From Candidatus Woesearchaeota archaeon CG10_big_fil_rev_8_21_14_0_10_37_12 (lineage in GTDB: Archaea; Nanobdellota; Nanobdellia; Woesearchaeales; ARS49), in the NCBI GenBank assembly GCA_002762795.1, contig PCYA01000008.1, positions 1 to 64,000 on the forward strand: a stretch of DNA of 64,000 bases, given 5' to 3'. This document shows positions 1 through 64,000 of this stretch, piece after piece. Position 1 is the first letter of the stretch. Each line of letters begins with the position of its first letter. The position numbers were made by a program, and so were the translations under genes. The notes under the pieces are model-generated. The model made no database searches. It was not told the origin of the DNA and saw nothing but the letters and a program-made list of their open reading frames with translations.

Positions 1-16
1 GATCTGGTATATTTCT

Positions 17-101
17 GAGCATGCTCAAGAACCACTGGTCATTACAAGCGAAGATGAAGCTATCGCTTCATGCCACCCGTCTATTGACTGGTGGTTCTTG
101 A
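17..101. repeat. Palindromic repeat, family E copy 1
   Basis: The left arm (AAGAACCACTGG near 27-38) and right arm (CTGGTGGTTCTTG near 88-100) are inverted complements. Two longer relatives lie near 10.5 kb and 39.9 kb, where the arm is also followed by ATCATGCTCGGAAT. This copy sits at the 5' end of the DUF3419-like frame and brings stop codons, so it appears inserted in that gene. Confidence 0.8.
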
Positions 102-935
102 CATTATCAAAAACTCAATATTAAATATAAAACAGTTCTTACTGTAACTGCTGCCGGAGACCACGTTATCAACGCACACTATTTCGGAGCAAAAAAAGTT
201 ATCGCCTACGACATAAATTCACTTGCAGAACACGCACTCAACTTACGACTCGCAGCACTCAAACAACTCAGCAGAAAAGACTTTTTGCATTATTATGGTA
301 CGAGAAACAACGATGTTACACTCGCTTACGCGCTTTACAAAAAAATAAGAGGACATTTAACTCACAAAACCAAAGCGTTTTTCGACGACGCTTATAAATA
401 TTTTAAAAATGACGGCAAAAAACTCGCTCGATCTGCACTCATACAACAACGAGAATTCAAAGGACAACATGTTACTGCAATCAATGCTTATCTTAAAAAT
501 GACAAAAATTACCTCAAAGCGAGAAAGATTCTCAAAAACAAAAAAATACCCTTCATACACGCTAATATTTCTGAGCTGCCAAAAAGAGTAAAACAAAAAG
601 TTGACTTTATCAATCTCTCGAACATACCAAATTGGATCATCAAAAATGATTTAAAAATCGGAAATGAACGTATAGATAATTTTTACAATCAACAATTACT
701 ACCGCTTCATAAATTGCTTAAGCCAAAAGGAATCATATTTTTTTATTTGTACACTACAAAAATGTATTATCAAAAAGATTACAAGAAGCCAAAACACAAA
801 AACAACCCTCCTCTCCTTAACCATCCTAAAATACGAAAACAATTGCTAAATAAAAAAGAATTTACCTCGAAAATAATCCGCTTTAAAGGCCTTTGCCCAG
901 GAGATGATAAGATCGTCTGTTTGCAAGAAAGATAA
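102..935 (+). pseudogene. DUF3419/BtaA-like SAM-dependent transferase, 5' end interrupted
   Basis: The open frame runs from just after the TGA at 99-101 to 935, with no convincing start codon before residue 60. Early residues read LTVTAAGDHVINAH, then VIAYDINSLAEHAL and a RLAALKQLSRKDF stretch. This resembles the nucleotide-binding start of the DUF3419 family, which includes BtaA, a 3-amino-3-carboxypropyl transferase of betaine-lipid synthesis. Upstream, 1-15 reads DLVYF in another frame before repeat E1 begins. The expected N-terminal stretch is therefore split by the palindrome and out of frame. A TTG at 285 could start a shortened product lacking the SAM motif. Substrate is not inferable. 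Family call about 65% sure; disruption more certain. Confidence 0.6.
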
Positions 936-942
936 GAGTTAC

Positions 943-953
943 CTTTATAAAAG
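943..953 (+). promoter_or_regulatory. TATA box of tRNA-His
   Basis: CTTTATAAAAG lies about 26-36 bases before the mature tRNA 5' end at 979, the spacing expected for an archaeal TBP/TFB promoter. Confidence 0.6.
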
Positions 954-978
954 TTCAAAATTGTCACCACAAATACAT

Positions 979-1068
979 GGCGGCCGTGGCGTAATGGTAG
1001 CGTAGAAGACTGTGGAAAACTTCGTTTGCAGCTCTCTTCAGGCCCGGGTTCAATTCCCGGCGGCCGCC
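979..1068 (+). tRNA. tRNA-His (GTG) with an 18-nt intron
   Basis: Acceptor strands GCGGCCG (980-986) and CGGCCGC (1061-1067) pair. The His-specific G-1 (979) faces discriminator C73 (1068). The T arm is CCGGG/CCCGG with loop TTCAATT. The anticodon stem GAAGA (1005-1009) pairs with TCTTC (1035-1039). Removing 1016-1033 leaves a 7-base loop, CT-GTG-GC, with anticodon GTG at 1012-1014. CCA is not encoded. The acceptor resembles tRNA-Gly, but the G-1:C73 pair and GTG settle the identity. Confidence 0.93.
1016..1033 (+). other. tRNA-His intron with a canonical bulge-helix-bulge
   Basis: CTGT (1010-1013) pairs with GCAG (1028-1031) as the 4-bp central helix. It is flanked by 3-nt bulges GGA (1014-1016) and CTC (1032-1034). 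AAAC/GTTT closes a TTC loop. Cutting after the second base of each bulge, as archaeal splicing endonuclease does, releases 18 nt at the canonical 37/38 position. Confidence 0.9.
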
Positions 1069-1103
1069 TGCATAATTACATTCAACAACCTGAAAAATAC
1101 ATA

Positions 1104-1988
1104 ATGACGACGATTACAGAAGATGAGCTTGTAGCAAGTTTTGAAGCTCAATTTGAACTACATAGAGGCAGATCTGATTATTTCTACAGCGATTGCGGTG
1201 GAAGACTCTCTCTGGACTGGCAGAACGTTTATGAAAAACTTCTTGATTGTTTTGACCCTTCACAAAGAGAACAACTCGAAAACCAAGTTAACAGTTTATT
1301 CTCTCAGCCAGGCACACATCGCATCATGGATCAAGGATGTGGACACGCCATGAGTCTAAACGAAACCACACTGCGCTTTGCGCGCGAACACCCGAATCAA
1401 CATTTTGAAGGTTATGGACTCAGTACTAGCATTGAAGATATTTGGATTGGAAGCAAAGCAGAATTTAACAGTCTTACTTCTGAAGAATTCGATCTTCTTG
1501 AAAAACATGGAATTCGTGCACTCAAGCTATTAACTGCTCCTGAAAACACTGCTTTCTTTGGCATAGAAAAAGATTTACACACTGCCTTGCGTAATTTTCC
1601 CTACAATCTTGACTTGGTTTTTTCAGACAACACATATTTTCATTTAGTCGTTCCATGGATGGCAGCAAAACACACTGCGGAAAGACTAACTCGTGGAGGT
1701 ATTGCATTATTCCGCACCATCTTTCAAAACAGAATAATTGATACTTCAACTGAACCTATTCTTGAAGCTGAACTTGTAAAGCATTTACAAGATAACAATC
1801 CCGGATACGAGATCTTAACATCCTCTCCAAGATACGGCCGTCTTGTCCTTGCAATAATAAAACAAAAAGACAGCCCATTTATCACAAATCAACATATTGG
1901 CTGGAAACATAATGACTCTGGCAGATACTTAAAAACGGTTTATTCAGAACACCTTCAAAAAGGTATGATTGCAATAGACGACTTTTAG
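1104..1988 (+). CDS. Class I SAM-methyltransferase-like protein, unassigned
   Basis: About 294 residues from the ATG at 1104. The open frame extends upstream into the tRNA, so that earlier start is rejected. A glycine-rich IMDQGCGHAMS stretch resembles methyltransferase motif I. Later VFSDNTYFHLV and RGGIALFRTI fit strands 4 and 5 of a Rossmann fold. Motif I is altered (DQGCGHA rather than DxGxGxG), so activity is uncertain and the substrate unknown. The gene stands alone directly after tRNA-His and may share its transcript; the sequence does not show that it acts on the tRNA. Confidence 0.6.
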   Translation: MTTITEDELVASFEAQFELHRGRSDYFYSDCGGRLSLDWQNVYEKLLDCFDPSQREQLENQVNSLFSQPGTHRIMDQGCGHAMSLNETTLRFAREHPNQHFEGYGLSTSIEDIWIGSKAEFNSLTSEEFDLLEKHGIRALKLLTAPENTAFFGIEKDLHTALRNFPYNLDLVFSDNTYFHLVVPWMAAKHTAERLTRGGIALFRTIFQNRIIDTSTEPILEAELVKHLQDNNPGYEILTSSPRYGRLVLAIIKQKDSPFITNQHIGWKHNDSGRYLKTVYSEHLQKGMIAIDDF

Positions 1989-2019
1989 CACAGACGATAT
2001 GACTTACTTGTTTTTTTCA

Positions 2020-2436
2020 TCATTCTCTCTTCGTTCTTAAATGCTCTGCAGCATCAGGAATAACATAACCCAAAACATAAACTGCACCAACTAATGCTGC
2101 ATTATGCGGCGGTGTTGTAAGATTCAAAATTTCAATCAACCTATTAGCTAAAATAGCCATCATACCCACATTAATCAATGCCAAACACGGAATAAACACA
2201 GAAGCAATAATCTTTTGCTGCACTTCAAGTTCTTCCAAACTATGTATAATAAAACTGAACAGCCAACCAAAAGAAAGGCCAATGAAAAATAATGAAGCAA
2301 ACAAAAACCATCCTTTCAACATTAACAAAAATGGAACAAGCACAACAGACACGATAAAATTACCAACAATTGCAAGAATTAACAAAAGCCAATACACAAT
2401 TGCATTCAAACGCTGCCAAAGAGATTGTTCGTTCAT
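2020..2436 (-). CDS. Small four-helix membrane protein, unknown function
   Basis: This 138-residue protein has about four hydrophobic helices (roughly residues 12-38, 43-66, 77-99 and 108-128) and a short charged tail, HLRTKRE. The start ATG overlaps the stop of the MinD-like gene by 4 bases, which indicates translational coupling in a three-gene operon. No family recognised. It could be the membrane partner of the MinD-like ATPase, inferred only from the coupling. Confidence 0.7.
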   Translation of the reverse strand: MNEQSLWQRLNAIVYWLLLILAIVGNFIVSVVLVPFLLMLKGWFLFASLFFIGLSFGWLFSFIIHSLEELEVQQKIIASVFIPCLALINVGMMAILANRLIEILNLTTPPHNAALVGAVYVLGYVIPDAAEHLRTKRE

Positions 2437-3146
2437 TTCTCCAAACCAAGCTTCATCAACAATGAAACCTTCTTCACAGGAGATGTGTACTCAACATTCA
2501 TAAGCTTTGCGGCAATAGACTTGAATTCATTTGAAACAATAGAATCAGGATACAAATCAACAAACGGCAACCCCTTACGTAATGCCTCGCGCATATTAAG
2601 ATCAGATGCAAGCCAACCTAAAATAGAACAATTCAACAAATTTTTGATATTCTCAACAGGCAAATCAACAGAATCACAACGAGCGCGATTCACAACAAGT
2701 TTTGCTTTTTTAAGATCATATTGCTTCCGCAGATTAAAAACACTCGGAAAATCAGGAATTGTTACCAGAACTAACTGACCATGCTGTTTCCAAAGTTCAT
2801 CGTTTGTTGGCGTATCAACAAGTATAATATCTGCCAAATTTTTTAACTTTGGCAAAAGCACAGATGGATGCGGAGTATTAACATCATTCAAAGAACTCAA
2901 TAAAAGCTTAATTCCTGAAGCTGTCTGATAAATTGCTTTTTCCAAAGGTCTCATGCCGAGCAAAATTTCCTGAATAGTTTTTTCAACCAGCGGCATACCA
3001 ATATAATACCCAACACGCGGAGTCTTAAGATCAGCATCAACAAGCAACACATCAAAGCCAAGCGAACAAAACGCTGCTGCTAAATTAACAGCTACTGTTG
3101 ATTTACCCTGACCAGCATTTCCAGCAATAACAAAAACACTACTCAC
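2433..3146 (-). CDS. MinD/ParA-type P-loop ATPase
   Basis: This 237-residue protein starts at a GTG. A deviant Walker A of the MinD/ParA class, GNAGQGKST (residues 9-17), is followed by VLLVDADLKTPRVG. IILVDTPT is a Walker B-like strand and LVVNRAR a conserved late strand. Such ATPases dimerise on ATP and position membrane or DNA-bound cargo. The C-terminal tail VKKVSLLMKLGLEK could form an amphipathic membrane-targeting helix, as in MinD (inference). No MinE or ParB is nearby. The start overlaps the upstream 154-residue gene, and the end overlaps a membrane protein gene. Confidence 0.85.
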   Translation of the reverse strand: MSSVFVIAGNAGQGKSTVAVNLAAAFCSLGFDVLLVDADLKTPRVGYYIGMPLVEKTIQEILLGMRPLEKAIYQTASGIKLLLSSLNDVNTPHPSVLLPKLKNLADIILVDTPTNDELWKQHGQLVLVTIPDFPSVFNLRKQYDLKKAKLVVNRARCDSVDLPVENIKNLLNCSILGWLASDLNMREALRKGLPFVDLYPDSIVSNEFKSIAAKLMNVEYTSPVKKVSLLMKLGLEK

Positions 3147-3603
3147 TGCTATTCACCAAACGCGAAACATGGTTAAAAAATTCTCGTGTTCGTTCAAAAT
3201 AATCAGAAATAATATCAATTGTGACTTCAACTGAATCACCAGTATCAAGATATGCAGTCATAGTAACATGGCGTCTGAATTCCTGGGCGCGATCAAACGA
3301 CGCCTTGCTGATCCGCCGCAACAGTAAAAAGAAATCACAAAAATCAGGAATGATAGAATCATCCTTAAACAACTCCTTTGCTTTCTCCGCCTTTAGACGA
3401 GGAAGCTTCGGAACTTCCGAAAGATTTCCTTCTTCTTTCGCATGCTCGAGCAATGCCTCAAGACAAAAATCAATCGTATTAATAAGACGATCAATAATAC
3501 TTTTAATCACATCAACAGTGCGCGTGTATTTCAAACTAACAGTAATACTATGGTCTGCCCGCTTCAGCTCTTGTACTGCGGATTGTAATGGAGCCTCACT
3601 CAT
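3139..3603 (-). CDS. Conserved helical protein upstream of MinD, unknown
   Basis: About 154 residues from the ATG at 3603; upstream GTG (3624) and ATG (3618) starts are possible. The protein is mostly helical, with a central charged segment and a late LDTGDSVEVTIDI strand. It is the first gene of a tight operon with the MinD-like ATPase (8-base overlap) and the small membrane protein. No domain recognised. The R-x4-6-H spacing of HEPN proteins was considered but is not convincing. Confidence 0.65.
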   Translation of the reverse strand: MSEAPLQSAVQELKRADHSITVSLKYTRTVDVIKSIIDRLINTIDFCLEALLEHAKEEGNLSEVPKLPRLKAEKAKELFKDDSIIPDFCDFFLLLRRISKASFDRAQEFRRHVTMTAYLDTGDSVEVTIDIISDYFERTREFFNHVSRLVNSSE

Positions 3604-3731
3604 GGTAACTACTAACATCTTCACTCAAAACCTAAAAAAGCTACAATCACAATTTTGCGCCTTTTGCCTTTTTAAACGCCATTGAGAGCGTATACACTAC
3701 GGGTAAGTAGAACAAACATATAAAGGTTTGC

Positions 3732-4070
3732 TTAACTTTCAGACAAATTCAAAATAGCCTGCGCCAAATCCCCTTTTGCAGCTTTAATCGCCTGCTCAGC
3801 TTCCTCTCTTGATTTTCCAGCCTGCTCAGCAACAGTTTGCACATCCTCATCTTTAATATCCGGCTCTGAAGAACGAGACCTTTCAACAGCATTACCTATA
3901 ACTTGCCAAGTCTCCTGACCCATCATATTCACCTTAGAAACCTGAGGATTTGCAATTATAATATCCTTATCTTCACAGCGAACAATAACCTCAACAGCAT
4001 CAACCTCTTGCTGCTGCATACCCATACGCTGCATTGCCTTTGCCATAGCCTTCGCATCAAATTTCATCAT
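3732..4070 (-). CDS. nac: Nascent polypeptide-associated complex protein (archaeal NAC)
   Basis: About 112 residues from the tandem ATGs at 4070/4067. The MGMQQQEVDAVEVIVRC segment starts the NAC beta-barrel, which contains DIIIANPQVSKVNMMGQ. The C-terminal REEAEQAIKAAKGDLAQAIL is the typical UBA helix bundle. The archaeal homodimer binds ribosomes near the exit tunnel and contacts emerging chains. The start overlaps the Sec61 beta stop (ATGA), joining a chaperone and a translocon subunit in one transcript. The longer frame beginning at 4136 reads through Sec61 beta sequence and is rejected. Confidence 0.92.
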   Translation of the reverse strand: MMKFDAKAMAKAMQRMGMQQQEVDAVEVIVRCEDKDIIIANPQVSKVNMMGQETWQVIGNAVERSRSSEPDIKDEDVQTVAEQAGKSREEAEQAIKAAKGDLAQAILNLSES

Positions 4071-4243
4071 ACAATCCCTAACGCTCCAGAAAGCCAAACA
4101 TGCATTGCGACTATCAGCAAAACCACCACTATACACGCAACAATCACATGACCGGGACTGAACTCGATCTTACTCTTATAATCCTCAAAATAACTTGTGA
4201 TACCTGCCGTGCTCATCGGCATTCTTGTTCCTGATTTTGCCAT
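4067..4243 (-). CDS. secG: Preprotein translocase subunit Sec61 beta / SecG
   Basis: 58 residues from the ATG at 4243. MAKSGTRMPMSTAGITSYF is the conserved cytosolic start, followed by SKIEFSPGHVI and a single transmembrane helix (about residues 32-52). This matches the tail-anchored beta subunit of the SecYEG/Sec61 channel; SecY is encoded at 55.3-56.7 kb. The longer frame reaching 4321 starts in repeat-flanking DNA and is rejected. Overlaps NAC by ATGA. Confidence 0.92.
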   Translation of the reverse strand: MAKSGTRMPMSTAGITSYFEDYKSKIEFSPGHVIVACIVVVLLIVAMHVWLSGALGIV

Positions 4244-4286
4244 AAAATAATGAGTTTTTAACTCGTATATAAAGTTTCCTTTATTT

Positions 4287-4412
4287 AAGGGAACTTTGAA
4301 AAAATATTGTAATTGAGTCAAAGTTCCCTAAGCCAACTTTGAATATCGACGACAAAAATAATAAGGCGTTCACGCCAATCACCAAAAACAGACTAATTCA
4401 AAGTTGCCTTAA
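4287..4412. repeat. Palindromic repeat, family B copy 1 (no hairpin array)
   Basis: The first hairpin pairs GGGAACTTTGA with TCAAAGTTCCC. The second pairs an AGCCAACTTTGAAT arm with ATTCAAAGTTGCCT. Two relatives (5519-5747 and 27057-27234) share the layout but carry extra small hairpins inserted after the CCAAC/GGCAAC of the second hairpin. This copy gives the uninterrupted form. Confidence 0.85.
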
Positions 4413-4447
4413 GAAAAACATATAAGCAAACAACAAAACCAAACTGT

Positions 4448-4738
4448 ATGGCAATAACATTTCAACAAAAATGCATGCGGTGCAAGAAAAATTACGTTAC
4501 TGTTTCCCGCAGACAAAATTATGCAATCTGCTACGACTGCCAAAAAGGAGAATTATCTGGCAAAATTTCTGATCCGAACATGAAAAAAATGTTTGACATA
4601 CCAGAAGAATGTTACAAGAAAAATAGTTTTTTGCGGGATATCAAATTAAAATATTTACGACAAGGCGAGCTTACTGATAAACAAATAGAAGTTTTTAAAA
4701 AAGTTGCTGATGAGTTACAGGCAGATGACAAAAAATAA
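4448..4738 (+). CDS. Small zinc-ribbon protein
   Basis: 96 residues. CMRCKKNYVTVSRRQNYAICYDC holds two CxxC knuckles about 15 residues apart, a treble-clef or ribbon zinc site. The rest is a helical, charged tail. No catalytic motif is visible, and a nucleic-acid-binding or adaptor role is only a guess. The ATG follows repeat B1 by about 35 bases. Stands alone, divergent from Sec61 beta. Confidence 0.75.
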   Translation: MAITFQQKCMRCKKNYVTVSRRQNYAICYDCQKGELSGKISDPNMKKMFDIPEECYKKNSFLRDIKLKYLRQGELTDKQIEVFKKVADELQADDKK

Positions 4739-4832
4739 GTATGCTTGACCTTTAAAAAAAGAGAAAGAAAAAGCTCCTTCTGTGTTAACGTTACCAATTC
4801 CTGTCGAGTTTATTGATTAAAGTCTTGCATTA

Positions 4833-4949
4833 AAATAAAAATCCCAATCACCGCAAGCGGTGGGGTATTTTTAAAGTTATGATACCCATTGATCTTAAGA
4901 AAAACAAGGACGAACCCAACCGCCCCAAGGAGCGGGGTATCATAACAAA
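4833..4949. repeat. Two-hairpin repeat, family C copy 1 (no array)
   Basis: The first hairpin has an inner CCGCAAGCGG stem followed by TGGGGTATTTTT. The second pairs GTTATGATACCC with GGGGTATCATAAC around a CCGCCCCAAGGAGCGG loop stem. Copy 2 at 29.3 kb is nearly the same but has about 130 extra bases of serial hairpins between the two halves. The right end of C1 supplies the stop codon of the leftward gene ending at 4940. Confidence 0.85.
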
Positions 4950-5461
4950 TCAAAGTCATTTCCTGCTACAATCTTTAACGTTTGTTTCTCTGTTGGAATA
5001 ACTAAACATCTTCCTGGAAGCCCTTCATACATACTCATTTGATTATATGCATAAATAGTTGTATACCCAAGATTGCGCAAATCTGCAACTGCTGAGAATA
5101 ATGTGCGCCCTTTATTGATCCCTCGATCAACAAGCAAGGCAACATTAGCTGGAGTTGGATTTTCATAAAATCTGCTCTCTGGCCGGGCTGCAAAATTAGC
5201 AAAAGAAAGTGTGCGTGGAATATGTCCTCTTGCACGTGCAGCATCATACTTTTGCCTTGCTTTAAATCCCCACAGTGGATGCGCTCCTAATTCTGCAGCC
5301 GACGGATCATCATAAATAACTGGGTAAAAACAAACAAGACGCGACTCTCGACTTTTTTGCAAATCTCTGAGAATCCCTTCTGCAAAAATTTCTCCTTGTG
5401 TCATAATTGCAATCACGTCAATTGATCGTTCATGTCTTTCCAACAAGTATTCAAGGATCAT
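4940..5461 (-). CDS. Phosphoribosyltransferase-like protein bounded by two repeats
   Basis: About 173 residues from the ATG at 5461. VALLVDRGINKGRTLFSAV resembles the PRPP-binding loop of type I phosphoribosyltransferases (normally VDDGxATGxT), with the second acid replaced by R and A-T by N-K. The frame continues upstream to 5659, but those residues come from repeat B2. The last two codons and TGA lie in repeat C1 (GTTATGA). Both ends are therefore shaped by repeats, and the protein may be a remnant. Aberrant PRPP loop and short N-terminus make activity doubtful. Confidence 0.55.
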   Translation of the reverse strand: MILEYLLERHERSIDVIAIMTQGEIFAEGILRDLQKSRESRLVCFYPVIYDDPSAAELGAHPLWGFKARQKYDAARARGHIPRTLSFANFAARPESRFYENPTPANVALLVDRGINKGRTLFSAVADLRNLGYTTIYAYNQMSMYEGLPGRCLVIPTEKQTLKIVAGNDFDLL

Positions 5462-5518
5462 GGATTTGCAGAAAAATAAACATATAATAAACGAATTATC
5501 CAAAATTCCTAAATTCTG

Positions 5519-5747
5519 AAGGAAACTTTGAATAATTATAAAGATCGAGTCAAAGTTTCCTAAGGCAACACTAAAAAATCCAAAGGATTTTTGGTGCAAG
5601 GAAACCACAGCGGTTTCCTGCACACAAAATTGAAAATTTTGTTGTGCCCAGAAAATCACAGATTTTCTTGGGTTTTGAATATCGACGATAAAATTGAGAG
5701 GCTTTTAACGCCAAACACCAAATAAGTGATTTATTCAAAATTGCCTG
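5519..5747. repeat. Family B copy 2 carrying a four-hairpin array
   Basis: The outer layout equals B1, but about 105 bases are inserted between GGCAAC and TTTTGAATATCGAC. The insert holds four short palindromes in series with cores AAAAAATCC/GGATTTTT, AGGAAACC/GGTTTCCT, ACAAAATT/AATTTTGT and AGAAAATC/GATTTTCT. Neighbours share junctions such as GTGC and GCAC. The last two units recur in the unrelated repeat C2. Confidence 0.85.
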
Positions 5748-5763
5748 AACATATTACCGCAAC

Positions 5764-5772
5764 ATTTAAAAA
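5764..5772 (+). promoter_or_regulatory. TATA box of RNase P RNA
   Basis: ATTTAAAAA sits about 21-29 bases before the predicted RNA 5' end at 5793, the usual archaeal spacing. Confidence 0.55.
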
Positions 5773-5792
5773 CATATTCTCTAGAAGATAAA

Positions 5793-6130
5793 TTGGTTGG
5801 GCGGGGCGACTGAGCAACGGAAGATCATTCTTCTGAGGAAAGTCTACCCACCACACAAAAGGCAACTCAATTAATTGAGATTCAGTAATGGATGGCAACG
5901 TCGCAGAAACGAACCGTGCGGTTAAAAGATGATGTGGGAAACACCTGGTGACAAGTGCATAACCTGCGGATGTTTATCGTGCCTGGATGAAACGGACAGC
6001 CCTTGCCTGGTGCAAGCTTCGAGCGCTAAGTAGAATGCCCAGACGCTGGTTCCACTGCTTCAATGCAGTATCTTTGAAATAAAACAAAGAATGACAGCGG
6101 ACAAAAGGTAGCTTATGCCTGCCCAACCAA
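5793..6130 (+). ncRNA. rnpB: RNase P RNA
   Basis: The 5' TTGGTTGGGCGGG pairs with the 3' GCCTGCCCAACCAA as helix P1/P2. CTGAGGAAAGTC (5836-5847 region) is the universal conserved region I. GAAACGAACCGTGCGG and the late ACAGCGGACAAAAGG-type segment fit the conserved core of archaeal type A RNA. Length is about 338 bases. It cleaves 5' leaders of pre-tRNAs together with protein subunits, one of which (Rnp1) is encoded at 48254 in the ribosomal cluster. Confidence 0.93.
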
Positions 6131-6136
6131 TTTTTC
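6131..6136 (+). terminator. T-run after RNase P RNA
   Basis: TTTTTC directly follows the closing helix of RNase P RNA. Archaeal RNA polymerase terminates at short T tracts. Confidence 0.45.
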
Positions 6137-6207
6137 TCAAAGTAAGCAGTAAACAGTAGGAAGTTTGTGATGAGTAGTTCGTGGTATGCGGTAAAAAGCG
6201 AAAAACA

Positions 6208-7326
6208 TTACCGAATATGTTCATACCCGCCCTTCACGCCATTCTTAGACAAAACAATCTGCCACAATTGATTCTTCCTAGAACGAAAAGATCCTGCACA
6301 AGCAAGAAGATAAAATTTCCACATCCGATAAAAACGATTGCTATATTTTGATTTCAATTTAAGCCAACCAGTATTAAAATTGTTAAACCATGCCATCAAA
6401 GTTTTATCATAATCAGCACTAAAATTATGCCAATCCTCCATCACAAACAAACCCTCAATGGAACCTGCTATTTGCTTAATAGAAGGAAGCATTGAATTAG
6501 GAAAAATATACTTTGCAATCCAAGGATCAGTTGAAGTAACAGATTTATTACACCCAATGGTGTGCAACAAAAACAACCCATCATCTTTCAGACAACGATG
6601 AACAACGCGCATATATCTTCTGTAATTTTTATAACCAACATGCTCAAACATGCCCAAAGAAACAATACGATCAAACTTCTCATTCACATCACGATAATCC
6701 TGCAAACGAATCTGAACAGGCAAACCCTTGCACAAATTCCTTGCAAGACTAACCTGTTCTTTTGACACTGTAACACCAACAACTTTTACTTTGTACTTCT
6801 CGGCAGCAAACTTCGCAAAACTACCCCAACCACAACCAATATCAAGAACTCTCATGCCCTTCTTTAATCCAATCTTTTTACAAACAAGATCTAACTTATC
6901 TTCCTGAGCTTTGTCTAAAGTATTTGCAGTTTTCCAATAACCACAAGTATAAGTCAAACGCTTATCAAGCATTGCTTTGTAAAGATCATTACCAATATCA
7001 TAATGAGTTTCACCTATTCGAAACGCTCGTGATTTACTTTGCAAATTTGCAACCTTTGATTTTACATATTCAAAAAATAAACTCCAAGAAAAAACTTTTT
7101 TCTCAAGCTCAGCAGAAAATATTTTCGTAAAGAAAACATCAAGCTGCTTGCAATCCCACCAACCATCCATATACGACTCACCAAATGCCAAAGAACCGCC
7201 AGAAATAACTCTTGCATAAAATCTTTCATCATTTACTTTGATGTCCCAAGGACGATTGCCATTGAGTTTTATGTCTGTATAACTAAGCAACTTTGCAATT
7301 TCATCTTTTGCGGCATTTTTTGACAT
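6208..7326 (-). CDS. cfa: Cyclopropane-fatty-acyl-phospholipid synthase family protein
   Basis: This 372-residue protein is close to the usual Cfa length. The start FGESYMDGWWDCKQLDVFF is the typical N-terminal signature. VLDIGCGWGSFAKFAAEKY is SAM motif I (around 165). IVSLGMFEHVGYKNYRRYM and the late WHNFSADYDKTLMAWFNNF complete the family pattern. The bacterial enzyme methylenates cis double bonds of membrane acyl chains. Archaeal lipids are isoprenoid ethers, so the substrate here is unclear (unsaturated isoprenoids or host lipids are possibilities). Monocistronic. Probably of bacterial origin. Confidence 0.88.
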   Translation of the reverse strand: MSKNAAKDEIAKLLSYTDIKLNGNRPWDIKVNDERFYARVISGGSLAFGESYMDGWWDCKQLDVFFTKIFSAELEKKVFSWSLFFEYVKSKVANLQSKSRAFRIGETHYDIGNDLYKAMLDKRLTYTCGYWKTANTLDKAQEDKLDLVCKKIGLKKGMRVLDIGCGWGSFAKFAAEKYKVKVVGVTVSKEQVSLARNLCKGLPVQIRLQDYRDVNEKFDRIVSLGMFEHVGYKNYRRYMRVVHRCLKDDGLFLLHTIGCNKSVTSTDPWIAKYIFPNSMLPSIKQIAGSIEGLFVMEDWHNFSADYDKTLMAWFNNFNTGWLKLKSKYSNRFYRMWKFYLLACAGSFRSRKNQLWQIVLSKNGVKGGYEHIR

Positions 7327-7354
7327 TTTGCGGTTAGGTCAACTGTTTAATTTT

Positions 7355-10078
7355 TTATTTTATCAACCTGTTATCTCGCTCATTTAATAAATCTTTGATG
7401 AACTTATCTAAACTAACACCATACTCTACTTTGCCTTCTCTTGCCCTAACTGCAAGCGTTTTTGTATCGACTTCTTTATCTCCTAACACAAGCGTGTAAT
7501 TCACATGCTCTGTATGCGCACTATGAATTTTCTTTGCAACTGTTTCCCCACGATAATCTATTGACACACGAATATCAAATTCTCTGAGCTTTTGGAATAG
7601 TTCATCTGCAAACGCTTGTGCTCTATTTGTTACTGTTACTATTTTCACTTGTTTTGGATTTAACCACAATGGGAACTTGCCTGCAAAATGCTCTATGATA
7701 ATACTCATAAATCTCTCCAAACTTCCAGAAATTGCCCTATGCATAACAACAGGCTGTTCTTTCTCATCTTTCTCATTTATGTAAAACAAATCAAATCTTT
7801 GTGGCAAATTAAAATCACATTGAACTGTTGCTAACTGCCACTCTCTTCCTAACGCATCCTTGAACATAAAATCCAATTTCGGACCATAAAACGCTGCCTC
7901 GCCAGGAATTCTTTTGTAAGGCAACTTTAATTCCTTTGCCGCTTTTTCAAGAGCCATTTCAGCAATATTCCAATTCTCATCTGTTCCTAAATATTTTGAT
8001 TTATCATCTCCCCTTACGGATAACGAAACCCAATAGTCTTTATCCATTCCTATTGTGTTGTAAAATTTGTGGATTATTTCAACCATTGTTCTAACTTCTT
8101 GCCCTATCTGCGATACCCTGCAAAACAAATGTCCATCATCTTGCGTTATGCTTCTCACTCTACTTAATCCATGCAATTGTCCTGATTTTTCATCTCTATA
8201 AACAACTGCTGGCTCAAAAAATCGCACCGGCATATCTTTATAGCTATGAGGAAACGCTGCAAAAATCTGCATATGATGCGGACAATTCATTGGCTTCATT
8301 ACAAAAGATTCTGATTTACCCTGCACTTTGAAAAGCTCATCCCCGAACTTGTCCCAATGACCGCTTGTCTTGTATAATGCATCCCTTGCTATATGCGGCG
8401 TACAAACTTGCTCATACCCTTTATGTTTATGCAATTGCCACAGAAAATTAATTATTTCCTGTCGAAGTATCATTCCATTTGGCGCTAACAAAGGAAGACC
8501 TGCACCAACCAAATCAGAAATAACAAACAACCCTTGCTCTTTACCAATCTTCAAATGAGACTTGTTTTCTGCTTCTTCTCTTTGTTTAAGATACTCTTCC
8601 ATTTTTTTCTTATCTGAAAATCCAACACAATAAATTCTTGTTAACTGATCATTCTTCTCATTATTTTTCCAATACGCACTTCCTGAATTAACAAGTTTTA
8701 ACGCAACAATCCCATCTACAAATGGTTCTTTATATCCCGCAATTATTGCTGTTCTACCCATTTGGAATATTTTTGCGTCTTTGCCAAGATCATTAAATAT
8801 TTCTTGCTGCAAACCACTCAAATCAAATTTTTTCCCTGCTAAAAATTTCGGAGTTTCTCTTAACACTTTACGCGATTCTTTTTCCAAATACGCAAGTTCA
8901 TTCTTTCTCACAATTATTCCTTTAACATCAACATATGCCTGATCTTGATACAAACCAATACTTGCCAATTGTGAATCAGGATATATTTGCCTTACAACAC
9001 TTGCTACAATTGCCGCCGCTGACAAACTTTCTTTTTCCTGCTTTGACAAATCCTTGCTATTAAACACAAAAGATTCATCCTTTGCTTCACGCTTCAAATC
9101 ACTCTTTTGACCAGACACCTGCTGTCCTTGAGGATAATCTGCTATTTTCTCAAGACGAGGATTTGCTAACCTCACATAATCATTTGTCTTTAAAGCCATT
9201 GAACGATCCAAACGAGCAGCATTGAAAAATAACTCCTTGTTTTCTAAAAGTACTGGATCAACAACTAACTCAAGCTCAGAATTAAAAGAAAATGGAAGAA
9301 TTGTTCCTGAAACACTGCCTGCTAATTTCTCGGCAATATCTGGCGTAGCAAAAGAAACATAAACACCACTAAACAACGCTTTGATAGCATCCAAATCAAG
9401 TTTAGCATCACCAGGCACAACACATAAAACATATTTCTTTGTATCATCTTTGCTTTTTACCATAATAACAATACACTTTGCAGCTTGCGAAACCTTATTG
9501 CCACGCATTGGACTTACAATCTCTGTTCTGCCTTCAGCAGGATGATCAATCAATCTGTAATTTGCATTATGCTTATCAAGAAAACTAACAAGATGATCAT
9601 ACATTTTTCCCGATTTAAAAGGCGACTTTAAAGCTAAAGATTCTCCTGATTTTTGTTTTTCAACAGCAGGACCAAACTCCCTTGATAATTCGCTCAAAGG
9701 ATGACCTTTACACTTAATCTCAAAAGACTTATACCAACCAAACGGCGCATGCTTAACTTCAAACGATTTCAAATCTTTTTCAGCTTGCTTTAAAATTTCT
9801 TGAGCAACTTTCGGACTACTTGGCTTTGAACTCAAATGAACATACGGATACAACATGATACGCTCGGCTTTCACCTGCTTTGCAATATCATCTATGTTCG
9901 CAACTAATTGCTTTGCTACTGAATTTGGATTGCTTTCATCTTCCTTTTCTGCTGAACAAAAAACAACCAAACAGTCGTCCATAGATAAATCTACTTCTGC
10001 TGACTCTTCAGCATCCTTAATAGCTTTTTTCTTCTTCTCGACCTTAATATAGTCTGAATGTATTGCAAGTATTTTCAT
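7355..10078 (-). CDS. thrS: Threonyl-tRNA synthetase with archaeal, YbaK and degenerate bacterial editing modules
   Basis: This 907-residue protein is much longer than archaeal (about 620) or bacterial (about 640) ThrRS. Residues 1-143 are the archaeal DTD-like editing domain (HAPFGWYKSFEI, CKGHPLSELSREF). Residues about 158-312 match the YbaK/ProX deacylase fold (LIDHPAEGRTE, AAKCIVIM with the conserved Lys at 201, VVPGDAKLDLDAIK, FFNAARLDRSM). Residues about 345-515 match the bacterial second additional domain (GSAYWKNN, LTRIYCVGF, HLKIGKEQGLF), but the editing His pair of HxxxH is L352/A356 and the DLCRGPH motif is lost. Residues 520-800 are the class II core with zinc ligands C599, H650 and H780. 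The anticodon-binding domain is C-terminal. It charges tRNA-Thr. Confidence 0.95.
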   Translation of the reverse strand: MKILAIHSDYIKVEKKKKAIKDAEESAEVDLSMDDCLVVFCSAEKEDESNPNSVAKQLVANIDDIAKQVKAERIMLYPYVHLSSKPSSPKVAQEILKQAEKDLKSFEVKHAPFGWYKSFEIKCKGHPLSELSREFGPAVEKQKSGESLALKSPFKSGKMYDHLVSFLDKHNANYRLIDHPAEGRTEIVSPMRGNKVSQAAKCIVIMVKSKDDTKKYVLCVVPGDAKLDLDAIKALFSGVYVSFATPDIAEKLAGSVSGTILPFSFNSELELVVDPVLLENKELFFNAARLDRSMALKTNDYVRLANPRLEKIADYPQGQQVSGQKSDLKREAKDESFVFNSKDLSKQEKESLSAAAIVASVVRQIYPDSQLASIGLYQDQAYVDVKGIIVRKNELAYLEKESRKVLRETPKFLAGKKFDLSGLQQEIFNDLGKDAKIFQMGRTAIIAGYKEPFVDGIVALKLVNSGSAYWKNNEKNDQLTRIYCVGFSDKKKMEEYLKQREEAENKSHLKIGKEQGLFVISDLVGAGLPLLAPNGMILRQEIINFLWQLHKHKGYEQVCTPHIARDALYKTSGHWDKFGDELFKVQGKSESFVMKPMNCPHHMQIFAAFPHSYKDMPVRFFEPAVVYRDEKSGQLHGLSRVRSITQDDGHLFCRVSQIGQEVRTMVEIIHKFYNTIGMDKDYWVSLSVRGDDKSKYLGTDENWNIAEMALEKAAKELKLPYKRIPGEAAFYGPKLDFMFKDALGREWQLATVQCDFNLPQRFDLFYINEKDEKEQPVVMHRAISGSLERFMSIIIEHFAGKFPLWLNPKQVKIVTVTNRAQAFADELFQKLREFDIRVSIDYRGETVAKKIHSAHTEHVNYTLVLGDKEVDTKTLAVRAREGKVEYGVSLDKFIKDLLNERDNRLIK

Positions 10079-10141
10079 TTTGAATCCTCCATAAAGTTTG
10101 ATATTATATGCTTTTCTATTGAGTTAACACGATCTGTAACA

Positions 10142-10267
10142 TAAAGAAAAACGCACTATTCCCCGACCTGAAGGTCGGGGTATTTTATCGTGCGTTTTTC
10201 TACTTGCAAAGTTCGCCCTGAAGGGCGGGGTTTTAAACCCCCATGCAAAGTCCTGCGAACTTTGCAA
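10142..10267. repeat. Two-hairpin repeat, family A copy 1 (shortest form)
   Basis: Hairpin 1 pairs AGAAAAACGCAC with GTGCGTTTTTCT around CCCCGACC-TGAA-GGTCGGGG-TATT. Hairpin 2 pairs TTGCAAAGTTCGC with GCGAACTTTGCAA around a GCCCTGAAGGGC inner stem. Copies A2-A4 have extra hairpins between the two halves. Lies upstream of thrS. The gene-free stretch 10079-10816 otherwise holds repeat E2 and related palindromes; no coding signal was seen in it. Confidence 0.88.
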
Positions 10268-10473
10268 TAAAACAAAAAGTAGAGACAATGAACTGCATTA
10301 TGCAGTAGTAGTGGTAGGTGTAGTAAGAATTAATGTTGATTTGGTTTTTTGTACGTTGTTTTGGTTTTTCATAGTACCACCTGAAATTGAGAAAAAGCAA
10401 GACATATATAAATTTTCCTTTCTGTACAGAGGGGAAGCACTCATCGCGCTCGAAGTGTTTCTCTTCGCCCCTC

Positions 10474-10620
10474 TTGTCAGGAACCACTGATCGCTCCTTC
10501 GTCGCTTAACACCAGTGGCATGACTGTTCAGAAAATCATAAGAAAAATATGACCAGTGGTTCCTGATCATGCTCGGAATTTCACACAATTATAAATTATT
10601 TTTGTGAAATTCCGATATGT
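10474..10620. repeat. Family E copy 2, mosaic palindrome
   Basis: AGGAACCACTG pairs with a CAGTGGTTCCT arm 80 bases on. Between them the GATCGCTCCTTCGTCGC and ACCAGTGGCATGACTGTTC blocks are shared almost unchanged with copy 3 near 39.9 kb. The arm is followed by ATCATGCTCGG and a nested CGGAATTTCAC/GTGAAATTCCG hairpin. Related palindromic DNA continues to about 10780 (GAAAGTC/GACTTTC; AGAAAACGCAAA/TTTGCGTTTTCT). Confidence 0.8.
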
Positions 10621-10816
10621 AAGAACTCCCCATTAACGAAAGTCTGGAGAGCGCAGCACTGTACTGACTTTCTATTTTTAGATGCACAGGTGAGGTGTAT
10701 AGAAAACGCAAAAGAATAATCTCACAATAGTTTGCGTTTTCTAATACGCGAGCACGCTCGCGATAAGGAGAGGGCATTGCTTAGAGTAGCGAGCCAGATA
10801 ATCCACTTCCCTCTCT

Positions 10817-11908
10817 TTACTGCTTACTAAACAACAAAACAGTTAACTGTTCTTTGCCCTGCATAACATGCAATTCTTTTTCGATAACAAAACCTGTTGA
10901 GTGTTCTTTCAAAAGATCAGCACCAGTTCTTACACACAAACACAACTTGCCGTCAGATTTTAACACTAACTTTGCCTGCTCAAATAGTTTCTTGTAAACT
11001 CTTGCTGCGCGTTCAATTGCAAAAGACTTGCCGGGCTGAATTGGTGTTGAGATAATTCTATCAACAGAAGATTTATCAAATTTTAAATCAATGTCTTCTA
11101 AAGGTTTTCTGCTAAAATCAATGTGTTTATTCACTCCTGCAATCTTTGCATTTTTTTTCGCAGATGAAACATGCTTAAAATTTTCATCAATAGCAACAAT
11201 TCTTCCTTTGAACTCTTTTTCCTTGTCTTTGAAGTTACACACCACGCATGGTAAGTGCGTGCACGCAAGCTTTTCCTTGCTGAATTTATGCACTGAAGCA
11301 TTTGTTGCCATGAGCGCTGCTTCAATAGGAATCACGCCATGACGACAAAAAATATCAATAAGCGTGTGTTTTGGTTCATATTCAGCAACAAATAACAATG
11401 CAGCAGCAATATTGCCTTTCAACGCATTTGAACCAAGAAAAATTCGATAATCACGCTTGCCCAAATCAATGCCCGAAAAATCAATACCCACATAGCAACC
11501 ATCATTAACAATAATAACGTGTATTATTGTTTCTGGGCGTTTATGATCAATTATTTGTTTATAGTTATTTTTCAAAACACCATTCAACTTGCCTTCAACA
11601 TCAAATGACGTAAACCCATGGTTTCCAGAACGTTCACAATAAACTACTACAGATTTCTGCAAAAAAGGCTTTGTTATCTCGAGAACAGATTCATCAGGAA
11701 GTGCACTTATTTTTGATTCATGCAGGACCAGAACAACTTTTGAAAATGTACGCCCATAATAACATAAAGAAGTCAGCTCATTATATGAACTGCAAGAAAA
11801 AAACACCTTGCCTGGTTTTACATCAACATCAGTTACTGTAATTAATTGCCGCAACTCATTCGCACTAACATTCTCAAGTCCTTTATTCGTTAGAATCAGT
11901 GCTTTCAT
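10817..11908 (-). CDS. THUMP-domain class I RNA methyltransferase (Trm14/RlmL-like), degenerate motifs
   Basis: About 363 residues from the ATG at 11908, which overlaps the gyrA end by 26 bases. The N-terminal half has the THUMP-type pattern ([19 protein letters not shown] at the start). The C-terminal half is a Rossmann methyltransferase: [17 protein letters not shown] replaces the usual DPxCGSGTIxIEAA, GRIVAIDEN is the acidic strand, and [12 protein letters not shown] stands where catalytic [D/N]PPY is expected. Relatives make N2-methylguanine in tRNA or rRNA. Loss of the PPY motif raises doubt about catalysis. Confidence 0.78.
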
Positions 11909-14342
11909 CTTCGTAAGCAATTTTTGCCACATTCATTAACTTATCGCCTTCACCAAGACGCATAACGCGAACACCTTGCGTATTCCTGCCAGTAATACTA
12001 ATACCTTTTGCAGGTGTTCGTATCAAAATTCCTTTCTGAGAAATAAGCATTAATTCATCAGTATCAGAAACACTTTTTATTGCTACAACCCTGCCATTCT
12101 TATTAGTAATTTTAATATTAATAACCCCTACCCCCCCTCGTGCAGTCAACCTATATTCACTAATTTCAGTTCGCTTACCAAAACCATACTCAGTAACAGT
12201 AACCAAAATTTTATCATCTTCTGCAATGGTTGCCCCAACAACCTTATCATCTCTCAAACGAATACCAATAACGCCCGTAGCAGTCCTACCCATAGAACGC
12301 ACACCCAGTTCATCAAACTTCACAGCCATACCCTGCTCAGTTGCAATGATTATCTTCCTTATACCATCAGTTAACATCACAGATTGCAATTCATCACCCT
12401 CAACAAGATTCACCGCAAGAATGCCTCCACGACGCGGATTACTAAACTCAACCAAAGGAGTTTTCTTCACAGTACCATTTGTTGTAACCATAAACAAAAA
12501 TTGATTCTCTGCAAATTCTTTCACAGGAATAAATGTTGACACTTTTTCACCCTGCATTAGTTGAAGCGCGTTCACAATAGCAGTACCTTTTGCGTATCTT
12601 CCTGCCTCAGGAAGCTGATGCACCTTCAACCAATGCACTTTACCAAGATTCGTAAAACACAACAGAAAATCATGCGTATTTGCAACAAAAACAGTCTCAA
12701 GGAAATCTCCTTCGTTTGTCTCAGCAGCAGTAATGCCCCTACCACCGCGCTTTTGCTGCTTATACGTATCAACAGGAATACGCTTCACATAACCAGCATG
12801 CGTAATTGTAACAACAACATCCTCTTGCTTGATTAAAGATTCATCATCAGTACTCTCAAAATCACCTTCAATAATCTGCGTTCTTCTTGCATCGCCATAT
12901 TTATCCTTTAACTCAAGCAATTCAGATTTGATAATTGCCAAAATCTTCTGCTCACTCGCTAAAATAGCTTCCAGCTCTTCTATTTTTTTGAGCAAACCAG
13001 AATGTTCATTACGAATATTCTCTTGCTCCAAAGACGTTAACCTGCGCAAAGTCATATCAAGAATAGCCTGCGCCTGCTTCTCAGACAATGCATACTCCTG
13101 CATCAAACTATCTTTTGCAACCTGCGCACTACTACTTTGCTTAATTAGCTTCACAATTTCATCAATATCATTCAATGCAACTATTAACCCTTCAAGAATA
13201 TGTGCTCTGTCTTTTGCCTGCTGCAAATCAAAACTTGTGCGTTTTCTAACTACTATCTGACGGTGTTTGATAAACTCCCCGAGTGCATCTCTTAACGAAA
13301 TAACTTTTGGCTGATTATCAACCAACGCAAGCATATTCATACCAAAAGATTCCTGCAAGCGCGAATGTGCAAATAGCTGATTTAATACCAATTCTGCATT
13401 TGCGTTTTGCTTTAACTCAATAACAACACGCAAACCATCCCTATCAGACTCATCACGAATATCAGAAATTCCAACAATCCTCTTATCATTCACCAACTCA
13501 GCAATCTGCTCAATCAACTGCGCCTTATTCACCATATACGGAATTTCAGAAATAACAATACGCTGCCTACCCTTATGATCCTCAACCTTTGCCCTTGCAC
13601 GAACAACCAGCTTTCCTTTGCCCGATGCATACGCTGAACGTATTCCAGAAGTTCCAATAATAATGCCACCAGTTGGAAAATCAGGAGCAGGAATCTTCTG
13701 CATCAACTCTGAAACAGTCACCTCGGGATTATCAATCATCGCAACAACACCATCAGCAACCTCATTCAAATTATGCGGCGGAATATTCGTGGCCATACCA
13801 ACAGCAATACCAGAACTTCCATTGATTAAGAGATTTGGAATTTTCGAAGGAAGAACAGCAGGCTGCTTTAATGAACCATCATAATTAGGAACAAAATTAA
13901 CTGTTTCCTTATCAATATCCTGAAGCAATTCCTCTGCAAGCTTCTTCATACGCGCTTCAGTATAACGCATTGCTGCTGGATTGTCACCGTCGACAGAACC
14001 AAAATTCCCCTGACCATCAACTAACGGATACCTCAACGAGAAATCCTGAGCCAAACGAACCATCGTATCATAAATAGCTACATCACCATGCGGATGATAC
14101 TTACCCATCACATCTCCAACAATTCTTGCAGATTTCTTGAACGGCTTATTATGCATCAGACCCATCTCATACATACCAAACAAAACCCTTCTATGAACTG
14201 GCTTTAACCCATCACGAACATCAGGCAAAGCTCTGCCAACTATCACTGACATAGAATAGCCCAAATAGGACTGTTTCATCTCTTTGTCAATTATTCTCGG
14301 AACTATTTTTTGCTCAGTTTGTGCAGATTCTGTTTCACTCAT
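11883..14342 (-). CDS. gyrA: DNA gyrase subunit A
   Basis: This 819-residue protein is full length. [19 protein letters not shown] starts the breakage-reunion domain. The catalytic tyrosine is Y127 in [10 protein letters not shown]. The C-terminal beta-pinwheel carries a GyrA box, QQKRGGRGI, which marks gyrase rather than topoisomerase IV. With GyrB (not in this window) it adds negative supercoils. Several DPANN and Euryarchaeota acquired gyrase from bacteria. It lies in one leftward transcript with a ScpB homologue and a mini zinc ribbon, a chromosome-topology grouping. Confidence 0.97.
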
Positions 14343-14405
14343 TTTGGGTTCTTTTTTAGAATGTCTTATCGACGATGAAATAGAGATTTTTTTGGTTTAT
14401 AAATG

Positions 14406-14552
14406 TTACTCTAAATTTTTCAAAACTGCAGGACCAACTTTAAAACTTCTCCCGCAATAAACACATTGCTTGCTGTTCTTGCTTGGCAAATTAGTTCTTG
14501 ACTGGTATTGCATTTTGTTCTTGCATTGAGGGCATTGAAGCAAAAGTTTCAT
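14406..14552 (-). CDS. 48-residue zinc-ribbon microprotein
   Basis: The ATG at 14552 overlaps the scpB stop (ATGA) and the gene ends 64 bases before gyrA. The product starts MKLLLQCPQCKNKMQYQ and has a second knuckle CVYCGRSFKVG, a compact two-CxxC zinc ribbon. Such ribbons bind nucleic acids or act as adaptors; function here is unknown. The conserved-looking cysteine spacing and tight coupling support a real gene. Confidence 0.75.
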   Translation of the reverse strand: MKLLLQCPQCKNKMQYQSRTNLPSKNSKQCVYCGRSFKVGPAVLKNLE

Positions 14553-15907
14553 TGTTCTTCCTCTGCTTTTTCTCCTGTCAGCAATCGTTTAATTTTTTCC
14601 TCAATCTTAGAATCCATCTCAGGCGGTGTTTTTGAAAACAACTTTGTATGTTCTTTTGCTTTGCCATGTTTTGCAGACATTACCTTTTCAACAAACTCAG
14701 GGCTTGCTTTTGACTCTTCCTGTTCATTCTGATCATCAATTACTACGTGTTCTTCTCCTTCTGGCTCTGCAAAGTTTACTGATCCTTCAAACTTTCCCCC
14801 ACCATTCGCAGTCACACTTACTTCTTTTTCTTCAGCACCTTTACGTTCCTCTTCACCCGCTGGCCCCTGTTCTTCAAATTCTACTTCCTTTTCAGCAGTT
14901 GAGTCTTCAACAATTTCTGGTTGCACAATTTCTTCTGGCTCTTCAACAACGAGTTCAGAGTCCTCAAGTTCGCCTTTAACAAAATCTTCTGCAACTTCTC
15001 CTGACTTTTCGCGCTCTTCAGAAAATTTTTCAGAATTTTCTTCATCAGACTCACTTATTTCTGTTTCTTCAGAATCACCAGTTTCAGAAGTATCAACAAA
15101 TTCTGATCTTACTTGTTTAATCGCTTGCTTCACTTCTTCTGATCCTTCCAACGGTTGAGCAAAATCCTCGACATCATCAGATGATGCCTCGCGTTCTGGT
15201 TTAACTGTTTCAGACTCTGCATCGTACACTTCCAAATCACCGACTTTTTCTTTAACCACCTCGATGCCTGTTGGCTCTAATTCATCAACAGGAACTATCA
15301 TGTCAACTGTTTCAAGCGGCTTGCCACCAACAGAAATTGCTGGCTGTTTTGCCTTCTTAATCTGATCCTCTTCAAACTCATCAATTTCTTTTTCCTTTGC
15401 CTCGATTGCTTTCTCAACATCACCCAGACTTTCAAAACGCTTCTGCAATTTTTCATGAGAAATATCAAAATAATCATAGAATTTTTGCGACAAGCGAATA
15501 AGTTTTGTTCTTCCGCTCTTCTCGCGAGTAATAAATTCTGCTTTCTCTAATTCATCCAAATGATCATACGCTTTATTGGTTCTAATTTTAATAACATCAC
15601 TCTGAAGTACTGGTGCTTTGTATGCAACAACTGCGAGCGTTTCCAAAACACTTTTTGCCAATTCAGTTTTCGTAACAACTTTTTTGACGATTTTTGCATA
15701 TTTCTCACGCACAGTCAAACGCCAAGCAGTGCCTTCCTGAATAAGTATTGTGGGGCTTTGTTCTGCTTCTAACTCTTTTTGCAATTCTTTCAGAACTTCA
15801 AGCACTTCTTCCTCTGGCTTTTTGCAGAGTTTTGCGAGCTCAGATAACTCAATTTTACGTGCAACTGAAAAAAGCACTGCACCAACAAGTTTTTTCAATT
15901 CAGTCAT
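14549..15907 (-). CDS. scpB: ScpB-like condensin subunit with a long acidic tail
   Basis: This 452-residue protein is more than twice the usual ScpB length. Residues 1 to about 165 hold the paired winged-helix ScpB core (SVLETLAVVAYKAPVLQSDVI is the signature). Residues about 185-430 are low-complexity, rich in Glu, Asp and Ser, and probably disordered. A C-terminal basic/helical end (KIEEKIKRLLTGEK) could be a docking peptide. ScpB normally joins ScpA on SMC; neither was seen here. The tail is an unusual extension. Confidence 0.85.
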   Translation of the reverse strand: MTELKKLVGAVLFSVARKIELSELAKLCKKPEEEVLEVLKELQKELEAEQSPTILIQEGTAWRLTVREKYAKIVKKVVTKTELAKSVLETLAVVAYKAPVLQSDVIKIRTNKAYDHLDELEKAEFITREKSGRTKLIRLSQKFYDYFDISHEKLQKRFESLGDVEKAIEAKEKEIDEFEEDQIKKAKQPAISVGGKPLETVDMIVPVDELEPTGIEVVKEKVGDLEVYDAESETVKPEREASSDDVEDFAQPLEGSEEVKQAIKQVRSEFVDTSETGDSEETEISESDEENSEKFSEEREKSGEVAEDFVKGELEDSELVVEEPEEIVQPEIVEDSTAEKEVEFEEQGPAGEEERKGAEEKEVSVTANGGGKFEGSVNFAEPEGEEHVVIDDQNEQEESKASPEFVEKVMSAKHGKAKEHTKLFSKTPPEMDSKIEEKIKRLLTGEKAEEEQ

Positions 15908-16461
15908 GCTGCAACAAATATATCGCCTTCTTTTTTCAACTTTCCTTTTTTAATCAGATGATCAACAAAACCAGTTAATTTATCCCCTTTAATACCAACC
16001 AACTTCGAAAGATCTTCCAACGTCTGCGGCAATTTACACGCGAACAAAATAAAATTATGACACAAATTAACAACATTGTGATCCAACACTTTTTTTTCTG
16101 CATCGAGCTTCTTATATGCTGCGTCTGTAAAATGCAATTTTGCCTGAAAATCATTAATAAAACCTTCAAGATCTCCAAGCTTCATCACCATCTTATCAGG
16201 ACTTAAAATTTCCACACTACTGGGCATACTTTCAAAACAAAAATCCATAAGCTCCTCTAATTTTTTGAAAGACACTTCCAACTCAACAAACTGCATGAAC
16301 AAATTATCTTTTTCAACAGGCTCTTCGTACTTCTCAGATAACACATTAAAACCTGCTTCTTTTACTTTTTTCATATGATTGCGCAACTCAGCCTCAATAA
16401 AATCTTTTGGAGCGCCCAGAATCTCTACGATACATCTCATCACTATTGGTTCCTGTTCCAT
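15904..16461 (-). CDS. Conserved protein coupled to ScpB, C-terminal winged helix
   Basis: This 185-residue protein has an alpha/beta N-terminal part (MRCIVEILGAPKDFIEAEL) with two similar halves, then a C-terminal helix-turn-helix-like segment, LEDLSKLVGIKGDKLTGFVD. It overlaps scpB by ATGA, so the two are translated together. No known family. The winged-helix end and partner gene hint at a kleisin-associated or DNA-bound factor (inference). Confidence 0.7.
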   Translation of the reverse strand: MEQEPIVMRCIVEILGAPKDFIEAELRNHMKKVKEAGFNVLSEKYEEPVEKDNLFMQFVELEVSFKKLEELMDFCFESMPSSVEILSPDKMVMKLGDLEGFINDFQAKLHFTDAAYKKLDAEKKVLDHNVVNLCHNFILFACKLPQTLEDLSKLVGIKGDKLTGFVDHLIKKGKLKKEGDIFVAA

Positions 16462-16569
16462 ACAGATACAGAAAAATCAATTCATTATAAAGGTTTGCAA
16501 GATTGCCCAAAGGTTACTACTCCTGCATAGTTGTAAAGTTTTTTAATAGTCATTTATAAATAATCTCTC

Positions 16570-17214
16570 ATGGCATTAGGTTTTCTTAAAAAGAAAAAAA
16601 ATGAAGAATTGCCGCTCCCACCTCCACCAAGCGGAGCAGAGACGCGCATTGTAGGAGATTTAGAACCAATCAGACCACCAGGAACTCCAGAACTAAAAGA
16701 ACCAGAACCATTCACATTTGAACAATCCCAAACGCGAGAGCCTCAATTCGAACCTTTACAACTAAATGAAATGCCTGAAGAAGAATTCAAAATACCAGAA
16801 TTTCCTTCAATAAGTAAAACACCAGAACTATCTCTATTCGAGAAATTTCCAATACAAAGAACTCCTGACTTTGCAGAGCGTATGCAAAAACAAGAACGCC
16901 CTCAAATCCCACCACTAGACCTTCCAGAACTTGAAGAAAAAACAGGCATATCATTCGACCAGTTCCAAGAACGAACAACTGTAGAACACATCATCCCAGA
17001 TCAAGCATTTATTGCCGTAGAGGATTATCAAAAAATAATTAACAACACAAATGCCGTTCGAGCAAGATTACTATCAGCTGAAACAATCGTTAAAGATCTC
17101 AATACGCTCAAAAGCAAAGAAGAAACAGCATTTGATGTATGGAGAAAAAAAGTCGAAGAAGTAGAAAAAAAAATATCATATATTGATAATCTTGTAGCAC
17201 AAGCACAAAAATAA
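16570..17214 (+). CDS. Proline-rich protein with a C-terminal coiled coil, first of a trio
   Basis: This 214-residue protein starts with a basic patch (LKKKKNEE) and a PPPPSG tract, followed by about 110 Pro/Glu-rich residues that are probably disordered. The last 70 residues (AFIAVEDYQKIINNTNAV and following) form a predicted coiled coil. That segment is clearly similar to the next gene's whole product. First gene of a three-gene rightward operon. Function unknown. Confidence 0.7.
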   Translation: MALGFLKKKKNEELPLPPPPSGAETRIVGDLEPIRPPGTPELKEPEPFTFEQSQTREPQFEPLQLNEMPEEEFKIPEFPSISKTPELSLFEKFPIQRTPDFAERMQKQERPQIPPLDLPELEEKTGISFDQFQERTTVEHIIPDQAFIAVEDYQKIINNTNAVRARLLSAETIVKDLNTLKSKEETAFDVWRKKVEEVEKKISYIDNLVAQAQK

Positions 17215-17242
17215 TGGATAAAGATATGGAAAAGAGGAAAGA

Positions 17243-17464
17243 ATGGACAGAGCACCAGTTTATGTAAAATTAGAAGAATACAAAGACATTGTTGATCTAG
17301 TTAGTCTGGCACGCGAAAAACTTCAACAAGCAAAAATGCTCCTTGGAAACATCCAAGAACTCAAAAGACAAGAAGACCAAGAACTCATGAACTGGGCAAG
17401 ACAACTCACAGAAGCAGAACAAAGCATGAGCCAGATAGACAAAAGCCTAATGGAGCCAAAATAA
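17243..17464 (+). CDS. 73-residue coiled-coil protein, paralogous to the upstream C-terminus
   Basis: The product PVYVKLEEYKDIVDLVSLAR and following aligns with FIAVEDYQKIINNTNAVRAR and following of the preceding gene: same length, same heptads, shared TEAEQSMSQIDK/VEEVEKKISYID end. A local duplication and a small assembly (hetero-oligomer) are likely. Its TAA overlaps the next ATG by one base. Confidence 0.7.
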   Translation: MDRAPVYVKLEEYKDIVDLVSLAREKLQQAKMLLGNIQELKRQEDQELMNWARQLTEAEQSMSQIDKSLMEPK

Positions 17465-17823
17465 TGGTTGACGATGTTTTTTATGTAGGAATAAATGAAT
17501 CAACAGAACTACGCAGAGAACTATTGACAAATTCTAAGAAACTACTTATTAGCTTAAAACAATACGAAAAATATTCACGAATTAGTGAGGAAAAAATTCA
17601 GAAAATCAGAGATTTGAAACACGTTTACGATGAACTCACAGTTCTTAACAAAAAAATAAGAGGAAAACTGCCAAACGTTCCAGTAAAAACACCAGAACAA
17701 AGTAAACAGTTTACAGTTAGCAGTAAACAATCAGAACCGATAAAAAGAGAACCAAAAACAAAAATAGATGTTCTTGAAGATGAACTTGACAAGATTGAGA
17801 GCAAACTGCAAGGATTGGAATAA
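17464..17823 (+). CDS. Third coiled-coil protein of the trio
   Basis: 119 residues. Two helical segments (about 15-60 and 98-119) are joined by a linker containing SKQFTVSSKQ. That linker is encoded by 17701-17730, a copy of the AGTAAACAGT/AGCAGTAAAC motif also seen in intergenic DNA near 6141-6160. It looks like an in-frame repeat insertion. Function unknown; coupled to the previous gene. Confidence 0.65.
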   Translation: MVDDVFYVGINESTELRRELLTNSKKLLISLKQYEKYSRISEEKIQKIRDLKHVYDELTVLNKKIRGKLPNVPVKTPEQSKQFTVSSKQSEPIKREPKTKIDVLEDELDKIESKLQGLE

Positions 17824-17836
17824 TTAAACTACTAAT

Positions 17837-18442
17837 TTAACACTTCTGCAGCATCTTATCAGAAACCTGCTCAAACTCCTCGTAAAATTGACCAACAGCA
17901 ACAAAATCAAAAGGAGTTGCTAAACAAATAAACTCGTCAACACGTTTTGCTATTTTTCGTGCAGTACTTGGTGGAGCAACCGGAACCGCAACAACCAGCT
18001 TTTTTGGCAATTGTTGTTTGATTAATTCTATTGCGGCCTCCATTGTATGACCTGTTGCGAGACCATCATCAACAATGATTACGGTTTTGTTTTTCAATTC
18101 AGCTGGTTTTTTGTTCCCCTTATACTGTTTGTATCTTTGTTTTAATGATTGCTGAATGCTTTCAACCTCTCTGTTTACGTATTCCTCAGAAATATCAAAA
18201 TCAGGGTTCACAAAAAAACCAGACAGAGAAGCAGAACCAATAGCAACCTCAGAATTTCTCGGGCTACTGATTTTTTTTGTTAAAATAATATCAAGCGGAA
18301 GATGTAATTGATTCGCTAACGGCCTGCCAATTTCCAATCCTCCGCGAGGAATTGCAAGAATAATTGCTCCTTTTTTGTTTTTGTACTGTTTTAACTTATC
18401 TGCCAACAATTCTGCTGCGTGAAAACGGTTTTTGAACATCAT
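17837..18442 (-). CDS. Phosphoribosyltransferase family protein
   Basis: This 201-residue protein has the type I PRTase pattern. AIPRGGLEIGRPLANQL is the pyrophosphate loop, LDIILTKKISSPRNSEVAIG the flexible region, and VIIVDDGLATGHTMEAAI a perfect PRPP-binding loop. This subgroup (compare Mhp-type phosphoribosyltransferases) has no firmly known substrate. The start overlaps the stop of the PEBP gene (ATGA), giving a three-gene unit with YbaK. Confidence 0.88.
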   Translation of the reverse strand: MMFKNRFHAAELLADKLKQYKNKKGAIILAIPRGGLEIGRPLANQLHLPLDIILTKKISSPRNSEVAIGSASLSGFFVNPDFDISEEYVNREVESIQQSLKQRYKQYKGNKKPAELKNKTVIIVDDGLATGHTMEAAIELIKQQLPKKLVVAVPVAPPSTARKIAKRVDEFICLATPFDFVAVGQFYEEFEQVSDKMLQKC

Positions 18443-19086
18443 GACTGCTCATACAACCCAATTAATTCTGCTTGCTCAAGAATATGCCCCTGCATTGCGC
18501 GCTCAACTTCAGTCTTTGTAGCACCTTCACTCAGATTAAGCGTTATGTCAAGCGCGTACAACTTGAAAAAGTAACGATGCTCACGATCTGGAGGACACGG
18601 ACCAGTATATGCATTGTTGCCAGCTGAGTTTTTTCCTTGAATCCCTTCTGGAACTTTACCCTCTTCTATTGTTCTCACGTGTGACGGAATATTGAATATC
18701 ACCCAATGATCAAATACTTCAATGCCTCTGCTTTCTTTCACAAAATCAGGAATGTCAGGATCATCCACAATTAACACCAAAGATTTTGCTTGCTCTGGAA
18801 TGTTTTGGAACTGTAACGGCGGAATTATGTTCTCCCCATTACACGTGTACTTTGCAGGAATTTTACCATTGTTTTCAAAAACAAATTCTATTTTCATTGA
18901 AATCACCTCGCTTTGAGCAGCACAACTTGATAGAATAAGTACCAGTACAAAAAAGTTACGAAGAAAAACCAACACCTTGAAAATAATTGGTTTGTTTTTC
19001 TGCGTGCTGAAAAATGTTTTTTGCACGTTTGAGACAACAAAACCAGGCCACCTCTTTAAGAAAGAAGTCTTGCATATTTTCATCAC
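18439..19086 (-). CDS. YbhB/YbcL-type PEBP (Raf kinase inhibitor-like) protein, probably lipoprotein
   Basis: The PEBP core occupies about residues 65-213: YTCNGENIIPPLQF, LVLIVDDPDIPDF, FDHWVIFNIP and YTGPCPPDREHRYFF are family signatures of the anion-binding pocket. Upstream VLVLILSSCAAQ is a lipobox, suggesting surface anchoring. The ATG at 19086 overlaps the YbaK stop, but a GTG at 18975 would place the lipobox in a normal signal peptide. Role in archaea unknown. Confidence 0.82.
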   Translation of the reverse strand: MMKICKTSFLKRWPGFVVSNVQKTFFSTQKNKPIIFKVLVFLRNFFVLVLILSSCAAQSEVISMKIEFVFENNGKIPAKYTCNGENIIPPLQFQNIPEQAKSLVLIVDDPDIPDFVKESRGIEVFDHWVIFNIPSHVRTIEEGKVPEGIQGKNSAGNNAYTGPCPPDREHRYFFKLYALDITLNLSEGATKTEVERAMQGHILEQAELIGLYEQS

Positions 19087-19547
19087 TTGTGAATATTGCA
19101 GATTTTAGCATTGTTTGCTCTCACCAACTCTTTTGTTGCAATTTTAACTAATGAATTCTGTGATCCTCCTCCTGAATAAACAATTTCCTTTGCCATTACT
19201 TTTTCGTCAACAAGAAAAATCGCATTATAACCAAACGAAGGCGTTCCGCCGCAAGGATAACCTGTTTTTTCCAAAATTTCATCAGGAGTTGCTGTTCGCG
19301 GACGATACATGCCTAATAACTTTCCAACTTTTGTTGTACTTGCTTTATCTTCACCTTTCACAATTGCTACGATTAAATTGTTATCTGCTGTTATCATGCA
19401 AATATTTTTCACAAGATTATCTTCAGACGTATTAGCTGCTTCTGCAGCTTCTTTCACAGAATGACATGATTGGTTGAATGAAAAATGTTCTGCTTGAATA
19501 TTATTTTCTGCAATATATTTTTTGAGTTTTTCTTCGTGTTGGTTCAT
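19083..19547 (-). CDS. YbaK/EbsC-type aminoacyl-tRNA deacylase
   Basis: About 154 residues from the ATG at 19547. Family signs are the SVKEAAEAANTSEDNLVKNIC segment with the conserved Lys, LIVAIVKGEDKASTTKVGKL, the glycine-rich YPCGGTPSFGYNAIFLVDEK and the late YSGGGSQNSLVKI. Standalone YbaK-fold proteins hydrolyse mischarged tRNAs in trans. Specificity cannot be read from sequence. A second YbaK domain is embedded in ThrRS at 7.4-10.1 kb. Confidence 0.88.
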   Translation of the reverse strand: MNQHEEKLKKYIAENNIQAEHFSFNQSCHSVKEAAEAANTSEDNLVKNICMITADNNLIVAIVKGEDKASTTKVGKLLGMYRPRTATPDEILEKTGYPCGGTPSFGYNAIFLVDEKVMAKEIVYSGGGSQNSLVKIATKELVRANNAKICNIHK

Positions 19548-19599
19548 AAAATTAGAAAAACTACCCACTATAAAACCTTTTTTGATTCACCCAAAAAAA

Positions 19600-20685
19600 T
19601 TAAATTGTTATGGGCAGACCATTTCTGATTTCTTTTACCAAATACTCTTTGGTAAATCCACCTTTACCATCAGCAATTAAATGACCAGACGCGCCTTCAT
19701 ATTTTTTTAACTGATTCAAATAATCTGCAAGCACTGTTGTATCTGTACTTTTTGTAGCCTGCATGGCTTTTGCAATTAACATGACTGCATCATATGCTGA
19801 ATCTGCACCAATATCAGGTTCTTTACCATGTCGTCTTTTATACTTATCTGCAAATTCATCAGTTGGCGTTAGGAAAGTCAAAAATTGCATTCCATCATAG
19901 GCACCATTTGCAGACGCAATTATATCCCTATCCAAAGTTATCGAATACATAGGCAAAGATATTCCCAATTCTTCCATGCTCTGCCCAAACAATGAACCAA
20001 CCTGAATAGCTGCCGCAGTCAATACCACTGCATCAACATCTGCGTTCTTAATTTTCAAAGCATCACTACGAACATTTGTATCATCAACCTGCAAATCGAT
20101 TGTTAATTTGATTGTTCCGCCAAGATCCTCAAAACGTTTTACAAACGCATCTGTTTGTGCTTGCACCCAGACTTCTTGCGCATTAACTACTGCAATAGTT
20201 CTATGTCCCTGATCGTACACGTAATCTGCCAAATACGTGGATAAAATATAATCATGAGGCCATGTATTAAACAAATAGTGGCTGCCCTCATTAAATTCTT
20301 TTACTCCCAATGATGGCGAGATCATCAACGCCTTCTTTTCATCAGCAAGATTTACCAACGGAAGACCTGTAAATGACCACGTAGTTCCAATAATTATATC
20401 TATATTTTCCACCTCTGTTAACATTTGAAACGCAGTTAATGCTCCTTTTTCACTGCTGTGATCATCCTGATGATTCACTACAATTTGTTTGCCAAGAACT
20501 CCTCCATCTGCATTAAGTTCTGAAATTGCTAAATCAATACCATTTTTCTCATCAGTTCCCCAAGAAGACCCATCACCTGTTAAAATAAGAATACTTCCCA
20601 GCTCAATCTGTTCACGTTCTGTTTGCCCTGAACATGCTACAATAAGCAAAAGCACAAACAAACATCCTATTTTCTGTTGTCTCAT
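19600..20685 (-). CDS. LivK-type substrate-binding lipoprotein, orphan
   Basis: This 361-residue protein has a signal peptide and lipobox (LLLIVACSGQ, Cys 18). The periplasmic-binding fold type I is shown by LGSILILTGDGSSWG, DLAISELNADGGVLGK, IIGTTWSFTGLPL and the late YDAVMLIAKAM. Relatives bind branched-chain amino acids or amides. No permease or ATPase is next to it, so it may act as a sensor or feed distant transporters. Divergent from a TrmB regulator with palindromes between them. Confidence 0.88.
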   Translation of the reverse strand: MRQQKIGCLFVLLLIVACSGQTEREQIELGSILILTGDGSSWGTDEKNGIDLAISELNADGGVLGKQIVVNHQDDHSSEKGALTAFQMLTEVENIDIIIGTTWSFTGLPLVNLADEKKALMISPSLGVKEFNEGSHYLFNTWPHDYILSTYLADYVYDQGHRTIAVVNAQEVWVQAQTDAFVKRFEDLGGTIKLTIDLQVDDTNVRSDALKIKNADVDAVVLTAAAIQVGSLFGQSMEELGISLPMYSITLDRDIIASANGAYDGMQFLTFLTPTDEFADKYKRRHGKEPDIGADSAYDAVMLIAKAMQATKSTDTTVLADYLNQLKKYEGASGHLIADGKGGFTKEYLVKEIRNGLPITI

Positions 20686-20713
20686 TTCAAATCACCACCA
20701 AACATACAACTTA

Positions 20714-20759
20714 TATTCTGTAGAATACACATATAAACATTTATTCTCCTTTGAAGGAG
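20714..20759. promoter_or_regulatory. Candidate TrmB operators between binding protein and regulator
   Basis: Two dyads lie in the divergent gap: TATTCT-GT-AGAATA at 20714-20727 and CTCCTT-TG-AAGGAG at 20746-20759. Their position between the two starts suggests regulator binding (inference). Confidence 0.45.
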
Positions 20760-20803
20760 GATTATATAGAAGATTTTAAGTATTCCCTAAACTTCCTGAG
20801 TTC

Positions 20804-21523
20804 ATGGACACGCAAACTCTTGAAGAGATCGGGCTTACACACGCAGAAATTAAAGTGTACTTAGCACTGCTTGGATTCGGAACAGCAACAGCAGGACCAA
20901 TCCTGGACAAAACAGGATTACATAACTCTGTTGTGCATACCACGCTTAACAGATTAATTGAAAAAGGGCTTGTCAGTTTTATCAAAGAAGGCAAACGAAA
21001 CCATTATCAAGCTGCAAACCCAAAACACATATTAACATTTCTCGATGACAAAAAAGAACGCGTTCAAGAAATAATACCAGAATTACTTGCAAAACAACAA
21101 ACAGCAAAAGAAAAACCAGAAGTTATCACTTTTCGAGGCGTGCGTGGTGTAAAAGAACTTCTTTACGAACTCCTTGAAGCAGGAGGAAACAAACAATACA
21201 CACTCGGATCAACAGAAAAAGCATTTCTCCTTCCTGGAACGTGGTGGGAATCATACCACAAAAAAAGAGCAGCAAAAGGCATCAAAGCAAAAATCATCTT
21301 CAACGAATCACTAAAATACTGGAAAGCAGAAACAAAATACAAAAAAGCAGAAATACGCTACACAAAAAAAGGATTTGAACCCCTTACTGAAATAATCATT
21401 CGAAATGACAAAGTAGGAATTATTATCTGGACAGAAAAACCAATGGGTGTTTTGTTTCACAACAAAGCATTAGCAGACTCTTACGAAAAACATTTTCAAC
21501 TCATATGGAATCAAGCGAAATAA
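20804..21523 (+). CDS. TrmB-family transcriptional regulator
   Basis: This 239-residue protein has an N-terminal winged helix typical of TrmB (LEEIGLTHAEIKVYLALLGF, TAGPILDKTGLHNSVVHTTL) and a C-terminal PLD-like ligand domain (FRGVRGVKELLYELLEAG, FNESLKYWK). It probably controls the divergent LivK-type gene. Such regulators sense small molecules, often sugars; the ligand here is unknown. Confidence 0.85.
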   Translation: MDTQTLEEIGLTHAEIKVYLALLGFGTATAGPILDKTGLHNSVVHTTLNRLIEKGLVSFIKEGKRNHYQAANPKHILTFLDDKKERVQEIIPELLAKQQTAKEKPEVITFRGVRGVKELLYELLEAGGNKQYTLGSTEKAFLLPGTWWESYHKKRAAKGIKAKIIFNESLKYWKAETKYKKAEIRYTKKGFEPLTEIIIRNDKVGIIIWTEKPMGVLFHNKALADSYEKHFQLIWNQAK

Positions 21524-21579
21524 GTTCGAAATAGGAAACATTTATATATTTCTCATATATTTGGTATATACTTGACGTT

Positions 21580-21825
21580 ATGGTACAAGCAATGATTCAA
21601 ATAAGTGAAGAAACAAATCGGGTTCTAAATATTGTTAAAGCAAAAGCAGGTCTCAAAGATAAATCAGAAGCAATAAATTATGTAGTTTCAAAATATGAAG
21701 AAAATCTCTTGGAACCAGAATTAAGACCTGAATACATAAAAAAAATTCAAAATATAGAGCGAAAAGGCAAATTCAGCAAGTACAAAAACCTTGCTGATCT
21801 CAGGAGAGAAATAGAGCATGCGTGA
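21580..21825 (+). CDS. Antitoxin, DUF2683-like ribbon-helix-helix type
   Basis: 81 residues. MIQISEETNRVLNIVKAKAGLKDKS fits the strand-helix-helix DNA-binding start, followed by an acidic/helical toxin-binding tail. Its end overlaps the toxin start by 8 bases. A TATA-like ATTTATATAT lies 30 bases upstream. With the next gene it forms a type II toxin-antitoxin pair; the first gene is expected to repress the operon. Confidence 0.75.
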   Translation: MVQAMIQISEETNRVLNIVKAKAGLKDKSEAINYVVSKYEENLLEPELRPEYIKKIQNIERKGKFSKYKNLADLRREIEHA

Positions 21826-22090
21826 ATTCTCAATACAAGAAAACCTCAAAAAATTACTCGGCAAATTAGAAAAAAAGGATAAGAAAACTTATGAAATTCT
21901 CTTGCGAAAAATGCAAGAAATATTAACTTGCGAGAATGTTGAACACTACAAAAACTTAAGAAAACCCTTGCAACATCTAAAACGCACACACATAAATAAC
22001 TCATTTGTACTAACATTCAAATACGACAAAGAAAAAGATCACGTGCTTTTCTATGAGTTTGATCATCACGATAATATTTACTGCAATTAA
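21818..22090 (+). CDS. RelE/ParE-family toxin
   Basis: 90 residues. LKKLLGKLEKKDKKTYEILL, YKNLRKPLQHLKRTHINNSF and the late DHVLFYEFDHHDNIY match the RelE fold with its basic, ribosome-facing residues. RelE toxins cleave mRNA in the ribosomal A site. Coupled to the antitoxin by an 8-base overlap. Confidence 0.78.
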   Translation: MREFSIQENLKKLLGKLEKKDKKTYEILLRKMQEILTCENVEHYKNLRKPLQHLKRTHINNSFVLTFKYDKEKDHVLFYEFDHHDNIYCN

Positions 22091-22597
22091 TTATTTAATC
22101 ACCCCATAATGCAACTGAACTTCATCATCAGACAATTTATTCATGTTAAGAAGTTTTAACTTTGCTTCAAAATCAGCATCGGCAAATAATTTGATTCCTT
22201 TGCCAAAAAGAGTTGGCTCAATATCTAAATAAATTTCATCAACAATATTTTCTTTAATAAAAGACGCATTAAGAATGCCTCCTCCTGCAACAATCACGTG
22301 ATCAAATTCTGAAAGTAAATTAAGAGCTTCTTTCGGAGTTTTAGCAAGCATATGATATGGCTGAAGCGTCTCAAAATCACCCTTGCTCACAACAGCAATT
22401 TTTACTTTTTCGAACTCTGAAAATTCAGGTTGTTTTGTTAATATGTTGTATGTTCTCCTGCCTACTATCAACGCACCTGCATTTCTAACAGCAGCACTGT
22501 AACTATCCCACTCTGTTTTAGATATCCAACTCGTATCATCGTCCTCTTTTGCAACATATCCGTTTGCACTAATTGCCATGTACAAAATAACTTTCAT
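22091..22597 (-). CDS. Dihydrofolate reductase / RibD C-terminal family protein
   Basis: This 168-residue protein starts MKVILYMAISANGYVAKEDD, the family N-terminus. AGALIVGRRTYNIL is the cofactor site, HVIVAGGGILNASFI the glycine-rich NADPH loop, and DEIYLDIEPTLFGKGI the C-terminal signature. Family members reduce pteridine or riboflavin precursors; the substrate is not determined. Converges on the toxin stop with no gap. Its start overlaps the metallopeptidase stop (ATGA). Confidence 0.82.
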   Translation of the reverse strand: MKVILYMAISANGYVAKEDDDTSWISKTEWDSYSAAVRNAGALIVGRRTYNILTKQPEFSEFEKVKIAVVSKGDFETLQPYHMLAKTPKEALNLLSEFDHVIVAGGGILNASFIKENIVDEIYLDIEPTLFGKGIKLFADADFEAKLKLLNMNKLSDDEVQLHYGVIK

Positions 22598-23424
22598 TCT
22601 TCAACCTTCATGTGCTGCTTAAGCAACTCGAACCAGCTATATTTAATTTGCGCATATTCCTCCTTGCAACCAATTGCGCGTTCTTTTGGCAGCACATCCA
22701 AAACAGGATCTGCGAAATCAGAATTGCTACCGTACACCCAACAAGCAACATTAAAGAAGCGTTGCAAATCTAAAGAATGCTCATCCCAAAAAGCAAGATC
22801 CTGAACATCTGTTTCAACACCGCTCAAACCAAAAAACAACGCGCCTGCTAACGCCGCTTCCTGCATTTCAAAACTTCCTTCAGCAAGAATAACCGTAGCA
22901 AGCTGATCAACGGCATCTTCTTCTTTACCTGTAACCGGCAAATTGAATATGTCAATTACTGCATGACCAAGCTCGTGGAAAAACACAAAATACGTTGCAC
23001 TCAAAACAGCCCTGCCATGCTCTTCATCAGAATCTACAAACTCTTCAAACAAGTCTGCAAAATAATTCATCAACTCATAACACATTACCACTTGCTTTTG
23101 CGCAGGAAAATAAAACGCATTAACTTCTTTACACTCAGAAAAAACAATTTGCACATCATATGGCAAAATAAAAACAGAATTCAAAAGCTGAACAGTTGAA
23201 TCAAATACTTCTTCCTGCAAAACAGATCTGAGTTCAGCATACTTTTTTGTTACGGCAAAACTTACCTTAAAATCACCAGCGTCAACAAACTTTTGCTGCA
23301 ACGGACACTTTGCAAGTGAATCTGTAACTGAACCATCCCAGCACTGCACTGTTTGACGCTCAACAATCTGAGGCTGAGAACAAGAAAAAAGAAACAGTAA
23401 AAATAATATACTTATTTTATTCAT
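22594..23424 (-). CDS. DUF4344-like putative metallopeptidase lipoprotein
   Basis: This 276-residue protein has a lipoprotein signal (LFLLFLFSCSQP). FVFFHELGHAVIDIF holds the HExxH zinc site, and KEEDAVDQLATVIL supplies the third ligand, as in DUF4344. A cysteine pair flanks VMCYEL. Probably acts outside the membrane; substrate unknown. Upstream partner in an operon with the reductase. Confidence 0.75.
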   Translation of the reverse strand: MNKISILFLLFLFSCSQPQIVERQTVQCWDGSVTDSLAKCPLQQKFVDAGDFKVSFAVTKKYAELRSVLQEEVFDSTVQLLNSVFILPYDVQIVFSECKEVNAFYFPAQKQVVMCYELMNYFADLFEEFVDSDEEHGRAVLSATYFVFFHELGHAVIDIFNLPVTGKEEDAVDQLATVILAEGSFEMQEAALAGALFFGLSGVETDVQDLAFWDEHSLDLQRFFNVACWVYGSNSDFADPVLDVLPKERAIGCKEEYAQIKYSWFELLKQHMKVEE

Positions 23425-23457
23425 AAACTTGCTAATTTAGTCAGATATAAAAATATA

Positions 23458-23976
23458 TCATTCAAGCCACATATCACACACATTATCAACCAACTTATCA
23501 ATAAAGCTTTCTCTGTGCATAATCAATAAGTGAACTAGCTTTTCTTTAGCTATGACAAATCCATAATATGTTTTCTTTCCATTCTGATTTCTTTCAATAA
23601 TTCCTTTTTCTTCCAACTTTTTAATGTGCCAAGAAATAGTCGATGGTGATAATTTAACAAATTGTGCAATCGCTTTATGATTTGCTTTATTCTTAATCAA
23701 CAAGAACAATAATATGTTTCTTATGCTTCTTTGTCTAAGTAAACCCAACAAAACCTTGTCATCTGATGAAAAAAATTTTGGAAAATAACGCACCTTATTA
23801 TTCTCCTTTACCTCAGATAAAACACCATGTCTAACTAAAAAATTCAAATGATGCTGCAAGGAACCTGTTGATAGGTTGGTTTTTCTTTGAATCTCTCTAA
23901 AATGAGATCCCGGGAATGCTTCTACTGTTTGAAAAATTTTTTTTCTTACATCAAGATCCAATACAGATTTTTGCAT
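23458..23976 (-). CDS. Tandem winged-helix transcriptional regulator
   Basis: 172 residues with two winged helices: FREIQRKTNLSTGSLQHHLNF (residues about 27-47) and HKAIAQFVKLSPSTISWHIKK (about 100-120), each followed by a wing. The domains resemble ArsR/MarR-type archaeal regulators. A helical C-terminus may dimerise. It follows the membrane protein gene at 23984 by 7 bases, so it may respond to an envelope signal (inference). Confidence 0.8.
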   Translation of the reverse strand: MQKSVLDLDVRKKIFQTVEAFPGSHFREIQRKTNLSTGSLQHHLNFLVRHGVLSEVKENNKVRYFPKFFSSDDKVLLGLLRQRSIRNILLFLLIKNKANHKAIAQFVKLSPSTISWHIKKLEEKGIIERNQNGKKTYYGFVIAKEKLVHLLIMHRESFIDKLVDNVCDMWLE

Positions 23977-23983
23977 TATACCC

Positions 23984-24349
23984 TCATTTCTTCAGCATGC
24001 CAAACAAAAATATAAGCACTATGATGAAGTCAAGAATGCTTGCAACAGGATCAACAAACGAAAGCTCTGCAATAAATAGTTCATGACTAATCAAAAAGCC
24101 CTTAATTGCGAACAGCAAAAATGCAACCCAAATAAACAACAACTTAAGTTTTTCAGTCCTAATATGTGCTATCAAAGATACAATAAATAATACTGTTGCG
24201 ATAATGGCACTTCCAAAGTAAAATACTTTCTCCAATTCCAAACCAAATATCTCTATATCATCCTCAAATTCCTCAGCAGTAACTAACGGAGTGCAGAATA
24301 ATAAAATAAAAACTGACAGCAACAACATAGCAGGTAATTTCTTTTTCAT
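23984..24349 (-). CDS. Small membrane protein with signal peptide
   Basis: This 121-residue protein has an N-terminal signal (LLLSVFILLFCTPLVTAEE), an acidic external stretch and three further hydrophobic helices. No family recognised. It lies in a leftward run between a PepSY protein and a tandem winged-helix regulator, suggesting a membrane-regulator pair. Confidence 0.65.
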   Translation of the reverse strand: MKKKLPAMLLLSVFILLFCTPLVTAEEFEDDIEIFGLELEKVFYFGSAIIATVLFIVSLIAHIRTEKLKLLFIWVAFLLFAIKGFLISHELFIAELSFVDPVASILDFIIVLIFLFGMLKK

Positions 24350-24358
24350 ACGACCTCC

Positions 24359-24796
24359 TCAATCACGTTCTATACCTAACACTGCACCGGTTTCAATATC
24401 AATAACCACATCAATCTCATCACCACCATCACGAATTTCAACAACAAACGCATCTTTACCACGTTTACGCTCTGCTTCAACATCAGTAACCCTGCCAGGA
24501 ACTTGAGACAATGCAATCATCTTGGCTTCTTCCTGCGTCACCCTTGCCCTCCTTAATACTTCTTTATCCACGGGGATGTCATCGTCATCAGATTCATCAC
24601 TGTCATCACCTGTTTCATCAATATCTTGGTAAACTGGTTGCGTATTCGTTACAACTGGTTGTTGGACTGTTGGTTGTTGATGTGGAACAACAGGAAGTGG
24701 TTTTGGCTTTGCAAAATTCATTGCCAATAGTATTCCTGAAATTAACAAAATAATTAATAAAATCAAAAGCGTTGCTATCAATGCTGATTTTTTCAT
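24359..24796 (-). CDS. Membrane-anchored PepSY-domain protein
   Basis: 145 residues. An N-terminal transmembrane anchor (about 7-27) is followed by a Pro/Gln/Val linker and an acidic DETGDDSDESDDDD run. The C-terminal PepSY domain is VTQEEAKMIALSQVPGRVTD, then DAFVVEIRDGG and VVIDIETGAVLGIE. PepSY domains are found on protease inhibitors and envelope proteins; the role here is unknown. Confidence 0.8.
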   Translation of the reverse strand: MKKSALIATLLILLIILLISGILLAMNFAKPKPLPVVPHQQPTVQQPVVTNTQPVYQDIDETGDDSDESDDDDIPVDKEVLRRARVTQEEAKMIALSQVPGRVTDVEAERKRGKDAFVVEIRDGGDEIDVVIDIETGAVLGIERD

Positions 24797-24910
24797 ATTT
24801 GGTTTGAAAATTTATTAGTTTAAATAATGATTAGTACAAGGATAGAACTGCGTTAATACAGTCTATTGAAACATGCAAATATATAGTCTCAAAACACAAC
24901 TTTTAAATAA

Positions 24911-24931
24911 TAGTTAGGTTTAAACTAACTA
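24911..24931. promoter_or_regulatory. Operator-like palindrome in the MNT/HEPN promoter
   Basis: A 21-bp near-perfect dyad with arms TAGTTA/TAACTA around GTTTAAAC lies between a TATA box (CTTTTAAATAA, about 24900-24910) and the ATG at 24934. It is placed to block transcription start, fitting toxin-antitoxin autoregulation. Confidence 0.5.
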
Positions 24932-24933
24932 AT

Positions 24934-25473
24934 ATGAAGAAAGAAGAAAACGTCTTGAACTTATTTTTCGAAGAGCCAACAAAGCAATGGCATTTTGAAA
25001 ACATAATTAAAACTGCTAAAATCAGCAGACCACAAGCAGCACAATGGCTAAAAAATTTCGCTAAAAAATATCTTATTAAAAGAATAAAAACAAAAGGCAA
25101 GATGCCACACTACATTGCAAATTATGAAAGTGAAGAATATCAAATTAGCAAGAAGCTTTTCGCTCTCAACAAGCTGGCAGAAACTGGATTTTTTTCAGAT
25201 TTAAAAAAACTCACTAAAGCAAAAACAATCATACTATTTGGTAGCATGAGTCGTTGGGACTGGCACAAAGACAGCGATATTGATTTATTTGTGTATGGGA
25301 GTTCTGAAGGATTGAACAAAAATTTTTACCGAGGAAAACTACATAAAGAAATCCAAATTTTTGAATGCAAAGATAAAAGAGATTTGGCAAAATATAAACC
25401 AGCCTTACTCAAAAATATATTAGAAGGACAATTAATAAAAGGAAACTTAGATTTTGTGGAAATACATGCATAA
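24934..25473 (+). CDS. MNT-type nucleotidyltransferase with N-terminal HTH
   Basis: 179 residues. Residues 1-65 form a winged helix (HFENIIKTAKISRPQAAQWL). FGSMSRWDWHKDSDIDLFVY (about 101-120) is the minimal nucleotidyltransferase GSxxR...DxD motif. In MNT/HEPN modules this enzyme neutralises the HEPN RNase by adding AMP to a tyrosine. It overlaps the HEPN gene by 8 bases. Confidence 0.85.
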   Translation: MKKEENVLNLFFEEPTKQWHFENIIKTAKISRPQAAQWLKNFAKKYLIKRIKTKGKMPHYIANYESEEYQISKKLFALNKLAETGFFSDLKKLTKAKTIILFGSMSRWDWHKDSDIDLFVYGSSEGLNKNFYRGKLHKEIQIFECKDKRDLAKYKPALLKNILEGQLIKGNLDFVEIHA

Positions 25474-25957
25474 AGAAAGAACAAAAGAAAACATTTACGA
25501 CGTTTGTATAGCTGAAGGATCATACTTGCCCTTATCTGAATTTGATGAAAATCAAATCAGGGACATGATTAAATTAGCATTTAAAGACTTAGAAACTGCA
25601 AAGAAGCTGATTAAAATTTCTACCAAAGACAGCGATGACTGGAACGCAATATACAAACTACACTACGATGCTTTGCACACTATTGCAGAAGCTCTTGTAA
25701 GAATTGATAAAATAAAAATCAAAACACATGAGTGCTTATTCGCATACTTGTGCCAAAAACACTCTGAATTAGAATTTAACTGGGAATTTTTTGAAACTAT
25801 CAGAAGCAAAAGAAACCGAAGCACATATTATGGCGAATCAATAAGCAAGGAACAATGGAAAAATGTTGAATTGCAGATGAATCTATATATTAAAACTCTT
25901 AAAAATGCTTTAGAAATGCAATTCGCATCATCACCTTCCTTTGCAAACTCCCCATAG
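25466..25957 (+). CDS. HEPN-domain toxin (RNase-like)
   Basis: About 163 residues from the ATG at 25466. The HEPN four-helix bundle includes IKLAFKDLETAKKLI and HYDALHTIAEALVRIDKIK. The late SKRNRSTYYGE corresponds to the catalytic Rx4-6H region, with the histidine apparently replaced by Y; that tyrosine region is also the AMPylation target. The canonical RNase motif may be altered, so toxicity is uncertain. Partner of the upstream MNT gene. Confidence 0.78.
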   Translation: MHKERTKENIYDVCIAEGSYLPLSEFDENQIRDMIKLAFKDLETAKKLIKISTKDSDDWNAIYKLHYDALHTIAEALVRIDKIKIKTHECLFAYLCQKHSELEFNWEFFETIRSKRNRSTYYGESISKEQWKNVELQMNLYIKTLKNALEMQFASSPSFANSP

Positions 25958-26023
25958 CACTCGCCACCATGTAAAGAATAGTTGTCATAAACAAGCAAGA
26001 ATTACTGATTTTTATATTGATTT

Positions 26024-26824
26024 CTAAGATTTGCGCGCGATCAGTGTAACATGAGGTTGGTTAACTAACTCTACTTTATACCCCTCTTCTCTAAGCAAAC
26101 TTGACAGGGCACAGTATGTTTGCTCACCTGCAACCCTATGATATGCAGCAACAATAAACTGAGCACCATAAGCGATTGTTTCAGAAGCTCCCCTGAATGC
26201 TTCAAGTTCATGCCCTTCAATATCCATCTTCACAACGATTGGCTTGCTCGCAGTTCTTGCTTCTGCTGTTAATGAATCCAAGGTTATTGTTCTTACATCA
26301 ACCAGCTCTGATCCATTTCTTCTGTAATCAGGATTAACAATTTGAGATTCAACACCATTTAGTACTAACTGTTTTTTTCCAACACCATCAGATAATGCCA
26401 GCTCTAAACTTGCAACATCTACGCCGTTCAAATCCAGTACTTTTTGCAGATAGGCTCGATTAACCGGATCTGGCTCTAAAGCCACAACAACACCAGAACC
26501 AACCATTCTCGAGGCTAACACTGCAAATTCTCCAGGATATGCTCCTGCATCAATAACAAGTGCTCCCTCTGCAAAAGGCTTTGTAAAATACGGCGGAATC
26601 TCAACACCCATACCCAACAAAGGAACAATAGACTCTCTTGGAAACAGAACTTGCTGGCCTTGTAGCGGCCCATCTGGAAATGTTACACGATAACAACTCT
26701 TCCCAAGATCATACGCTACATCAATGCCTCCATTTCTTGTAGCACGATGATGCACATATCTCAGTACTTCTTTGAACGGTCCTTCTGGAACAACTCTATT
26801 AACCAAATCCTTTAATCTTTGCAT
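26024..26824 (-). CDS. FkbM-family methyltransferase
   Basis: This 266-residue protein has SAM motif I (LVIDAGAYPGEFAVLASRM) and the FkbM hallmark VKMDIEGHELEAFRGA, with VVALEPDPVNRAYLQKVL as the acidic strand. Members O-methylate sugars or polyketides. No glycosylation genes are adjacent. It begins about 130 bases from tRNA-Leu, in a region with small repeats that suggests past insertion. Confidence 0.85.
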   Translation of the reverse strand: MQRLKDLVNRVVPEGPFKEVLRYVHHRATRNGGIDVAYDLGKSCYRVTFPDGPLQGQQVLFPRESIVPLLGMGVEIPPYFTKPFAEGALVIDAGAYPGEFAVLASRMVGSGVVVALEPDPVNRAYLQKVLDLNGVDVASLELALSDGVGKKQLVLNGVESQIVNPDYRRNGSELVDVRTITLDSLTAEARTASKPIVVKMDIEGHELEAFRGASETIAYGAQFIVAAYHRVAGEQTYCALSSLLREEGYKVELVNQPHVTLIARKS

Positions 26825-26875
26825 GAATCAGAAATCTTGGCAACCGTTTAAAAAATGTTTTAAGAAAAATTTAGA

Positions 26876-26970
26876 AATGCGGAGGGCAGGTAGAGACAAG
26901 ACGCTGCGCTCTTCTGTCTAACCTTCCCTCAACGCAATCTACTCACTGCGTTCGTAATGCGGAGGGCAGG
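26876..26970. repeat. 15-bp direct repeat of the tRNA-Leu 3' end, 80 bp apart
   Basis: AATGCGGAGGGCAGG occurs at 26876-26890 and 26956-26970. The second copy is the 3' end of tRNA-Leu. The 65 bases between contain two small palindromes (AGACA...TGTCT and ACGCAATC...ACTGCGT). This resembles a duplicated target or att-like site. Confidence 0.7.
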
Positions 26971-27041
26971 ATTTGAACCTGCGAAGACACTAAGTCAATA
27001 GCTCTTGAGGCTATCCCCTTTGACCACTCGGGAACCTCCGC
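26958..27041 (-). tRNA. tRNA-Leu (CAA)
   Basis: On the minus strand the acceptor GCGGAGG pairs with CCTCCGC, discriminator A. The D arm contains GTGGTCAAAG. The anticodon stem ATAGC/GCTAT holds CTCAAGA, anticodon CAA. A long class II variable arm and the T arm GCAGG-TTCAAAT-CCTGC follow. No intron. Confidence 0.93.
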
Positions 27042-27056
27042 GAATTGCTTTGAAGT

Positions 27057-27234
27057 ATAGGGAACTTTGAAAAACCATTGGAATTTAGTCAAAATTCCCA
27101 AGCCAACACTAAAAAACCAAGGGTTTTTGGTGCCAGAAAATCTCTGATTTTCTTGGGCTTTGAATACCGACGACAAAAATCATAGGGCGTTCACGACATT
27201 GACCAAAAAACTGATTAATTCAAAATTTCCTATA
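27057..27234. repeat. Family B copy 3 carrying a two-hairpin array
   Basis: The layout equals B1, with GGGAACTTTGA at the left and TTCAAAATTTCCTATA at the right. Two units, AAAAAACC/GGTTTTT and AGAAAATC/GATTTTCT, are inserted after GCCAAC, at the same point as in B2. Confidence 0.82.
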
Positions 27235-27304
27235 AAGAATAACCCAAAGTATCCTTTTAAAAGTTATTGGTTTATTAAACGAAATAGAATACTATAGAAA
27301 AAAA

Positions 27305-27637
27305 CTAACAATAATAATTAATTCGTGCATCTGGCATTGATCCAGGATTTCTCCTTATGTATTCGCAAAACAATGCATGTGTTAATCTTGCTTGTTCATA
27401 TGCCTCACTTACATATCCGTTTTCATCATTATCCAAGACCAATGTACGATCTGGTGCCTGCCGTGGCAACGATGCTGTTTGATCTGGAATCGGTGCAGCA
27501 AATTGGTCTCGACCAGCAGAAGGTCCTAGACGCGGAACGTTGCCTGTTACATCACCAGTAAAACTCACAAAAGCCATTAAACCAAGAGCTATCACTGCAA
27601 CTACCAGCAACGTGGCCATAGAGCTTGATTTTGTCAT
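27305..27637 (-). CDS. Small membrane-anchored or secreted protein
   Basis: About 110 residues from the ATG at 27637, which has a good ribosome site (GGAGGTAAGC). A single N-terminal hydrophobic helix (TLLVVAVIALGLMAFVSF) precedes a Pro-rich external part. The end holds CEYIRRNPGS...INYYC with two cysteines. No family recognised. Confidence 0.65.
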   Translation of the reverse strand: MTKSSSMATLLVVAVIALGLMAFVSFTGDVTGNVPRLGPSAGRDQFAAPIPDQTASLPRQAPDRTLVLDNDENGYVSEAYEQARLTHALFCEYIRRNPGSMPDARINYYC

Positions 27638-27791
27638 GTGCTTACCTCCAGTATACAAGCTAAAACTGCTTTCCTTATCTTAAATTTTGAGCAAGTATAG
27701 TACGACAATACTTATTTGTCAGAAAGACAAAACTTAAATACCTCCTTTCAAACAAGGGCAAGCTATTCTCTGCAGAACAGGGAGGTGCAAC

Positions 27792-27872
27792 ATGAAATAT
27801 GAACTAAAAGCATACGACGAAGATGAAGACAATAGCTGGGACGATGATGATAACTTGGGAGACGACGATTAA
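27792..27872 (+). CDS. 26-residue acidic microprotein
   Basis: MKYELKAYDEDEDNSWDDDD and six more residues, nearly all Asp/Glu at the C-terminus. A strong ribosome site, GGGAGGTG, lies 5 bases before the ATG, and an archaeal TATA-like CTTAAATA about 55 bases before. A GC hairpin with T-run follows. These signals suggest a real small mRNA; function unknown. Confidence 0.55.
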   Translation: MKYELKAYDEDEDNSWDDDDNLGDDD

Positions 27873-27882
27873 AATATTAATT

Positions 27883-27903
27883 GCCGCGAAAGCGGCTTTT
27901 TTT
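27883..27903 (+). terminator. Hairpin plus T-run terminator
   Basis: GCCGC-GAAA-GCGGC (27883-27896) followed by TTTTTTTC resembles an intrinsic terminator closing the microprotein transcript just before RNase J. Confidence 0.55.
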
Positions 27904-27946
27904 CTTCTTCGATACTCTTAAAAACACATACGCAATTCTGAAGTTC

Positions 27947-29284
27947 ATGGATATACAAATAGCAGCTGTTGGTGGCTACGGTGAAGTTGGCAGAAACATG
28001 ACTGCTGTAAAAGTCAACGATTCTGTTGTGATTTTTGACATGGGTCTGCATTTACCAAACTACATCAAACTAACAGAAGAAGAAATGGACAACACTACAA
28101 GAAACAGCATCAAAACACTACAAACAGCAAATGCAATTCCCCTTGACTACACCATAGAAGATTGGCGATCACAAGTTATTGCAATTGTTACAACACATGC
28201 GCACCTTGACCATTTAGGAGCAATACCCAGACTTGCAAAAAAATACAAAGCGCCAGTAATCTGCACACCATATTCTGCAGCACTCCTGCGCATAATTTGC
28301 AGAGATGAAAAAATAACACTGCCTAACAACATAATAGAAATGAAAGCAGGAGGAATAAAAAAACTCAACAAAGACCTAGAAATGGAATTTGTACACACAA
28401 CACACAGCACACTACAAACAATCATTGCTGTGCTTCACACTCATACAGGGTCAATCATATACGCAAACGATTACAAACTAGACAACGCACCAGTATATGG
28501 AAACCCGCCCGATTACCCACGATTAAAACAATTAGGAGATCACGGAGTTCTTGCACTTATGCAAGACTGTATTTATGCAGGAAACCCAAGAAGAACACCC
28601 CCTGAACAAGAAGCAAAAGACAAACTACGAGACATATTATTCAGAATACCAGAAAATGAAGGCATACTTGTAACAACATTTGCAAGCCACGCAGTAAGAT
28701 TAAAAACAATTACTGAATTCGGGAAAAAACTCGGCAGAAAAGTTATTTTTCTTAGTAGAAGCATGGAAAAATACGCCATGGCTGCAAAAGACGCAAAAAT
28801 TTTTGACTTAAGCCAAACAGCAGACGTTATAAAATATGCGCGAAAAATACGAAGAAAAATCGCAGACGTAATAAAAGACGGCAAACATAAATACTTACTT
28901 GTAGTATCAGGACATCAAGGAGAACCAAACAGCACCCTCAACAAAATGGTACACAACATTTACCCCTGGAACTTCAAAAATGACCATATTATTTTCTCAT
29001 CACACATCATTCCAGCAGAAATCAACAGAAAAAACAGAGCAACACTAGAACAAAACCTCAAAAAAATAGGAGCTCACATTTACACAGAAGCACACGTATC
29101 AGGACACAGCAGCAGAGAAGACATGCGAGACATTATCAACATGCTCAAACCAAAACATCTAATTCCAGCACACGGCGAAATGCACATGATGGAAGCGTTC
29201 AAAAGCTTAAGTGAAGAAATGGGATACAAAGAAGGAAAAACACTTCACCTTATCTTAAATGGAGATCGGAAAACAATTAAATAA
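27947..29284 (+). CDS. rnj: Archaeal RNase J
   Basis: About 445 residues from the ATG at 27947; the longer frame begins inside the terminator hairpin and is rejected. VTTHAHLDHLGAIPR (H84, H86, D88, H89) is the metallo-beta-lactamase zinc motif. TTHSTLQTI, NDYKLDNAPVYG, SGHQGEPNSTL and the C-terminal HVSGHSSREDM and LIPAHGEMHMM complete the beta-CASP set. A 5'-3' exoribonuclease of mRNA decay and rRNA processing. Confidence 0.95.
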   Translation: MDIQIAAVGGYGEVGRNMTAVKVNDSVVIFDMGLHLPNYIKLTEEEMDNTTRNSIKTLQTANAIPLDYTIEDWRSQVIAIVTTHAHLDHLGAIPRLAKKYKAPVICTPYSAALLRIICRDEKITLPNNIIEMKAGGIKKLNKDLEMEFVHTTHSTLQTIIAVLHTHTGSIIYANDYKLDNAPVYGNPPDYPRLKQLGDHGVLALMQDCIYAGNPRRTPPEQEAKDKLRDILFRIPENEGILVTTFASHAVRLKTITEFGKKLGRKVIFLSRSMEKYAMAAKDAKIFDLSQTADVIKYARKIRRKIADVIKDGKHKYLLVVSGHQGEPNSTLNKMVHNIYPWNFKNDHIIFSSHIIPAEINRKNRATLEQNLKKIGAHIYTEAHVSGHSSREDMRDIINMLKPKHLIPAHGEMHMMEAFKSLSEEMGYKEGKTLHLILNGDRKTIK

Positions 29285-29522
29285 AAATCCCAACCACCGC
29301 AAGCAGTAGGGTACAAGAAAATTCTTTGAATTTTCTGTACAAGAAAAGCAAAGCATTTCTGTGCAAGGAAATCATGGTAATTTCCTGCACACAAAATTGA
29401 AAATTTTGTTGTGCCCAGAAAATTTTTCAAATTTTCTCGGGTTTAAAGTTATGATACTCCATCAATTGTAAGAAAAACAAGGACGAACCCAACCGCCCCA
29501 AGGAGCGGAGTATCATAACAAA
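29281..29522. repeat. Family C copy 2 carrying a five-hairpin array
   Basis: The flanks equal C1. Between AGGGTAC and TTTAAAGTT lie five units: AGAAAATTC/GAATTTTCT, AGAAAAGC/GCATTTCT, AGGAAAT/ATTTCCT, ACAAAATT/AATTTTGT and AGAAAATT/AATTTTCT. The junctions between units are GTAC, GTGC, GCAC and GTGC. The last two units match B2 almost exactly. Confidence 0.88.
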
Positions 29523-29570
29523 TAAAGTATTAAACTTTGATTTGGGAATGACTCTACTCCAGTATAGTAA

Positions 29571-29580
29571 TCTATTTAAA
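29571..29580 (+). promoter_or_regulatory. TATA box of the PCNA operon
   Basis: CTATTTAAAC lies 45-54 bases before the PCNA start. A GGGGG ribosome site (AAAGGGGGAAAAG) precedes the ATG. Confidence 0.5.
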
Positions 29581-29624
29581 CTCCTGCTAGCCTAAAATCA
29601 ACTGTTAGAAAGGGGGAAAAGATT

Positions 29625-30371
29625 ATGAAACTAGTATTGGCAGATCCAACCATTCTTAAAGACAGCATCAGCGTAATTTCAGACCTTGTAAACGAGGCGA
29701 GCTTTAAAATAACCCGAGACGGACTTGAAATGATCGCAATGGACCCGGCAAACGTTGCAATGGTTATTTTTAAGTTATTATCAAGCAGTTTCACAGAATA
29801 CGACATTGAAAACGAAAGAGAAATAGCAATAAATCTAGCAAACTTCAGACAAATCCTCAAAAGAGTAAACGCAAACGATATTCTAACCTTAGACATTACC
29901 GAAGACAACAAACTACACATCAAACTGAAAGGAAGAAACACAAGAACTTTCAGCATACCACTTATCGAATTGGAAGAAAAAGAACAAAGAATACCAAACT
30001 TAACATTTCCAGTAAATATCAGCACCACAAGCAACATTCTAACAAACGCAATAGCAGACGCAGACATCATTGCAGAAAGCGTTACATTCTCAGCAGAACC
30101 AGACACGTTTGCCATTGCGGCAGAAGGAAACCTAAGCAAAGCAAACATAGAAATCAAAAACGGCGATGAAACAAAAATACAAACAGAAAACCAAGAAAAA
30201 ACAAAATCAAAATATTCAATAGAATACCTCAAAAAAATGATCAACGCAGGAAAACTCGCAGACAATGTACAAATATTCTTCAGCAAAGATTATCCACTAA
30301 AACTAGAATACAAAGTTATGGATAAATTGTTATTGAGTTTTATTCTAGCACCAAGAGTAGAGAATGACTAA
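29625..30371 (+). CDS. pcn: DNA polymerase sliding clamp PCNA
   Basis: This 248-residue protein is standard PCNA length. LVLADPTILKDSISVISDLV, then FKITRDGLEMIAMDPANVAMV is the family signature. FRQILKRVNANDILTLDI crosses the first domain, and DYPLKLEYKVMDKLLLSFIL leads to the C-terminal end. Homotrimeric ring that tethers polymerases, ligase and FEN1. Head of a rightward unit with glutaredoxin and UbiA genes. Confidence 0.96.
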   Translation: MKLVLADPTILKDSISVISDLVNEASFKITRDGLEMIAMDPANVAMVIFKLLSSSFTEYDIENEREIAINLANFRQILKRVNANDILTLDITEDNKLHIKLKGRNTRTFSIPLIELEEKEQRIPNLTFPVNISTTSNILTNAIADADIIAESVTFSAEPDTFAIAAEGNLSKANIEIKNGDETKIQTENQEKTKSKYSIEYLKKMINAGKLADNVQIFFSKDYPLKLEYKVMDKLLLSFILAPRVEND

Positions 30372-30420
30372 ATTCTGAAAAGAGGTAAAGATTAAAAATA
30401 GAGACTTGCTGTTTAAACAT

Positions 30421-30660
30421 ATGACCTTAACAATATACCAAATACCAAACTGCCCCTTCTGCAAAAAAGTACGCAGAAAACTAGATGAACTTAAACTTGA
30501 ATACGAAACAATAGACATTGATCCAATCAGCAGACCAGACATAGTCATGGAAAACAGCGGAACTGTGCCTGTATTAATTGACGATGGAAAAATAATTCCA
30601 GATTCAACACGCATTCTCGAATATTTGGGGAAGAAATACAAACACTACGAAGAAGAGTAA
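30421..30660 (+). CDS. Glutaredoxin-like protein
   Basis: 79 residues from the ATG at 30421. LTIYQIPNCPFCKKVRRKLD has the CPFC redox pair; TVPVLIDDGKIIPDSTRILEY has the cis-proline and glutathione S-transferase N-terminal pattern. Probable thiol-disulfide oxidoreductase. The longer frame starting at 30406 is less likely because ATG 30421 matches the family start. Confidence 0.85.
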   Translation: MTLTIYQIPNCPFCKKVRRKLDELKLEYETIDIDPISRPDIVMENSGTVPVLIDDGKIIPDSTRILEYLGKKYKHYEEE

Positions 30661-30692
30661 GGTTTTTATTACATGCAATGAATTAAAAAATC

Positions 30693-31535
30693 ATGCAAAC
30701 ACTATTACTCCTGCGACCTCAGCAATGGTACAAAAATTTTCTTGTGTTTGTACCTTTAATCTTTTCAGGAAACCTAACAAACAATCCTGCACTAATTGCC
30801 GCCCTGCTCGCTTTTGTAAGCTTTTGCTGTTTTTCATCAGCAACATACATTATCAATGATTATGTTGACAGAGAAAAAGACAGACAAAACCCTGAAAAAA
30901 AAAACAGACCATTAGCAGCAAAAACAGTCGGTGCAGGAACTGCTTTTGTTTTAATTATTGCCTTACTTATAGTTGGATTTTTTATTGCAAACAACATATC
31001 AAAAAATGTTGTACTTGCAGGAATTGCTTACATACTACTCAGTCAAGCATACACTTTCTGGTTAAAACACGAAGTATATGCAGATATTATTCTATTGTCT
31101 GTCAACTATGTCATAAGAGCTATGGCTGGCGCATACGCAATAAACGTTTTTATCAGCCCATGGCTCATGGTTTGCGTCTTTTTCCTCGCACTCTTTTTAG
31201 TAGTTGGCAAACGACACGCAGAAGTTAACTTACTTAAACACAAAGCAGATAAGCTGAGGAAAACACTTGCAGGATACAGCGAAGATATTGTTACCAGTAT
31301 CTGCACACTCGCAACAACTACTTTGATTTTAGCATATACACTCTACGTTTTTTTTGGAATACACCATAGATTGTACATAACACTTCCGTTTGCAATTTAT
31401 CTTATTCTCAGATACTACGGATTCGTTAGAACAGGGCACACGATTGCACGACACCCCCACTATATTTTTCTTGATAGCAGAATGGTTATTGGACTGTTGT
31501 TATGGCTTGGAATTACGCTTTTGATACTTTACTAA
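30693..31535 (+). CDS. UbiA-family prenyltransferase, decaprenylphosphoryl-phosphoribosyltransferase type
   Basis: 280 residues with about eight membrane helices. LLRPQQWYKNFLVFVPLIF and INDYVDREKDRQNPEKKNRP (residues 54-73; first aspartate-rich motif) fit the DPPR synthase subgroup. LRKTLAGYSEDIV is the second motif. In actinobacteria this enzyme links phosphoribose to decaprenyl phosphate for arabinan synthesis. Product here unknown. Two PRTase-like proteins elsewhere in the window are not linked to it. Confidence 0.82.
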   Translation: MQTLLLLRPQQWYKNFLVFVPLIFSGNLTNNPALIAALLAFVSFCCFSSATYIINDYVDREKDRQNPEKKNRPLAAKTVGAGTAFVLIIALLIVGFFIANNISKNVVLAGIAYILLSQAYTFWLKHEVYADIILLSVNYVIRAMAGAYAINVFISPWLMVCVFFLALFLVVGKRHAEVNLLKHKADKLRKTLAGYSEDIVTSICTLATTTLILAYTLYVFFGIHHRLYITLPFAIYLILRYYGFVRTGHTIARHPHYIFLDSRMVIGLLLWLGITLLILY

Positions 31536-31976
31536 TCACTTATTTCCAAAATAGAACATCTTCTGAATATCAACATCTTCTGGCTTAAAATTGCCTTGCC
31601 TTGGATGCTCAACTTTTGGCTCAGTCTTCAAAGGAACCTGCTTATCTTTAGGAATCGGGTGCGATTCAGAAAACTTGCCAAGCTGAGAACGTACACTATT
31701 CAATTCACCAATCAACTGGTTAATTGTACTGCGAAACAAGGAAAGCTGCTGATCAACATATTGCTTGTTTTGCTCCAACAGCAATTCAACCTTGCGTATT
31801 TCAAGCGCTGCAGTTGGACGATCTACCTGCATTGATTCTGACAAAGGCATTGCTTGTTTTCTCGGTTCAATCGCTTCCTGCGCCTGCCTAAACGCATCTT
31901 CACTTGATTCAGCAAAACGATGCTTCTTCAACTCCTGAGCTAATGAATTCACCTTCAATAAATTAGAAACATCCAT
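31536..31976 (-). CDS. Coiled-coil protein, last of a three-gene operon
   Basis: This 146-residue protein has a helical start, a coiled coil about residues 55-100 (ALEIRKVELLLEQNKQYVDQ) and a basic, proline-containing tail. It follows the zinc-finger gene by 9 bases. No family recognised. Confidence 0.65.
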   Translation of the reverse strand: MDVSNLLKVNSLAQELKKHRFAESSEDAFRQAQEAIEPRKQAMPLSESMQVDRPTAALEIRKVELLLEQNKQYVDQQLSLFRSTINQLIGELNSVRSQLGKFSESHPIPKDKQVPLKTEPKVEHPRQGNFKPEDVDIQKMFYFGNK

Positions 31977-31985
31977 ACAAACACC

Positions 31986-32225
31986 TCATTCTCTTAACAC
32001 CAAATAACCATCATGAATCATATATCTGCGACCTTGCGGAGGAGCGGGGCGAGGAGCTGCCAACGGAACACGCATAGGTGAAATACCACTAAGCACTCCT
32101 GAACACTTCGCACAATACACTTTTTTACCTTCCTGCTTTACAATACATAACTCACAAACTCGCTTACCACACCAAGTACATCCGCCAATTCTTTCTTTTC
32201 TATGACGATCACATTTCTCAATCAT
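31986..32225 (-). CDS. Small double-zinc-site protein (B-box-like)
   Basis: 79 residues from the ATG at 32225, overlapping the upstream stop by ATGA. MIEKCDRHRKERIGGCTWCG and KRVCELCIVKQEGKKVYCAKC give alternating Cys/His pairs like a B-box cross-brace. A Pro/Ala/Arg linker follows. Translation coupling suggests it partners the helical-repeat protein upstream. Confidence 0.75.
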   Translation of the reverse strand: MIEKCDRHRKERIGGCTWCGKRVCELCIVKQEGKKVYCAKCSGVLSGISPMRVPLAAPRPAPPQGRRYMIHDGYLVLRE

Positions 32226-32947
32226 TTTTGCCTTCCAAAATTCTGCTCTACAAACTGAGCCATCATATGATTGCCAGCAAGTGTATAACACTGCAACGCT
32301 GTAGCAATAAGATTTTCACGTAAACAAACATCACCCAAAGCAGACAATTTTTCTGAATTACCTGCAAGCTCAAAAGCTTTCGAAGCGTACCCGAGCTGCC
32401 GCTCACGCAACGCTTTATCACCGACTTCAACAAGTTTTTGTTTATTATTCAATGAACTAAATACTTCAATAGCATAATCATATTTTTCTTTTCGTAAGCA
32501 TTCATCGCCAACAGACGCTAAACGAGGAACATCATCAATTGCGCGAAACGCCTGAATAGCAGCACCAAGCTTACCATCCTCTAAACATTTTGATCCTATC
32601 TTGCTCAATTTTTCATGATTTCCAGCCAAACGATAACACTCAATTGCATTCTCAAACAAACCAACACGCTCATAATCAATACCGATATCAGAAATTCGCG
32701 CATGATTACCAGCAAGAATAAACGCTTTCATTGCTTCCTGCAAGCGACCCTTGCGAACGTACTCTTCACCAAAACTATTTAACAAAACAAGACGCGTTGA
32801 CTCATCAAACATTGACAAATTCACATTATCTAATCCTTTCTCCAACAAGGCAGGAAGAATTTTCCTCATATTTTCAATTTGCACAGACTGCTGCTTAAGC
32901 ACATTAACTGACTCAACCGCAGACGCCATTGTTTCTAATATATCCAT
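32222..32947 (-). CDS. Helical-repeat protein (TPR/clathrin-repeat-like)
   Basis: 241 residues with five or more repeats of about 33 residues from residue 55: AMKAFILAGNHARISDIG, AIECYRLAGNHEKLSKIG, AIQAFRAIDDVPRLASVG, AIEVFSSLNNKQKLVEVG, ASKAFELAGNSEKLSALG. The AGNHEKL-type turn recalls eukaryotic coatomer/IFT helical repeats. It is probably a scaffold; the partner may be the coupled zinc protein. Confidence 0.8.
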   Translation of the reverse strand: MDILETMASAVESVNVLKQQSVQIENMRKILPALLEKGLDNVNLSMFDESTRLVLLNSFGEEYVRKGRLQEAMKAFILAGNHARISDIGIDYERVGLFENAIECYRLAGNHEKLSKIGSKCLEDGKLGAAIQAFRAIDDVPRLASVGDECLRKEKYDYAIEVFSSLNNKQKLVEVGDKALRERQLGYASKAFELAGNSEKLSALGDVCLRENLIATALQCYTLAGNHMMAQFVEQNFGRQK

Positions 32948-33030
32948 TCAACACCTCTTTAACAACACCAAAAATCAAGGCATACCAATATATAAATGTT
33001 ACTTTTTAGTATACTGGAAAAAGTTTGAAA

Positions 33031-33311
33031 TAAAGAAAAACGCACTATTCCCCGACCTGAAGGTCAGGTATTTCGCTCAAAAAATTCAATGCATTTTTTG
33101 GCGCCATAAAATTCTTAAGAATTTTATCAGTATCGTGCGTTTTTCTACAGCGAAAAATACATTTTTCGCGTACAGAAAACCTAAAGGTTTTCTTGTACAG
33201 GAACTAAAATTCCTGATACGCAAACAACTTCGTTGTTCGCGATACTTGCAAAGTTCGCCCTAAAGGGCAGGGTTTTAAACCCCAGTGCAAAGTCCTGCGA
33301 ACTTTGCAATA
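33031..33311. repeat. Family A copy 2 with hairpin array
   Basis: The two A hairpins are present. An extra GGCGCC/AAAATTCTTAAGAATTTT pair is nested inside hairpin 1. Four short hairpins in series lie between hairpins 1 and 2: GCGAAAAAT/ATTTTTCGC, AGAAAACC/GGTTTTCT, AGGAACT/ATTCCT and AACAA-CTTCG-TTGTT. They are joined by GTAC/ATAC. The copy fills most of the gene-free stretch 32948-33373. Confidence 0.88.
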
Positions 33312-33373
33312 AGAAGTTGACATTAAAGAGAGAAAAGCCAAAAAATTAAAAGCCCATCAACCATACTGAGCAC

Positions 33374-33685
33374 ATGAATATTATTTTGACTGTTTTTGCT
33401 GCATGGCTCGTCAATCAAATCATTAAAATAATTATTGCTAAACGTATTAATTCTTTTTTCAAAATTGGAGGAATGCCAAGCTCCCATGCAGCACTCTCAA
33501 GCGCATTGGCAACAACAATAACACTCACAGACGGGTTTTTAGCAAGCAGCAGCGCAATAAGTTATGTCTTGCTTGCATTTATTTTACACGATGCGTACAG
33601 AATACGGAAACAGCATAACATTTCTGAGTTGTTAGCAGGAATATTCGTCGGAACTATAATCAGTCTAATAATGTTTCATGTGTAA
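33374..33685 (+). CDS. Divergent PAP2 family (DUF212) membrane protein
   Basis: This 103-residue protein is shorter than the usual 140-150. GGMPSSHAALSSALA is the DUF212 phosphatase-like motif, and ILHDAYRIRKQ the second conserved block. Three or four membrane helices. Function of the family is unknown. The gene is bracketed by two near-identical direct copies of repeat A. Confidence 0.82.
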   Translation: MNIILTVFAAWLVNQIIKIIIAKRINSFFKIGGMPSSHAALSSALATTITLTDGFLASSSAISYVLLAFILHDAYRIRKQHNISELLAGIFVGTIISLIMFHV

Positions 33686-33701
33686 TTAAACGATTCCTGC
33701 A

Positions 33702-33982
33702 ATAAAGAAAAACGCACTATTCCCCGACCTGAAGGCCGGAGTATTTCGCTAAAAAATTCAAGAAATTTTTGGCGCCATAAAATTCTTAAGAATTTTATTG
33801 GTATCGTGCGTTTTTCTACAGCGAAAAATACATTTTTCGCGTACAGAAAACCTTGAGGTTTTCTTGTACAGGAACTAAAGTTCCTGATACGCAAACAACT
33901 TCGTTGTTCGCGATACTTGCAAAGTTCGCCTAAAGGGCAGGGTATTAAACCCCAGTGCAAAGTCCTGCGAACTTTGCAATAA
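33702..33982. repeat. Family A copy 3 with hairpin array
   Basis: Nearly identical to copy 2, including nested and serial hairpins, and in the same orientation 671 bases away, on the other side of the DUF212 gene. Differences include compensating changes in small stems (CCTAAAGG to CCTTGAGG). Confidence 0.88.
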
Positions 33983-34381
33983 TCAAACCCGCGGAACTCC
34001 TGAAAATAAAGACTCTAAGCCAGACTTTAACACGGCTGGCTCAGTAATCTGATCATGTGTATGCGGGTACAATATCCACTTCTCATTTACATCAGGATTC
34101 ACAAAAAAAATACACAAATCTTTTTTTGACGCCAATTTTTTCCAGTCTCTAAGCACAAAATCAAGATTTTGTTTTTTATTGAGAAGCATTACCTTGACAA
34201 CGCCTGGAGCAAATATAATCTCATCGATTTTTTGTAAAACGGGAAACACAAAAACACGCACCAAACCATCTCTTCTGTGCACAACAAAACCGTCAGAAAC
34301 ATCCTCAAACTTAACAATAGCTCCCTCTAACAAATCGCGTTGTTGCAGAAAAGTCTTTGCCCATTCATTTAAATCAGACAT
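33983..34381 (-). CDS. Conserved hypothetical protein
   Basis: About 132 residues from the ATG at 34381 (ATG at 34399 also possible). Alpha/beta pattern: DGFVVHRRDGLVRVFVFP, then VKVMLLNKKQNLDFVLRDW and KDLCIFFVNPDVNEKWILYP. It could be a small ligand-binding or restriction-like fold, but no motif is decisive. Its stop abuts repeat A3. Confidence 0.65.
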   Translation of the reverse strand: MSDLNEWAKTFLQQRDLLEGAIVKFEDVSDGFVVHRRDGLVRVFVFPVLQKIDEIIFAPGVVKVMLLNKKQNLDFVLRDWKKLASKKDLCIFFVNPDVNEKWILYPHTHDQITEPAVLKSGLESLFSGVPRV

Positions 34382-34531
34382 GGTCACGATGTTCGGCAAT
34401 CACTACTTAAACTTTTATCGCTCCTAATTAGTAAGTAGTATGTGGTAACCAGTAAGCAGCACACAGTAAAAAGTAAAGAGTTCAGTGTTTATAGCATACA
34501 ATTTAAAGATCGCAAAAAGTAACTACCATAA

Positions 34532-34781
34532 TTAAGATAAGATGGGGCACTCTAAACCAGGATTACAATTCCTGCTCACTTCAGTTCTTATTCCAATACA
34601 AGAAGTTTTACGGAAGAAATGATCTTCATATATGACCATTTCAAATCCCATACAATCACAGAATTGCATACTTCTTTCTTCCTCAAACAAATCACAAGTA
34701 GGAAAAGGTGACAATTTAACAATGATTGCAATGAGAACTAAAAAAAATAATAACTATCAGTCCTATCATTTTCAAGTTCAT
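34532..34781 (-). pseudogene. Small secreted Cys-rich protein broken at a T8 tract
   Basis: From the ATG at 34781 the frame reads MNLKMIGLIVIIF, then stops. A second frame reads LVLIAIIVKLSPFPTCDLF and on to 34532 with six cysteines. They join perfectly if one T is dropped from the eight-T run at 34740-34747, giving an 82-residue protein with a membrane/signal helix. Either a real frameshift, a slippage-controlled switch, or a sequence error. Confidence 0.55.
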
Positions 34782-34811
34782 ACCAATTTGTTACTAAACC
34801 TTATTTAATAA

Positions 34812-35093
34812 TTATGCTGCTTCAACTGGCTCTTCATCCTCAGAATAACTAGGCATTGCAGCTTTGCTAATGATCATGATATCACCAACTGCTTTTACAA
34901 GTTGATGAGGAACAATGACTCCTTTTGCGCTGCCAAGCACTCTGCTCAAAAAAGAACTCTTTGTTGCACGAACACGCCAACCATGAACCTTATTCTGCGA
35001 AAGAATTGATTCTTCAACATCACCAAAATAATCACCTTCATCAGTAAAAACCCTAATATTATACATTTCCTGAATTTGCTTCATTCTCAACAT
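34812..35093 (-). CDS. PRC-barrel domain protein
   Basis: About 93 residues from the ATG at 35093, which has AAGGAGG eight bases upstream (an ATG at 35117 lacks this). NIRVFTDEGDYFGDVEESIL and GVIVPHQLVKAVGDIMIIS form the PRC barrel. Archaeal single-domain PRC proteins interact with RNA-processing or cell-division (CdvB/FtsZ-linked) factors; role here open. Confidence 0.82.
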   Translation of the reverse strand: MLRMKQIQEMYNIRVFTDEGDYFGDVEESILSQNKVHGWRVRATKSSFLSRVLGSAKGVIVPHQLVKAVGDIMIISKAAMPSYSEDEEPVEAA

Positions 35094-35238
35094 ATGCTCA
35101 GCCTCCTTAGTTACCATTCTTTAAGAGTTAAGATATTTAAACATTTCGAGAACGCAGTTTGAGGTAAGAAGTATGAGTTAGGAAAGAAAGGGGAGTTCAT
35201 ACAATATTTAATAAATCACGCAAATACACAAAAAAAAC

Positions 35239-35931
35239 ATGAAACTCACAATCATCGGAACAAGCCACATATCTCCTGAAAGTTTAAAACATGTAGAAGA
35301 AACAATACGTGAAAAAAAACCAACAATCATCGCTGTTGAGCTTGACAAGAAAAGACTTGCTGCGCTGCTACAAAAAAAATACAACCCGCACACGAAAAAT
35401 TTTTCGCTCAAAGACATCAAAAGGATAGGACTTAAAGGCTGGCTATTTGCACAAATAGGCTCATGGGTAGAAAAAAAACTGGGCAACAAAGTAGGTGTGA
35501 GTCCTGGGACAGAAATGCTAAAAGCGATAGAAATAGCACAACAAACAGGCGCAAAAATAGCACTAATAGATCAAGACATAGAAATAACACTTAAAAAATT
35601 CTCAAATGCGCTAAGCTGGAAAGAAAAATGGACTTTTGCAAAGGATCTTATCAACGGATTAATATTTAAAAAAGGCATCAAATTTGACCTTGCAAAAGTT
35701 CCATCACACAAAATAATCAACAAACTAATCAAAGAAGTCAAAACAAAATACCCTAACGTTTACTGCGTTCTCATAAAAGAGCGCAACGAAGTCATGGCCA
35801 AGAAACTTGCACACATATTACTTAATCACCCTGATGCAGAAATTGTAGCAGTTGTCGGAGCAGGACATGAAAAAGAAATAAACTTGCTTGTTAAGAAAAT
35901 ATATAAAGAGCATAACATACAACCTCTTTAA
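35239..35931 (+). CDS. TraB-family protein
   Basis: This 230-residue protein contains GTSHISPESLKHVEETI and AVELDKKRLAALL at the start, ALIDQDIEITLKKFS in the middle and VVGAGHEKEINLL at the end, the conserved GTSH, ELD and GxGH motifs of TraB/GumN (Tiki-like) proteins. Possible metalloprotease fold. It lacks the C-terminal membrane domain of many archaeal TraB. Followed after 11 bases by a membrane protein gene. Confidence 0.85.
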   Translation: MKLTIIGTSHISPESLKHVEETIREKKPTIIAVELDKKRLAALLQKKYNPHTKNFSLKDIKRIGLKGWLFAQIGSWVEKKLGNKVGVSPGTEMLKAIEIAQQTGAKIALIDQDIEITLKKFSNALSWKEKWTFAKDLINGLIFKKGIKFDLAKVPSHKIINKLIKEVKTKYPNVYCVLIKERNEVMAKKLAHILLNHPDAEIVAVVGAGHEKEINLLVKKIYKEHNIQPL

Positions 35932-35942
35932 AAAGAGGCAAC

Positions 35943-36671
35943 ATGCGAAATTTCGTAGATAAATTAAACAAATATTTCTGGTACACAAAAGCAGAGTTCA
36001 GAGGATTCATTATTGTGGTTTTGGCACTTGCATTTATCTACTCATGGGATCAATGGGGAACAACCTCTTTTGACTCTGCAATAGGACTTGTAAACTTCAT
36101 TAAATCAATAATTTTTGTAGCAATTACTGTATTCATACACCACTCTGGCCAAAGAATCATGGCATTAACCATGGGACAAAAAGTCACACACTTATTCTGG
36201 TGGCACGGCATCATAATTGGACTTATCTTAGTATTAGTGAGCAATGGAAACATCAAATTCTTAGCAGCAACAGGAGCGATGATAACTACTGTACACATAC
36301 ACCGCCTCGGAGGATTCCGTTACGGACCAAACTTAACATCACTATCAAAAATTGCCATGACTGGGCCAGCAAGCAATATCATATTTGCAGCACTTATCAA
36401 AAGCCTAGAATGGATCAACTTGTTGCCAGAAAGCGTGTCTGTTCCGCTGTTTAACTTAAATCTTGCATTTGCTGCCTGGAATCTGCTTCCAATACCACCG
36501 TTAGATGGATCGCACATATTGTACACCTCACGTCTAACATACATATTTGTAGCAACAACAATAATCACATACATACTCTTGGCAATATTTTTAAACTTCT
36601 ACTCATTCATAATAGCACTGCTAGTCGGAGGATTTGCCTGGCTTATATACTTGATAAAGACTTCACTTTAA
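35943..36671 (+). CDS. Site-2-protease-like membrane protein with degenerate active site
   Basis: 242 residues with about six membrane helices. The position of HExxH in M50 proteases reads HHSGQ (residues 66-70) in FIHHSGQRIMALTMGQKV, losing the catalytic Glu and second His. NLLPIPPLDGSH retains the second M50 motif. A pseudoprotease that binds or guides membrane substrates is likely (inference). Sits between TraB and another small membrane gene, probably one operon. Confidence 0.82.
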   Translation: MRNFVDKLNKYFWYTKAEFRGFIIVVLALAFIYSWDQWGTTSFDSAIGLVNFIKSIIFVAITVFIHHSGQRIMALTMGQKVTHLFWWHGIIIGLILVLVSNGNIKFLAATGAMITTVHIHRLGGFRYGPNLTSLSKIAMTGPASNIIFAALIKSLEWINLLPESVSVPLFNLNLAFAAWNLLPIPPLDGSHILYTSRLTYIFVATTIITYILLAIFLNFYSFIIALLVGGFAWLIYLIKTSL

Positions 36672-36672
36672 C

Positions 36673-37011
36673 ATGGGAACTGCATTCACACCAACAAAAC
36701 CGATATTAGACTGGCCAGAAATAGCAGCAGCACCATTTTTACTCATCGGATTGGCACTCGCAATATTCTCAAAAAATAACTTAATATTATACACTGTCTG
36801 CTTTCTTGTAGGCTTATTATTTGGCAGAGCCTGGTACGTTAACAAAACACGAGAAAAAGTACCAATCTTCCTTGCAATAATGACTTTCTTTCTTGGTTTT
36901 ATTCTTGGAAGCTTATACGCAAATTTGCGCATCACTGTTTTCGTATTACTGCTTGGTGCACTTGCAGGATACTGGATACAAGAAAAAAACATAATTGAAC
37001 ACGTATTCTAA
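36673..37011 (+). CDS. Small three-helix membrane protein
   Basis: 112 residues, hydrophobic helices about 16-33, 38-55 and 63-102. The start is one base after the upstream stop. No recognised family. The last gene of the TraB operon. Confidence 0.65.
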   Translation: MGTAFTPTKPILDWPEIAAAPFLLIGLALAIFSKNNLILYTVCFLVGLLFGRAWYVNKTREKVPIFLAIMTFFLGFILGSLYANLRITVFVLLLGALAGYWIQEKNIIEHVF

Positions 37012-37038
37012 ACGTAGAGAGTAAAAAGCTCAGAGCAA

Positions 37039-37265
37039 ATAAAGAAAAACGCACTATTCCCCGACCTGAAGGTCGGGGTATTTTATCGTGCGTTTTTCTA
37101 CAGCGAAAAATACATTTTTCGCGTACAGAAAACCTAAAGGTTTTCTTGTACAGGAACTAAAGTTCCTGATACGCAAACAACTTCGTTGTTCACGATACTT
37201 GCAAAGTTCGCCCTAAAGGGCGGGGTATTAAACCCCTCTACAAAGTTCTTGCGAACTTTGCAATA
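37039..37265. repeat. Family A copy 4, array in the spacer only
   Basis: Hairpin 1 is in the simple form (as in A1), but the four serial hairpins of A2/A3 are present between hairpins 1 and 2. It therefore differs from A1 only by the array, and from A2/A3 only by the nested insert. Confidence 0.87.
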
Positions 37266-37311
37266 ATCAAAAACAAGAAAGCCTATAAATAAAAGAAAAA
37301 TCAACAAATAC

Positions 37312-39498
37312 GTGCTAAAAGACTTTACTCCAAGACTATATCAAGAAACAATCTTAGCAACAGCAGCACTCAAAAACACACTAGCAGTACTGCCAACAGG
37401 AATGGGAAAAACAGGAATTGCAATACTTCTAACAGCACAAAGACTAAGCCAATACCCAAAATCAAAAATACTCATCTTAGCACCAACAAAACCATTAGCA
37501 GAACAACACCTCAATACATTCAAAAAACACCTTGATATTGATGAAGATAAATTCGTTTTGTTCACAGGAAACACACCACCAGCAAAAAGATCAGAACAAT
37601 GGAACAAAGTACAAATAATATTCTCAACGCCACAAGGACTAGAAAACGACATCATCAGCAATTCCATCAACATCAAAGATATAAGCCTGCTCGTATTCGA
37701 TGAAGCACACAGAGCAACAGGTGATTACAGTTACGTATTCATCGCAAAACAATACCAACAAAAAGCAGACTGGCCACTAATACTCGCACTAACTGCAAGT
37801 CCCGGGGGCGATGTTGAAACAATAGAAAACGTCTGCAAAAACTTATTCATCGAAGCAGTAGAAGTAAGAACTGAAAATGATCCTGATGTACAGCCATACG
37901 TCCAAGAAACCGAAATCAGCACTATAAGAGTAGAACTTCCTGAGCAGTTCAAAAAAATACAGCAACTTCTCAAACAATGCATTCAAGGAAAAACAAACCA
38001 CCTCAAAGAATACGGAATCAGAGCAACAAACTTAGTAACCAAAAAAGATCTTCTGGGATTACAAAAGGAACTTCACGCAAAAGTTGCATCAGGAGAAAAA
38101 GATTTTGAAGCATTCAAAGCAACAAGTGTGCTTGCAGAAATCATGAAAGCGCATCACGCACTAGAATTATTAGAAACACAAGGAACAACCCCTCTAATTA
38201 ATTATTTTGAAAATATGTACCAACAATCATACACAAGCAAAATAAAAGCAGTAAAAAACCTAACAGCCGACCTTGCATTCAAAAGCTCATACATACTCAC
38301 ACAAAAACTAATTGAACAAAATATTGAACACCCAAAACTTGCTGAAGTAACCAAACACGTTACTGAACAACTTGCACAAAACAAATATGCAAAAATAATA
38401 TTATTTACACAATATCGCGACACTGCAACAAAACTTCACGATGAATTAGACAAACTGAACGTACTTTCGCAAGTATTTGTTGGACAAGCCAAAAAAAGAA
38501 ACACTGGCCTTAGCCAAAAACAACAAGCAGAGGTACTCGATCAATTCCGAGACGGAATGTTCAACGTGCTCATCGCTACAAGCGTTGCTGAAGAAGGCCT
38601 TGACATACCAAAAGTAGATTCAGTAATATTCTTCGAACCAATACCAAGCGCAATACGACACGTCCAACGAAGAGGAAGAACAGGAAGACAAGAAAAAGGA
38701 GATGTAACAATATTTTTAACGAAAGGAACACGAGAAGAAGCATACGCATGGAGCGCAAAACACAAAGAACGACGCATGAACGATGCACTCGGACAATTAC
38801 GAACACGATTACAACTTAAAATAAATCAGCAACCAACATTAAAACAATTCGATACATCTGTAAAAATTTTTGCAGACTATCGAGAAAAAACAACCGGAAC
38901 AGTCAAAGAACTTGTTGAACAAGGAGTAACAATAAAACTCGAAATGCTCAAAAGTGCAGACTACTTACTAAGCAGTCGCGTAGGCGTTGAACTCAAAACA
39001 ATGCAAGACTTTGTTGACAGCATTGTAGATGGAAGACTATTAGAGCAAATCAAAAACTTAAAAGAACATTATGAGCGGCCAATTGTAATCATACAAGGCA
39101 AAGAAAACATTTATGGCCTGCGAAACATTCACCCAAACGCGATACGCGGCATGTTGGGCACTATCGCAGTTGGATACTGTTTGCCAATTTTATACACACA
39201 AGACGAAAAAGACACTGCTGCACTTTTGATAACAATCGCCAAACGAGAACAAGAAGAAAACAAAAAAGAATTTAGCCCGCATGCTGACAGAAAACCTATG
39301 ACAATTAAGGAGCAACAAGAATATTTAGTTAGTTGTTTGCCATCAGTTGGACCAAACTTAGCAAAAGAATTACTAAAACAATTCGGAAGCATACGCAAAA
39401 TATTCGATGCAAATGAGGAGCAGTTAAAACAAGTGAAGGGCCTGGGCGATAAAATCGCAAAAGGAATAACAGGATTAATTGAGGGAAAATATAAGTAA
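37312..39498 (+). CDS. hef: Hef-type helicase/nuclease (FANCM/XPF-like)
   Basis: 728 residues, GTG start. The helicase half has PTGMGKTGIA (28-37), VFDEAHRATG, ALTASPGG, SVAEEGLDIP and QRRGRTGR. The nuclease half has ADYLLSSRVGVELKTMQDF where XPF-type enzymes have GDY...ERKTxxD; the R is replaced by L. Tandem helix-hairpin-helix (LPSVGPNLAKELLKQF) ends the protein. Processes stalled replication forks; helicase likely active, nuclease perhaps reduced. Confidence 0.93.
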   Translation: MLKDFTPRLYQETILATAALKNTLAVLPTGMGKTGIAILLTAQRLSQYPKSKILILAPTKPLAEQHLNTFKKHLDIDEDKFVLFTGNTPPAKRSEQWNKVQIIFSTPQGLENDIISNSINIKDISLLVFDEAHRATGDYSYVFIAKQYQQKADWPLILALTASPGGDVETIENVCKNLFIEAVEVRTENDPDVQPYVQETEISTIRVELPEQFKKIQQLLKQCIQGKTNHLKEYGIRATNLVTKKDLLGLQKELHAKVASGEKDFEAFKATSVLAEIMKAHHALELLETQGTTPLINYFENMYQQSYTSKIKAVKNLTADLAFKSSYILTQKLIEQNIEHPKLAEVTKHVTEQLAQNKYAKIILFTQYRDTATKLHDELDKLNVLSQVFVGQAKKRNTGLSQKQQAEVLDQFRDGMFNVLIATSVAEEGLDIPKVDSVIFFEPIPSAIRHVQRRGRTGRQEKGDVTIFLTKGTREEAYAWSAKHKERRMNDALGQLRTRLQLKINQQPTLKQFDTSVKIFADYREKTTGTVKELVEQGVTIKLEMLKSADYLLSSRVGVELKTMQDFVDSIVDGRLLEQIKNLKEHYERPIVIIQGKENIYGLRNIHPNAIRGMLGTIAVGYCLPILYTQDEKDTAALLITIAKREQEENKKEFSPHADRKPMTIKEQQEYLVSCLPSVGPNLAKELLKQFGSIRKIFDANEEQLKQVKGLGDKIAKGITGLIEGKYK

Positions 39499-39726
39499 AC
39501 GTTTGCAGTCAGCAAGTCAGAAGTTTGAAGTAAGAGGTTCCAAAGTTGTTCCATCTTGTTTCACGAAGTTATTAAATACCTCCTTAAAGATCTTTTCTCT
39601 CAGAAGCCACCATCCACGAGTGCGAAGGGCTCAGTAAAATGGGCCCTCGCTACTCTATTTTTCTAATAGATACAGAGAGGAGACGTGCTACTGGCTTGCG
39701 GTCTTTCGGTTATGTCCTCTCTTTAA

Positions 39727-40014
39727 AACTCACCTGTGCTTCTAAACATTGAAAGCCAGACTATTTTGCGCTTTCTATTTTTTGGTCGATGGGGAGCTTT
39801 AAAGAGGGGCGAACAAAAACAAGGCAAGCGCAAGGAGCACGTCCCCTCTGTCAAGAACCACTGGTGATCGCTCCTTCGTCGCTCAACACCAGTGGCATGA
39901 CTGTTCAGAAAATCATAAGAAAAAATAACCAGTGGTTCTTGATCATGCTCGGAATGCCACTCGCTACAGTAAACCACTCGTGATACACACTAGTGGCATT
40001 CCGACATGTAAAGA
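39727..40014. repeat. Family E copy 3, mosaic palindrome
   Basis: The core at 39850-40010 pairs AAGAACCACTGG with CCAGTGGTTCTT. CGGAATGCCACT/AGTGGCATTCCG follows. The left flank (CACCTGTGCTTCTAAA, GGGGAG) is the inverted counterpart of the right flank of copy 2, so the element is mosaic. The remaining gene-free DNA 39499-39726 holds GAGAGGAGAC/GTCCTCTC and GCGAGGGC-type hairpins, with no coding signal. Confidence 0.8.
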
Positions 40015-40054
40015 AAGCCAAACAAAATTATTTTTTTTGAAATAAGACTCACAA

Positions 40055-40897
40055 TTAAAACTTCATCTCATGCAAGCGCTTTACACGCTCTTCAGTCCTA
40101 GGATGCGTACTAAACAACGCGGCAAAATTCTGCGCCCTAAACGGATTCACAATAAACAAAGAACTCATAGTAGCATTGCCACGCATTGGATGATGCTTCA
40201 CAGAATTCTCTATCTTTTGCAACGCAGAAGCCAAATGCTTACCATCTTTCAACGTTTTAGCACCAGTAGCATCAGCCAAATATTCTCGCGAACGCGAAAT
40301 AGCAAGCTGCAAAATCGCTGCAATAATTGGCGTAAGAATTGCTAAAACCAACAAGCCAACAATATTTTGCCCTTCATTATCTCTGCCAAAACCACCAAAC
40401 AACGCAGCAAACTGAGCCATACTCGCAACATATGAAATAACTGCTGCCATAGTTGCAGCAACTGTTGTTACCAACATATCCCTATTTTTAACATGAGACA
40501 TCTCATGAGCCAACACACCCTCAAGCTCATCTTTGCTTAACAACTTCAAAATACCCTCAGTACAAGCAACAACAGCTTTTCTAGGACTAGGTCCCGTAGC
40601 GAACGCATTTGGCGTTGGATTTGGAACAATAAAAATCTGCGGCTTAGGCAACTGCATTTTATGCGCAAGAGTTTCTATCATGCTATGCAATTGCGGATAC
40701 TCTGACTTCTTTGCAGGCTTTGCATGATACATTGCGATTACTAATTTATGGGAATAAAACAACATACCAAAATTCATCAAAACCGCCAGAATTAAAGCAA
40801 TTGTTAATCCTGCATTACCACCTAACAAAAAACCTACAAACAATACTAAAGCTGACAACGCTGCAAGCAAAACTGCTGTTTTAAGATGATTAAACAT
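40055..40897 (-). CDS. htpX: HtpX-type M48 membrane protease
   Basis: About 280 residues from the ATG at 40897. A TATA-like TATTTATAAG about 30 bases before it suggests a leaderless mRNA, so the longer frame to 40948 is rejected. VLAHEMSHVKNRDML is the zinc motif; SREYLADATGAKTL supplies the third ligand. Two N-terminal and two central membrane helices; the C-terminus FSTHPRTEERVKRL is typical. Degrades damaged membrane proteins. Confidence 0.93.
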   Translation of the reverse strand: MFNHLKTAVLLAALSALVLFVGFLLGGNAGLTIALILAVLMNFGMLFYSHKLVIAMYHAKPAKKSEYPQLHSMIETLAHKMQLPKPQIFIVPNPTPNAFATGPSPRKAVVACTEGILKLLSKDELEGVLAHEMSHVKNRDMLVTTVAATMAAVISYVASMAQFAALFGGFGRDNEGQNIVGLLVLAILTPIIAAILQLAISRSREYLADATGAKTLKDGKHLASALQKIENSVKHHPMRGNATMSSLFIVNPFRAQNFAALFSTHPRTEERVKRLHEMKF

Positions 40898-40989
40898 ACA
40901 ACTCAAAAAAAACATGTCTCTTATAAATATTGCGAACAGCATATTCACAGTCCATAAACTTTAAAAAGCAAGTATCTGGCTAACAAAAC

Positions 40990-41730
40990 ATGCCACATTT
41001 CCTAAAAAATTCAACATATATCTTTCTACTGATCACACTATTAGCCTGTGCCCCTACACAATTAGCACAACAAGAACAGCTTAACGCGATCGAACCCATT
41101 ACAGAAACTCACACTGTTTCAACTGAAGAATTACAAAATGTACTTGCAGAATTTGAAAAACTAGATCAACAACATAACACGAGCTGGAAATTTGAGCAAG
41201 TTCCTGACAAAATCATCCCTCTCTCTGCAATTGAACCATGGACCTTACAAGTCCGAGAATTACAAGAAAACACTACTGACAAAGCAACAAAACACTTACT
41301 AGATGCACGACTGGCAATGCTCAGATCGCAAGCAGCGCAGTATGCCATGTTTTCATTCGGAGAACAAGGTAACCTCGCAATGGTTCAACAAGGGAAACAA
41401 TACAAAGTAATCGAAACAATTGATTGTGATGATGCGCCAACCATTATTAAAACAGCAGAAATAAGAGGAGAATCATATGATTCATGGGTCGATTTCTATG
41501 TCAACATGGATTATGTACTCATGTCAAGTAAAAAAGCCAAAGAACTATTAGGCACAGGAGTAAACAACAGAACAAAATACTATTATAATCCAGGAATAGC
41601 ACCAACACTCAAAATACTCCAAGCAACACAAAAAGCACTCAAAGAACAATGCAACATAACTGTAGACCTTCTCAGTGAAAGAATAAACAAACAAGAAAAA
41701 AGACCTGAAGGCTACATTCCTGAAGTATAG
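40990..41730 (+). CDS. Lipoprotein of unknown function
   Basis: 246 residues. A signal peptide with lipobox (LLITLLACAPTQ, Cys 21) precedes a mostly helical body. Two cysteines (ETIDCDDAP and EQCNITVD) may pair. No family recognised. Divergent from htpX. Confidence 0.68.
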   Translation: MPHFLKNSTYIFLLITLLACAPTQLAQQEQLNAIEPITETHTVSTEELQNVLAEFEKLDQQHNTSWKFEQVPDKIIPLSAIEPWTLQVRELQENTTDKATKHLLDARLAMLRSQAAQYAMFSFGEQGNLAMVQQGKQYKVIETIDCDDAPTIIKTAEIRGESYDSWVDFYVNMDYVLMSSKKAKELLGTGVNNRTKYYYNPGIAPTLKILQATQKALKEQCNITVDLLSERINKQEKRPEGYIPEV

Positions 41731-41776
41731 ATGATGGTGCCAAGAAAAGACTGAAGAGCTTAAAATCGAGAACAAA

Positions 41777-41931
41777 TAAAGAAATTGCCTGAAAACTCGC
41801 TATCCCCGCAACAAGCTGACGGGGTATTACGCGAGTTTTCTCGGCTTCGCCGACCAGCAATTTCAGTCTTTCAAAGTTGGTGCAGATAACCGCAGCAAGC
41901 TGCGGGGTATTCGACCCAACATTTGAAATAA
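41777..41931. repeat. Two-hairpin repeat, divergent family A member (D)
   Basis: Hairpin 1 pairs GAAATTGCT-type arms, then GAAAACTCGC/GCGAGTTTTC around TATCCCCG...CGGGGTATT; TCGGCTTCGCCGA sits beside it. Hairpin 2 pairs TTTCAAAGTTGG with CCAACATTTGAAA around GCAGCAAGCTGC-GGGGTATT. Stems differ from A1-A4, but pairing and the GGGGTATT marks are kept. Confidence 0.8.
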
Positions 41932-41970
41932 CAGCAAAGAACATATAAACTTCTTCACATCAGTAAAATT

Positions 41971-43338
41971 ATGAGCACTTACCAAAAAATCCCTCTGAAT
42001 ATACTTCTTAAATATTACAAACAGAAACACATACAAGAAGCACTTGTGTCTGCTGCCACAAGCAAAGAAATTGCGGTAAGCTATGGCGGCACTGGATACG
42101 GAAAAAGACCCGATGTACTGCAATACCCTCAAGACATTCTGGAACTCGTAAAACAAGGCGCAACAAGCTTTCACTGCAGCGAAGAACTCTGGAACAACCC
42201 CTTACAAATCACCACAGGAATGAGTCCTGGAGAACTAAACAACATACGCACAGGATGGGACTTACTATTAGACATAGATTGTCCTGAACTCGAATATTCC
42301 AAAATCGCAGCAGACTTAATAATACAAGCACTTCAATACCACGGAGTAAAAAATATTGGAATCAAATTCTCAGGCAACCACGGATTCCACATAGGCATAC
42401 CATTTGAAGCATTTCCAGAACGAGTAAACAATATCTCAACAAAAAACTTGTTTCCTGACGGACCAAGAAAAATAGCTGCATATTTGCAAGACATGATAAA
42501 AACAGAACTCACAAAAAGACTGCTCTCAATGCATGATATCGAAACAATTGCTAACAAAATAAACAAGAAAAAAGAAGAATTGTTTATTAACAAAAAACTC
42601 GATCCATTCACCATTCTAGCCATAGATACTATTTTGATAGCAACAAGACACCTTTACAGAATGCCATATTCGCTCAACGAAAAATCAGGACTAGCAAGCA
42701 CAGTCATAAAACCAGAACAAATATTATCTTTCAAGAAAGACCATGCAAAACCTTTGACAATACAAAAAACATTTCCTTTTCTAGAACGCGAAAAAACCCT
42801 CCCTGGAGAAGCAACAAAACTACTTGTAAGCGCGTTTGATGCACAAATAGAACGCGAAGAAATAATCATTAAACCAATAAAAAAAGAATTTGAGCCAGTA
42901 TTACACTCAATACCTGAAGAATACTTTCCGCCATGCATACAACTCATCTCTAAAGGATTAACAGATGGTAAAAAAAGAGCTGTATTTATCCTCATAAACT
43001 TCCTACGATCCTGCGGCTGGGAGTACAACGCAATAGAAGAATACTTGAAAAAATGGAATGAACTCAACCCCGAACCATTGCGAGAGGTTTTGCTGCTTGG
43101 ACAACTTAGGCACCACAAAGCAAACAAAAAAACCATTCTGCCGCCAAACTGCAGTAACAAAGCCTATATGATAGACTTAGGAGTATGCAAACCAGACGGA
43201 TTTTGCAAAAAAATAAAAAACCCTGCAAATTATACTATTGCCAAACAAAGAAATGTGACAAGACAAAATACAAAACACACGATCAAGAAAAAAACAGAAA
43301 AATCCAAAAAAGACGCTATCTCAGATGTTGCTTCCTAA
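41971..43338 (+). CDS. Single-chain DNA primase (PriS fused to PriL Fe-S domain)
   Basis: 455 residues. The N-terminal catalytic part has WDLLLDIDCPE (D101/D103) and FSGNHGFHIGIPF (134-145), the PriS metal and nucleotide motifs. From about residue 305, YFPPCIQLISKGLTDGKKRA, LPPNCSNK and VCKPDGFCKKIKNP give the four-cysteine Fe-S domain of PriL. Fused, shortened primases are known from Nanoarchaeum and other DPANN. Basic C-terminal tail. Confidence 0.92.
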   Translation: MSTYQKIPLNILLKYYKQKHIQEALVSAATSKEIAVSYGGTGYGKRPDVLQYPQDILELVKQGATSFHCSEELWNNPLQITTGMSPGELNNIRTGWDLLLDIDCPELEYSKIAADLIIQALQYHGVKNIGIKFSGNHGFHIGIPFEAFPERVNNISTKNLFPDGPRKIAAYLQDMIKTELTKRLLSMHDIETIANKINKKKEELFINKKLDPFTILAIDTILIATRHLYRMPYSLNEKSGLASTVIKPEQILSFKKDHAKPLTIQKTFPFLEREKTLPGEATKLLVSAFDAQIEREEIIIKPIKKEFEPVLHSIPEEYFPPCIQLISKGLTDGKKRAVFILINFLRSCGWEYNAIEEYLKKWNELNPEPLREVLLLGQLRHHKANKKTILPPNCSNKAYMIDLGVCKPDGFCKKIKNPANYTIAKQRNVTRQNTKHTIKKKTEKSKKDAISDVAS

Positions 43339-43348
43339 AAAAGCAAGC

Positions 43349-43473
43349 TTTATAAAGGGCGGCTTGCCCCGAGAATATATTGACGAAAATCAACTGACAA
43401 GCCTGCGAATAAAGATTCCCAGTACAGTCGGTGCAAAAAAAGCACTTACTTTATTCTCACGGAATTTCGCAGG
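43349..43473 (+). promoter_or_regulatory. Promoter and structured leader of the ribosomal operon
   Basis: TTTATAAAG (43349-43357) is a TATA box. Downstream CCTGCGAATAAAG (43402-43414) pairs with CTTTATT (43449-43455) and TTCGCAGG (43466-43473), and an inner GTGC-A7-GCAC hairpin forms. This is a long-range leader structure before the L3 start at 43518, a candidate autoregulation site (inference). Confidence 0.5.
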
Positions 43474-43517
43474 AACACAGTAAAAATACAGCAGGAACAC
43501 AAAAATAACGAGATAAA

Positions 43518-44471
43518 ATGCCTAGAATCAGAAATCCAAGACGAGGAAGCATGCAGTTTTGGCCAAGAAAACGTGCCAAAAAGTTAGCTAGCAGAATAAG
43601 ATCCTGGACTGGAAAAAATACAAAAATTCTCGGATTTGCAGGATATAAAGTCGGCATGACACATCTCATCATCACTGACAACAAGCCAACAAGCATCACT
43701 AAGGGCGAAGAAATTCAAATGCCTGTCACAATTCTCGAATGCCCCCCAATCAAAATCGCTTCAATTCTTCTCTACAAAAAAACCGCATATGGTCTTAAAC
43801 CATCGGGACAAATACACGCAGAAAAACTCGACAAAGAACTAGCAAAAAAAATAAGCCTACCAAAAAAACAACCAAAAAACGCAGACACAACAAATATTGC
43901 AGACGTACGATTACTGGCATACACACAACCAAAAACAACAACTATAGGCAAAAAGAAACCAGAACTCATTGAACTTGGTATTGGTGGAAAAGTTGAAGAG
44001 AAACTCAAATATGCACAAAGCATACTCGGCAAAGAAATACCAATCAATGATGTGTTCACGGCAGGGCAATTTGTTGATTTAACAGCAGTAACAAAAGGAA
44101 AAGGAACCCAAGGACCTGTAAAAAGATTCGGCGTTAATATCAGAGTACATAAAAGCGAAAAAACAAAAAGAGGCCCTGGAAGCCTTGGACCATGGCATGG
44201 ACACAGAACTTACCGAGTGGCTCATGCTGGACAGACAGGATACCAACAAAGAACAGAACACAACAAACATATCATTAAAATCAGCGGCAATCCAGAAGAA
44301 ATACAAAAAAAAGCAGGTTTCTCAAGATACGGACTTGTAAAAAATCAATACATCTTAATAAAAGGAAGTGTTGCAGGCGCGAAAAAAAGAATCATCACAT
44401 TAACAGAGCCACGCAGAACAGTATCGAACGAGGCAAAAGAACCACCAATAATTGTATACACACAACAATAA
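43518..44471 (+). CDS. rpl3: Ribosomal protein uL3
   Basis: 317 residues. PRIRNPRRGSMQFWPRKRAK is the archaeal/eukaryotic L3 start; GFAGYKVGMTHLI and KGTQGPVKRFGVNIR with GSLGPWHGHRTYRVAHAGQT are the conserved core loops reaching the peptidyl transferase centre. First gene of the S10/spc cluster, where the order and tight overlaps continue to SecY. Confidence 0.97.
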   Translation: MPRIRNPRRGSMQFWPRKRAKKLASRIRSWTGKNTKILGFAGYKVGMTHLIITDNKPTSITKGEEIQMPVTILECPPIKIASILLYKKTAYGLKPSGQIHAEKLDKELAKKISLPKKQPKNADTTNIADVRLLAYTQPKTTTIGKKKPELIELGIGGKVEEKLKYAQSILGKEIPINDVFTAGQFVDLTAVTKGKGTQGPVKRFGVNIRVHKSEKTKRGPGSLGPWHGHRTYRVAHAGQTGYQQRTEHNKHIIKISGNPEEIQKKAGFSRYGLVKNQYILIKGSVAGAKKRIITLTEPRRTVSNEAKEPPIIVYTQQ

Positions 44472-44475
44472 GAAC

Positions 44476-45282
44476 ATGGAAGTTAAAATACTAGACGCGG
44501 AAAATAAGGAAACAGGCAAACAAAAATTGCCAGCACAGTTTAACACACAGATCAGACCCGATATGATTAAACAAGCAGTAGAAACAATACAAGCAAACAA
44601 CAGACAACAATATGGAGCAGACCCTAGAGCAGGACAACGCGCAAGCGCAAACTTAAGCAGAAGAAGACGAGACTACAAAGGATCATACGGAAAAGGCATC
44701 AGTAGAGTACCAAGAAAAACTATGGTAAGACGCGGAATGCAAATGATCTGGGTAGGAGCATTCGCACCAGGAACAGTAGGCGGAAGAAAAGCCCACCCAC
44801 CACGCGCAGAAAAAATATTTGCAAAAAGAATCAACGACAAAGAAAGAAAACTCGCAATCAGAAGCGCTCTTGCAGCAACGATGAACAAAGAAATAGTTGC
44901 GCAAAGAGGCCACAAAATACCTACACAATACCCATTCATACTCGACAATACATTTGAAGAACTAGCAAAAACAAAAGACTTGCAAACAGCATTTGAAAAA
45001 CTCGGATTGCAAGCTGAGTTAACACGAGGAAGCAAACAAAAAGTCAGAGCAGGAAAAGGAAAAACAAGAGGAAGAAAATACAAAAAAGCAACAGGACCTT
45101 TACTTGTTGTAAGCAAAAACTGCAAAACTATCAAAGCAGCAGAAAACATTCCAGGAGTAAACATTGTCCAAATAAACAACATCAATGCAGAAGATTTAGC
45201 ACCAGGAACACACTGCGGAAGATTAACACTATTCACACATGCAGCAATACAAAAACTAGAGAAAGAAAAACTATTCATGTAA
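44476..45282 (+). CDS. rpl4: Ribosomal protein uL4
   Basis: 268 residues from the ATG at 44476. RRRDYKGSYGKGISRVPRK is the loop lining the exit tunnel; FAPGTVGGRKAHPPRAEKIF is the archaeal L4 signature. The upstream frame extension to 44452 is in the L3 end and rejected. Confidence 0.96.
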   Translation: MEVKILDAENKETGKQKLPAQFNTQIRPDMIKQAVETIQANNRQQYGADPRAGQRASANLSRRRRDYKGSYGKGISRVPRKTMVRRGMQMIWVGAFAPGTVGGRKAHPPRAEKIFAKRINDKERKLAIRSALAATMNKEIVAQRGHKIPTQYPFILDNTFEELAKTKDLQTAFEKLGLQAELTRGSKQKVRAGKGKTRGRKYKKATGPLLVVSKNCKTIKAAENIPGVNIVQINNINAEDLAPGTHCGRLTLFTHAAIQKLEKEKLFM

Positions 45283-45292
45283 TATTGAGAAA

Positions 45293-45553
45293 ATGGACCA
45301 AGAAAACGTAATAAAATATCCGCTGGCCACAGAAAAGTCAATCAGACTCATGGAAAGCGAAAACAAACTCGTATTTGTAGTAGATAAACGAGCAACAAAA
45401 ACAGAAATCAAACAAGCTGTGGAAAAAACATTCAACACAAAAGTTGTTGCAGTCAATACGCTCAACAGCATAAAAGGAAGAAAACAAGCATACATCACTT
45501 TCGCGAAAGACGTTGCGGCAATAGACATTGCAACAAACTTAGGCATCATGTAA
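45293..45553 (+). CDS. rpl23: Ribosomal protein uL23
   Basis: 86 residues. VIKYPLATEKSIRLMESENK and FVVDKRATKTEIKQAVEKTF are the L23 signatures. It forms part of the tunnel exit, the docking site for SRP and NAC (NAC is encoded at 3.7 kb). Confidence 0.96.
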   Translation: MDQENVIKYPLATEKSIRLMESENKLVFVVDKRATKTEIKQAVEKTFNTKVVAVNTLNSIKGRKQAYITFAKDVAAIDIATNLGIM

Positions 45554-45562
45554 GGCGACACA

Positions 45563-46276
45563 ATGGGAAAAAGAATAGCACAACAAGCAAGAGGAAAAGG
45601 CGGTCCAGCATGGAGAGCAAGAAGCTTTGCATACGCAGGCCAAAGCAGACTTAGATCTGAGACTCAGCAACTTATTACAGGACAAATCACCAACTTTATC
45701 AAAAGCGCAGGACACAGTGCACCACTCATGGAAGTAAAATATCAAGATGGACAAACAGCATTGCTACCAGCACCAGAACACGTTAGACAAGGAAACCAAA
45801 TAACCAGTGGAAAAGGTGGCGAAGCATTGCCAGGAAATGCCTTATATCTTTCAGATATTCCAGAAGGAACACCAATTTACAATATAGAAAAACAACCAGG
45901 AGACGGAGGAAAATTCTGCAAAACGGGCGGAAGCACTGCCCGATTACTAAGCAAAACAGAAACACATGCAACAATAAAATTACCAAGCAAAAAAGAAAAA
46001 CAAATCAATCTCAAATGCCGCGCAATAATCGGGGTCATTGCAGGAGGGGGAAGATTAGAAAAACCACTCCTTAAAGCAGGCGTGAGACATCACAAAAAAA
46101 GATCAATGAACAAAAACTGGCCAAAGCCACGAGCTGCAGCACAAAACGCAGTAGATCACCCATACGGAAATAAGAGAACAAGCAGAAAAGCAAAACAAAA
46201 ATCAACAAACAAGTTTGCACCACCAGGAAGAAAAGTAGGGAAACTCTGGCCAAGAAGAACAGGAAGAAAGAAGTAA
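45563..46276 (+). CDS. rpl2: Ribosomal protein uL2
   Basis: 237 residues. GKRIAQQARGKGGPAWRARS is the archaeal start. The C-terminal VRHHKKRSMNKNWPKPRAAA and NAVDHPYG carry the conserved histidine region near the peptidyl transferase centre. Confidence 0.97.
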   Translation: MGKRIAQQARGKGGPAWRARSFAYAGQSRLRSETQQLITGQITNFIKSAGHSAPLMEVKYQDGQTALLPAPEHVRQGNQITSGKGGEALPGNALYLSDIPEGTPIYNIEKQPGDGGKFCKTGGSTARLLSKTETHATIKLPSKKEKQINLKCRAIIGVIAGGGRLEKPLLKAGVRHHKKRSMNKNWPKPRAAAQNAVDHPYGNKRTSRKAKQKSTNKFAPPGRKVGKLWPRRTGRKK

Positions 46277-46291
46277 GAGGAATAAACCAAA

Positions 46292-46672
46292 ATGGCAAAG
46301 GAATATTTGTATCGTGGAAAAACAGTTGACGAGATCAAAAAATTAGATCTTGCCACATTTGCACAGCTTTGCCCATCAAGAGAACGAAGAAAATTAAAAC
46401 GTGGATTCACTGAACAAGAAAAAAAATTCCTTGAACGCGTACGCGCAGACAAAAAAACAGTCAAAACACATTGCAGAGATTTAGTAATCATACCAGAACT
46501 TATAGGAAAAACAATCAAAGTACACAATGGAAAAGAATGGATACAATTGGAAATACTGCCTGAAATGATCACACATAGACTCGGAGAATTTGCGCTAACA
46601 CGTAGATCAGTCAAACACAGCTCCCCAGGAATCGGAGCAACCAGAAGCAGTGCAGCACTATCGGTGAAGTAA
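46292..46672 (+). CDS. rps19: Ribosomal protein uS19
   Basis: 126 residues. YLYRGKTVDEIKKLDLATFA is the archaeal N-terminus; IGKTIKVHNGKEWIQLEILP and LGEFALTRRSVKHSSPGIGA are the core of the 30S head protein. Confidence 0.96.
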   Translation: MAKEYLYRGKTVDEIKKLDLATFAQLCPSRERRKLKRGFTEQEKKFLERVRADKKTVKTHCRDLVIIPELIGKTIKVHNGKEWIQLEILPEMITHRLGEFALTRRSVKHSSPGIGATRSSAALSVK

Positions 46673-46674
46673 AC

Positions 46675-47145
46675 ATGAGCTACAAATACTCAACACAACT
46701 AATAGAAAACAGCGCCAAAGCAATAGGTCTTGCCTTGCCAATATCAAGGAAACAAAGTATCATGATCTGCCAGAAAATCCGCGGAATGAACGTACAAAAA
46801 GCAAAAAATTTACTTGAGAAGGTAATGAACAAAAAAGAACCAATCCCATTTACCCGATTTGCAGAAGGAGCAGGACACAAAGCCGGCATGAGCTCAGGAA
46901 AATACCCAATAAAAGCGTGCTCACAAATACTCACATTACTTAAAAGCGCAGAAGCAAATGCTCAATACAAAGGATTAGGAACAGGCAATCTCATAGTAAA
47001 ACATGTCGTTACACAAAAAGGACCAACAACACAAAAACATGGAAGAATCAGAGGAAATGCAAAAAGAACTCACGTTGAAATTGTATTAGAGGAATCAAAA
47101 ACAACCACAGAGAAAAAAACAAAACAAAAAAAGGTAACCAAATGA
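46675..47145 (+). CDS. rpl22: Ribosomal protein uL22
   Basis: 156 residues. KAIGLALPISRKQSIMICQK, RGMNVQKAKNLLEKV and RGNAKRTHVEIVLEE form the L22 fold with its tunnel hairpin. A lysine-rich tail ends it. Overlaps S3 by four bases (ATGA). Confidence 0.95.
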   Translation: MSYKYSTQLIENSAKAIGLALPISRKQSIMICQKIRGMNVQKAKNLLEKVMNKKEPIPFTRFAEGAGHKAGMSSGKYPIKACSQILTLLKSAEANAQYKGLGTGNLIVKHVVTQKGPTTQKHGRIRGNAKRTHVEIVLEESKTTTEKKTKQKKVTK

Positions 47146-47765
47146 TAGAAAGAAAATTCGTTTCAGAAAATTTGAAAGAATACCGTATCCAGGAATTCAT
47201 ATCAGCTACATTACGCAATGTAGGACACAGTCACACCAAATTAGTACGCACACCAATGGGTGAGAAAGTAATCATATATGCAAGCAGGCCTGGGCTTATC
47301 GTTGGAAGAAAAGGAGAAAATATCAAAAAACTAACAAGCACGCTCAAGAAAAAATTCAAACTCGAAAATCCACAAATAGAAATTGCAGAAGTAGAAAACC
47401 CAAACCTTGACGCGCAAATAGTGGCTGAAAGAATAGCAGGAGCACTCGAACGATTCGGAACAAACAAATTCAAAGCCATAGGACACAAAACAATGAGTGA
47501 TGTCATGGGCGCAGGAGCACTTGGAATAGAAATAATTGTTTCAGGAAAAGTGCCAAGCCAACGAGCAAAAAGCTGGAGATTCTACACTGGATACCTCAAG
47601 AAATGCGGAGACATTGCAATAAGCGGCGTAAAACGCGCGCAAGCAATTGTTATCACCAAGACAGGAGAAGTTGGAATCAAAGTAGCAATCATGGGGCCAG
47701 ATGTTAAACTTCCAGACGATATAACAATACAAGAATTAAGCACTGAGAGCAAAAATGAAAAATAA
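47142..47765 (+). CDS. rps3: Ribosomal protein uS3
   Basis: 207 residues. VIIYASRPGLIVGRKGENIK is the KH domain GxxG; GALGIEIIVSGKVPSQRAKS and GDIAISGVKRAQAIVITKTG are the C-terminal domain. It overlaps L29 by 11 bases. Confidence 0.97.
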   Translation: MIERKFVSENLKEYRIQEFISATLRNVGHSHTKLVRTPMGEKVIIYASRPGLIVGRKGENIKKLTSTLKKKFKLENPQIEIAEVENPNLDAQIVAERIAGALERFGTNKFKAIGHKTMSDVMGAGALGIEIIVSGKVPSQRAKSWRFYTGYLKKCGDIAISGVKRAQAIVITKTGEVGIKVAIMGPDVKLPDDITIQELSTESKNEK

Positions 47766-47955
47766 AGAACTCCGCAATTTACCACCAGAAGAACTGAAAC
47801 AAAAAATCATTGAAGCACGCAAAGAACTCATGAAAGACAACGCACAAGTGGCAATCGGAACAAATCCAAAAAACCCAGGAAAAATCAAACTCGCTAAAAA
47901 AACAATTGCACGGATAAAAACAATCCTTGCACAGGAGGCTGAGCAGAAAGCATGA
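47755..47955 (+). CDS. rpl29: Ribosomal protein uL29
   Basis: 66 residues, two-helix hairpin (ELRNLPPEELKQKIIEARKE). KLAKKTIARIKTILAQEAEQ is the second helix. Tunnel-exit protein. Overlaps aIF1 by ATGA. Confidence 0.94.
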   Translation: MKNKELRNLPPEELKQKIIEARKELMKDNAQVAIGTNPKNPGKIKLAKKTIARIKTILAQEAEQKA

Positions 47956-48257
47956 CTGTATGTGAAACCTGTGGGTTACCACAAGAACTTTGCGTTTGTG
48001 AAAGCATCGCAAAGGAAAGCCAAAAGATCACCATCAGACTCGAAAACAAAAGGTACAACAAAAAATATACTGTTATCGATGGTATAGACGACAAGGAAAT
48101 ATCCCTTGATCAAATATGCAAAAAACTCAAAGAAGCCTTGGCATGCGGTGGAACTGTCAAAGAAAACCGCATAGAACTTCAAGGCGAACACAAACAAAGA
48201 GCAAAACAAATATTAATTGCAGCAGGATTTGCTCCTGAAACAATTATCATAAAATGA
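47952..48257 (+). CDS. Translation initiation factor aIF1 (SUI1)
   Basis: 101 residues. An N-terminal knuckle CETCGLPQELCVCE precedes the SUI1 core: YTVIDGIDDKEISLDQICKK, ACGGTVKENRIELQGEHKQ. Binds the 30S P site and checks start codon pairing. Archaeal cluster position is conserved. Confidence 0.95.
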   Translation: MTVCETCGLPQELCVCESIAKESQKITIRLENKRYNKKYTVIDGIDDKEISLDQICKKLKEALACGGTVKENRIELQGEHKQRAKQILIAAGFAPETIIIK

Positions 48258-48508
48258 CCATGAATACACATGCTATTCATGATGAATGGATTGGCAAACA
48301 AGCACTTGTAAAAAAAGCTGCTAACAAACAGTTAGAAGAAATACAAGGAATTGTTGTTGATGAAACAAAAAACACAATCCACATTGAAACCGAAAAAGGA
48401 ATAAAAAAAGTTCCAAAAAAAGGAACAACATTCATAATCGGGGGCAAAACAGTACAAGGAAACAAAGTCCTTGTACAACCAGAAGAAAGAATCAAACTTA
48501 AGGTGTAA
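48254..48508 (+). CDS. rnp1: RNase P protein component 1 (Rnp1/Pop4)
   Basis: 84 residues. DEWIGKQALVKKAANKQLEE and GIKKVPKKGTTFIIGGKTVQ form the Sm-like p29 barrel. Partner of RNase P RNA at 5.8-6.1 kb. ATG overlaps the aIF1 stop. Confidence 0.92.
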   Translation: MTMNTHAIHDEWIGKQALVKKAANKQLEEIQGIVVDETKNTIHIETEKGIKKVPKKGTTFIIGGKTVQGNKVLVQPEERIKLKV

Positions 48509-48509
48509 C

Positions 48510-48848
48510 ATGCAAACAAGAACCAGAGGAAGAACATTTACCGGCATCGTAGTAGCTGCACGAATGCAACACACAGCAACAGTAGAATGGCCACGCAGAA
48601 AAAACGTTCAAAAATATGAACGATATGAGAAAGCACGCACACGAGTAAAAGCACACAACCCTCCAGAAATAAACGCGCAAGAAGGAGATATCGTGCGCAT
48701 CGTAGAATGCAAGCCTCTCAGCAAAACAAAACACTTCATCATCACAGAAAAAATCAAACACGAAAAACTATTCGCAGCAAAACAAGAACTTCAAGAAGAA
48801 GGAAAAGTTAGACGTGAAAAGAAACAAGAGAAGGGGCAAGAAGAATGA
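48510..48848 (+). CDS. rps17: Ribosomal protein uS17
   Basis: 112 residues from the ATG at 48510. RGRTFTGIVVAARMQHTATV and EGDIVRIVECKPLSKTKHFI are the OB-fold signatures. The C-terminal EEGKVRREKKQEKGQEE is a charged tail. Overlaps L14 (ATGA). Confidence 0.96.
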   Translation: MQTRTRGRTFTGIVVAARMQHTATVEWPRRKNVQKYERYEKARTRVKAHNPPEINAQEGDIVRIVECKPLSKTKHFIITEKIKHEKLFAAKQELQEEGKVRREKKQEKGQEE

Positions 48849-49246
48849 AAGCAGTCAAAGCACGCATAACAAAAGGCCTCCCTCACAGAGCAGTAGTCTT
48901 AGCATGCGACAACAGCGGCGCAAGACTCATGAGAATAGTTTCAGTCATAAACTGCAAAACAGTCAAAGGAAGAAAACCCAGCGCAGGAGTAGGAGACAAA
49001 GTCATGTGCTCAGTCATACAAGGCAAACCAGACATGCGCAAACAAGTAGTAAGTGCAGTCATTGTCAGACAAAAAATGCCATACAAAAGACGAAACGGAA
49101 TGCACATAAAATTTGAAGACAACGCAGCAGTAATAATCAAAGACGATCTTGGAAACCCAAAAGGAACACTAATAAAAGGACCGATCGCAAAAGAAGCAAG
49201 CGAAAGATGGCCGCTAGTATCAAAAATAGCAAGCTCAATAGTATAG
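48845..49246 (+). CDS. rpl14: Ribosomal protein uL14
   Basis: 133 residues. VLACDNSGARLMRIVSVINC and GVGDKVMCSVIQGKPDMRKQ are the L14 signatures. AAVIIKDDLGNPKGTLIKGP contacts the 30S subunit. Confidence 0.97.
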   Translation: MKAVKARITKGLPHRAVVLACDNSGARLMRIVSVINCKTVKGRKPSAGVGDKVMCSVIQGKPDMRKQVVSAVIVRQKMPYKRRNGMHIKFEDNAAVIIKDDLGNPKGTLIKGPIAKEASERWPLVSKIASSIV

Positions 49247-49253
49247 GTAAAAA

Positions 49254-49613
49254 ATGAACTGGAGTACAACCTGGAAATCAAGCAAAAAACCAAGCAAACA
49301 ACGCAAATACGTACGCAACGCGCCACCACACATACGCAACACGATGCTAGGCAGCCATCTCACAAAAGAACTTCGCGAAAAACACAAAACAAGAAGCTTG
49401 CGAGTAAGAACAGGAGACAAAGTCAAAATCATGAGAGGGCAACACAAAGGAAAAACAGGAACTATTGAAAAAATAGACACCAAAAGACAAAGAGCATACA
49501 TTACAGGAGTAGAAACAGTCAAAAAAGACGGCAGCAAAACATTATACCCCTTAAGACCATCAAACCTCATCATACAAGCACTCAAAGAAGACAAACGGAG
49601 AATCACACAATGA
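49254..49613 (+). CDS. rpl24: Ribosomal protein uL24
   Basis: 119 residues. A basic N-terminus leads into the KOW motif VRTGDKVKIMRGQHKGKTGT. The C-terminal GSKTLYPLRPSNLIIQAL is archaeal-type. Overlaps S4e (ATGA). Confidence 0.95.
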   Translation: MNWSTTWKSSKKPSKQRKYVRNAPPHIRNTMLGSHLTKELREKHKTRSLRVRTGDKVKIMRGQHKGKTGTIEKIDTKRQRAYITGVETVKKDGSKTLYPLRPSNLIIQALKEDKRRITQ

Positions 49614-50281
49614 AAACCCACCTTAAACTCGTCGCAACACCGAAAAGCTGGCCAGTACTAAGAAAAACGCACAAATTCATCACAAAGCCACGAACAGGAA
49701 AGCCACTAGAACACAGCATGGCAATTGCAACAATACTCAAACAAACAGGAATTGCAGACACAACCAGAGAAGCTAAAAAAATAATACAACAAAAACTTGT
49801 ATCAATAGACTGCAAAATAACAACAGACCACAAATTACCCGTAAGCTTCATGGACACAGTACACATTAAACCAGACATGACACTACGATCAAGCATCACC
49901 AAAAAAGGAAAACTACAATTTACACAAATAGCAGAAAAAGAACAAACACAGAAAATCTGCAGAATAATCAACAAACACACAATCAAAAACGGAAAAACAC
50001 AACTCAACCTTTCAGACGGCAGAAACATTATCACAGACAAAAAATATGATGTTGGAGATAGCGTACTAATAGAACTACCAAAACAAACAATCAAAGACCA
50101 TTTCAAACTCGAAAAAGGAAACACTGCTTTACTTGTTGGCGGACGCCACACAGGAACAACAGCAATCATTGATGAAATACAAGGCGAAAGAATCTGGCTC
50201 AAAGAAAACGAAAAACGAATCGAAACTCTGGTAAAATTCGCATACATCATAGGAAAAGACAAACCAGCACTAAAACTATAA
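49610..50281 (+). CDS. rps4e: Ribosomal protein eS4
   Basis: 223 residues. HLKLVATPKSWPVLRKTHKF is the eS4 start. The middle holds an S4-like RNA-binding region; YDVGDSVLIELPKQTIKDHF and LVGGRHTGTTAIIDEIQGER are the KOW-like domain. Archaea/eukaryote-specific. Confidence 0.96.
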   Translation: MKTHLKLVATPKSWPVLRKTHKFITKPRTGKPLEHSMAIATILKQTGIADTTREAKKIIQQKLVSIDCKITTDHKLPVSFMDTVHIKPDMTLRSSITKKGKLQFTQIAEKEQTQKICRIINKHTIKNGKTQLNLSDGRNIITDKKYDVGDSVLIELPKQTIKDHFKLEKGNTALLVGGRHTGTTAIIDEIQGERIWLKENEKRIETLVKFAYIIGKDKPALKL

Positions 50282-50282
50282 A

Positions 50283-50801
50283 ATGAACAAAATGCAAGAA
50301 CCACGGATAGAGAAATTAACCCTGAACATAGGAGCAGGCAAAGACCAAACTAAACTCGAAAAAGGAGTTGCAGTACTCAAGTTAATCACAGGAATAGAAC
50401 CGCTAAAAACAATAACACAAAAAAGAATCCCAACATGGGGATTAAGACCTGGTCTGCCAGTCGGTTGCAAACTCACATTACGAAAACAAAAAGCAGAAGA
50501 GATTCTTAAAAGATTACTTGAATCAAAAGACAACACACTCAAACAAACACACTTTGACGAAGCAGGAAGCATCAGCTTCGGAATTACAGAACACATAGAC
50601 ATACCTGGAATAACATACGATCCAAAAATAGGAGTTATAGGACTACAAGTATGCCTAACACTTGAAAAACCAGGATACAGAATCAAAAGAAGAAAACTCG
50701 AAAAAAAACAAATACCAAAAAAACACGCAATACGCAAAGAAGAAGCAATAAAATTCATGCAAAACAAATTCAAAATAAAACTAACAGGTGAAGAAGAATG
50801 A
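50283..50801 (+). CDS. rpl5: Ribosomal protein uL5
   Basis: 172 residues. [40 protein letters not shown] and [20 protein letters not shown] are the L5 signatures; it binds 5S rRNA. Overlaps S14 (ATGA). Confidence 0.96.
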
Positions 50802-51031
50802 CAACAAGCGACTGGACAAAAGTATTCAAGCAACTTAAAGCAAAACCTGTAAAAATGAAAAAATACATCAAACACAACGCACCAAGAGACAGACCAACTG
50901 GACAAACACACAAAAAATGCAGCAGGTGCGGCAAATTCGGCAAAGGACACATATCAAAATACAAAGTAGGACTATGCAGGCAATGTTTCAGAGAACTTGC
51001 AACAAAAATAGGATTCAAAAAATACAGTTGA
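50798..51031 (+). CDS. rps14: Ribosomal protein uS14, zinc-binding, N-terminally extended
   Basis: 77 residues, longer than the common 50-57. The C-terminal half is the S14 zinc finger: [20 protein letters not shown] with [18 protein letters not shown]. About 25 extra basic residues precede it. Confidence 0.93.
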
Positions 51032-51043
51032 GGACCCAGAAAA

Positions 51044-51433
51044 ATGTTAAACGACCCACTAGCAAACGTGTTATCAGCAATCGTTAACTACGAAAAAATC
51101 GGAAAAAAAGAACTTTTAATCAATCCCGTCAGCAATGTAATCAAAAAAGTACTTGCAATAATGCAAGAACACCATTACATCGGCGCGCTAGAAGAATTGC
51201 ATCAAGCAAACGGCGGATTTGCAAAGATAAACTTGCTAGGAAACATCAACAATTGCGGAGTTGTTAAACCACGATTTTCCGTAAAAAACCTTGAATTCCA
51301 GAAATTCGAAAAAAGATACCTGCCCGCAAACGGAGTAGGAATACTAATCATCAGCACACCAGAAGGAATCATGACACATGATGCTGCACGAGAAAAAGGA
51401 CTTGGAGGCAGACTACTCGCATATTGTTACTAA
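51044..51433 (+). CDS. rps8: Ribosomal protein uS8
   Basis: 129 residues. NDPLANVLSAIVNYEKIGKK is the S8 N-terminus; GVGILIISTPEGIMTHDAAR and GLGGRLLAYCY are the RNA-binding C-terminus. Confidence 0.96.
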   Translation: MLNDPLANVLSAIVNYEKIGKKELLINPVSNVIKKVLAIMQEHHYIGALEELHQANGGFAKINLLGNINNCGVVKPRFSVKNLEFQKFEKRYLPANGVGILIISTPEGIMTHDAAREKGLGGRLLAYCY

Positions 51434-51437
51434 AAAA

Positions 51438-51989
51438 ATGAAAGAAGACATCACAGAAATCATACAAGTACCGAGTGAAGTAACGGCAACAATAACAAAC
51501 CAAGAAGTGAACGTAAAAGGCAAAGAAGGCGAACTTAGCTATATGTTAAACACTCCAAAAATAAAAGCAGCACTTGCAAACGGCACAATCACACTCAGTG
51601 TTAAACAAGCCACAAAACGAGAAAAAAGAACCATTAACGCAATCAGAGCACACATCAGAAACATGATTAACGGAGTACAAAAACCATACACTTACAAACT
51701 TAAAATATGCAGCGGACATTTCCCAATGAACGTTTCAATAAACGAAAACACACTCTTTATTAAAAACTTCCTTGGCGAAAAAAGTCCAAGAACAACAACA
51801 ATCCACGATGGAAAGTCAGTGAAAATAGAAGGAGACCAAATAACTGTGCAAAACCCTAGCAAAGAACTTGCAGGAAAAATAGCAAGCAACATAGAACTCC
51901 TCACAAACAAAGGCAAAAGAGATACCAGAACTTTCCAAGACGGCATATACATCACAGAAAAAGCCGGAAAGCCAGTGAGGAAAAAATGA
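51438..51989 (+). CDS. rpl6: Ribosomal protein uL6
   Basis: 183 residues from the ATG at 51438; the earlier frame start is inside S8. IIQVPSEVTATITNQEVNVK and TINAIRAHIRNMINGVQKPY are L6 domain 1; FQDGIYITEKAGKPVRK ends domain 2. Overlaps L32e (ATGA). Confidence 0.96.
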   Translation: MKEDITEIIQVPSEVTATITNQEVNVKGKEGELSYMLNTPKIKAALANGTITLSVKQATKREKRTINAIRAHIRNMINGVQKPYTYKLKICSGHFPMNVSINENTLFIKNFLGEKSPRTTTIHDGKSVKIEGDQITVQNPSKELAGKIASNIELLTNKGKRDTRTFQDGIYITEKAGKPVRKK

Positions 51990-52540
51990 GCAAAGAACTA
52001 CTTACACTCAGAAAAAAAATTGACAACAAAAGACCTTCATTTAAAAGATACTGCCACAACAAAAGAAAACGCGTAGGCACAAAATGGATCAAACCAAAAG
52101 GAATGCACAACAAAGTACGCTTAGGATTTTGGGGAAAACCACCCATGGTCAGCAAAGGCTACAGAGGACCAGCAGCAGTACGAACAGTTGATCAAAGCGG
52201 ATTATTACCTGTGCTTGTTCACAATATGGCAGCACTATCACAAATAAAACCAAAAGAACAAGGAGTAATAATTGCAAAAATAGGCAATAAAAAAAGACTT
52301 GCAATACTAACTGCCTGCCAAGAGAAAAAAATCACAGTACTCAACGCAAAAACAATCGATAATAAAATCAAAAAAATAACAGACAAACAATCTGCAAAAA
52401 AACAAACAAAACAGAAGCAAGCAGAACTCAGACAAGAAAAAACAAAAGAGAAACAAAAGAAAAAACCAGAAGAAGAACAAACAAACGATCAAGAACAAGA
52501 GAAAAAAGAAATCCAAAAAGTACTAACGAAACGAGAATAA
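51986..52540 (+). CDS. rpl32e: Ribosomal protein eL32 with a long charged tail
   Basis: 184 residues. SFKRYCHNKRKRVGTKWIKP and NKVRLGFWGKPPMVSKGYRG are the L32e core (about 1-125). The last 55 residues are a Lys/Gln/Glu-rich low-complexity tail not usual in the family, probably disordered. Confidence 0.95.
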   Translation: MSKELLTLRKKIDNKRPSFKRYCHNKRKRVGTKWIKPKGMHNKVRLGFWGKPPMVSKGYRGPAAVRTVDQSGLLPVLVHNMAALSQIKPKEQGVIIAKIGNKKRLAILTACQEKKITVLNAKTIDNKIKKITDKQSAKKQTKQKQAELRQEKTKEKQKKKPEEEQTNDQEQEKKEIQKVLTKRE

Positions 52541-52541
52541 A

Positions 52542-52994
52542 ATGAAACTACAAAAACGAATCGCAGCAAGAATACTCAAATGCGGAACAAACAGAATCAA
52601 GATAGATAGCACAAAACTCGGAGAAGCAAAAGAAGCAATCACTGCATTTGACATCATGCGTCTTGCAAAAAAGAAAATTATATCAAAAAAACAAGCAATA
52701 GGGGTAAGCAGATCACGCGCAAAACAAAGAACGATCCAAAAAAGAAAAGGAAGACAAAGAGGGCATGGAAGCAGAAAAGGAAAAGCAGGAGCAAGACAAA
52801 ACCCAAAACAAAAATGGATAAACAACTCACGAGCACAAAGAACTCTGCTAAAAAAATTACGTGAAAATCAACACATTGTGCCAAACACATACCGAGAATT
52901 ATACTTAAAGGTCAAAGGTGGTTACTTCAGAAGCACAAACCACATTAAAATATACCTACAAGAACACCAATTGATAGTGGGTGGTAAGAAGTAA
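52542..52994 (+). CDS. rpl19e: Ribosomal protein eL19
   Basis: 150 residues. LQKRIAARILKCGTNRIKID is the start; KRKGRQRGHGSRKGKAGARQ and YRELYLKVKGGYFRSTNHIK are family signatures. Ends 23 bases before the duplicated uL18 leader. Confidence 0.96.
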   Translation: MKLQKRIAARILKCGTNRIKIDSTKLGEAKEAITAFDIMRLAKKKIISKKQAIGVSRSRAKQRTIQKRKGRQRGHGSRKGKAGARQNPKQKWINNSRAQRTLLKKLRENQHIVPNTYRELYLKVKGGYFRSTNHIKIYLQEHQLIVGGKK

Positions 52995-53017
52995 GAAATT
53001 TGAAGTAGAAAAACAAA

Positions 53018-53131
53018 ATGGCAACAAACGGAAATAAATTTCCGAAATTGCAATTTTGAAAAAAAGAACAAGAAAATCAAAATGGCAACAAACGGAAATA
53101 AATTTCCGAAATTGCAATTTTGAAAAACAAA
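53018..53131 (+). repeat. Duplicated uL18 start region with two 13-codon mini-ORFs
   Basis: AAAATGGCAACAAA occurs three times (ATGs at 53018, 53082 and 53132). The first two copies are each followed by the palindromes GGAAATAAATTTCC and AAATTGCAATTT and a stop, giving identical frames MATNGNKFPKLQF (53018-53059 and 53082-53123). The third copy is the true uL18 start. Confidence 0.85.
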
Positions 53132-53704
53132 ATGGCAACAAATAACAAATATACTGTACAACACCGCAGAAAGCGCGAAGGAAAAACAAACTACAAAGTA
53201 CGCATGAAACTATTAAGCGGACACAAACCAAGACTAGTCATCAGAAAAAGCCTAAAACATATACAAGCTCAAATTGTAGAATTCAATCCATCAGGAGACA
53301 AAGTTGTTATCAGCGCGCACACAAAAGAACTTGCAAAATATGGCTGGAAAGGAAGCAACTGCGGAACAAACGCAGCATACTTAACTGGATTGTTACTTGG
53401 CAAAAAAGCAAAAAACAAAACATGCGTACTAGACATAGGACAATACACAAGCGTCAAAGGATGCGTACTATACGCTCTAGTACAAGGCGCAACAGATGCA
53501 GGCCTAAAAATCCCCTGCTCAAAAGAAGTCATCCCATCAAAACAAAGAATACGAGGAGAACACGTAGCCGCATACGCAAAACAACTCAAAACAGACAAAG
53601 ACAAATACTCACAACAATTCGCAACATACATCAAAAAAGGACTTGATCCCGAGACATTACCAAACCACTTTGATGAAATCAAAAAGAAAATCGAGGCACA
53701 ATGA
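53132..53704 (+). CDS. rpl18: Ribosomal protein uL18
   Basis: 190 residues from the third copy of the duplicated start. KYTVQHRRKREGKTNYKVRM is the archaeal L18 start; CGTNAAYLTGLLLGKKAKNK and VLYALVQGATDAGLKIPCSK follow. Binds 5S rRNA with L5. Overlaps S5 (ATGA). Confidence 0.96.
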   Translation: MATNNKYTVQHRRKREGKTNYKVRMKLLSGHKPRLVIRKSLKHIQAQIVEFNPSGDKVVISAHTKELAKYGWKGSNCGTNAAYLTGLLLGKKAKNKTCVLDIGQYTSVKGCVLYALVQGATDAGLKIPCSKEVIPSKQRIRGEHVAAYAKQLKTDKDKYSQQFATYIKKGLDPETLPNHFDEIKKKIEAQ

Positions 53705-54516
53705 CTGAAACAAAAATACAGACAGAAAAACTACCTGAAATAGAAGAAGAAACAAAACTCGAAATAGAACCGATCACAGAAGTAGAAGAAATTGTTGAAG
53801 TAGAAAAAGAAACAAAACCTCAACTGCCACTAAGCATAGAAGGCTGGAAACCAAAAACAAGCATAGGCAAAAAAGTACTGACAAAAGAAATAACCGACAT
53901 AGATGAAATACTTGATCAAGGATCACCCATTTTAGAAGAACAAATAGTAGACATGCTTCTGCCAATACAAACAGAACTTCTCATGGTAGGACAAAGCAAA
54001 GGAAAATTCGGCGGCGGAGCAAGAAGAATATTCAGACAAACACAAAAGAAAACACCCGAAGGAAACAAACCAAGCTTTGCATGCCTTGCAGTAATAGGAA
54101 ACGGCAACGGATACGTAGGAATAGGATACGGAAAAAGCAAAGACACCGTACCAGCAAGAGAAAAAGCAATCAGAAATGCAAAATTAAACATATTCAAAAT
54201 AAGACGAGGAGCAGGCAGTTGGGAAGACGCAACAACAGAAGCACACAGCATACCTTGGAGCGTAGAAGGAAAATGTGGAAGCGCAAGACTAATGCTCAAA
54301 CCAGCACCAAAAGGAAAAGGATTAGTAATAGAACAAGAATGCGCAAAAATACTAAAACTTGCAGGCATACAAAACATATACAGCAAAAGCTACGGCGGAA
54401 CAAAATCAAAAATAAACTTTATCATGGCCTGCGTAGATGCACTCAAACAACTCAACGCGTTCAAACCAAGAGAATCAAACATCAAAAATGTTCACATGAT
54501 TGAGGGCAAAAAATAA
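53701..54516 (+). CDS. rps5: Ribosomal protein uS5 with an acidic N-terminal extension
   Basis: 271 residues. Residues 1-40 are Glu/Thr-rich (LPEIEEETKLEIEPITEVEE), an added disordered extension. The core starts at SIEGWKPKTSIGKKV; KGKFGGGARRIFRQTQK, GNGNGYVGIGYGKSKDTVPA and GGTKSKINFIMACVDALKQ are S5 signatures. Confidence 0.95.
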   Translation: MTETKIQTEKLPEIEEETKLEIEPITEVEEIVEVEKETKPQLPLSIEGWKPKTSIGKKVLTKEITDIDEILDQGSPILEEQIVDMLLPIQTELLMVGQSKGKFGGGARRIFRQTQKKTPEGNKPSFACLAVIGNGNGYVGIGYGKSKDTVPAREKAIRNAKLNIFKIRRGAGSWEDATTEAHSIPWSVEGKCGSARLMLKPAPKGKGLVIEQECAKILKLAGIQNIYSKSYGGTKSKINFIMACVDALKQLNAFKPRESNIKNVHMIEGKK

Positions 54517-54517
54517 A

Positions 54518-54841
54518 ATGAAACTGGCAATAATAAGAGTACGAGGAAGCGTAAGAACAACCAAACAAGTACAAGACACATTCAAACACTTAGGACTTAC
54601 AAGAAAAAACACCTGCGTACTCAAAGAAGACACACCAACAATAAAAGGAATGCTCAAAAAAATAGAACCATTCATAACATGGGGACCTGCAAATGATGAT
54701 ACAGTAAAAAATATTAAAGACAAAAAACATTTAACACCACCAAAAAGCGGATACGGTTTCATAAAAAAACACCACAGAATAAAAGGAGCATACGGCAACA
54801 GAAAAGAAAAAATCAACGATCTTATCATGAGGATGCAATGA
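54518..54841 (+). CDS. rpl30: Ribosomal protein uL30
   Basis: 107 residues from the ATG at 54518; shorter than many archaeal L30 (about 150). LAIIRVRGSVRTTKQVQDTF and LGLTRKNTCVLKEDTPTIKG are the ferredoxin-like core. Overlaps L15 (ATGA). Confidence 0.94.
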   Translation: MKLAIIRVRGSVRTTKQVQDTFKHLGLTRKNTCVLKEDTPTIKGMLKKIEPFITWGPANDDTVKNIKDKKHLTPPKSGYGFIKKHHRIKGAYGNRKEKINDLIMRMQ

Positions 54842-55275
54842 CAGTAAACAAAAGAAGAAAAAGCAGCAGAATGCAAGGCAGCAACACACACGGATGGGGA
54901 CCAAACCAACACCGAGGCAGTGGAAGCCGAGGAGGAGTTGGAAGAGCCGGAACAGGAAAAAAAGCACACAACAAAAAAACAGAAATCTGGAAAAACCCAA
55001 ACTACATGGGAAAATCAGGATTTACCAGATTACGATCCAATAACAAAATAAACGCTATAAGCATACAACACTTGCAAGACAAAATTCCTAATCTCATAAA
55101 AGAAAAAAAAGCATCTGAAAAAAACGGCACGGTAGAAATAAACCTATCAAAAATAAAATATGACAAATTACTAGGAACAGGCAAAATCACGCAAAAGCTT
55201 ACAATTATCGGCCAAGCCACTGCAAAAGCAAAAGAAAAAATTGAACAAGCAGGAGGCAGCGTGGTGCAGGAATGA
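54838..55275 (+). CDS. rpl15: Ribosomal protein uL15
   Basis: 145 residues. RKSSRMQGSNTHGWGPNQHR and GSGSRGGVGRAGTGKKAHNK form the glycine-rich rRNA-binding arm; YDKLLGTGKITQKLTIIGQA the C-terminal domain. Overlaps secY (ATGA). Confidence 0.95.
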   Translation: MTVNKRRKSSRMQGSNTHGWGPNQHRGSGSRGGVGRAGTGKKAHNKKTEIWKNPNYMGKSGFTRLRSNNKINAISIQHLQDKIPNLIKEKKASEKNGTVEINLSKIKYDKLLGTGKITQKLTIIGQATAKAKEKIEQAGGSVVQE

Positions 55276-56663
55276 GTTTACTTGACAATATACTAAACAA
55301 CTTACCAGAAGTTGCACATCCCACTCAGAAAAAACTCTCATTTAAAGAAAAAATTAAATGGACACTCATCATATTGTTGCTCTTTTTCATTCTTGGATTA
55401 GTTCCCCTATTTGGACTAGGACCAAACGAACTTCAAAGATTTGAACTACTCGCAATCATACTAGGAGCAAGCTTTGGAAGCATTATCAGCTTAGGAATAG
55501 GACCAATAGTCACCGCAAGCATCGTATTACAATTACTCAACGGATCAGGAATAATTAAATTTGATCTAACAACAAAAGAAGGCAAAAAAAGATTCCAAGG
55601 AATACAAAAACTTCTTTCTGTAGCTTTTGTCATCTTCGAAGCGTCAATATACGTATTCATGGGCGGACTTGCACCCCCTGAAATATTGATCGGAACAAGC
55701 AGATACTTTCAAATGCAACTAATACTCATTTTCCAATTAATTCTCGGCGGCATCCTCATAATGTTTATGGATGAAGTCACAAACAAATGGGGATTAGGAT
55801 CAGGAATAAGCCTGTTCATCGCAGCAGGAGTCAGCCAAAGCTTGTTCATACAATTACTAAGCCCATTACCATCACCACAAAACCCCGCAGTTGCAACAGG
55901 AGCAATACCCGCATTATTCCAAAGCTTAAGCACAGGAGATCCACAAACAGCACTATTATTAGTAGCAGGAATACTTGCAACAGTTGCCGTGTTCGCATTA
56001 GCAGTCTATGCACAAGCAATGAAAGTAGAAATACCCTTGTCTTTCGGCAGGGTACGAGGACATGGAATCAGATGGCCATTAAATTTCATTTACACAAGCA
56101 ACATGCCAGTGATACTCATCAGCGCACTACTTGCTAACATGCAATTGTGGGCGCAATTGTTCCAAAAATGGGGATATCCAATACTCGGAACATTTGTAGG
56201 AAACCAACCAGCAAGCGGTTTAATTTCATGGACAACACCACCAAACATTGTAGGAAGTGCAATCAGAGGAGGACTAACAGGAGGAATGATCTTACAAGGA
56301 CTTGGCTACATGATATTCATGGTCATAGGAGCCGTTGTATTCTCCTGGTTCTGGGTACAAACAAGCGGAATGGATGCACGAAGCCAAGCCAAAAACATGA
56401 TGAACAGCGGCTTACAAATACCAGGATTCAGACGAGACGAAAGAGTACTTGAAAGATTACTACAAAGATATATCAGCCCTTTAACAATCATGGGTGCAAT
56501 AACAATAGGTGTACTCGCGTCAGTTGCAGACTTAAGCGGAACACTCACCAACGGAGCAAGTTTATTCCTATCAGTCATGATCATATATAGATTCTACGAA
56601 GACATAGCAAGACAACACATGATGGACATGAACCCAATGCTGCGCAAATTCATGGGAGGCTAA
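55272..56663 (+). CDS. secY: Preprotein translocase subunit SecY
   Basis: 463 residues with about ten membrane helices. LGIGPIVTASIVLQLL, TNKWGLGSGISLFIAAGVSQ and the cytosolic loops AMKVEIPLSFGRVRGHGIRW and RRDERVLERLLQRYISPL are SecY signatures. Forms the channel with Sec61 beta (4.1 kb) and SecE (not seen here). Confidence 0.97.
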   Translation: MSLLDNILNNLPEVAHPTQKKLSFKEKIKWTLIILLLFFILGLVPLFGLGPNELQRFELLAIILGASFGSIISLGIGPIVTASIVLQLLNGSGIIKFDLTTKEGKKRFQGIQKLLSVAFVIFEASIYVFMGGLAPPEILIGTSRYFQMQLILIFQLILGGILIMFMDEVTNKWGLGSGISLFIAAGVSQSLFIQLLSPLPSPQNPAVATGAIPALFQSLSTGDPQTALLLVAGILATVAVFALAVYAQAMKVEIPLSFGRVRGHGIRWPLNFIYTSNMPVILISALLANMQLWAQLFQKWGYPILGTFVGNQPASGLISWTTPPNIVGSAIRGGLTGGMILQGLGYMIFMVIGAVVFSWFWVQTSGMDARSQAKNMMNSGLQIPGFRRDERVLERLLQRYISPLTIMGAITIGVLASVADLSGTLTNGASLFLSVMIIYRFYEDIARQHMMDMNPMLRKFMGG

Positions 56664-56665
56664 CA

Positions 56666-57406
56666 ATGGTCTTTCTTGATTCTTTTTTTACAAAAACTCT
56701 TGGATTCATGCTGAACTGGAATCCTTTATGGGCAATACTCTTGTTGTCATTTGTTATTTCTTTAGTAATTGTTGTTCTTTATAGAGTATTCACAGATCAG
56801 ACAGAAATGAAACAACTCAAAGACCAACTTAAAGAACACCAAACCAAGATGAAAAAACTCAAAGATGATCCTGCAAAACTCATGAAAGTGCAAAAAGAAG
56901 CCATGGGAATTAACATGCAATACATGAAAAAAAGCATGAAGCCAACACTAATTACGTTCATTCCAATATTGCTTATCTTTGGCTGGATGAATGCACATTT
57001 CGCATATGAACCAATTATTCCCGGGCAAGAATTTAATGTGCTTGTAGAAGTACGCGAAGGAATCACGGGCAACATTACAACAACTGTTCCTGAAGGAATA
57101 AATGTAGTTGGTGAAACAGAGAAAAAAGTCGAAAACAATCAAGCCAAATTCACGTTCAAAGGCAAAGAAGGAGATTACTTCATTACAGTCAAAACAGAAG
57201 AACATGAAGCAGACATAAAAGTATTAATAACAAACGACAGAAACTACGCAGAAGTCATCCAGAAACCAGAAAACAAGGCATTCAAAAGCATCACCATTGA
57301 GAATAAAACATTGAAACTTATCTGGGGATTAAGCTGGATATGGATATACATAATTTCTGCAATAGTATTCAGCATAGGATTAAGAAAAATTCTAAATGTG
57401 CATTAA
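56666..57406 (+). CDS. EMC3/YidC-superfamily (DUF106) insertase with external domain
   Basis: This 246-residue protein has a first helix (about 18-42), a cytosolic coiled coil (QTEMKQLKDQLKEHQTKMKK), KSMKPTLITFIPILLIFGWM as helix two, and a final helix (about 220-242). Archaeal DUF106 proteins are EMC3/Get1/YidC relatives that insert membrane proteins. Here an extra beta-rich external domain of about 90 residues (GQEFNVLVEVREGITGNITT and following) lies before the last helix. Three bases after secY. Confidence 0.85.
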   Translation: MVFLDSFFTKTLGFMLNWNPLWAILLLSFVISLVIVVLYRVFTDQTEMKQLKDQLKEHQTKMKKLKDDPAKLMKVQKEAMGINMQYMKKSMKPTLITFIPILLIFGWMNAHFAYEPIIPGQEFNVLVEVREGITGNITTTVPEGINVVGETEKKVENNQAKFTFKGKEGDYFITVKTEEHEADIKVLITNDRNYAEVIQKPENKAFKSITIENKTLKLIWGLSWIWIYIISAIVFSIGLRKILNVH

Positions 57407-57503
57407 CAACACTCAGCGACGAGCCATTTATAAATAGAAAGCTTTTTAAAGGACAAAAGCATTTATAAAGCTCAGGGGAACAGTTGAACATAAGAGATCA
57501 AAC

Positions 57504-58073
<570 letters not shown>

Positions 58074-58151
58074 ATTCTCGCGTTCACATATCGTAAACTT
58101 TACGTCTTTTGCACCACAAAACTTAAATCAAGTAGACTGCAAACAACATAT

Positions 58152-58202
58152 AGTAAGCAGAAACTATTGCTGTGTACTATAATATACAGCCTACTGCTTA
58201 CT
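58152..58202. repeat. AGTAAGCAG hairpin before mcm
   Basis: AGTAAGCAG (58152-58160) pairs with CTGCTTACT (58194-58202) just before the MCM start. Related AGTAAGCAGTAAACAGTA strings occur near 6141, 34430 and inside the gene at 17701. Confidence 0.6.
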
Positions 58203-58216
58203 AACAAGGGGGAGTA

Positions 58217-60229
58217 ATGGATGCAACAACACTAGTCAACATAATCACTGAATTTCTCGAGAAGAACTATTATGATCAACTATTAGAAAAAGTACGAAGA
58301 GGAGAAAAAAGCCTCTCAATAAATTTTACGTCACTTGCAGAATACAACCCAGAAATAGCAGACATGCTGTTAGACCAACCACAAGAAATTCTCAAAGCAG
58401 GAGAGATTGCAATAAACCAACTCAACCTAGGACAAGACATTAAAGGATTTATTATTAGATTTGCGAATTTGCCTGCGAGCGCCGGAACACTCATCAGACA
58501 AATCAGAAGCAAACACCTCGGCAAGCTGTTAACCTTCCAAGGAGTTGTCAGAAACAAAAGCGAAGTAAGACCACAAGTCGCCTCTGCAAAATTCGAATGT
58601 CCCTCTTGCGGAAACACACACGTCATTTTACAACTCGACAGCAAATTTCACGAGCCAACTAAATGCAGCTGCGGAAGAAAAGGAAAATTCACACTTGTAC
58701 ACAAAGATCTAGTAGACGCACAAATGATGGTCTTAGAAGAAGACCCAGAACAACTAGAAGGAGGAGAACAACCCAAACGAATGAACGTGCTACTACAAAA
58801 TGACTTAGTAAGCCCCCTCACAGAGAAAAAAACAAACCCTGGAAGCAAAGTACAAGTAATAGGAGAAGTCAAAGAAGTACCAATTTATCTCCGATCAGGA
58901 GGACAAAGCACCAAATTCGACTTATTCATCGAAGCAAACAACTTCATACCAATAGAATCAGACTACACAGATATAAAAATAAGCCCAGAAGAAGAACAAG
59001 AAATAAAAAAATTAGCAAAAAAACCAGATGTGCTTACAATCATACGAGATTCAATTGCGCCAAGCATCTACGGACACGAAAAAATCAAAGAAGCCCTTGC
59101 ACTACAAGCAATGGGAGGCATACGAAAAAAAAGAGATGACGGAGTCGTAACAAGAGGAGACATCCACATGCTATTCGTAGGAGACCCTGGAGCAGCAAAA
59201 TCACAACTACTCAAACGAATGCAAGTAGTAGCACCAAAAGCAAGATACATAACAGGAAAAGGAGCTTCGGGCGCAGGACTCAGCGCAGCAGTAGTCAAAG
59301 ACGAATTCCTACAAGGATGGAGCTTAGAAGCAGGAGCATTAGTACTAGCAAACAAAGGATTGTGCATGATCGACGAAATGGACAAAATGAGCAAAGAAGA
59401 CGGATGGGCAATGCACGAAGCACTAGAACAACAAACCGTAACAATCAGCAAAGCAAACATTCAAGCAAGTCTAAGATGCGAAACAACAGTACTAGCAGCA
59501 GCAAACCCAAAATTTGGAAGATTTGATCCATACGACACTATTGCGAACCAAATCAACATGGCACCAACACTCATTAACAGATTTGATTTAATATTTCCAA
59601 TAAAAGACCTGCCAGACCCAACAAAAGACGAAAAACTTGCGCAATTCGTATTAGAACTGCACCAAAACAATGTTGAAACACCACAAATACCAACAGAACT
59701 CCTGAGAAAATATATTGCGTACGCACGACAAAACATGTTCCCAAAACTTACTGACGCTGCAATAATAGAACTCAAAGAATACTACCTAAAAATGCGCGCG
59801 AGTGTTAGCTCAGCAAACGTCAAAAGCGTACCAATAAGCGCACGACAACTAGAAGGACTAGTAAGACTATCAGAAGCACACGCCAAAATGCGCCTGAGCG
59901 AAAAAGTAGAAAAAAAAGACGCAAAAAAAGCAATAGAACTTCTAGACTACTGCTTACGACAAGTCGCGCTCGACGAAAAAACAGGAACATTTGACATAGA
60001 CAGAATAGCAACAGATACCCCTGCGAGCAGTCGCAACAAGTTGCATTTAATTAAAGAAATAATTAACGAATTAGAACAAATAACAGGAAAAACAATACCT
60101 CTTGATGACATCCTCAAAGCAGCATCAAGCAAAGACGTGAATGAAAGAGAAACTGAAGAGATCATTCAAAAATTAAAAAGAGCAGGAGACATATTTGAAC
60201 CAAGAAGAGGATTTATTAGTAAAATATAA
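58217..60229 (+). CDS. mcm: MCM replicative helicase
   Basis: 670 residues. N-terminal domain with zinc site CPSCGN...CSCG (about 133-157). Walker A GDPGAAKSQLLK, presensor GKGASGAGLSAAVV, Walker B LCMIDEMDKM, sensor LAAANPKFGRFD and arginine finger LINRFDLIF are intact. C-terminal winged helix closes the protein. Unwinds DNA at forks; oriC lies 3.4 kb downstream. Confidence 0.97.
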   Translation: MDATTLVNIITEFLEKNYYDQLLEKVRRGEKSLSINFTSLAEYNPEIADMLLDQPQEILKAGEIAINQLNLGQDIKGFIIRFANLPASAGTLIRQIRSKHLGKLLTFQGVVRNKSEVRPQVASAKFECPSCGNTHVILQLDSKFHEPTKCSCGRKGKFTLVHKDLVDAQMMVLEEDPEQLEGGEQPKRMNVLLQNDLVSPLTEKKTNPGSKVQVIGEVKEVPIYLRSGGQSTKFDLFIEANNFIPIESDYTDIKISPEEEQEIKKLAKKPDVLTIIRDSIAPSIYGHEKIKEALALQAMGGIRKKRDDGVVTRGDIHMLFVGDPGAAKSQLLKRMQVVAPKARYITGKGASGAGLSAAVVKDEFLQGWSLEAGALVLANKGLCMIDEMDKMSKEDGWAMHEALEQQTVTISKANIQASLRCETTVLAAANPKFGRFDPYDTIANQINMAPTLINRFDLIFPIKDLPDPTKDEKLAQFVLELHQNNVETPQIPTELLRKYIAYARQNMFPKLTDAAIIELKEYYLKMRASVSSANVKSVPISARQLEGLVRLSEAHAKMRLSEKVEKKDAKKAIELLDYCLRQVALDEKTGTFDIDRIATDTPASSRNKLHLIKEIINELEQITGKTIPLDDILKAASSKDVNERETEEIIQKLKRAGDIFEPRRGFISKI

Positions 60230-61327
60230 TTACCTATTAATTTCTATCCCTGCAGCTTCAGCACTCGATATGTCTTCTGAATATTGTTGTAGCGCAAAAC
60301 AAGAATTTTTCAAAAACTGATTCATGATTTTACCACAACCAACATAATTATTATCATACGCAAAATCAAGATAACAAGAATCTCGCGTATCATCTGTGAC
60401 TATCTCATCACACACTTCCATTCGCTTACTTTTCGTTGCAATAGTAATTAAGCATCTGTCAACAAGATTTCTCTGACCAATAGAATCACACGTGTTACGC
60501 GCACGAGAAAAATCAACAGTTGCTAAATTTGCTGCCTGATCAATCCTGCCTGCAGCAGACACTCCACCACCACAATCAAGCATGCAAATTGCTGCGGATT
60601 CTCCAGACTCACACGCACCATTACCACAACACGGAACAATTGGCGAATGAGAACACTGACCATTTGAGCACACATCTGTTGTACAAAAATTCAAATCATC
60701 ACAACCAGCCGGACACATCTCCAACTGCTCACGAGGAACAGCAACTGTATCAATAACTATTTCTGGTTTTTGTGCTGCAGCAACAACAGAAACCTTGCTG
60801 CGTTTTGTAATTTGTTTCGAACCATACAAAACAACAGCACTTATATCGTAATTACCAAAATTAGCAGACGCTGGAACAAGCAAAGAAAAAGAGACGCTTG
60901 CACGATCTGTAACGCTAACTTGTTTTGCCTCTGATAAAACCATTGACCCTGATAAAGACAGAGCCACATCAACTGTACTTGTAATTTCTCTGCCAGACGG
61001 ATTAAAAACATCCACTGAAACAGACACTACTTTTCCTGGAGAAACTTCCTGCGTCAACACATTCAATGTTGCTGAGAGTTCAACCGGTTCTCTGGAAAAT
61101 GTTAAAACAACAAAAATAACGCCAACAAGAAGCCCTAAAACAACAAATAGAATAACCAACACTCTCGTACTGATCGCGTGCTGATGAGTTGCTCCTGCTG
61201 CACGAAACGCGTCCTGAATTTCAACATTTGAGTATCCTGCTTTTTCAAGCGTAGTGCGAATTACTTTAAGATCATAACCTTGACTAACAAGCCTTTGCAC
61301 GTATGAAACTAAACTCTGTCTCGCCAT
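60230..61327 (-). CDS. Membrane-anchored surface protein with Cys-rich module
   Basis: 365 residues. A helical N-terminus (VSYVQRLVSQGYDLKVIRTT) is cytosolic. A helix at about 53-78 spans the membrane. An immunoglobulin-like beta domain (about 84-185) follows. Then comes a disulfide-rich module (EMCPAGCDDLNFCTTDVCSN, CCGNGACESGESAAICMLDC). The C-terminal part has six further cysteines. Convergent with mcm, no gap. Cell surface or host contact role is inferred. Confidence 0.75.
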   Translation of the reverse strand: MARQSLVSYVQRLVSQGYDLKVIRTTLEKAGYSNVEIQDAFRAAGATHQHAISTRVLVILFVVLGLLVGVIFVVLTFSREPVELSATLNVLTQEVSPGKVVSVSVDVFNPSGREITSTVDVALSLSGSMVLSEAKQVSVTDRASVSFSLLVPASANFGNYDISAVVLYGSKQITKRSKVSVVAAAQKPEIVIDTVAVPREQLEMCPAGCDDLNFCTTDVCSNGQCSHSPIVPCCGNGACESGESAAICMLDCGGGVSAAGRIDQAANLATVDFSRARNTCDSIGQRNLVDRCLITIATKSKRMEVCDEIVTDDTRDSCYLDFAYDNNYVGCGKIMNQFLKNSCFALQQYSEDISSAEAAGIEINR

Positions 61328-61408
61328 CTTTTTTAACGCATTTTAAATTGCTGCGTATATAAAATCTTTGGTCCATATGTTTTTATATGCGCTCCTCTTA
61401 ACAATTGT

Positions 61409-61801
61409 GTGGGAAACAAACAAAAAGGAAGCAGTGCTGAACGCGAATTAATTCATTTATTCTGGAAAACAGACTGGGCAGCAACAAGAGTAGCAGGAAG
61501 CGGGAGTATGCAATACCCCAGCCCAGACATCATTGCACACAGACCAGGAATAAGCTTAGCAATAGAATGCAAGGCAACACGACAAACATACAAATATCTC
61601 GAAAAAGAAGAAATACAACAACTTATTGAATACTCAATAAAAGCGGGAATAACTCCTCTTATTGCCGTGAGATTTCCCAGACAACCATGGTATTTCTTGA
61701 GTCCAGAGCAACTCAAAGAGACAGAAAAATTCCACATGATATCTCTTGAAGAAGCACAAAAAAAAGGCAAAACATTTGAAACACTCACGAAAGGTTTATA
61801 A
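61409..61801 (+). CDS. hjc: Holliday junction resolvase Hjc
   Basis: 130 residues, GTG start. KGSSAERELIHLFW, MQYPSPDIIAH and LAIECKATRQ contain the catalytic E, D and ExK of the archaeal resolvase. A dimer that cuts four-way junctions. Followed closely by TFE. Confidence 0.95.
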   Translation: MGNKQKGSSAERELIHLFWKTDWAATRVAGSGSMQYPSPDIIAHRPGISLAIECKATRQTYKYLEKEEIQQLIEYSIKAGITPLIAVRFPRQPWYFLSPEQLKETEKFHMISLEEAQKKGKTFETLTKGL

Positions 61802-61833
61802 ATAAAGTTCAGACAAAAAACAATGGTGTGTTG

Positions 61834-62502
61834 ATGAAGCTAACAGCAAAACTAATAGAAGAACTTGTTTCTGAATTGGCCGGACAAGATGTTGTACCGC
61901 TTGTAGAAGCCCTACGAAACAAATCAAATGTTTCAGAACTCAAACTCGCGGAACAACTAAAACGCGAAATAAACACAATAAGAAACATGCTTTACAGACT
62001 CTATGAACACAACTTAGTCAGCTTCACACGAAAAAAAGACAAAAAAAAAGGATGGTACATTTACTACTGGACCTTGAACTCAAACCGTGTAAAAGATCTT
62101 ATTGCTGAAGTAAAAAAACAAAAAATACATCGATTACAAGAAAGATTGGACAGAGAACAACAAACACAATTCTATAGCTGTTCAGAAAAGTGTGTGCGCC
62201 TAGACTTTGAAGAAAGTCACGATCATGGATTCAAATGCCCTGAATGCGGAACCCTATTAGATGTTGAAAACAATAAACACATTGTTGAAAGACTTGCCAA
62301 AACAATTTCTGAAATGCAAAAAGAACTAGATGAACTACAAAAAGAAGAAGTTCCTGTAAAACGCACAAAAGTAATTGAAAAAAGTGTTAAAAAGAAAACA
62401 CGACCTGAAAAAACAGCAAAAGGTCAAAAAAGCGCAAAGAACACAAAAGCAAAGAGAAAAATATCAAGCAATAAAAAATCAACAAAAAAGAAAAGGAAAT
62501 AA
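61834..62502 (+). CDS. tfe: Transcription initiation factor TFE (alpha)
   Basis: About 222 residues from the ATG at 61834 (GTG at 61828 possible). LAEQLKREINTIRNMLYRLY is the winged helix; YSCSEKCVRLDFEESHDHGF with CPECGTLL is the zinc ribbon. A lysine-rich tail of about 50 residues is unusual. Assists promoter opening with TBP and TFB. Confidence 0.93.
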   Translation: MKLTAKLIEELVSELAGQDVVPLVEALRNKSNVSELKLAEQLKREINTIRNMLYRLYEHNLVSFTRKKDKKKGWYIYYWTLNSNRVKDLIAEVKKQKIHRLQERLDREQQTQFYSCSEKCVRLDFEESHDHGFKCPECGTLLDVENNKHIVERLAKTISEMQKELDELQKEEVPVKRTKVIEKSVKKKTRPEKTAKGQKSAKNTKAKRKISSNKKSTKKKRK

Positions 62503-62506
62503 AAAA

Positions 62507-62707
62507 TTATTTTCGCTTCTTAACTTTCAATGCGTTTTCGATTCGCAATTCTTCTTTCAGCACTTGCTGAACCATCTTCTCAATATGGTTCTCAATACGC
62601 GCAATTCTTCTTTCCATAAGAACAAACACGCGCATACAATATACTAAACCAAACAACACCCCAATAATAACTGCAAGCACTATTCTGATCAACACAACCT
62701 CTGCCAT
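62507..62707 (-). CDS. Small membrane-anchored coiled-coil protein
   Basis: 66 residues. One N-terminal membrane helix (VVLIRIVLAVIIGVLFGLVY) then a charged coiled coil (MERRIARIENHIEKMVQQVL). AAAAGAGGTG before the ATG is a plausible ribosome site. No family recognised. Confidence 0.68.
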   Translation of the reverse strand: MAEVVLIRIVLAVIIGVLFGLVYCMRVFVLMERRIARIENHIEKMVQQVLKEELRIENALKVKKRK

Positions 62708-62776
62708 ATAACACCTCTTTTTTAGTATGTAATAAGTGGCTTGAAGTTTGAAGTATATAAAAGTGTTGTGGAAAAA

Positions 62777-63568
62777 TTATTTCTTATCCCACAACAAATT
62801 AAATGTGTTTTCAAAGTTTTTGGCAAAACCTTCAGCAGCCGCCCAAACACCAAAATCGTAATTTGGATGAGTATTATCATCCAACACCATAAAAGTAACT
62901 TGATTGCCATCAAAAACACAAAAACGCGCAGGGACGTTTGCAACTTGCTTGATTTTTGCCAAACCTGCAAGCTTTTTCATCGCAGCATCAGAACCCTTAT
63001 CCTTTCCTGATGTTAAGATCTTAATAGAAACACCTTTTGCCTTTGCTTTCTGTAATACTCCTTTAAGCGCATCGGCTTTACGCACAAGACCTTGTGCAGT
63101 TGTTGAAATACAAATTGTTTTTTGCGCATTTTTAATACGAGAAGAAAGATGATGGTACAAATTCTGGCGGCCTCTTACTGCGCCAGTAAGATCAACAGGA
63201 TCAACCATCTTAATACCCTGATCGTGCAAATTGTTAAGCTCTGTAAGAACTTCACTTTCTTTAAGCTTCTCAATCACTTTTTCCTGTCTTTCCGCGTCTT
63301 CATGAATGGATTTCTTAACTCGATCAACAACTTCCGCAGGAGGCACAGCAATATATTTTATGGGTTTGCCGAGCTTCATCACAACAAAACCCTTTCGTTC
63401 AAGACTTTCAAGAACATCGTAACTTCTGCTTCTTGGCACGTTTGCAATATCAGACAGCTCTCCTGCAGTTGCAATACCCCTTGACAACAAAGCAGTCCAT
63501 AATTTTGCTTCATAGCTGTTAAGCCCAAAATCTTTAAGTTTACCTAAAAAATCCTTCTGAACAATCAT
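62777..63568 (-). CDS. TrmB-family transcriptional regulator
   Basis: 263 residues from the ATG at 63568 with GGGGGAAT upstream; the longer frame is rejected. LKDFGLNSYEAKLWTALLSR, ADIANVPRSRSYDVLESLER is the TrmB winged helix. The C-terminal half is the PLD-like domain (TICISTTAQGLVRKADAL). Lies directly beside oriC, diverging from the gene at 63977. Confidence 0.88.
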   Translation of the reverse strand: MIVQKDFLGKLKDFGLNSYEAKLWTALLSRGIATAGELSDIANVPRSRSYDVLESLERKGFVVMKLGKPIKYIAVPPAEVVDRVKKSIHEDAERQEKVIEKLKESEVLTELNNLHDQGIKMVDPVDLTGAVRGRQNLYHHLSSRIKNAQKTICISTTAQGLVRKADALKGVLQKAKAKGVSIKILTSGKDKGSDAAMKKLAGLAKIKQVANVPARFCVFDGNQVTFMVLDDNTHPNYDFGVWAAAEGFAKNFENTFNLLWDKK

Positions 63569-63651
63569 TACTATTCCCCCGTTGCGTTCATCACCCTTGT
63601 TACTCCTGAGCAGGCATAACACATATATAAAGCTTTCTTTTTAGTCTGACA

Positions 63652-63934
63652 GACCCTTTGATTTCCTGTGGAGGTTGTATTGTTTTTTGTGGGTTTTGAT
63701 TTTACCATGAAAACCAACAGAAAAAATTAAAAAACCAAATAAATTATTTATTTATTTATTTATTAATTTATTTATTAATTAATTATTATATAGAAAATAA
63801 TAATAATTGGTTGTTTTTTGACGTAAATCTTTCTATTTCTTCTACAGATTTCACAATAAGGAGCAAAAACACAAAAACACATTAAAACAAACAACAATAA
63901 AAACACCAACTCCACAGGAAATCAAGGGGTGGGA
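63652..63934. other. Candidate replication origin (oriC) with inverted ORB boxes
   Basis: Two long boxes in inverted orientation share CTCCACAGGAAATCAA followed by a G run: 63652-63677 (minus) and 63907-63934 (plus, ending AAGGGGTGGGAC). They match the archaeal origin recognition box pattern (CCAGTGGAAAC-A-AGGGG with its G string). Between them 230 bases are AT-rich, with ATTTATTTATTTATT runs at about 63740-63790 that would unwind easily. The following gene starts at 63977. Confidence 0.82.
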
Positions 63935-63946
63935 CATCTCCAAAGC

Positions 63947-63958
63947 TTTAAATAGTAA
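63947..63958 (+). promoter_or_regulatory. TATA box of the gene at the window edge
   Basis: CTTTAAATAGTA lies about 20-30 bases before the ATG at 63977, consistent with a leaderless transcript starting near the ATG. Confidence 0.5.
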
Positions 63959-63976
63959 ATAATAAAATATTTCCAC

Positions 63977-64000
63977 ATGAAAGAAAAGGGGCTGGTAGAT
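63977..64000 (+). CDS. Start of a gene next to oriC, probably orc1/cdc6 (partial)
   Basis: Only eight codons, MKEKGLVD, are visible before the window ends. Identity as the initiator Orc1/Cdc6 is inferred from location: archaeal origins are usually beside it, with the ORB G-string pointing at the gene. Confidence 0.4.

Follow-up and report, generated by a model that had tools for sequence, protein, structure and literature searches.

Pairs of small hairpins nested within palindromic repeats of a woesearchaeal genome, probably mobile elements

Hairpin arrays in a woesearchaeal genome are best explained, with a probability of roughly 0.6, as nests of small non-autonomous mobile double hairpins that regenerate their own target. 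Their building block is a pair of hairpins of about 50 bp, not a single hairpin, and the arrays parse as pairs within pairs. A preliminary description had pictured a modular mobile palindrome that grows by serial addition. The arrays are indeed modular, dispersed, nested, and added into existing palindromes, whose arms are complementary across the inserts, but the module is the two-hairpin unit with a 4-bp target duplication, and arrays also shrink. The DNA analyzed, called the window here (G000:C14:1-64000), is 64 kb of the 1,351,557-base MAG (G000) of an uncultured DPANN archaeon of the Woesearchaeales, which is in 19 contigs and 99% complete.

Loci in G000 are named by contig and position (e.g., C12:101065). 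They were collected by similarity to window sequences, and the resulting hairpin catalogue, which is the window plus the stretches around the matches (282 kb), is biased to relatives of the A, B, and C elements treated below. The units are not unique to the loci first described, as queries of the genome gave 72 matches with copy C2, 108 with a copy of A, and 67 with copy B2. Within the window, 43 hairpins have a stem score of at least 8 versus 15 to 19 in three first-order Markov shuffles, and there are six groups of adjacent hairpins versus zero or one in such shuffles. As single-stranded DNA, C2 folds at −43.4 kcal/mol versus −20.9 ± 3.2 in shuffles (z = −6.9), and C1, the copy without an insert, has z = −4.9, so the hairpins are not a product of chance.

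The hosts of the arrays are 3 families, each consisting of two side-by-side hairpins and occurring in dozens of copies, many of them interrupted by inserts at a small number of fixed positions. The 282 kb contain about 30 copies or fragments of A (130 bp), about 29 of B, and about 14 of C. Family A has four insert sites, B has two, and C mainly one; in A and B, empty copies outnumber filled ones. Host copies are mainly intergenic. Those in the window that the argument depends on are as follows.

4287-4425, plus strand: B1, family B without insert
4829-4949, plus strand: C1, family C without insert, with the empty site GGGGTA/TTTTTAAAG
5519-5749, plus strand: B2, family B with two pairs, one nested; array at 5569-5672, nested pair GTGC...GTGC at 5594-5647
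10141-10270, plus strand: family A without insert
27059-27243, plus strand: B3, family B with one pair (27107-27157), which is the B2 outer pair without the nested pair
29278-29522, plus strand: C2, family C (double hairpin) with a hairpin array
33030-33312, plus strand: family A with inserts at two sites, a pair at 33074-33127 and four hairpins at 33150-33241
33702-33982, plus strand: family A with the same two inserts as the copy at 33030-33312
37039-37266, plus strand: family A with the four-hairpin insert only

The flanks of C1 and C2 are 88% and 91% identical, and the five hairpins of C2 form a 128-bp run (29314-29441) exactly at the GGTA/TTT of C1, which has none, in agreement with the preliminary description. 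Its series of zero, two, and four inserted hairpins at one position in B1, B3, and B2 is borne out as well, all of them lying between AAGSCAA and YTTTGAATA. The four-hairpin insert of A recurs at four loci, and filled composites recur at several distinct loci. The spacer holding C2 is that between RNase J and PCNA, and no such element is there in two related genomes; the nearest genomes compared belong to other genera (PCNA identity 80%), with one genome per species. At C5:37843, a minimal C element is in one of two near-identical adjacent stretches, and the other stretch is empty. B2 is some 50 bp upstream of the gene for RNase P RNA (5800-6128, plus strand), and B3 is 17 bp upstream of a tRNA gene on the minus strand (26958-27041); the elements thus tolerate sites near the starts of RNA genes.

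Other repeats are present in the same DNA. A repeated palindromic element, CAGGAACCACTG...CCAGTGGTTCCTG, has two window copies (10478-10590 and 39855-39965, 98% over 60 nt) and is a possible further host family. A two-hairpin family with ATGAAGC and CCACCCGTC stems is found at four loci of G000 (C8:58260, C3:59226, C13:26455, and C19:124579). The window also has a 64-nt tandem duplication (53002-53129, 94%) flanked by ribosomal-protein genes and, in a DPANN archaeon, a DNA gyrase A-like ORF of 819 aa (11883-14342).

The direction of change is indicated by the host arms. In B2, the AGGCAA/TTTTGAA around the insert pairs without mismatch with TTCAAAATTGCCT in the opposite arm, and at site 1 of family B, AGGGAACTTTGA matches TCAAAG plus TTCCCT across the insert. 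Hence, the insert entered an existing palindrome and the empty state is ancestral. The inserts themselves come in filled and empty states, one outer pair being without an inner pair at C11:46888 and with one, placed at GTAC, at C5:55067 and C8:131670, and a pair at GTGC being present in B2 and missing in B3. Arrays also shrink by deletion and hairpin fusion; C12:46700, for one, resembles a C2-type array collapsed between two AATTTTCT repeats. Unit number alone is therefore no proof of growth. In at least 7 cases, loops are exact reverse complements between homologous copies while the stems are intact, including GAG/CTC, AAA/TTT, TCAA/TTGA (twice), TGTA/TACA, ACT/AGT, and CTCCA/TGGAG (C4:6320 versus C8:38754).

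When perfect stems and fixed spacing are the sole criteria for a hairpin, the pair has the grammar j0-A-hairpin-j1-hairpin-T-j2. In nested pairs, a 4-bp duplication (GTAC, GTGC/GCAC, or GCGC) makes j0 and j2 identical, and j1 reads as their reverse complement, apart from a wobble or one mismatch where the word is GCGC. The statistics are drawn from 60 distinct adjacent pairs taken by geometry alone from this and related genomes, chance pairs included. The A is found in 45 of them and the T in 47; j0 and j1 form Watson-Crick pairs at 177 of 240 positions versus a shuffle mean of 112 (maximum 136 in 2000), and j0 equals j2 at 165 of 240 versus a mean of 104 (maximum 126), counts that overstate independence because copies share ancestry and many share contexts and are not independent events. 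The junction words GTAC, GTGC, and GCAC were correctly called in the preliminary description.

The inner pair GCGAAAAA.../AGAAAACC... is found between several different sets of flanks, with unrelated outer hairpins. Its junctions are GTAC-GTAC-GTAC or GTGC-GCAC-GTGC, with CTAC-GTAC-GTAC in family A, and among the copies seen none mixes the GTAC and GTGC types. In a related genome (G088) the junctions are GGAC-GTCC-GGAC, so the complementarity of j0 and j1 extends beyond GTAC-like words.

The C2 array can be parsed in these terms.

29314-29340, plus strand: first inserted hairpin, AAGAAAATTC-TTT-GAATTTTCT, with junction GTAC after it
29341-29364, plus strand: second hairpin, fused from halves of the AAGAAAAGC... 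and AGAAATGC... hairpins, which C12:101065 keeps apart
29361-29414, plus strand: nested pair GTGC-A-AGGAAATC..GTAATTTCCT-GCAC-ACAAAATTG..TTTTGT-T-GTGC with a 4-bp GTGC duplication, also in B2
29414-29441, plus strand: last hairpin, CCCAGAAAATTTTTCAAATTTTCTCGGG, which is the second of the outer pair that the nested pair interrupts

The first of these hairpins also opens arrays in C12:8474, C12:46700, and C18:11812. Because the second is a fusion, the best reading of C2 is an array of six hairpins, or three pairs, from which one hairpin has gone. B2 and C2 do share units between unrelated hosts as had been claimed, though the common stretch (68 nt, 88% identity) comprises three units and not two.

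How far the pairs extend was asked with a strict GTRC/GYAC/GTRC pair pattern, searched against 371 genomes of the phylum. G000 itself yields 14 forward matches, 7 of them also reading in reverse, and outside G000 the pattern is found in four genomes of the same order (families f56, f65, f10, and f31). There is none in about 170 genomes of other orders of the class, and a reversed control pattern has no match in the 371 genomes. Looser matches in other genomes of the order have the same grammar with different sequences and are sporadic across the order. In family f31 (L191 and L192), the GGGGTA/TTTTT position of a C-type host is again occupied, but by a different pair. A viral carrier was considered and rejected, as the exact pattern of the commonest inner pair has no match in IMG/VR.

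The alternatives differ in what they take to move. Ectopic recombination or gene conversion, together with replication slippage among related palindromes, might shuffle and trim modules with no need for transposition of small units, which we regard as rather unlikely overall. Deletion and fusion products are visible in the second hairpin of C2 and at C12:46700, inverted loops in homologous copies reveal recombination mediated by hairpins or template switching, and in vitro the archaeal polymerases PolB and PolD slip when the template forms hairpins (PMC4134008). Ectopic recombination between copies could also move modules, which counts against reading the pairs as mobile, as do the first-level inserts that often are without a perfect duplication (GTAC...GTAT), the CAC...GGG pairs in B and C that have none, and the lack of a match to a mobilizing enzyme. 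Yet conversion alone makes no duplicated targets at new sites, the inner pair with its 4-bp duplications sits between unrelated outer hairpins, and the host arms interrupted by inserts are still complementary when read across the gap. At the other extreme, a metagenome assembly artefact is scarcely credible. Several contigs of G000 do end inside elements (C5:92415, C6:16793, C8:1, C9:57656, and C19:1), suggesting that the repeats limit assembly, and a few stretches are N, but the grammar is present in a closed single-contig genome (G035) and many others, and C1, C2, and B1 to B3 are in unique gene contexts on one contig.

Two further accounts we consider improbable to a similar and considerable degree. 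If the arrays were RNA elements, such as terminators or mRNA-stability or processing signals under selection on transcripts, then their intergenic position and nearly perfect stems would be expected. Host orientation, however, has no consistent tie to neighboring genes, an Rfam search over the window matches two tRNAs and RNase P RNA only and nothing at the arrays, and among 864 Watson-Crick pairs there are 14 G-T and 10 A-C mismatches, so that wobble is only slightly commoner. RNA-level selection was rejected for want of a clear wobble asymmetry and a consistent gene orientation, and these same observations weakly favor a constraint at the DNA level. The other account has a Y1 HUH transposase act on hairpins of single-stranded DNA and so move the units, which would be of REP/REPIN type or otherwise akin to IS200/IS605. 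IS608 recognizes its tetranucleotide target by base pairing with guide sequences, and the archaeal hairpins, whose foot carries a bulged base and whose tetranucleotide complements the target, recall that guide and cleavage pairing; hairpin ends are a further likeness. To our knowledge, IS200/IS605 elements make no target duplication, whereas the archaeal nested pairs have one. The REP-associated or HUH transposase that the preliminary description suggested looking for is not found, there being no PF01797 (Y1) match at E ≤ 0.01 in G000, 99% complete as it is, and none in the carriers G035 (closed), G055, G080, and G089. Of 92 related genomes, 28 have Y1 transposases, in no clear association with the elements. 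They are in about 9 of the 21 genomes that have C2-like matches versus about 19 of the 71 others, so Y1 is not required, and Y1/RAYT was rejected as the mobilizer. A reverse transcriptase was also rejected as the driver, as PF00078 has no match in G000, G035, G080, or G089 and is missing from most of the carriers tested. Tyrosine recombinases (PF00589) number two in G000, with at least one in 11 of 12 genomes tested, and being near universal they are no evidence for a recombinase as mobilizer.

Several known systems resemble the arrays in part. Organelle DNA of Volvox carteri contains intergenic palindromes of about 50 nt in both orientations, often inserted into one another, which builds larger elements, as in the woesearchaeal arrays (PMC2670323); these are organelle genomes, however, and no two-hairpin unit with a 4-bp duplication and a complementary middle junction is found in the portion of that paper used here. 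The double-hairpin elements of Allomyces mitochondria and the repetitive hairpin elements of sponge mitochondria are mobile, sometimes multiple-hairpin structures (PMC2800124). Two adjacent hairpins are the mobile unit there as in the archaeal pairs, but the Allomyces elements are reported without flanking duplications (PMC2800124), and the archaeal nested pairs have 4-bp duplications and nesting at the middle junction. Minute loop inversions, in which loops flip between copies and stems stay perfect, are described for chloroplast hairpins (e.g., PMC2903610), as isolated polymorphism and not as dispersed arrays.

REPINs and BIMEs with their RAYT (PMC3116915, PMC2817692) are likewise non-autonomous, intergenic, paired palindromes in mosaics; their anatomy differs from that of the archaeal nested pairs with duplications, and REP/REPIN membership fails on the missing transposase. 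The REP tag GTAG/CGTC is not what is seen at the palindrome feet, which are mostly GTAC, GTGC, GCAC, or GCGC, and GTAG is a variant confined to L041 and to family A copies when these are read on the minus strand. Hairpins and single-stranded intermediates are attributed to IS200/IS605 elements (PMC6006769). Prokaryotic MITEs are short, non-coding, palindromic, and presumably moved in trans (PMC10969869). The archaeal elements too are short non-coding repeats with inverted ends and many copies, and the nested pairs have a 4-bp target-site duplication that is not clean in first-level and CAC...GGG pairs; in the sequence collected no parent transposon was noticed, and two hairpins with a shared complementary junction are not simple terminal repeats. 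The open-licence literature searched contained no description of nested palindromes in DPANN or Woesearchaeota.

Under the preferred reading, that of nested mobile pairs, a double hairpin of about 50 bp would insert at a tetranucleotide at the foot of an existing hairpin, mostly GTAC, GTGC/GCAC, GCGC, or GTAT/GCAT, and would duplicate those 4 bp. Each insertion would recreate the target on both sides and bring a matching tetranucleotide between its own hairpins, and this middle junction would usually be the site of the next insertion, which would explain how elements pile up inside elements and inside hosts A, B, and C. Composites would then spread as units, as the filled composites at several separate loci indicate. 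Movement may proceed via an intermediate, either folded single-stranded DNA or a cruciform, with j1 paired to the target, a pairing that may select the site as IS608 guide sequences do; mobilization would be in trans by an enzyme, and loss would be by replication slippage across hairpins.

A bolder proposal, which we hold to be doubtful, is that the pairs represent a new, self-targeting class of mobile DNA, in which base pairing between j1 and j0 selects the target and a general enzyme or the replication machinery does the moving with no dedicated transposase. An excised, circularized pair would then fold into a closed dumbbell of about 25 bp, and since insertion would rebuild the target, nests would grow at the center. 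An example of such an enzyme might be a Xer-type tyrosine recombinase, which nearly every tested carrier has.

Descriptions of short mobile hairpins that have no known transposase come mostly from organelles, where their mode of movement is open. Here, empty and filled sites, duplications, a complementary junction, loop flips, and deletion products are all in one genome, so the anatomy is unusually readable, and with the grammar spread over an archaeal order, target choice and mobilization become testable. The findings also suggest that mobile DNA invisible to standard annotation can be present in many copies in a small DPANN genome.

Follow-up and report, generated by a model that had tools for sequence, protein, structure and literature searches.

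What are the paired hairpins that recur between the genes of this archaeal contig, and is it as DNA or as RNA that their fold matters? The window (the whole stretch analysed, 64,000 nucleotides, bases 1-64000 of contig 14) belongs to a 1.35-Mb archaeal genome that is 99% complete, and comparison of a conserved primase-like protein placed its nearest relatives among Candidatus Woesearchaeota genomes. A sequence-only reading of positions 41777-41931 had proposed that three repeat types, A, C and D, share one two-hairpin design with compensatory stem changes, and had attributed this covariation to selection on structure. That reading was right that the design is real and shared and that folded DNA is involved. 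We consider it very probable that these three repeat types belong to the IS200/IS605 group as palindrome-associated transposable elements (PATEs): non-autonomous, with the left-end (LE) and right-end (RE) hairpins retained and the transposase gene lost. PATEs were defined in Haloquadratum as transposase-free elements with IS605-like near-terminal palindromes and a conserved terminal oligonucleotide (PMC3119063). Observed directly were the ends of the repeats, their dispersal, the ends they have in common with autonomous IS200 elements, the covariation of their arms, the inversion of their loops and their nesting.

Genome-wide counts were based on model searches together with 458 kb of sequence, and the presence of each family was surveyed across 37 genomes. 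The comparison genomes belong to genera other than that of the window, and comparisons are between genera unless stated; one pair, G003 and G018, is congeneric. A further record, titled as an Omnitrophica bacterium (L246, MNVP01000015.1), carries an archaeal primase gene, has a weak match to type A and is probably a mis-binned Woesearchaeota contig.

Architecture of the A, C and D repeats

Each repeat consists of two hairpins and, without nested insertions, measures approximately 85-170 bp, a length too small for a transposase gene; the copies are dispersed and intergenic. The C element that raised the question was mapped to 41776-41931, where it folds into two tandem hairpins as had been claimed (z = -6.95 for the DNA fold and -6.19 for the RNA fold; 0 shuffles folded equally well). 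It consists of ATAA, hp1, hp2 and ATAA, and its functional strand is the minus strand, on which hp2 is the LE and hp1 the RE. The first hairpin (hp1, 41781-41864, minus strand) has the outer stem GAAATTGC/GCAATTTC and the inner stem GAAAACTCGC/GCGAGTTTTC, and contains an IS200-type hairpin, CCCCGCAACAAGCTGACGGGG plus TATT (minus strand AATACCCCG...), and a side hairpin, CGGCTTCGCCG. The second (hp2, 41869-41928, minus strand) has the outer stem TTTCAAAGTTGG/CCAACATTTGAAA around the hairpin CCGCAGCAAGCTGCGG, GGGGTATTCGACCC (minus strand TGGGTCGAATACCCCGCAGCTTGCTGCGG).

The A and D copies of the window also lie on the minus strand. An unnested A element occupies 10141-10270, with hp1 formed by GAAAAACGCAC/GTGCGTTTTTC, hp2 by TTGCAAAGTTCGC/GCGAACTTTGCAA and ATAA at both ends. 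Three more A elements carry nested arrays: mini-hairpin arrays within hp1 and between hp1 and hp2 at 33030-33312, mini-hairpin arrays at 33702-33982, and, at 37039-37266, an array of four hairpins that separates hp1 from hp2. One D element lies at 4831-4949 (RE AATAAAAATCCC..CACCGCAAGCGGTGGGGTATTTTTA, LE GTTATGATACCC..GGGGTATCATAAC), and in a second, at 29276-29522, a nested hairpin array has been inserted after GGGTA. These arrays, present in several copies, and two further two-hairpin families of the window, B and E, had gone unmentioned in the sequence-only reading.

Two shared motifs that it had named were found throughout. Every member, said to begin near AATAAA, starts with (A)ATAAAG or AATAAAAA, and GGGGTAT, or a close variant of it, lies on the 3' side of an inner stem in all members; variants include GGGGTTTT in hp2 of the copy at 10141 and AGGTATT in hp1 of the copy at 33030. 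GGGGTAT is the foot of the IS200-type inner hairpin, and on the minus strand this foot reads ATACCCC. The sequence GGGGTATT occurs 8 times in the window, compared with 0.6 expected.

Beyond the window, a strict inner-hairpin pattern identified 22 sites in the genome on both strands, and the A covariance model gave 61 genome matches, a figure in which some single copies are counted on both strands. Homologues are present in 11 other genomes, and C-type copies lie on contigs 5, 7, 14, 17 and 19. The A and E sites are nearly all outside open reading frames of at least 120 amino acids, though such frames make up 81% of the sequence. The 458 kb contain 108 inverted repeats with arms of 11 or more and spacers no longer than 110, compared with 11-17 in Markov sequences. 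One C element on contig 7 (L006, position 12162, minus strand) has hp1 and hp2 fused via a deletion between two CCCCGC..GGGGTATT hairpins.

Ends in common with Y1 transposons

On the minus strand, TTAT is followed in these repeats by a TGGGTnTA-ATACCCCG-hairpin and, further on, by a second ATACCCCG-hairpin, and CTTTAT closes the element. The same order is seen in transposons that encode their own enzyme. The genome G003 carries two 544-bp IS200 elements, 100% identical and located at different sites, of the form TTTATTCCTTTCTGGGTTTAATACCCCGGGGCTCTGCCCCGAAAG ... Y1 gene ... GGATACCCCGGGGCTCTGCCCCGATTGGGAGCTTTATT; their parts follow as TTTATT, CCTTTCTGGGTTTAATACCCCG-hairpin, Y1 gene, GGATACCCCG-hairpin and CTTTATT. 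The encoded protein is an IS200/IS605 transposase by NCBIfam (NF033573, E = 2.4e-36) and matches solved transposases in the PDB, the ISHp608 transposase included. With the RAYT model it scores 19.4 against a cut-off of 80.

The correspondence extends over both ends. The A, C and L011-type (D-like) elements have the left end of the G003 element, GGGT(n)TA-ATACC(C/T)CG-hairpin, and its right end, an ATACC(C/T)CG-hairpin followed by an outer arm and TTTAT, although the D copies agree less fully than A and C. The GGGTnTA-ATACCCCG-hairpin LE and the ATACCCCG-hairpin RE also occur in the Y1 elements of G003, G012 and G035. Directly behind a Y1 gene of G012, a genome that also carries a C-type element, lies a hairpin whose 21 nt equal those of the inner hairpin of C hp2 without a mismatch (L328:2805-2825; E = 2e-5), and an L011-type element matches the G003 left end at 82% over 40 nt. 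ATAC plus a hairpin was found upstream of 5 of 15 Y1 genes, compared with 0.85% of background windows, and downstream of 6 of the 15, compared with 0.375%, two of these 15 genes being copies of one element. Matches to the A covariance model adjoin Y1 genes at L333 (E = 1e-5), L337 and L335. The outer stems of the A, C and D repeats, at 10-21 bp, are longer than those of the autonomous elements.

The Y1_Tnp domain (PF01797) had no match in the window's own genome (99% complete) and was found in 11 of the 37 genomes, with a distribution unlike that of the A elements. The enzyme would thus have been lost, been missed or come from elsewhere, and the copies are either relics of a lost enzyme or moved by a foreign one. 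Supply of the Y1 transposase in trans is the weakest step in the proposed mechanism.

Target sites and boundaries

In the A copies, ATAA (minus strand TTAT) marks the exact boundary on both sides; bases further out differ and are not repeated. In the window's genome and in related genomes, ATAA flanks both sides of all A and C copies but L013, the sole exception in the window's genome, which has TTAA on both sides. The G003 IS200 copies are flanked by TTTATT and end in CTTTATT. With ATAA flanks this constant, a duplication of a fixed ATAA and IS200-type ends are indistinguishable without an empty site. The congeneric genomes G003 and G018 were searched for such a site and none was found, the two having diverged too far (67-77% identity in coding DNA) and their element sites being non-orthologous. 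In keeping with mobility, full-length identity between A copies at unrelated sites of this pair is 81-98%, compared with 67-77% for alignable coding DNA; E copies are 78-94% identical, also at unrelated sites.

The flanks admit a second explanation, that the repeats are MITEs of a cut-and-paste (DDE) transposase that duplicates a fixed ATAA target at insertion, much as E elements do. Flanking ATAA on both sides of the A copies would be expected of such elements, duplication is the better fit for the TTAA on both sides of L013, and the E elements of the same genome do have true 4-bp duplications that vary by site. Against this, the ends agree with those of Y1 elements in order, in foot sequence and in the terminal TTTAT; the 4 bp beside A and C copies are invariant except at L013, whereas E shows about 15 different sequences; and DDE_Tnp_1 and IS1595 transposases are absent from the genome. 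We therefore regard this origin as improbable. Integron attC sites were also considered and were dropped on inspection, as the repeats form no ordered cassette array and have no attC-type boxes.

Covariation of stem arms and inversion of loops

The claim that outer stems differ while each is matched by its own complement was borne out for hp1 and hp2 of A and C; the stems vary from type to type and from genus to genus. The arms were compared directly because MAFFT, given A, C and D jointly, misaligned the stems. Among 11 A/C variants from 8 genomes, the complementarity of hp1 arms was 97.3% with their own partner and 59.8% with foreign ones, and pairwise cells held 199 double Watson-Crick changes compared with 14 one-sided changes. 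For hp2 the corresponding complementarities were 93.6% and 64.0%. The observed complementarity of hp1 was reached by 0 of 20000 re-pairings. In some genomes the outer arms of hp1 and hp2 are also weakly alike (CAAAAACTCGC / TTAAAAATTTCGC).

What the covariation means is a separate matter. Between the window's genome and G012 (L214), which belongs to a different genus, C hp1 has changed on both sides at six stem positions and is inverted whole, while hp2 and the flanks are not inverted. Among 128 pairs of loops that differ within the same arms and flanks, 32 were exact reverse complements and 0 were exact reversals; the 32 represent about 11 distinct hairpins, with two symmetric cases left out. 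When a polymerase switches template between inverted repeats, the mark described for it is homogenised arms combined with inverted spacers (PMC8604942), and for RNA genes compensatory change together with loop inversion has been called the strongest evidence of template switching (PMC8794818). The step from covariation to selection "rather than simple copying" therefore does not hold: template switching, in which one arm is copied onto the other, yields the same covariation, and because spacer inversion is common here, covariation by itself is no proof of selection on structure.

Template switching might even be thought to suffice. According to this explanation, the repeats would be selfish palindromes without a transposase, with hairpins made and kept perfect solely by template switching during replication and spread by recombination. 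Frequent loop inversion and arm homogenisation are what it predicts, as described previously (PMC8604942, PMC8794818). However, a specific insertion process is required by the precise ends, by dispersal on both strands, by near-identical copies at non-orthologous sites and by the ends held in common with IS200 elements; we consider this explanation very improbable.

Selection as single-stranded DNA or as RNA had been left as alternatives. The 138 distinct stems contain 1680 Watson-Crick pairs, 14 G.T, 12 A.C and 8 other mismatches, while the predicted fold of the RNase P RNA in the window has 10 G.U among 93 pairs. Selection on folded RNA should favour G.U over A.C. An Rfam search returned RNase P and tRNAs only, with no match at the A, C and D repeats. 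A structured RNA with a conserved fold (a riboregulator, terminator or small RNA) would account for strong folds, strong covariation and intergenic location, yet it is the least credible explanation of all, given that G.U is not in excess over A.C (14 vs 12), Rfam gives no match, loops invert freely, the repeats lie in both orientations relative to genes and many copies contain nested insertions. The single-stranded DNA half of the proposal, with a recombinase-like enzyme as binding partner, is the best reading, since the ends of these repeats are those of the IS200/IS605 group and the Y1 transposases of that group act on single-stranded DNA hairpins. Structure-dependent recognition of these ends as single-stranded DNA is thus likely.

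A putative route of transposition

The ends of the repeats and the biochemistry of IS608 and ISDra2 are the basis for the following steps, and it is from these that we infer the transposition chemistry of the PATE-like A, C and D repeats and the supply of their enzyme in trans. On the minus strand the element would lie 3' of a TTAT (TTTAT) target, with the LE first, the RE next and CTTTAT last; the LE would be the outer stem around the TGGGTnTA-ATACCCCG-hairpin and the RE the ATACCCCG-hairpin within its outer stem. A Y1 (HUH) transposase supplied in trans would recognise both folded hairpins on single-stranded DNA, cut after TTAT at both ends and excise a single-stranded circle, which would be inserted 3' of another TTAT without target duplication. 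Recognition by the enzyme may depend less on the stem sequence than on the foot sequence and the shape of the hairpin, and stems could then drift freely while their arms match. Template switching between arms would restore matching in single steps and would invert loops too. Small two-hairpin elements would then insert into the palindromes of A, C and D, and nest.

Relation to known elements

The closest known elements are the PATEs of Haloquadratum walsbyi (PMC3119063), which resemble A, C and D in being archaeal, dispersed and transposase-free, in their IS605-type near-terminal palindromes and conserved terminal oligonucleotide, and in having smaller mobile repeats inserted in the palindromes. 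Unlike them, the A, C and D repeats occur in Woesearchaeota, measure only 85-170 bp, have long compensated outer stems that vary by type and reside in a host genome without a Y1 gene. Relative to known PATEs, the novelty is that they occur in this host group, are small, carry long compensated outer stems and are densely nested. With IS200/IS605 elements (IS608, ISDra2) the repeats have in common subterminal hairpins at both ends, an AT-rich left-flank site repeated as the right end, the lack of a variable target duplication, and Y1-bearing autonomous relatives with the same ends; they differ in lacking a transposase gene and in having hairpins inside outer stems of 10-21 bp.

REP/BIME sequences with RAYT (PMC3733652) are likewise palindromes mobilised by Y1 enzymes, but the foot of A, C and D is ATAC rather than GTAG or CGTC, and the related transposase is of the IS200 type, not a RAYT. 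The organelle double-hairpin elements, RHEs and Volvox palindromes (PMC2800124, PMC2670323) also show tandem and nested intergenic hairpins with complementary stem substitutions, whereas the repeats described here are chromosomal and archaeal, and A, C and D have an identified transposon family.

With the assignment to PATEs, much of what is repeated between the genes in an uncultured DPANN order would fall into a known transposon group, one in which the ends can vary almost freely in stem sequence while the shape is kept. Through their compensated stems and inverted loops, the many subfamilies provide a natural data set in which selection on single-stranded DNA hairpins can be told apart from template-switch copying, a question usually debated on RNA genes, and they caution that strong covariation in bacterial and archaeal repeats need not indicate a structured RNA. 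The A, C and D repeats are of interest chiefly as part of a small archaeal genome full of mutually nested hairpin elements.

Families B and E and nested hairpins

B and E are two-hairpin families unrelated to A, C and D. Family B has the layout TGTCARRAACC..GGTTCTTGA-GCATGC-TCRGAA..TTCYGACAT, with inverted ends TGTCARRAAC and TTCYGACAT, and a linker (ATG, ACA or ACG) that covaries with the right end (CAT, TGT or CGT). In the window, B elements lie at 10475-10620 (plus strand; TGTCAGGAACC..GGTTCCTGATCATGCTCGGAAT..ATTCCGATAT; a separate family), 39849-40009 (plus strand) and 7-108 (minus strand; E = 4e-15). The family is present in 25 of the 37 genomes, with about 69 matches in the window's genome and 51 in G001, and loci in other genomes include L077-L105. 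Matches to the B motif inside open reading frames were mostly short or at the edges of the frames. Fifteen of 27 pairs showed double changes, in 51 cells, and 98.8% of cells were paired; shuffles gave 15 doubly changed cells and slid controls no more than 8.

We looked for a target duplication at the flanks of B elements and saw none. Searches for the Y1_Tnp, DDE_Tnp_1, RVT_1 and IS1595 families found none in the window's genome, and the presence of these families across the 37 genomes does not track the abundance of B or E. No viral contig matched the B core or the A stem pattern exactly. B has no known transposase and is the family least explained by known systems. It might be moved by an undescribed hairpin-recognising enzyme, with the two-hairpin design of A, B, E and the mini-hairpin arrays reflecting a common dependence on folded single strands; we put this forward as a speculation that is rather unlikely to be correct. 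A single mechanism for A/C/D, B and E was set aside, as their ends show at least two (IS200-type in A, C and D; a 4-bp duplication in E).

Family E is a MITE with inverted ends GG(G/C)AACTTTGAA and a 4-bp target duplication that varies by site (TTAA, TAAA, TACA, AAAA, TTTA, CATC, TATA, TAGA, TAAC, TGAA, CAAA, TGTA, TTTG, TTCA, AATA). Each end also forms a hairpin with compensated changes (6 pairs, 11 cells). Transposase family searches of the genome did not find a matching enzyme. On the plus strand of the window, E elements lie at 4289-4408 (TTAA on both sides), at 5521-5751 with a nested four-hairpin array (TGAA) and at 27059-27232 with nested hairpins (TATA); further loci are L153-L172 and L301-L312. 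At L153 (contig 10, 30266-30604) the E flank and left end are tandemly repeated on the opposite side, which suggests recombination between E copies.

The palindromes of A, B, C and E contain short B-like and mini-hairpin units. Like SMR-A of Haloquadratum, these units have prominent inverted ends and no visible target duplication and are inserted within near-terminal palindromes of PATE or PATE-like elements (PMC3119063). Unlike SMR-A, B spans the whole order (25/37 genomes) and consists of two abutting hairpins.

Elements of all five types have hairpin arrays inserted in their loops and stems. The hairpins of these arrays measure 24-27 nt and are often linked through GTACA or GCACA, and many form two-hairpin units of about 51 nt. 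Such arrays occur in the window at 33080-33240, 37100-37200, 5560-5660 and 29310-29440, and elsewhere at L003, L016, L022 and L161-L163. A longer repeat, CAGAGGGG..CCCCTC-B-..GGTGAGGTnTATAG-hairpin-CTAATACGCGAGCAnnCTCGCGATAAGGAGAGG, contains a B element and exchangeable hairpins; it was found in the window at about 10430-10780 and also at L028:540-800, L030:17280 onward and L033:17500.

Follow-up and report, generated by a model that had tools for sequence, protein, structure and literature searches.

A predicted chromosomal replication origin beside orc1 in a Woesearchaeota-type DPANN archaeon

Organization of the locus

The analyzed window covers positions 1-64,000 of contig C14 (81,483 bp), which belongs to a genome of 1.35 Mb that is 99% complete. 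At its right end, the DNA between a divergent TrmB-family regulator gene and the start of an orc1/cdc6 gene contains two boxes that face each other across a strongly AT-rich stretch (Table 1). The boxes share the 16-mer CTCCACAGGAAATCAA, whose only two exact copies in the window are found at 63658-63673 on the minus strand and at 63910-63925 on the plus strand, with no further similar site in the window at up to 3 mismatches. This is the sole perfect 16-bp inverted pair with a spacing of 40-400 nt in the entire contig, and the wider inverted arms show 83% complementarity over 35 nt. A sequence-only reading of this DNA had described 16 identical bases plus a G run in inverted orientation; the inverted pair stands, but the long G run is a feature of the right box, which ends in GGGGTGGG, the left box having just a short GGG. 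The 230 bp of extremely AT-rich DNA that the same reading placed between the boxes correspond to about 234 nt with 81% AT, within which lies the 100-nt segment with the lowest GC in the contig (7 G+C, i.e. 93% AT, the next-lowest separate site having 19). The gene start that it placed 43 bp further on corresponds to the ATG at 63977, which follows the right G run by about 43 nt. The 7% GC core between the boxes provides the probable AT-rich unwinding element that characterizes ORB origins.

Table 1. Features of the predicted origin and its neighborhood, in window coordinates
Feature	Position	Strand	Basis
mcm, replicative helicase gene	58217..60229	+	Pfam
hjc, Holliday junction resolvase gene	61409..61801	+	Pfam; gene order in relatives
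TFE (TFIIE alpha) gene, conserved origin neighborhood	61828..62502	+	Pfam; gene order in relatives
Divergent TrmB-family regulator gene, left neighbor of the predicted origin	62777..63568	-	Pfam TrmB
ORB1, distal origin recognition box, CCTCCACAGGAAATCAAAGGGT	63653..63674	-	Exact ORB-pattern match, one of two in genome; second-best contig match to published ORB
AT-rich inter-ORB DNA, 81% AT	63675..63908		Computed composition
Probable duplex-unwinding core, 7 G+C in 100	63719..63818		Minimum of the 81-kb contig
ORB2, proximal origin recognition box with G run, ACTCCACAGGAAATCAAGGGGTGGGA	63909..63934	+	Exact ORB-pattern match; best contig match to published ORB
TATA-like element TTTAAATA of orc1, ~30 nt before ATG	63947..63954	+	Sequence; similar spacing in relatives
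ORB3, ORB-like element over orc1 start codon, TTTCCACATGAAAGAAAAGGGG, possible operator	63970..63991	+	Only 1-mismatch ORB match in genome; at or near this position in 39/53 loci
Start of orc1/cdc6 (403 aa; runs to contig position 65188)	63977..64000	+	Pfam domains, structure matches

The orc1 gene and its neighborhood

The gene beginning at this ATG encodes a protein with the Pfam AAA, Cdc6_lid and Cdc6_C domains, the latter two above cut-off, and its nearest solved structures are those of Sulfolobus Cdc6-1 (PDB: 2qby_A; E 3.6e-106) and of the Aeropyrum homologue (PDB: 2v1u_A; E 4.9e-98). This bears out the earlier guess that the next gene was probably orc1/cdc6. The winged-helix and wing sequences of the protein are well preserved, and by its sequence it is an Orc1/Cdc6 protein of the Orc1-1 type. 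Thus, the locus shows the immediate linkage to an orc1/cdc6 gene that is typical of archaeal ORB origins. Directly 3' of orc1 lie the genes for DP1 and then DP2, the subunits of DNA polymerase D, and the order cdc6-DP1-DP2 constitutes the context of Pyrococcus-like origins (PMC2643942, PMC4010727). On the other side of the boxes, the mcm and hjc genes that the sequence-only reading placed within 6 kb are confirmed by their Pfam matches. The closest named relatives are Woesearchaeota genomes.

A second, diverged Orc1/Cdc6 paralogue of 358 aa (25% identical) is encoded on another contig (G000:C16; L088:1933-3009), and most relatives also carry a second paralogue. The region upstream of the paralogue on C16 contained no ORB core, and a second ORB origin at that gene was accordingly rejected.

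Identity and conservation of the boxes

Archaeal ORBs follow the consensus CTTCCAGTGGAAACGAAAGGGGT, with examples of the type GTTCCAGTGGAAATGA-AGGGGT in Methanomassiliicoccales (PMC4153887). Compared to the latter type, the proximal box is the top site of the contig, with agreement at 17 of 22 positions, and the distal box is the second-best site, with agreement at 16. In a scan of the whole genome (1.35 Mb) with the pattern TCCANNNGAAAYNAARGGG, the only matches without mismatch were ORB1 and ORB2, the single match with one mismatch was ORB3 at the orc1 start, and ten matches with two mismatches were scattered elsewhere. The locus contains just two full ORBs, which are inverted and resemble known archaeal ORBs, at least two such boxes being the mark of an archaeal ORB origin. 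Their description as ORB-like by the sequence-only reading agrees with the match to published archaeal ORBs and with a layout kept in relatives, and the search for further ORBs that it proposed yielded the third element over the orc1 start codon.

Conservation was assessed over 53 non-identical loci (the present locus and relatives) with a leave-one-out weight matrix and a 95% null. At least one site above this null is present in all 53 upstream regions and at least two in 45 of the 53, the training sites of the matrix being drawn from the same upstream regions and so not independent, with leave-one-out scoring and the genome-wide scan as the safeguards. In the usual layout, AT-rich DNA separates a distal minus-strand box from a plus-strand box located approximately 60-270 nt before orc1. 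The order orc1-DP1-DP2 is also conserved in relatives, and the more extended array hjc-TFE-TrmB-oriC-orc1-DP1-DP2 is collinear across many independent assemblies, such that both the boxes and the gene order show the conservation expected of an archaeal ORB origin. Some of the relatives with conserved boxes have a neighbor other than TrmB.

Certain rearrangements were also observed around the conserved core. The mcm-secY-ribosomal block lies to the left of oriC on the plus strand in the window (53700-60229), whereas in G007, G011, G015 and G016 it is found about 11-18 kb to the right on the minus strand, implying that the origin core is inverted relative to this block. At one locus (L027; CP070803.1), orc1 is directly followed by the gene for the large subunit of PolD, the small-subunit gene being located across the origin and on the other strand. 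In many relatives (e.g. L006, L010, L017, L019 and L032), the contig breaks off in the origin or beside it, no more than about 700 nt before orc1, perhaps because the AT-rich core assembles poorly.

A third box at the orc1 start

The plus-strand arrangement of ORB3 is common to three close relatives, and in many other relatives a minus-strand box precedes the orc1 start by about 27 nt, immediately behind a TATA-like element. With a strict ORB core (TTCCANNNGAAA, either strand, at most 1 mismatch), a box is detected between positions -45 and +8 of orc1 in 39 of the 53 loci, compared to 0.71 expected from shuffling; among control windows the core occurs in 4 of 318 inside orc1 and in 13 of 326 far upstream. 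ORB3 overlaps the codons for MKEKG, and part of its match could be codon-driven.

The spacing between the TATA-like element and the start codon suggests a leaderless orc1 transcript, in which case bound Orc1 would cover the transcription start. Given this location of an initiator box on the start of the initiator gene itself and on its probable transcription start, Orc1 probably represses its own gene via ORB3. The same logic of initiator autoregulation is seen in the DnaA boxes of the dnaA promoter (PMC3936714). No report of archaeal Orc1 autoregulation was found in the literature searched, though it may still be reported elsewhere; the conserved third box makes such autoregulation directly testable.

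Strand composition at the locus and across genomes

At a bidirectional origin, strand composition is expected to flip. Almost the whole of C14 has a negative raw GC skew, and no change of sign at the site was found in the third codon positions of this contig, where the GC skew is -0.466 to the left (64 genes, 95% CI -0.505 to -0.427) and -0.438 to the right (15 genes, 95% CI -0.521 to -0.339). The skew change that the sequence-only reading had itself put forward as a check is thus absent, with values of about -0.45 on both sides. The third-position skew is negative in 79 of 79 genes tested, irrespective of gene strand, and looks like a replication-linked asymmetry. As plus- and minus-strand genes share the sign, the skew in this genome cannot be put down to gene-strand bias. 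The collinear gene array in many independent assemblies likewise rules out an explanation of the missing switch by a misjoin at the origin, and a simple inversion that displaced the switch is unlikely, since one containing oriC would be reasoned to retain the switch at oriC.

Among the relatives with strong skew, a single sign extends across the locus in G007, G015, G016, G037, G038 and G046. Relative to orc1, this sign is negative in the first three, which are same-family relatives, and positive in the last three. In the order-level relatives G035 and G044, the third-position skew changes sign at or near orc1, rising from the lower to the higher value. Sampled stretches of the complete chromosome of G035 gave negative values at 204-764 kb and mostly positive ones elsewhere, the boundary falling at or close to orc1; in G044 the change near orc1 has a strong coding-strand bias superimposed on it. 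Another candidate, L012, was set aside as a clean skew switch, its pattern being mostly coding-strand bias when viewed gene by gene.

The skew map of the present genome spans roughly 0.8 of 1.35 Mb in partly overlapping stretches, over which the long contigs are mostly single-sign each. On C12, a sharp negative-to-positive switch of the origin type occurs at about 87.8-89.4 kb (L203, L196), adjoining a tRNA-like gene whose anticodon call is odd, possibly because of an intron. No ORB or orc gene was found beside it, and with only the tRNA-like gene present this switch is ruled out as an ORB origin. A terminus-type switch is seen on C18 near 20 kb. Either one inversion in a single-sign chromosome or a true origin and terminus would create this pair of switches.

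Interpretation as a chromosomal origin

Anatomy and conservation together support an origin of the standard archaeal oriC type, and the locus very probably represents the chromosomal replication origin (oriC), adjacent to orc1, of a Woesearchaeota-type DPANN archaeon. Weighing against this reading are the skew that keeps one sign across the locus, here and in the six relatives named above, and the presence of no more than two full ORBs. The sequence, position, uniqueness and conservation of the boxes are features observed at the locus, and the strand skew at the site gives no sign of two-way forks. By analogy with well-studied homologues, Orc1 from the adjoining gene would bind the two ORBs facing each other across the 234-nt AT-rich stretch, melt the 93% AT core and help load MCM there. 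Bound at ORB3, it would probably also repress orc1. Two traits set the locus apart from an ordinary origin: a box is conserved at the start of orc1, and the skew does not switch. The literature searched contained no description of an origin from Woesearchaeota-type or DPANN archaea, and the aligned ORB set allows an origin to be predicted in many fragmentary genomes of the Woesearchaeota group.

It is highly improbable that the boxes merely serve the divergent promoters of orc1 and TrmB as an operator. Their placement between divergent genes, one of them for a TrmB-family regulator, and the third box on the orc1 start are in keeping with such a role, but the match to the ORBs of other archaea, the AT-rich core and the orc1-polD context argue against it, as does conservation that extends to relatives in which TrmB is not the neighbor. 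Another reading is that of a conserved but little-used or dormant origin through which forks pass, with initiation mostly elsewhere or dependent on recombination as in Thermococcus. Archaea able to do without oriC are known, given that T. kodakarensis can lose it and that T. barophilus has recombination-dependent replication beside oriC (PMC5663688, PMC11005403), and both the skew without a switch at the locus and the sharp origin-type switch on C12 would fit this reading. However, the C12 switch adjoins only a tRNA-like gene, with neither ORB nor orc, and could be the end of an inversion, and the conservation of ORBs, AT-rich core and orc1 linkage in relatives argues for use of the origin, making dormancy quite unlikely.

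It is also possible, though unlikely, that a real Orc1-bound origin replicates mainly one way, either by unidirectional firing or with origin and terminus close together, which is compatible with the locus being oriC. This is favored by the strong strand-independent third-position skew with the same sign on both sides and confidence limits well below zero, by the similarly negative sign relative to orc1 in the same-family G007, G015 and G016, and by the Microgenomates bacteria, in which a single-sign skew over whole chromosomes has led to unidirectional theta replication being proposed (PMC7143001). However, G037, G038 and G046 have the opposite sign relative to orc1, G035 and G044 look bidirectional, and C12 and C18 of the genome itself contain sign switches, though one inversion could yield such a pair; moreover, skew is indirect evidence. 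A more inclusive proposal, namely that the lineage copies its chromosome through oriC essentially one way (unidirectionally or passively), with no opposed replichores and with self-control of the initiator via the start-site ORB, is tentative and unlikely. That several genomes lack a skew switch although their origin is well formed presents a concrete puzzle, and for the present site it leaves a real chance of forks running one way.

Comparison with known origins

As a predicted oriC, the locus resembles the single origin of the Pyrococcus type in that inverted ORBs in an AT-rich stretch adjoin cdc6/orc1, the PolD subunit genes come next, and further replication genes cluster nearby. Unlike that type, it has only two full ORBs and another over the orc1 start, its genome encodes a diverged second orc paralogue elsewhere (on C16), and the skew in this genome does not switch at the site. 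In the sequence of the initiator it is closest to the Orc1-1 origins of Aeropyrum pernix and Sulfolobus (2v1u, 2qby), with which it also shares an AT-rich melting region between inverted ORBs, although the A. pernix origin has four ORBs (PMC8287685) whereas here two flank the AT-rich region. The initiator box on the promoter or start of the initiator's own gene is comparable to the DnaA boxes of the bacterial dnaA promoter, but protein and box are unrelated to these and the autoregulation is here only inferred. The boxes are akin to the ORBs of Methanomassiliicoccales (PMC4153887), which are of the GTTCCAGTGGAAATGA-AGGGGT type and share 17/22 positions with the proximal box, the difference lying in the dyad center, with CA instead of GT or CT; these archaea likewise possess a second copy of orc1/cdc6 that is less conserved and located in a different context.
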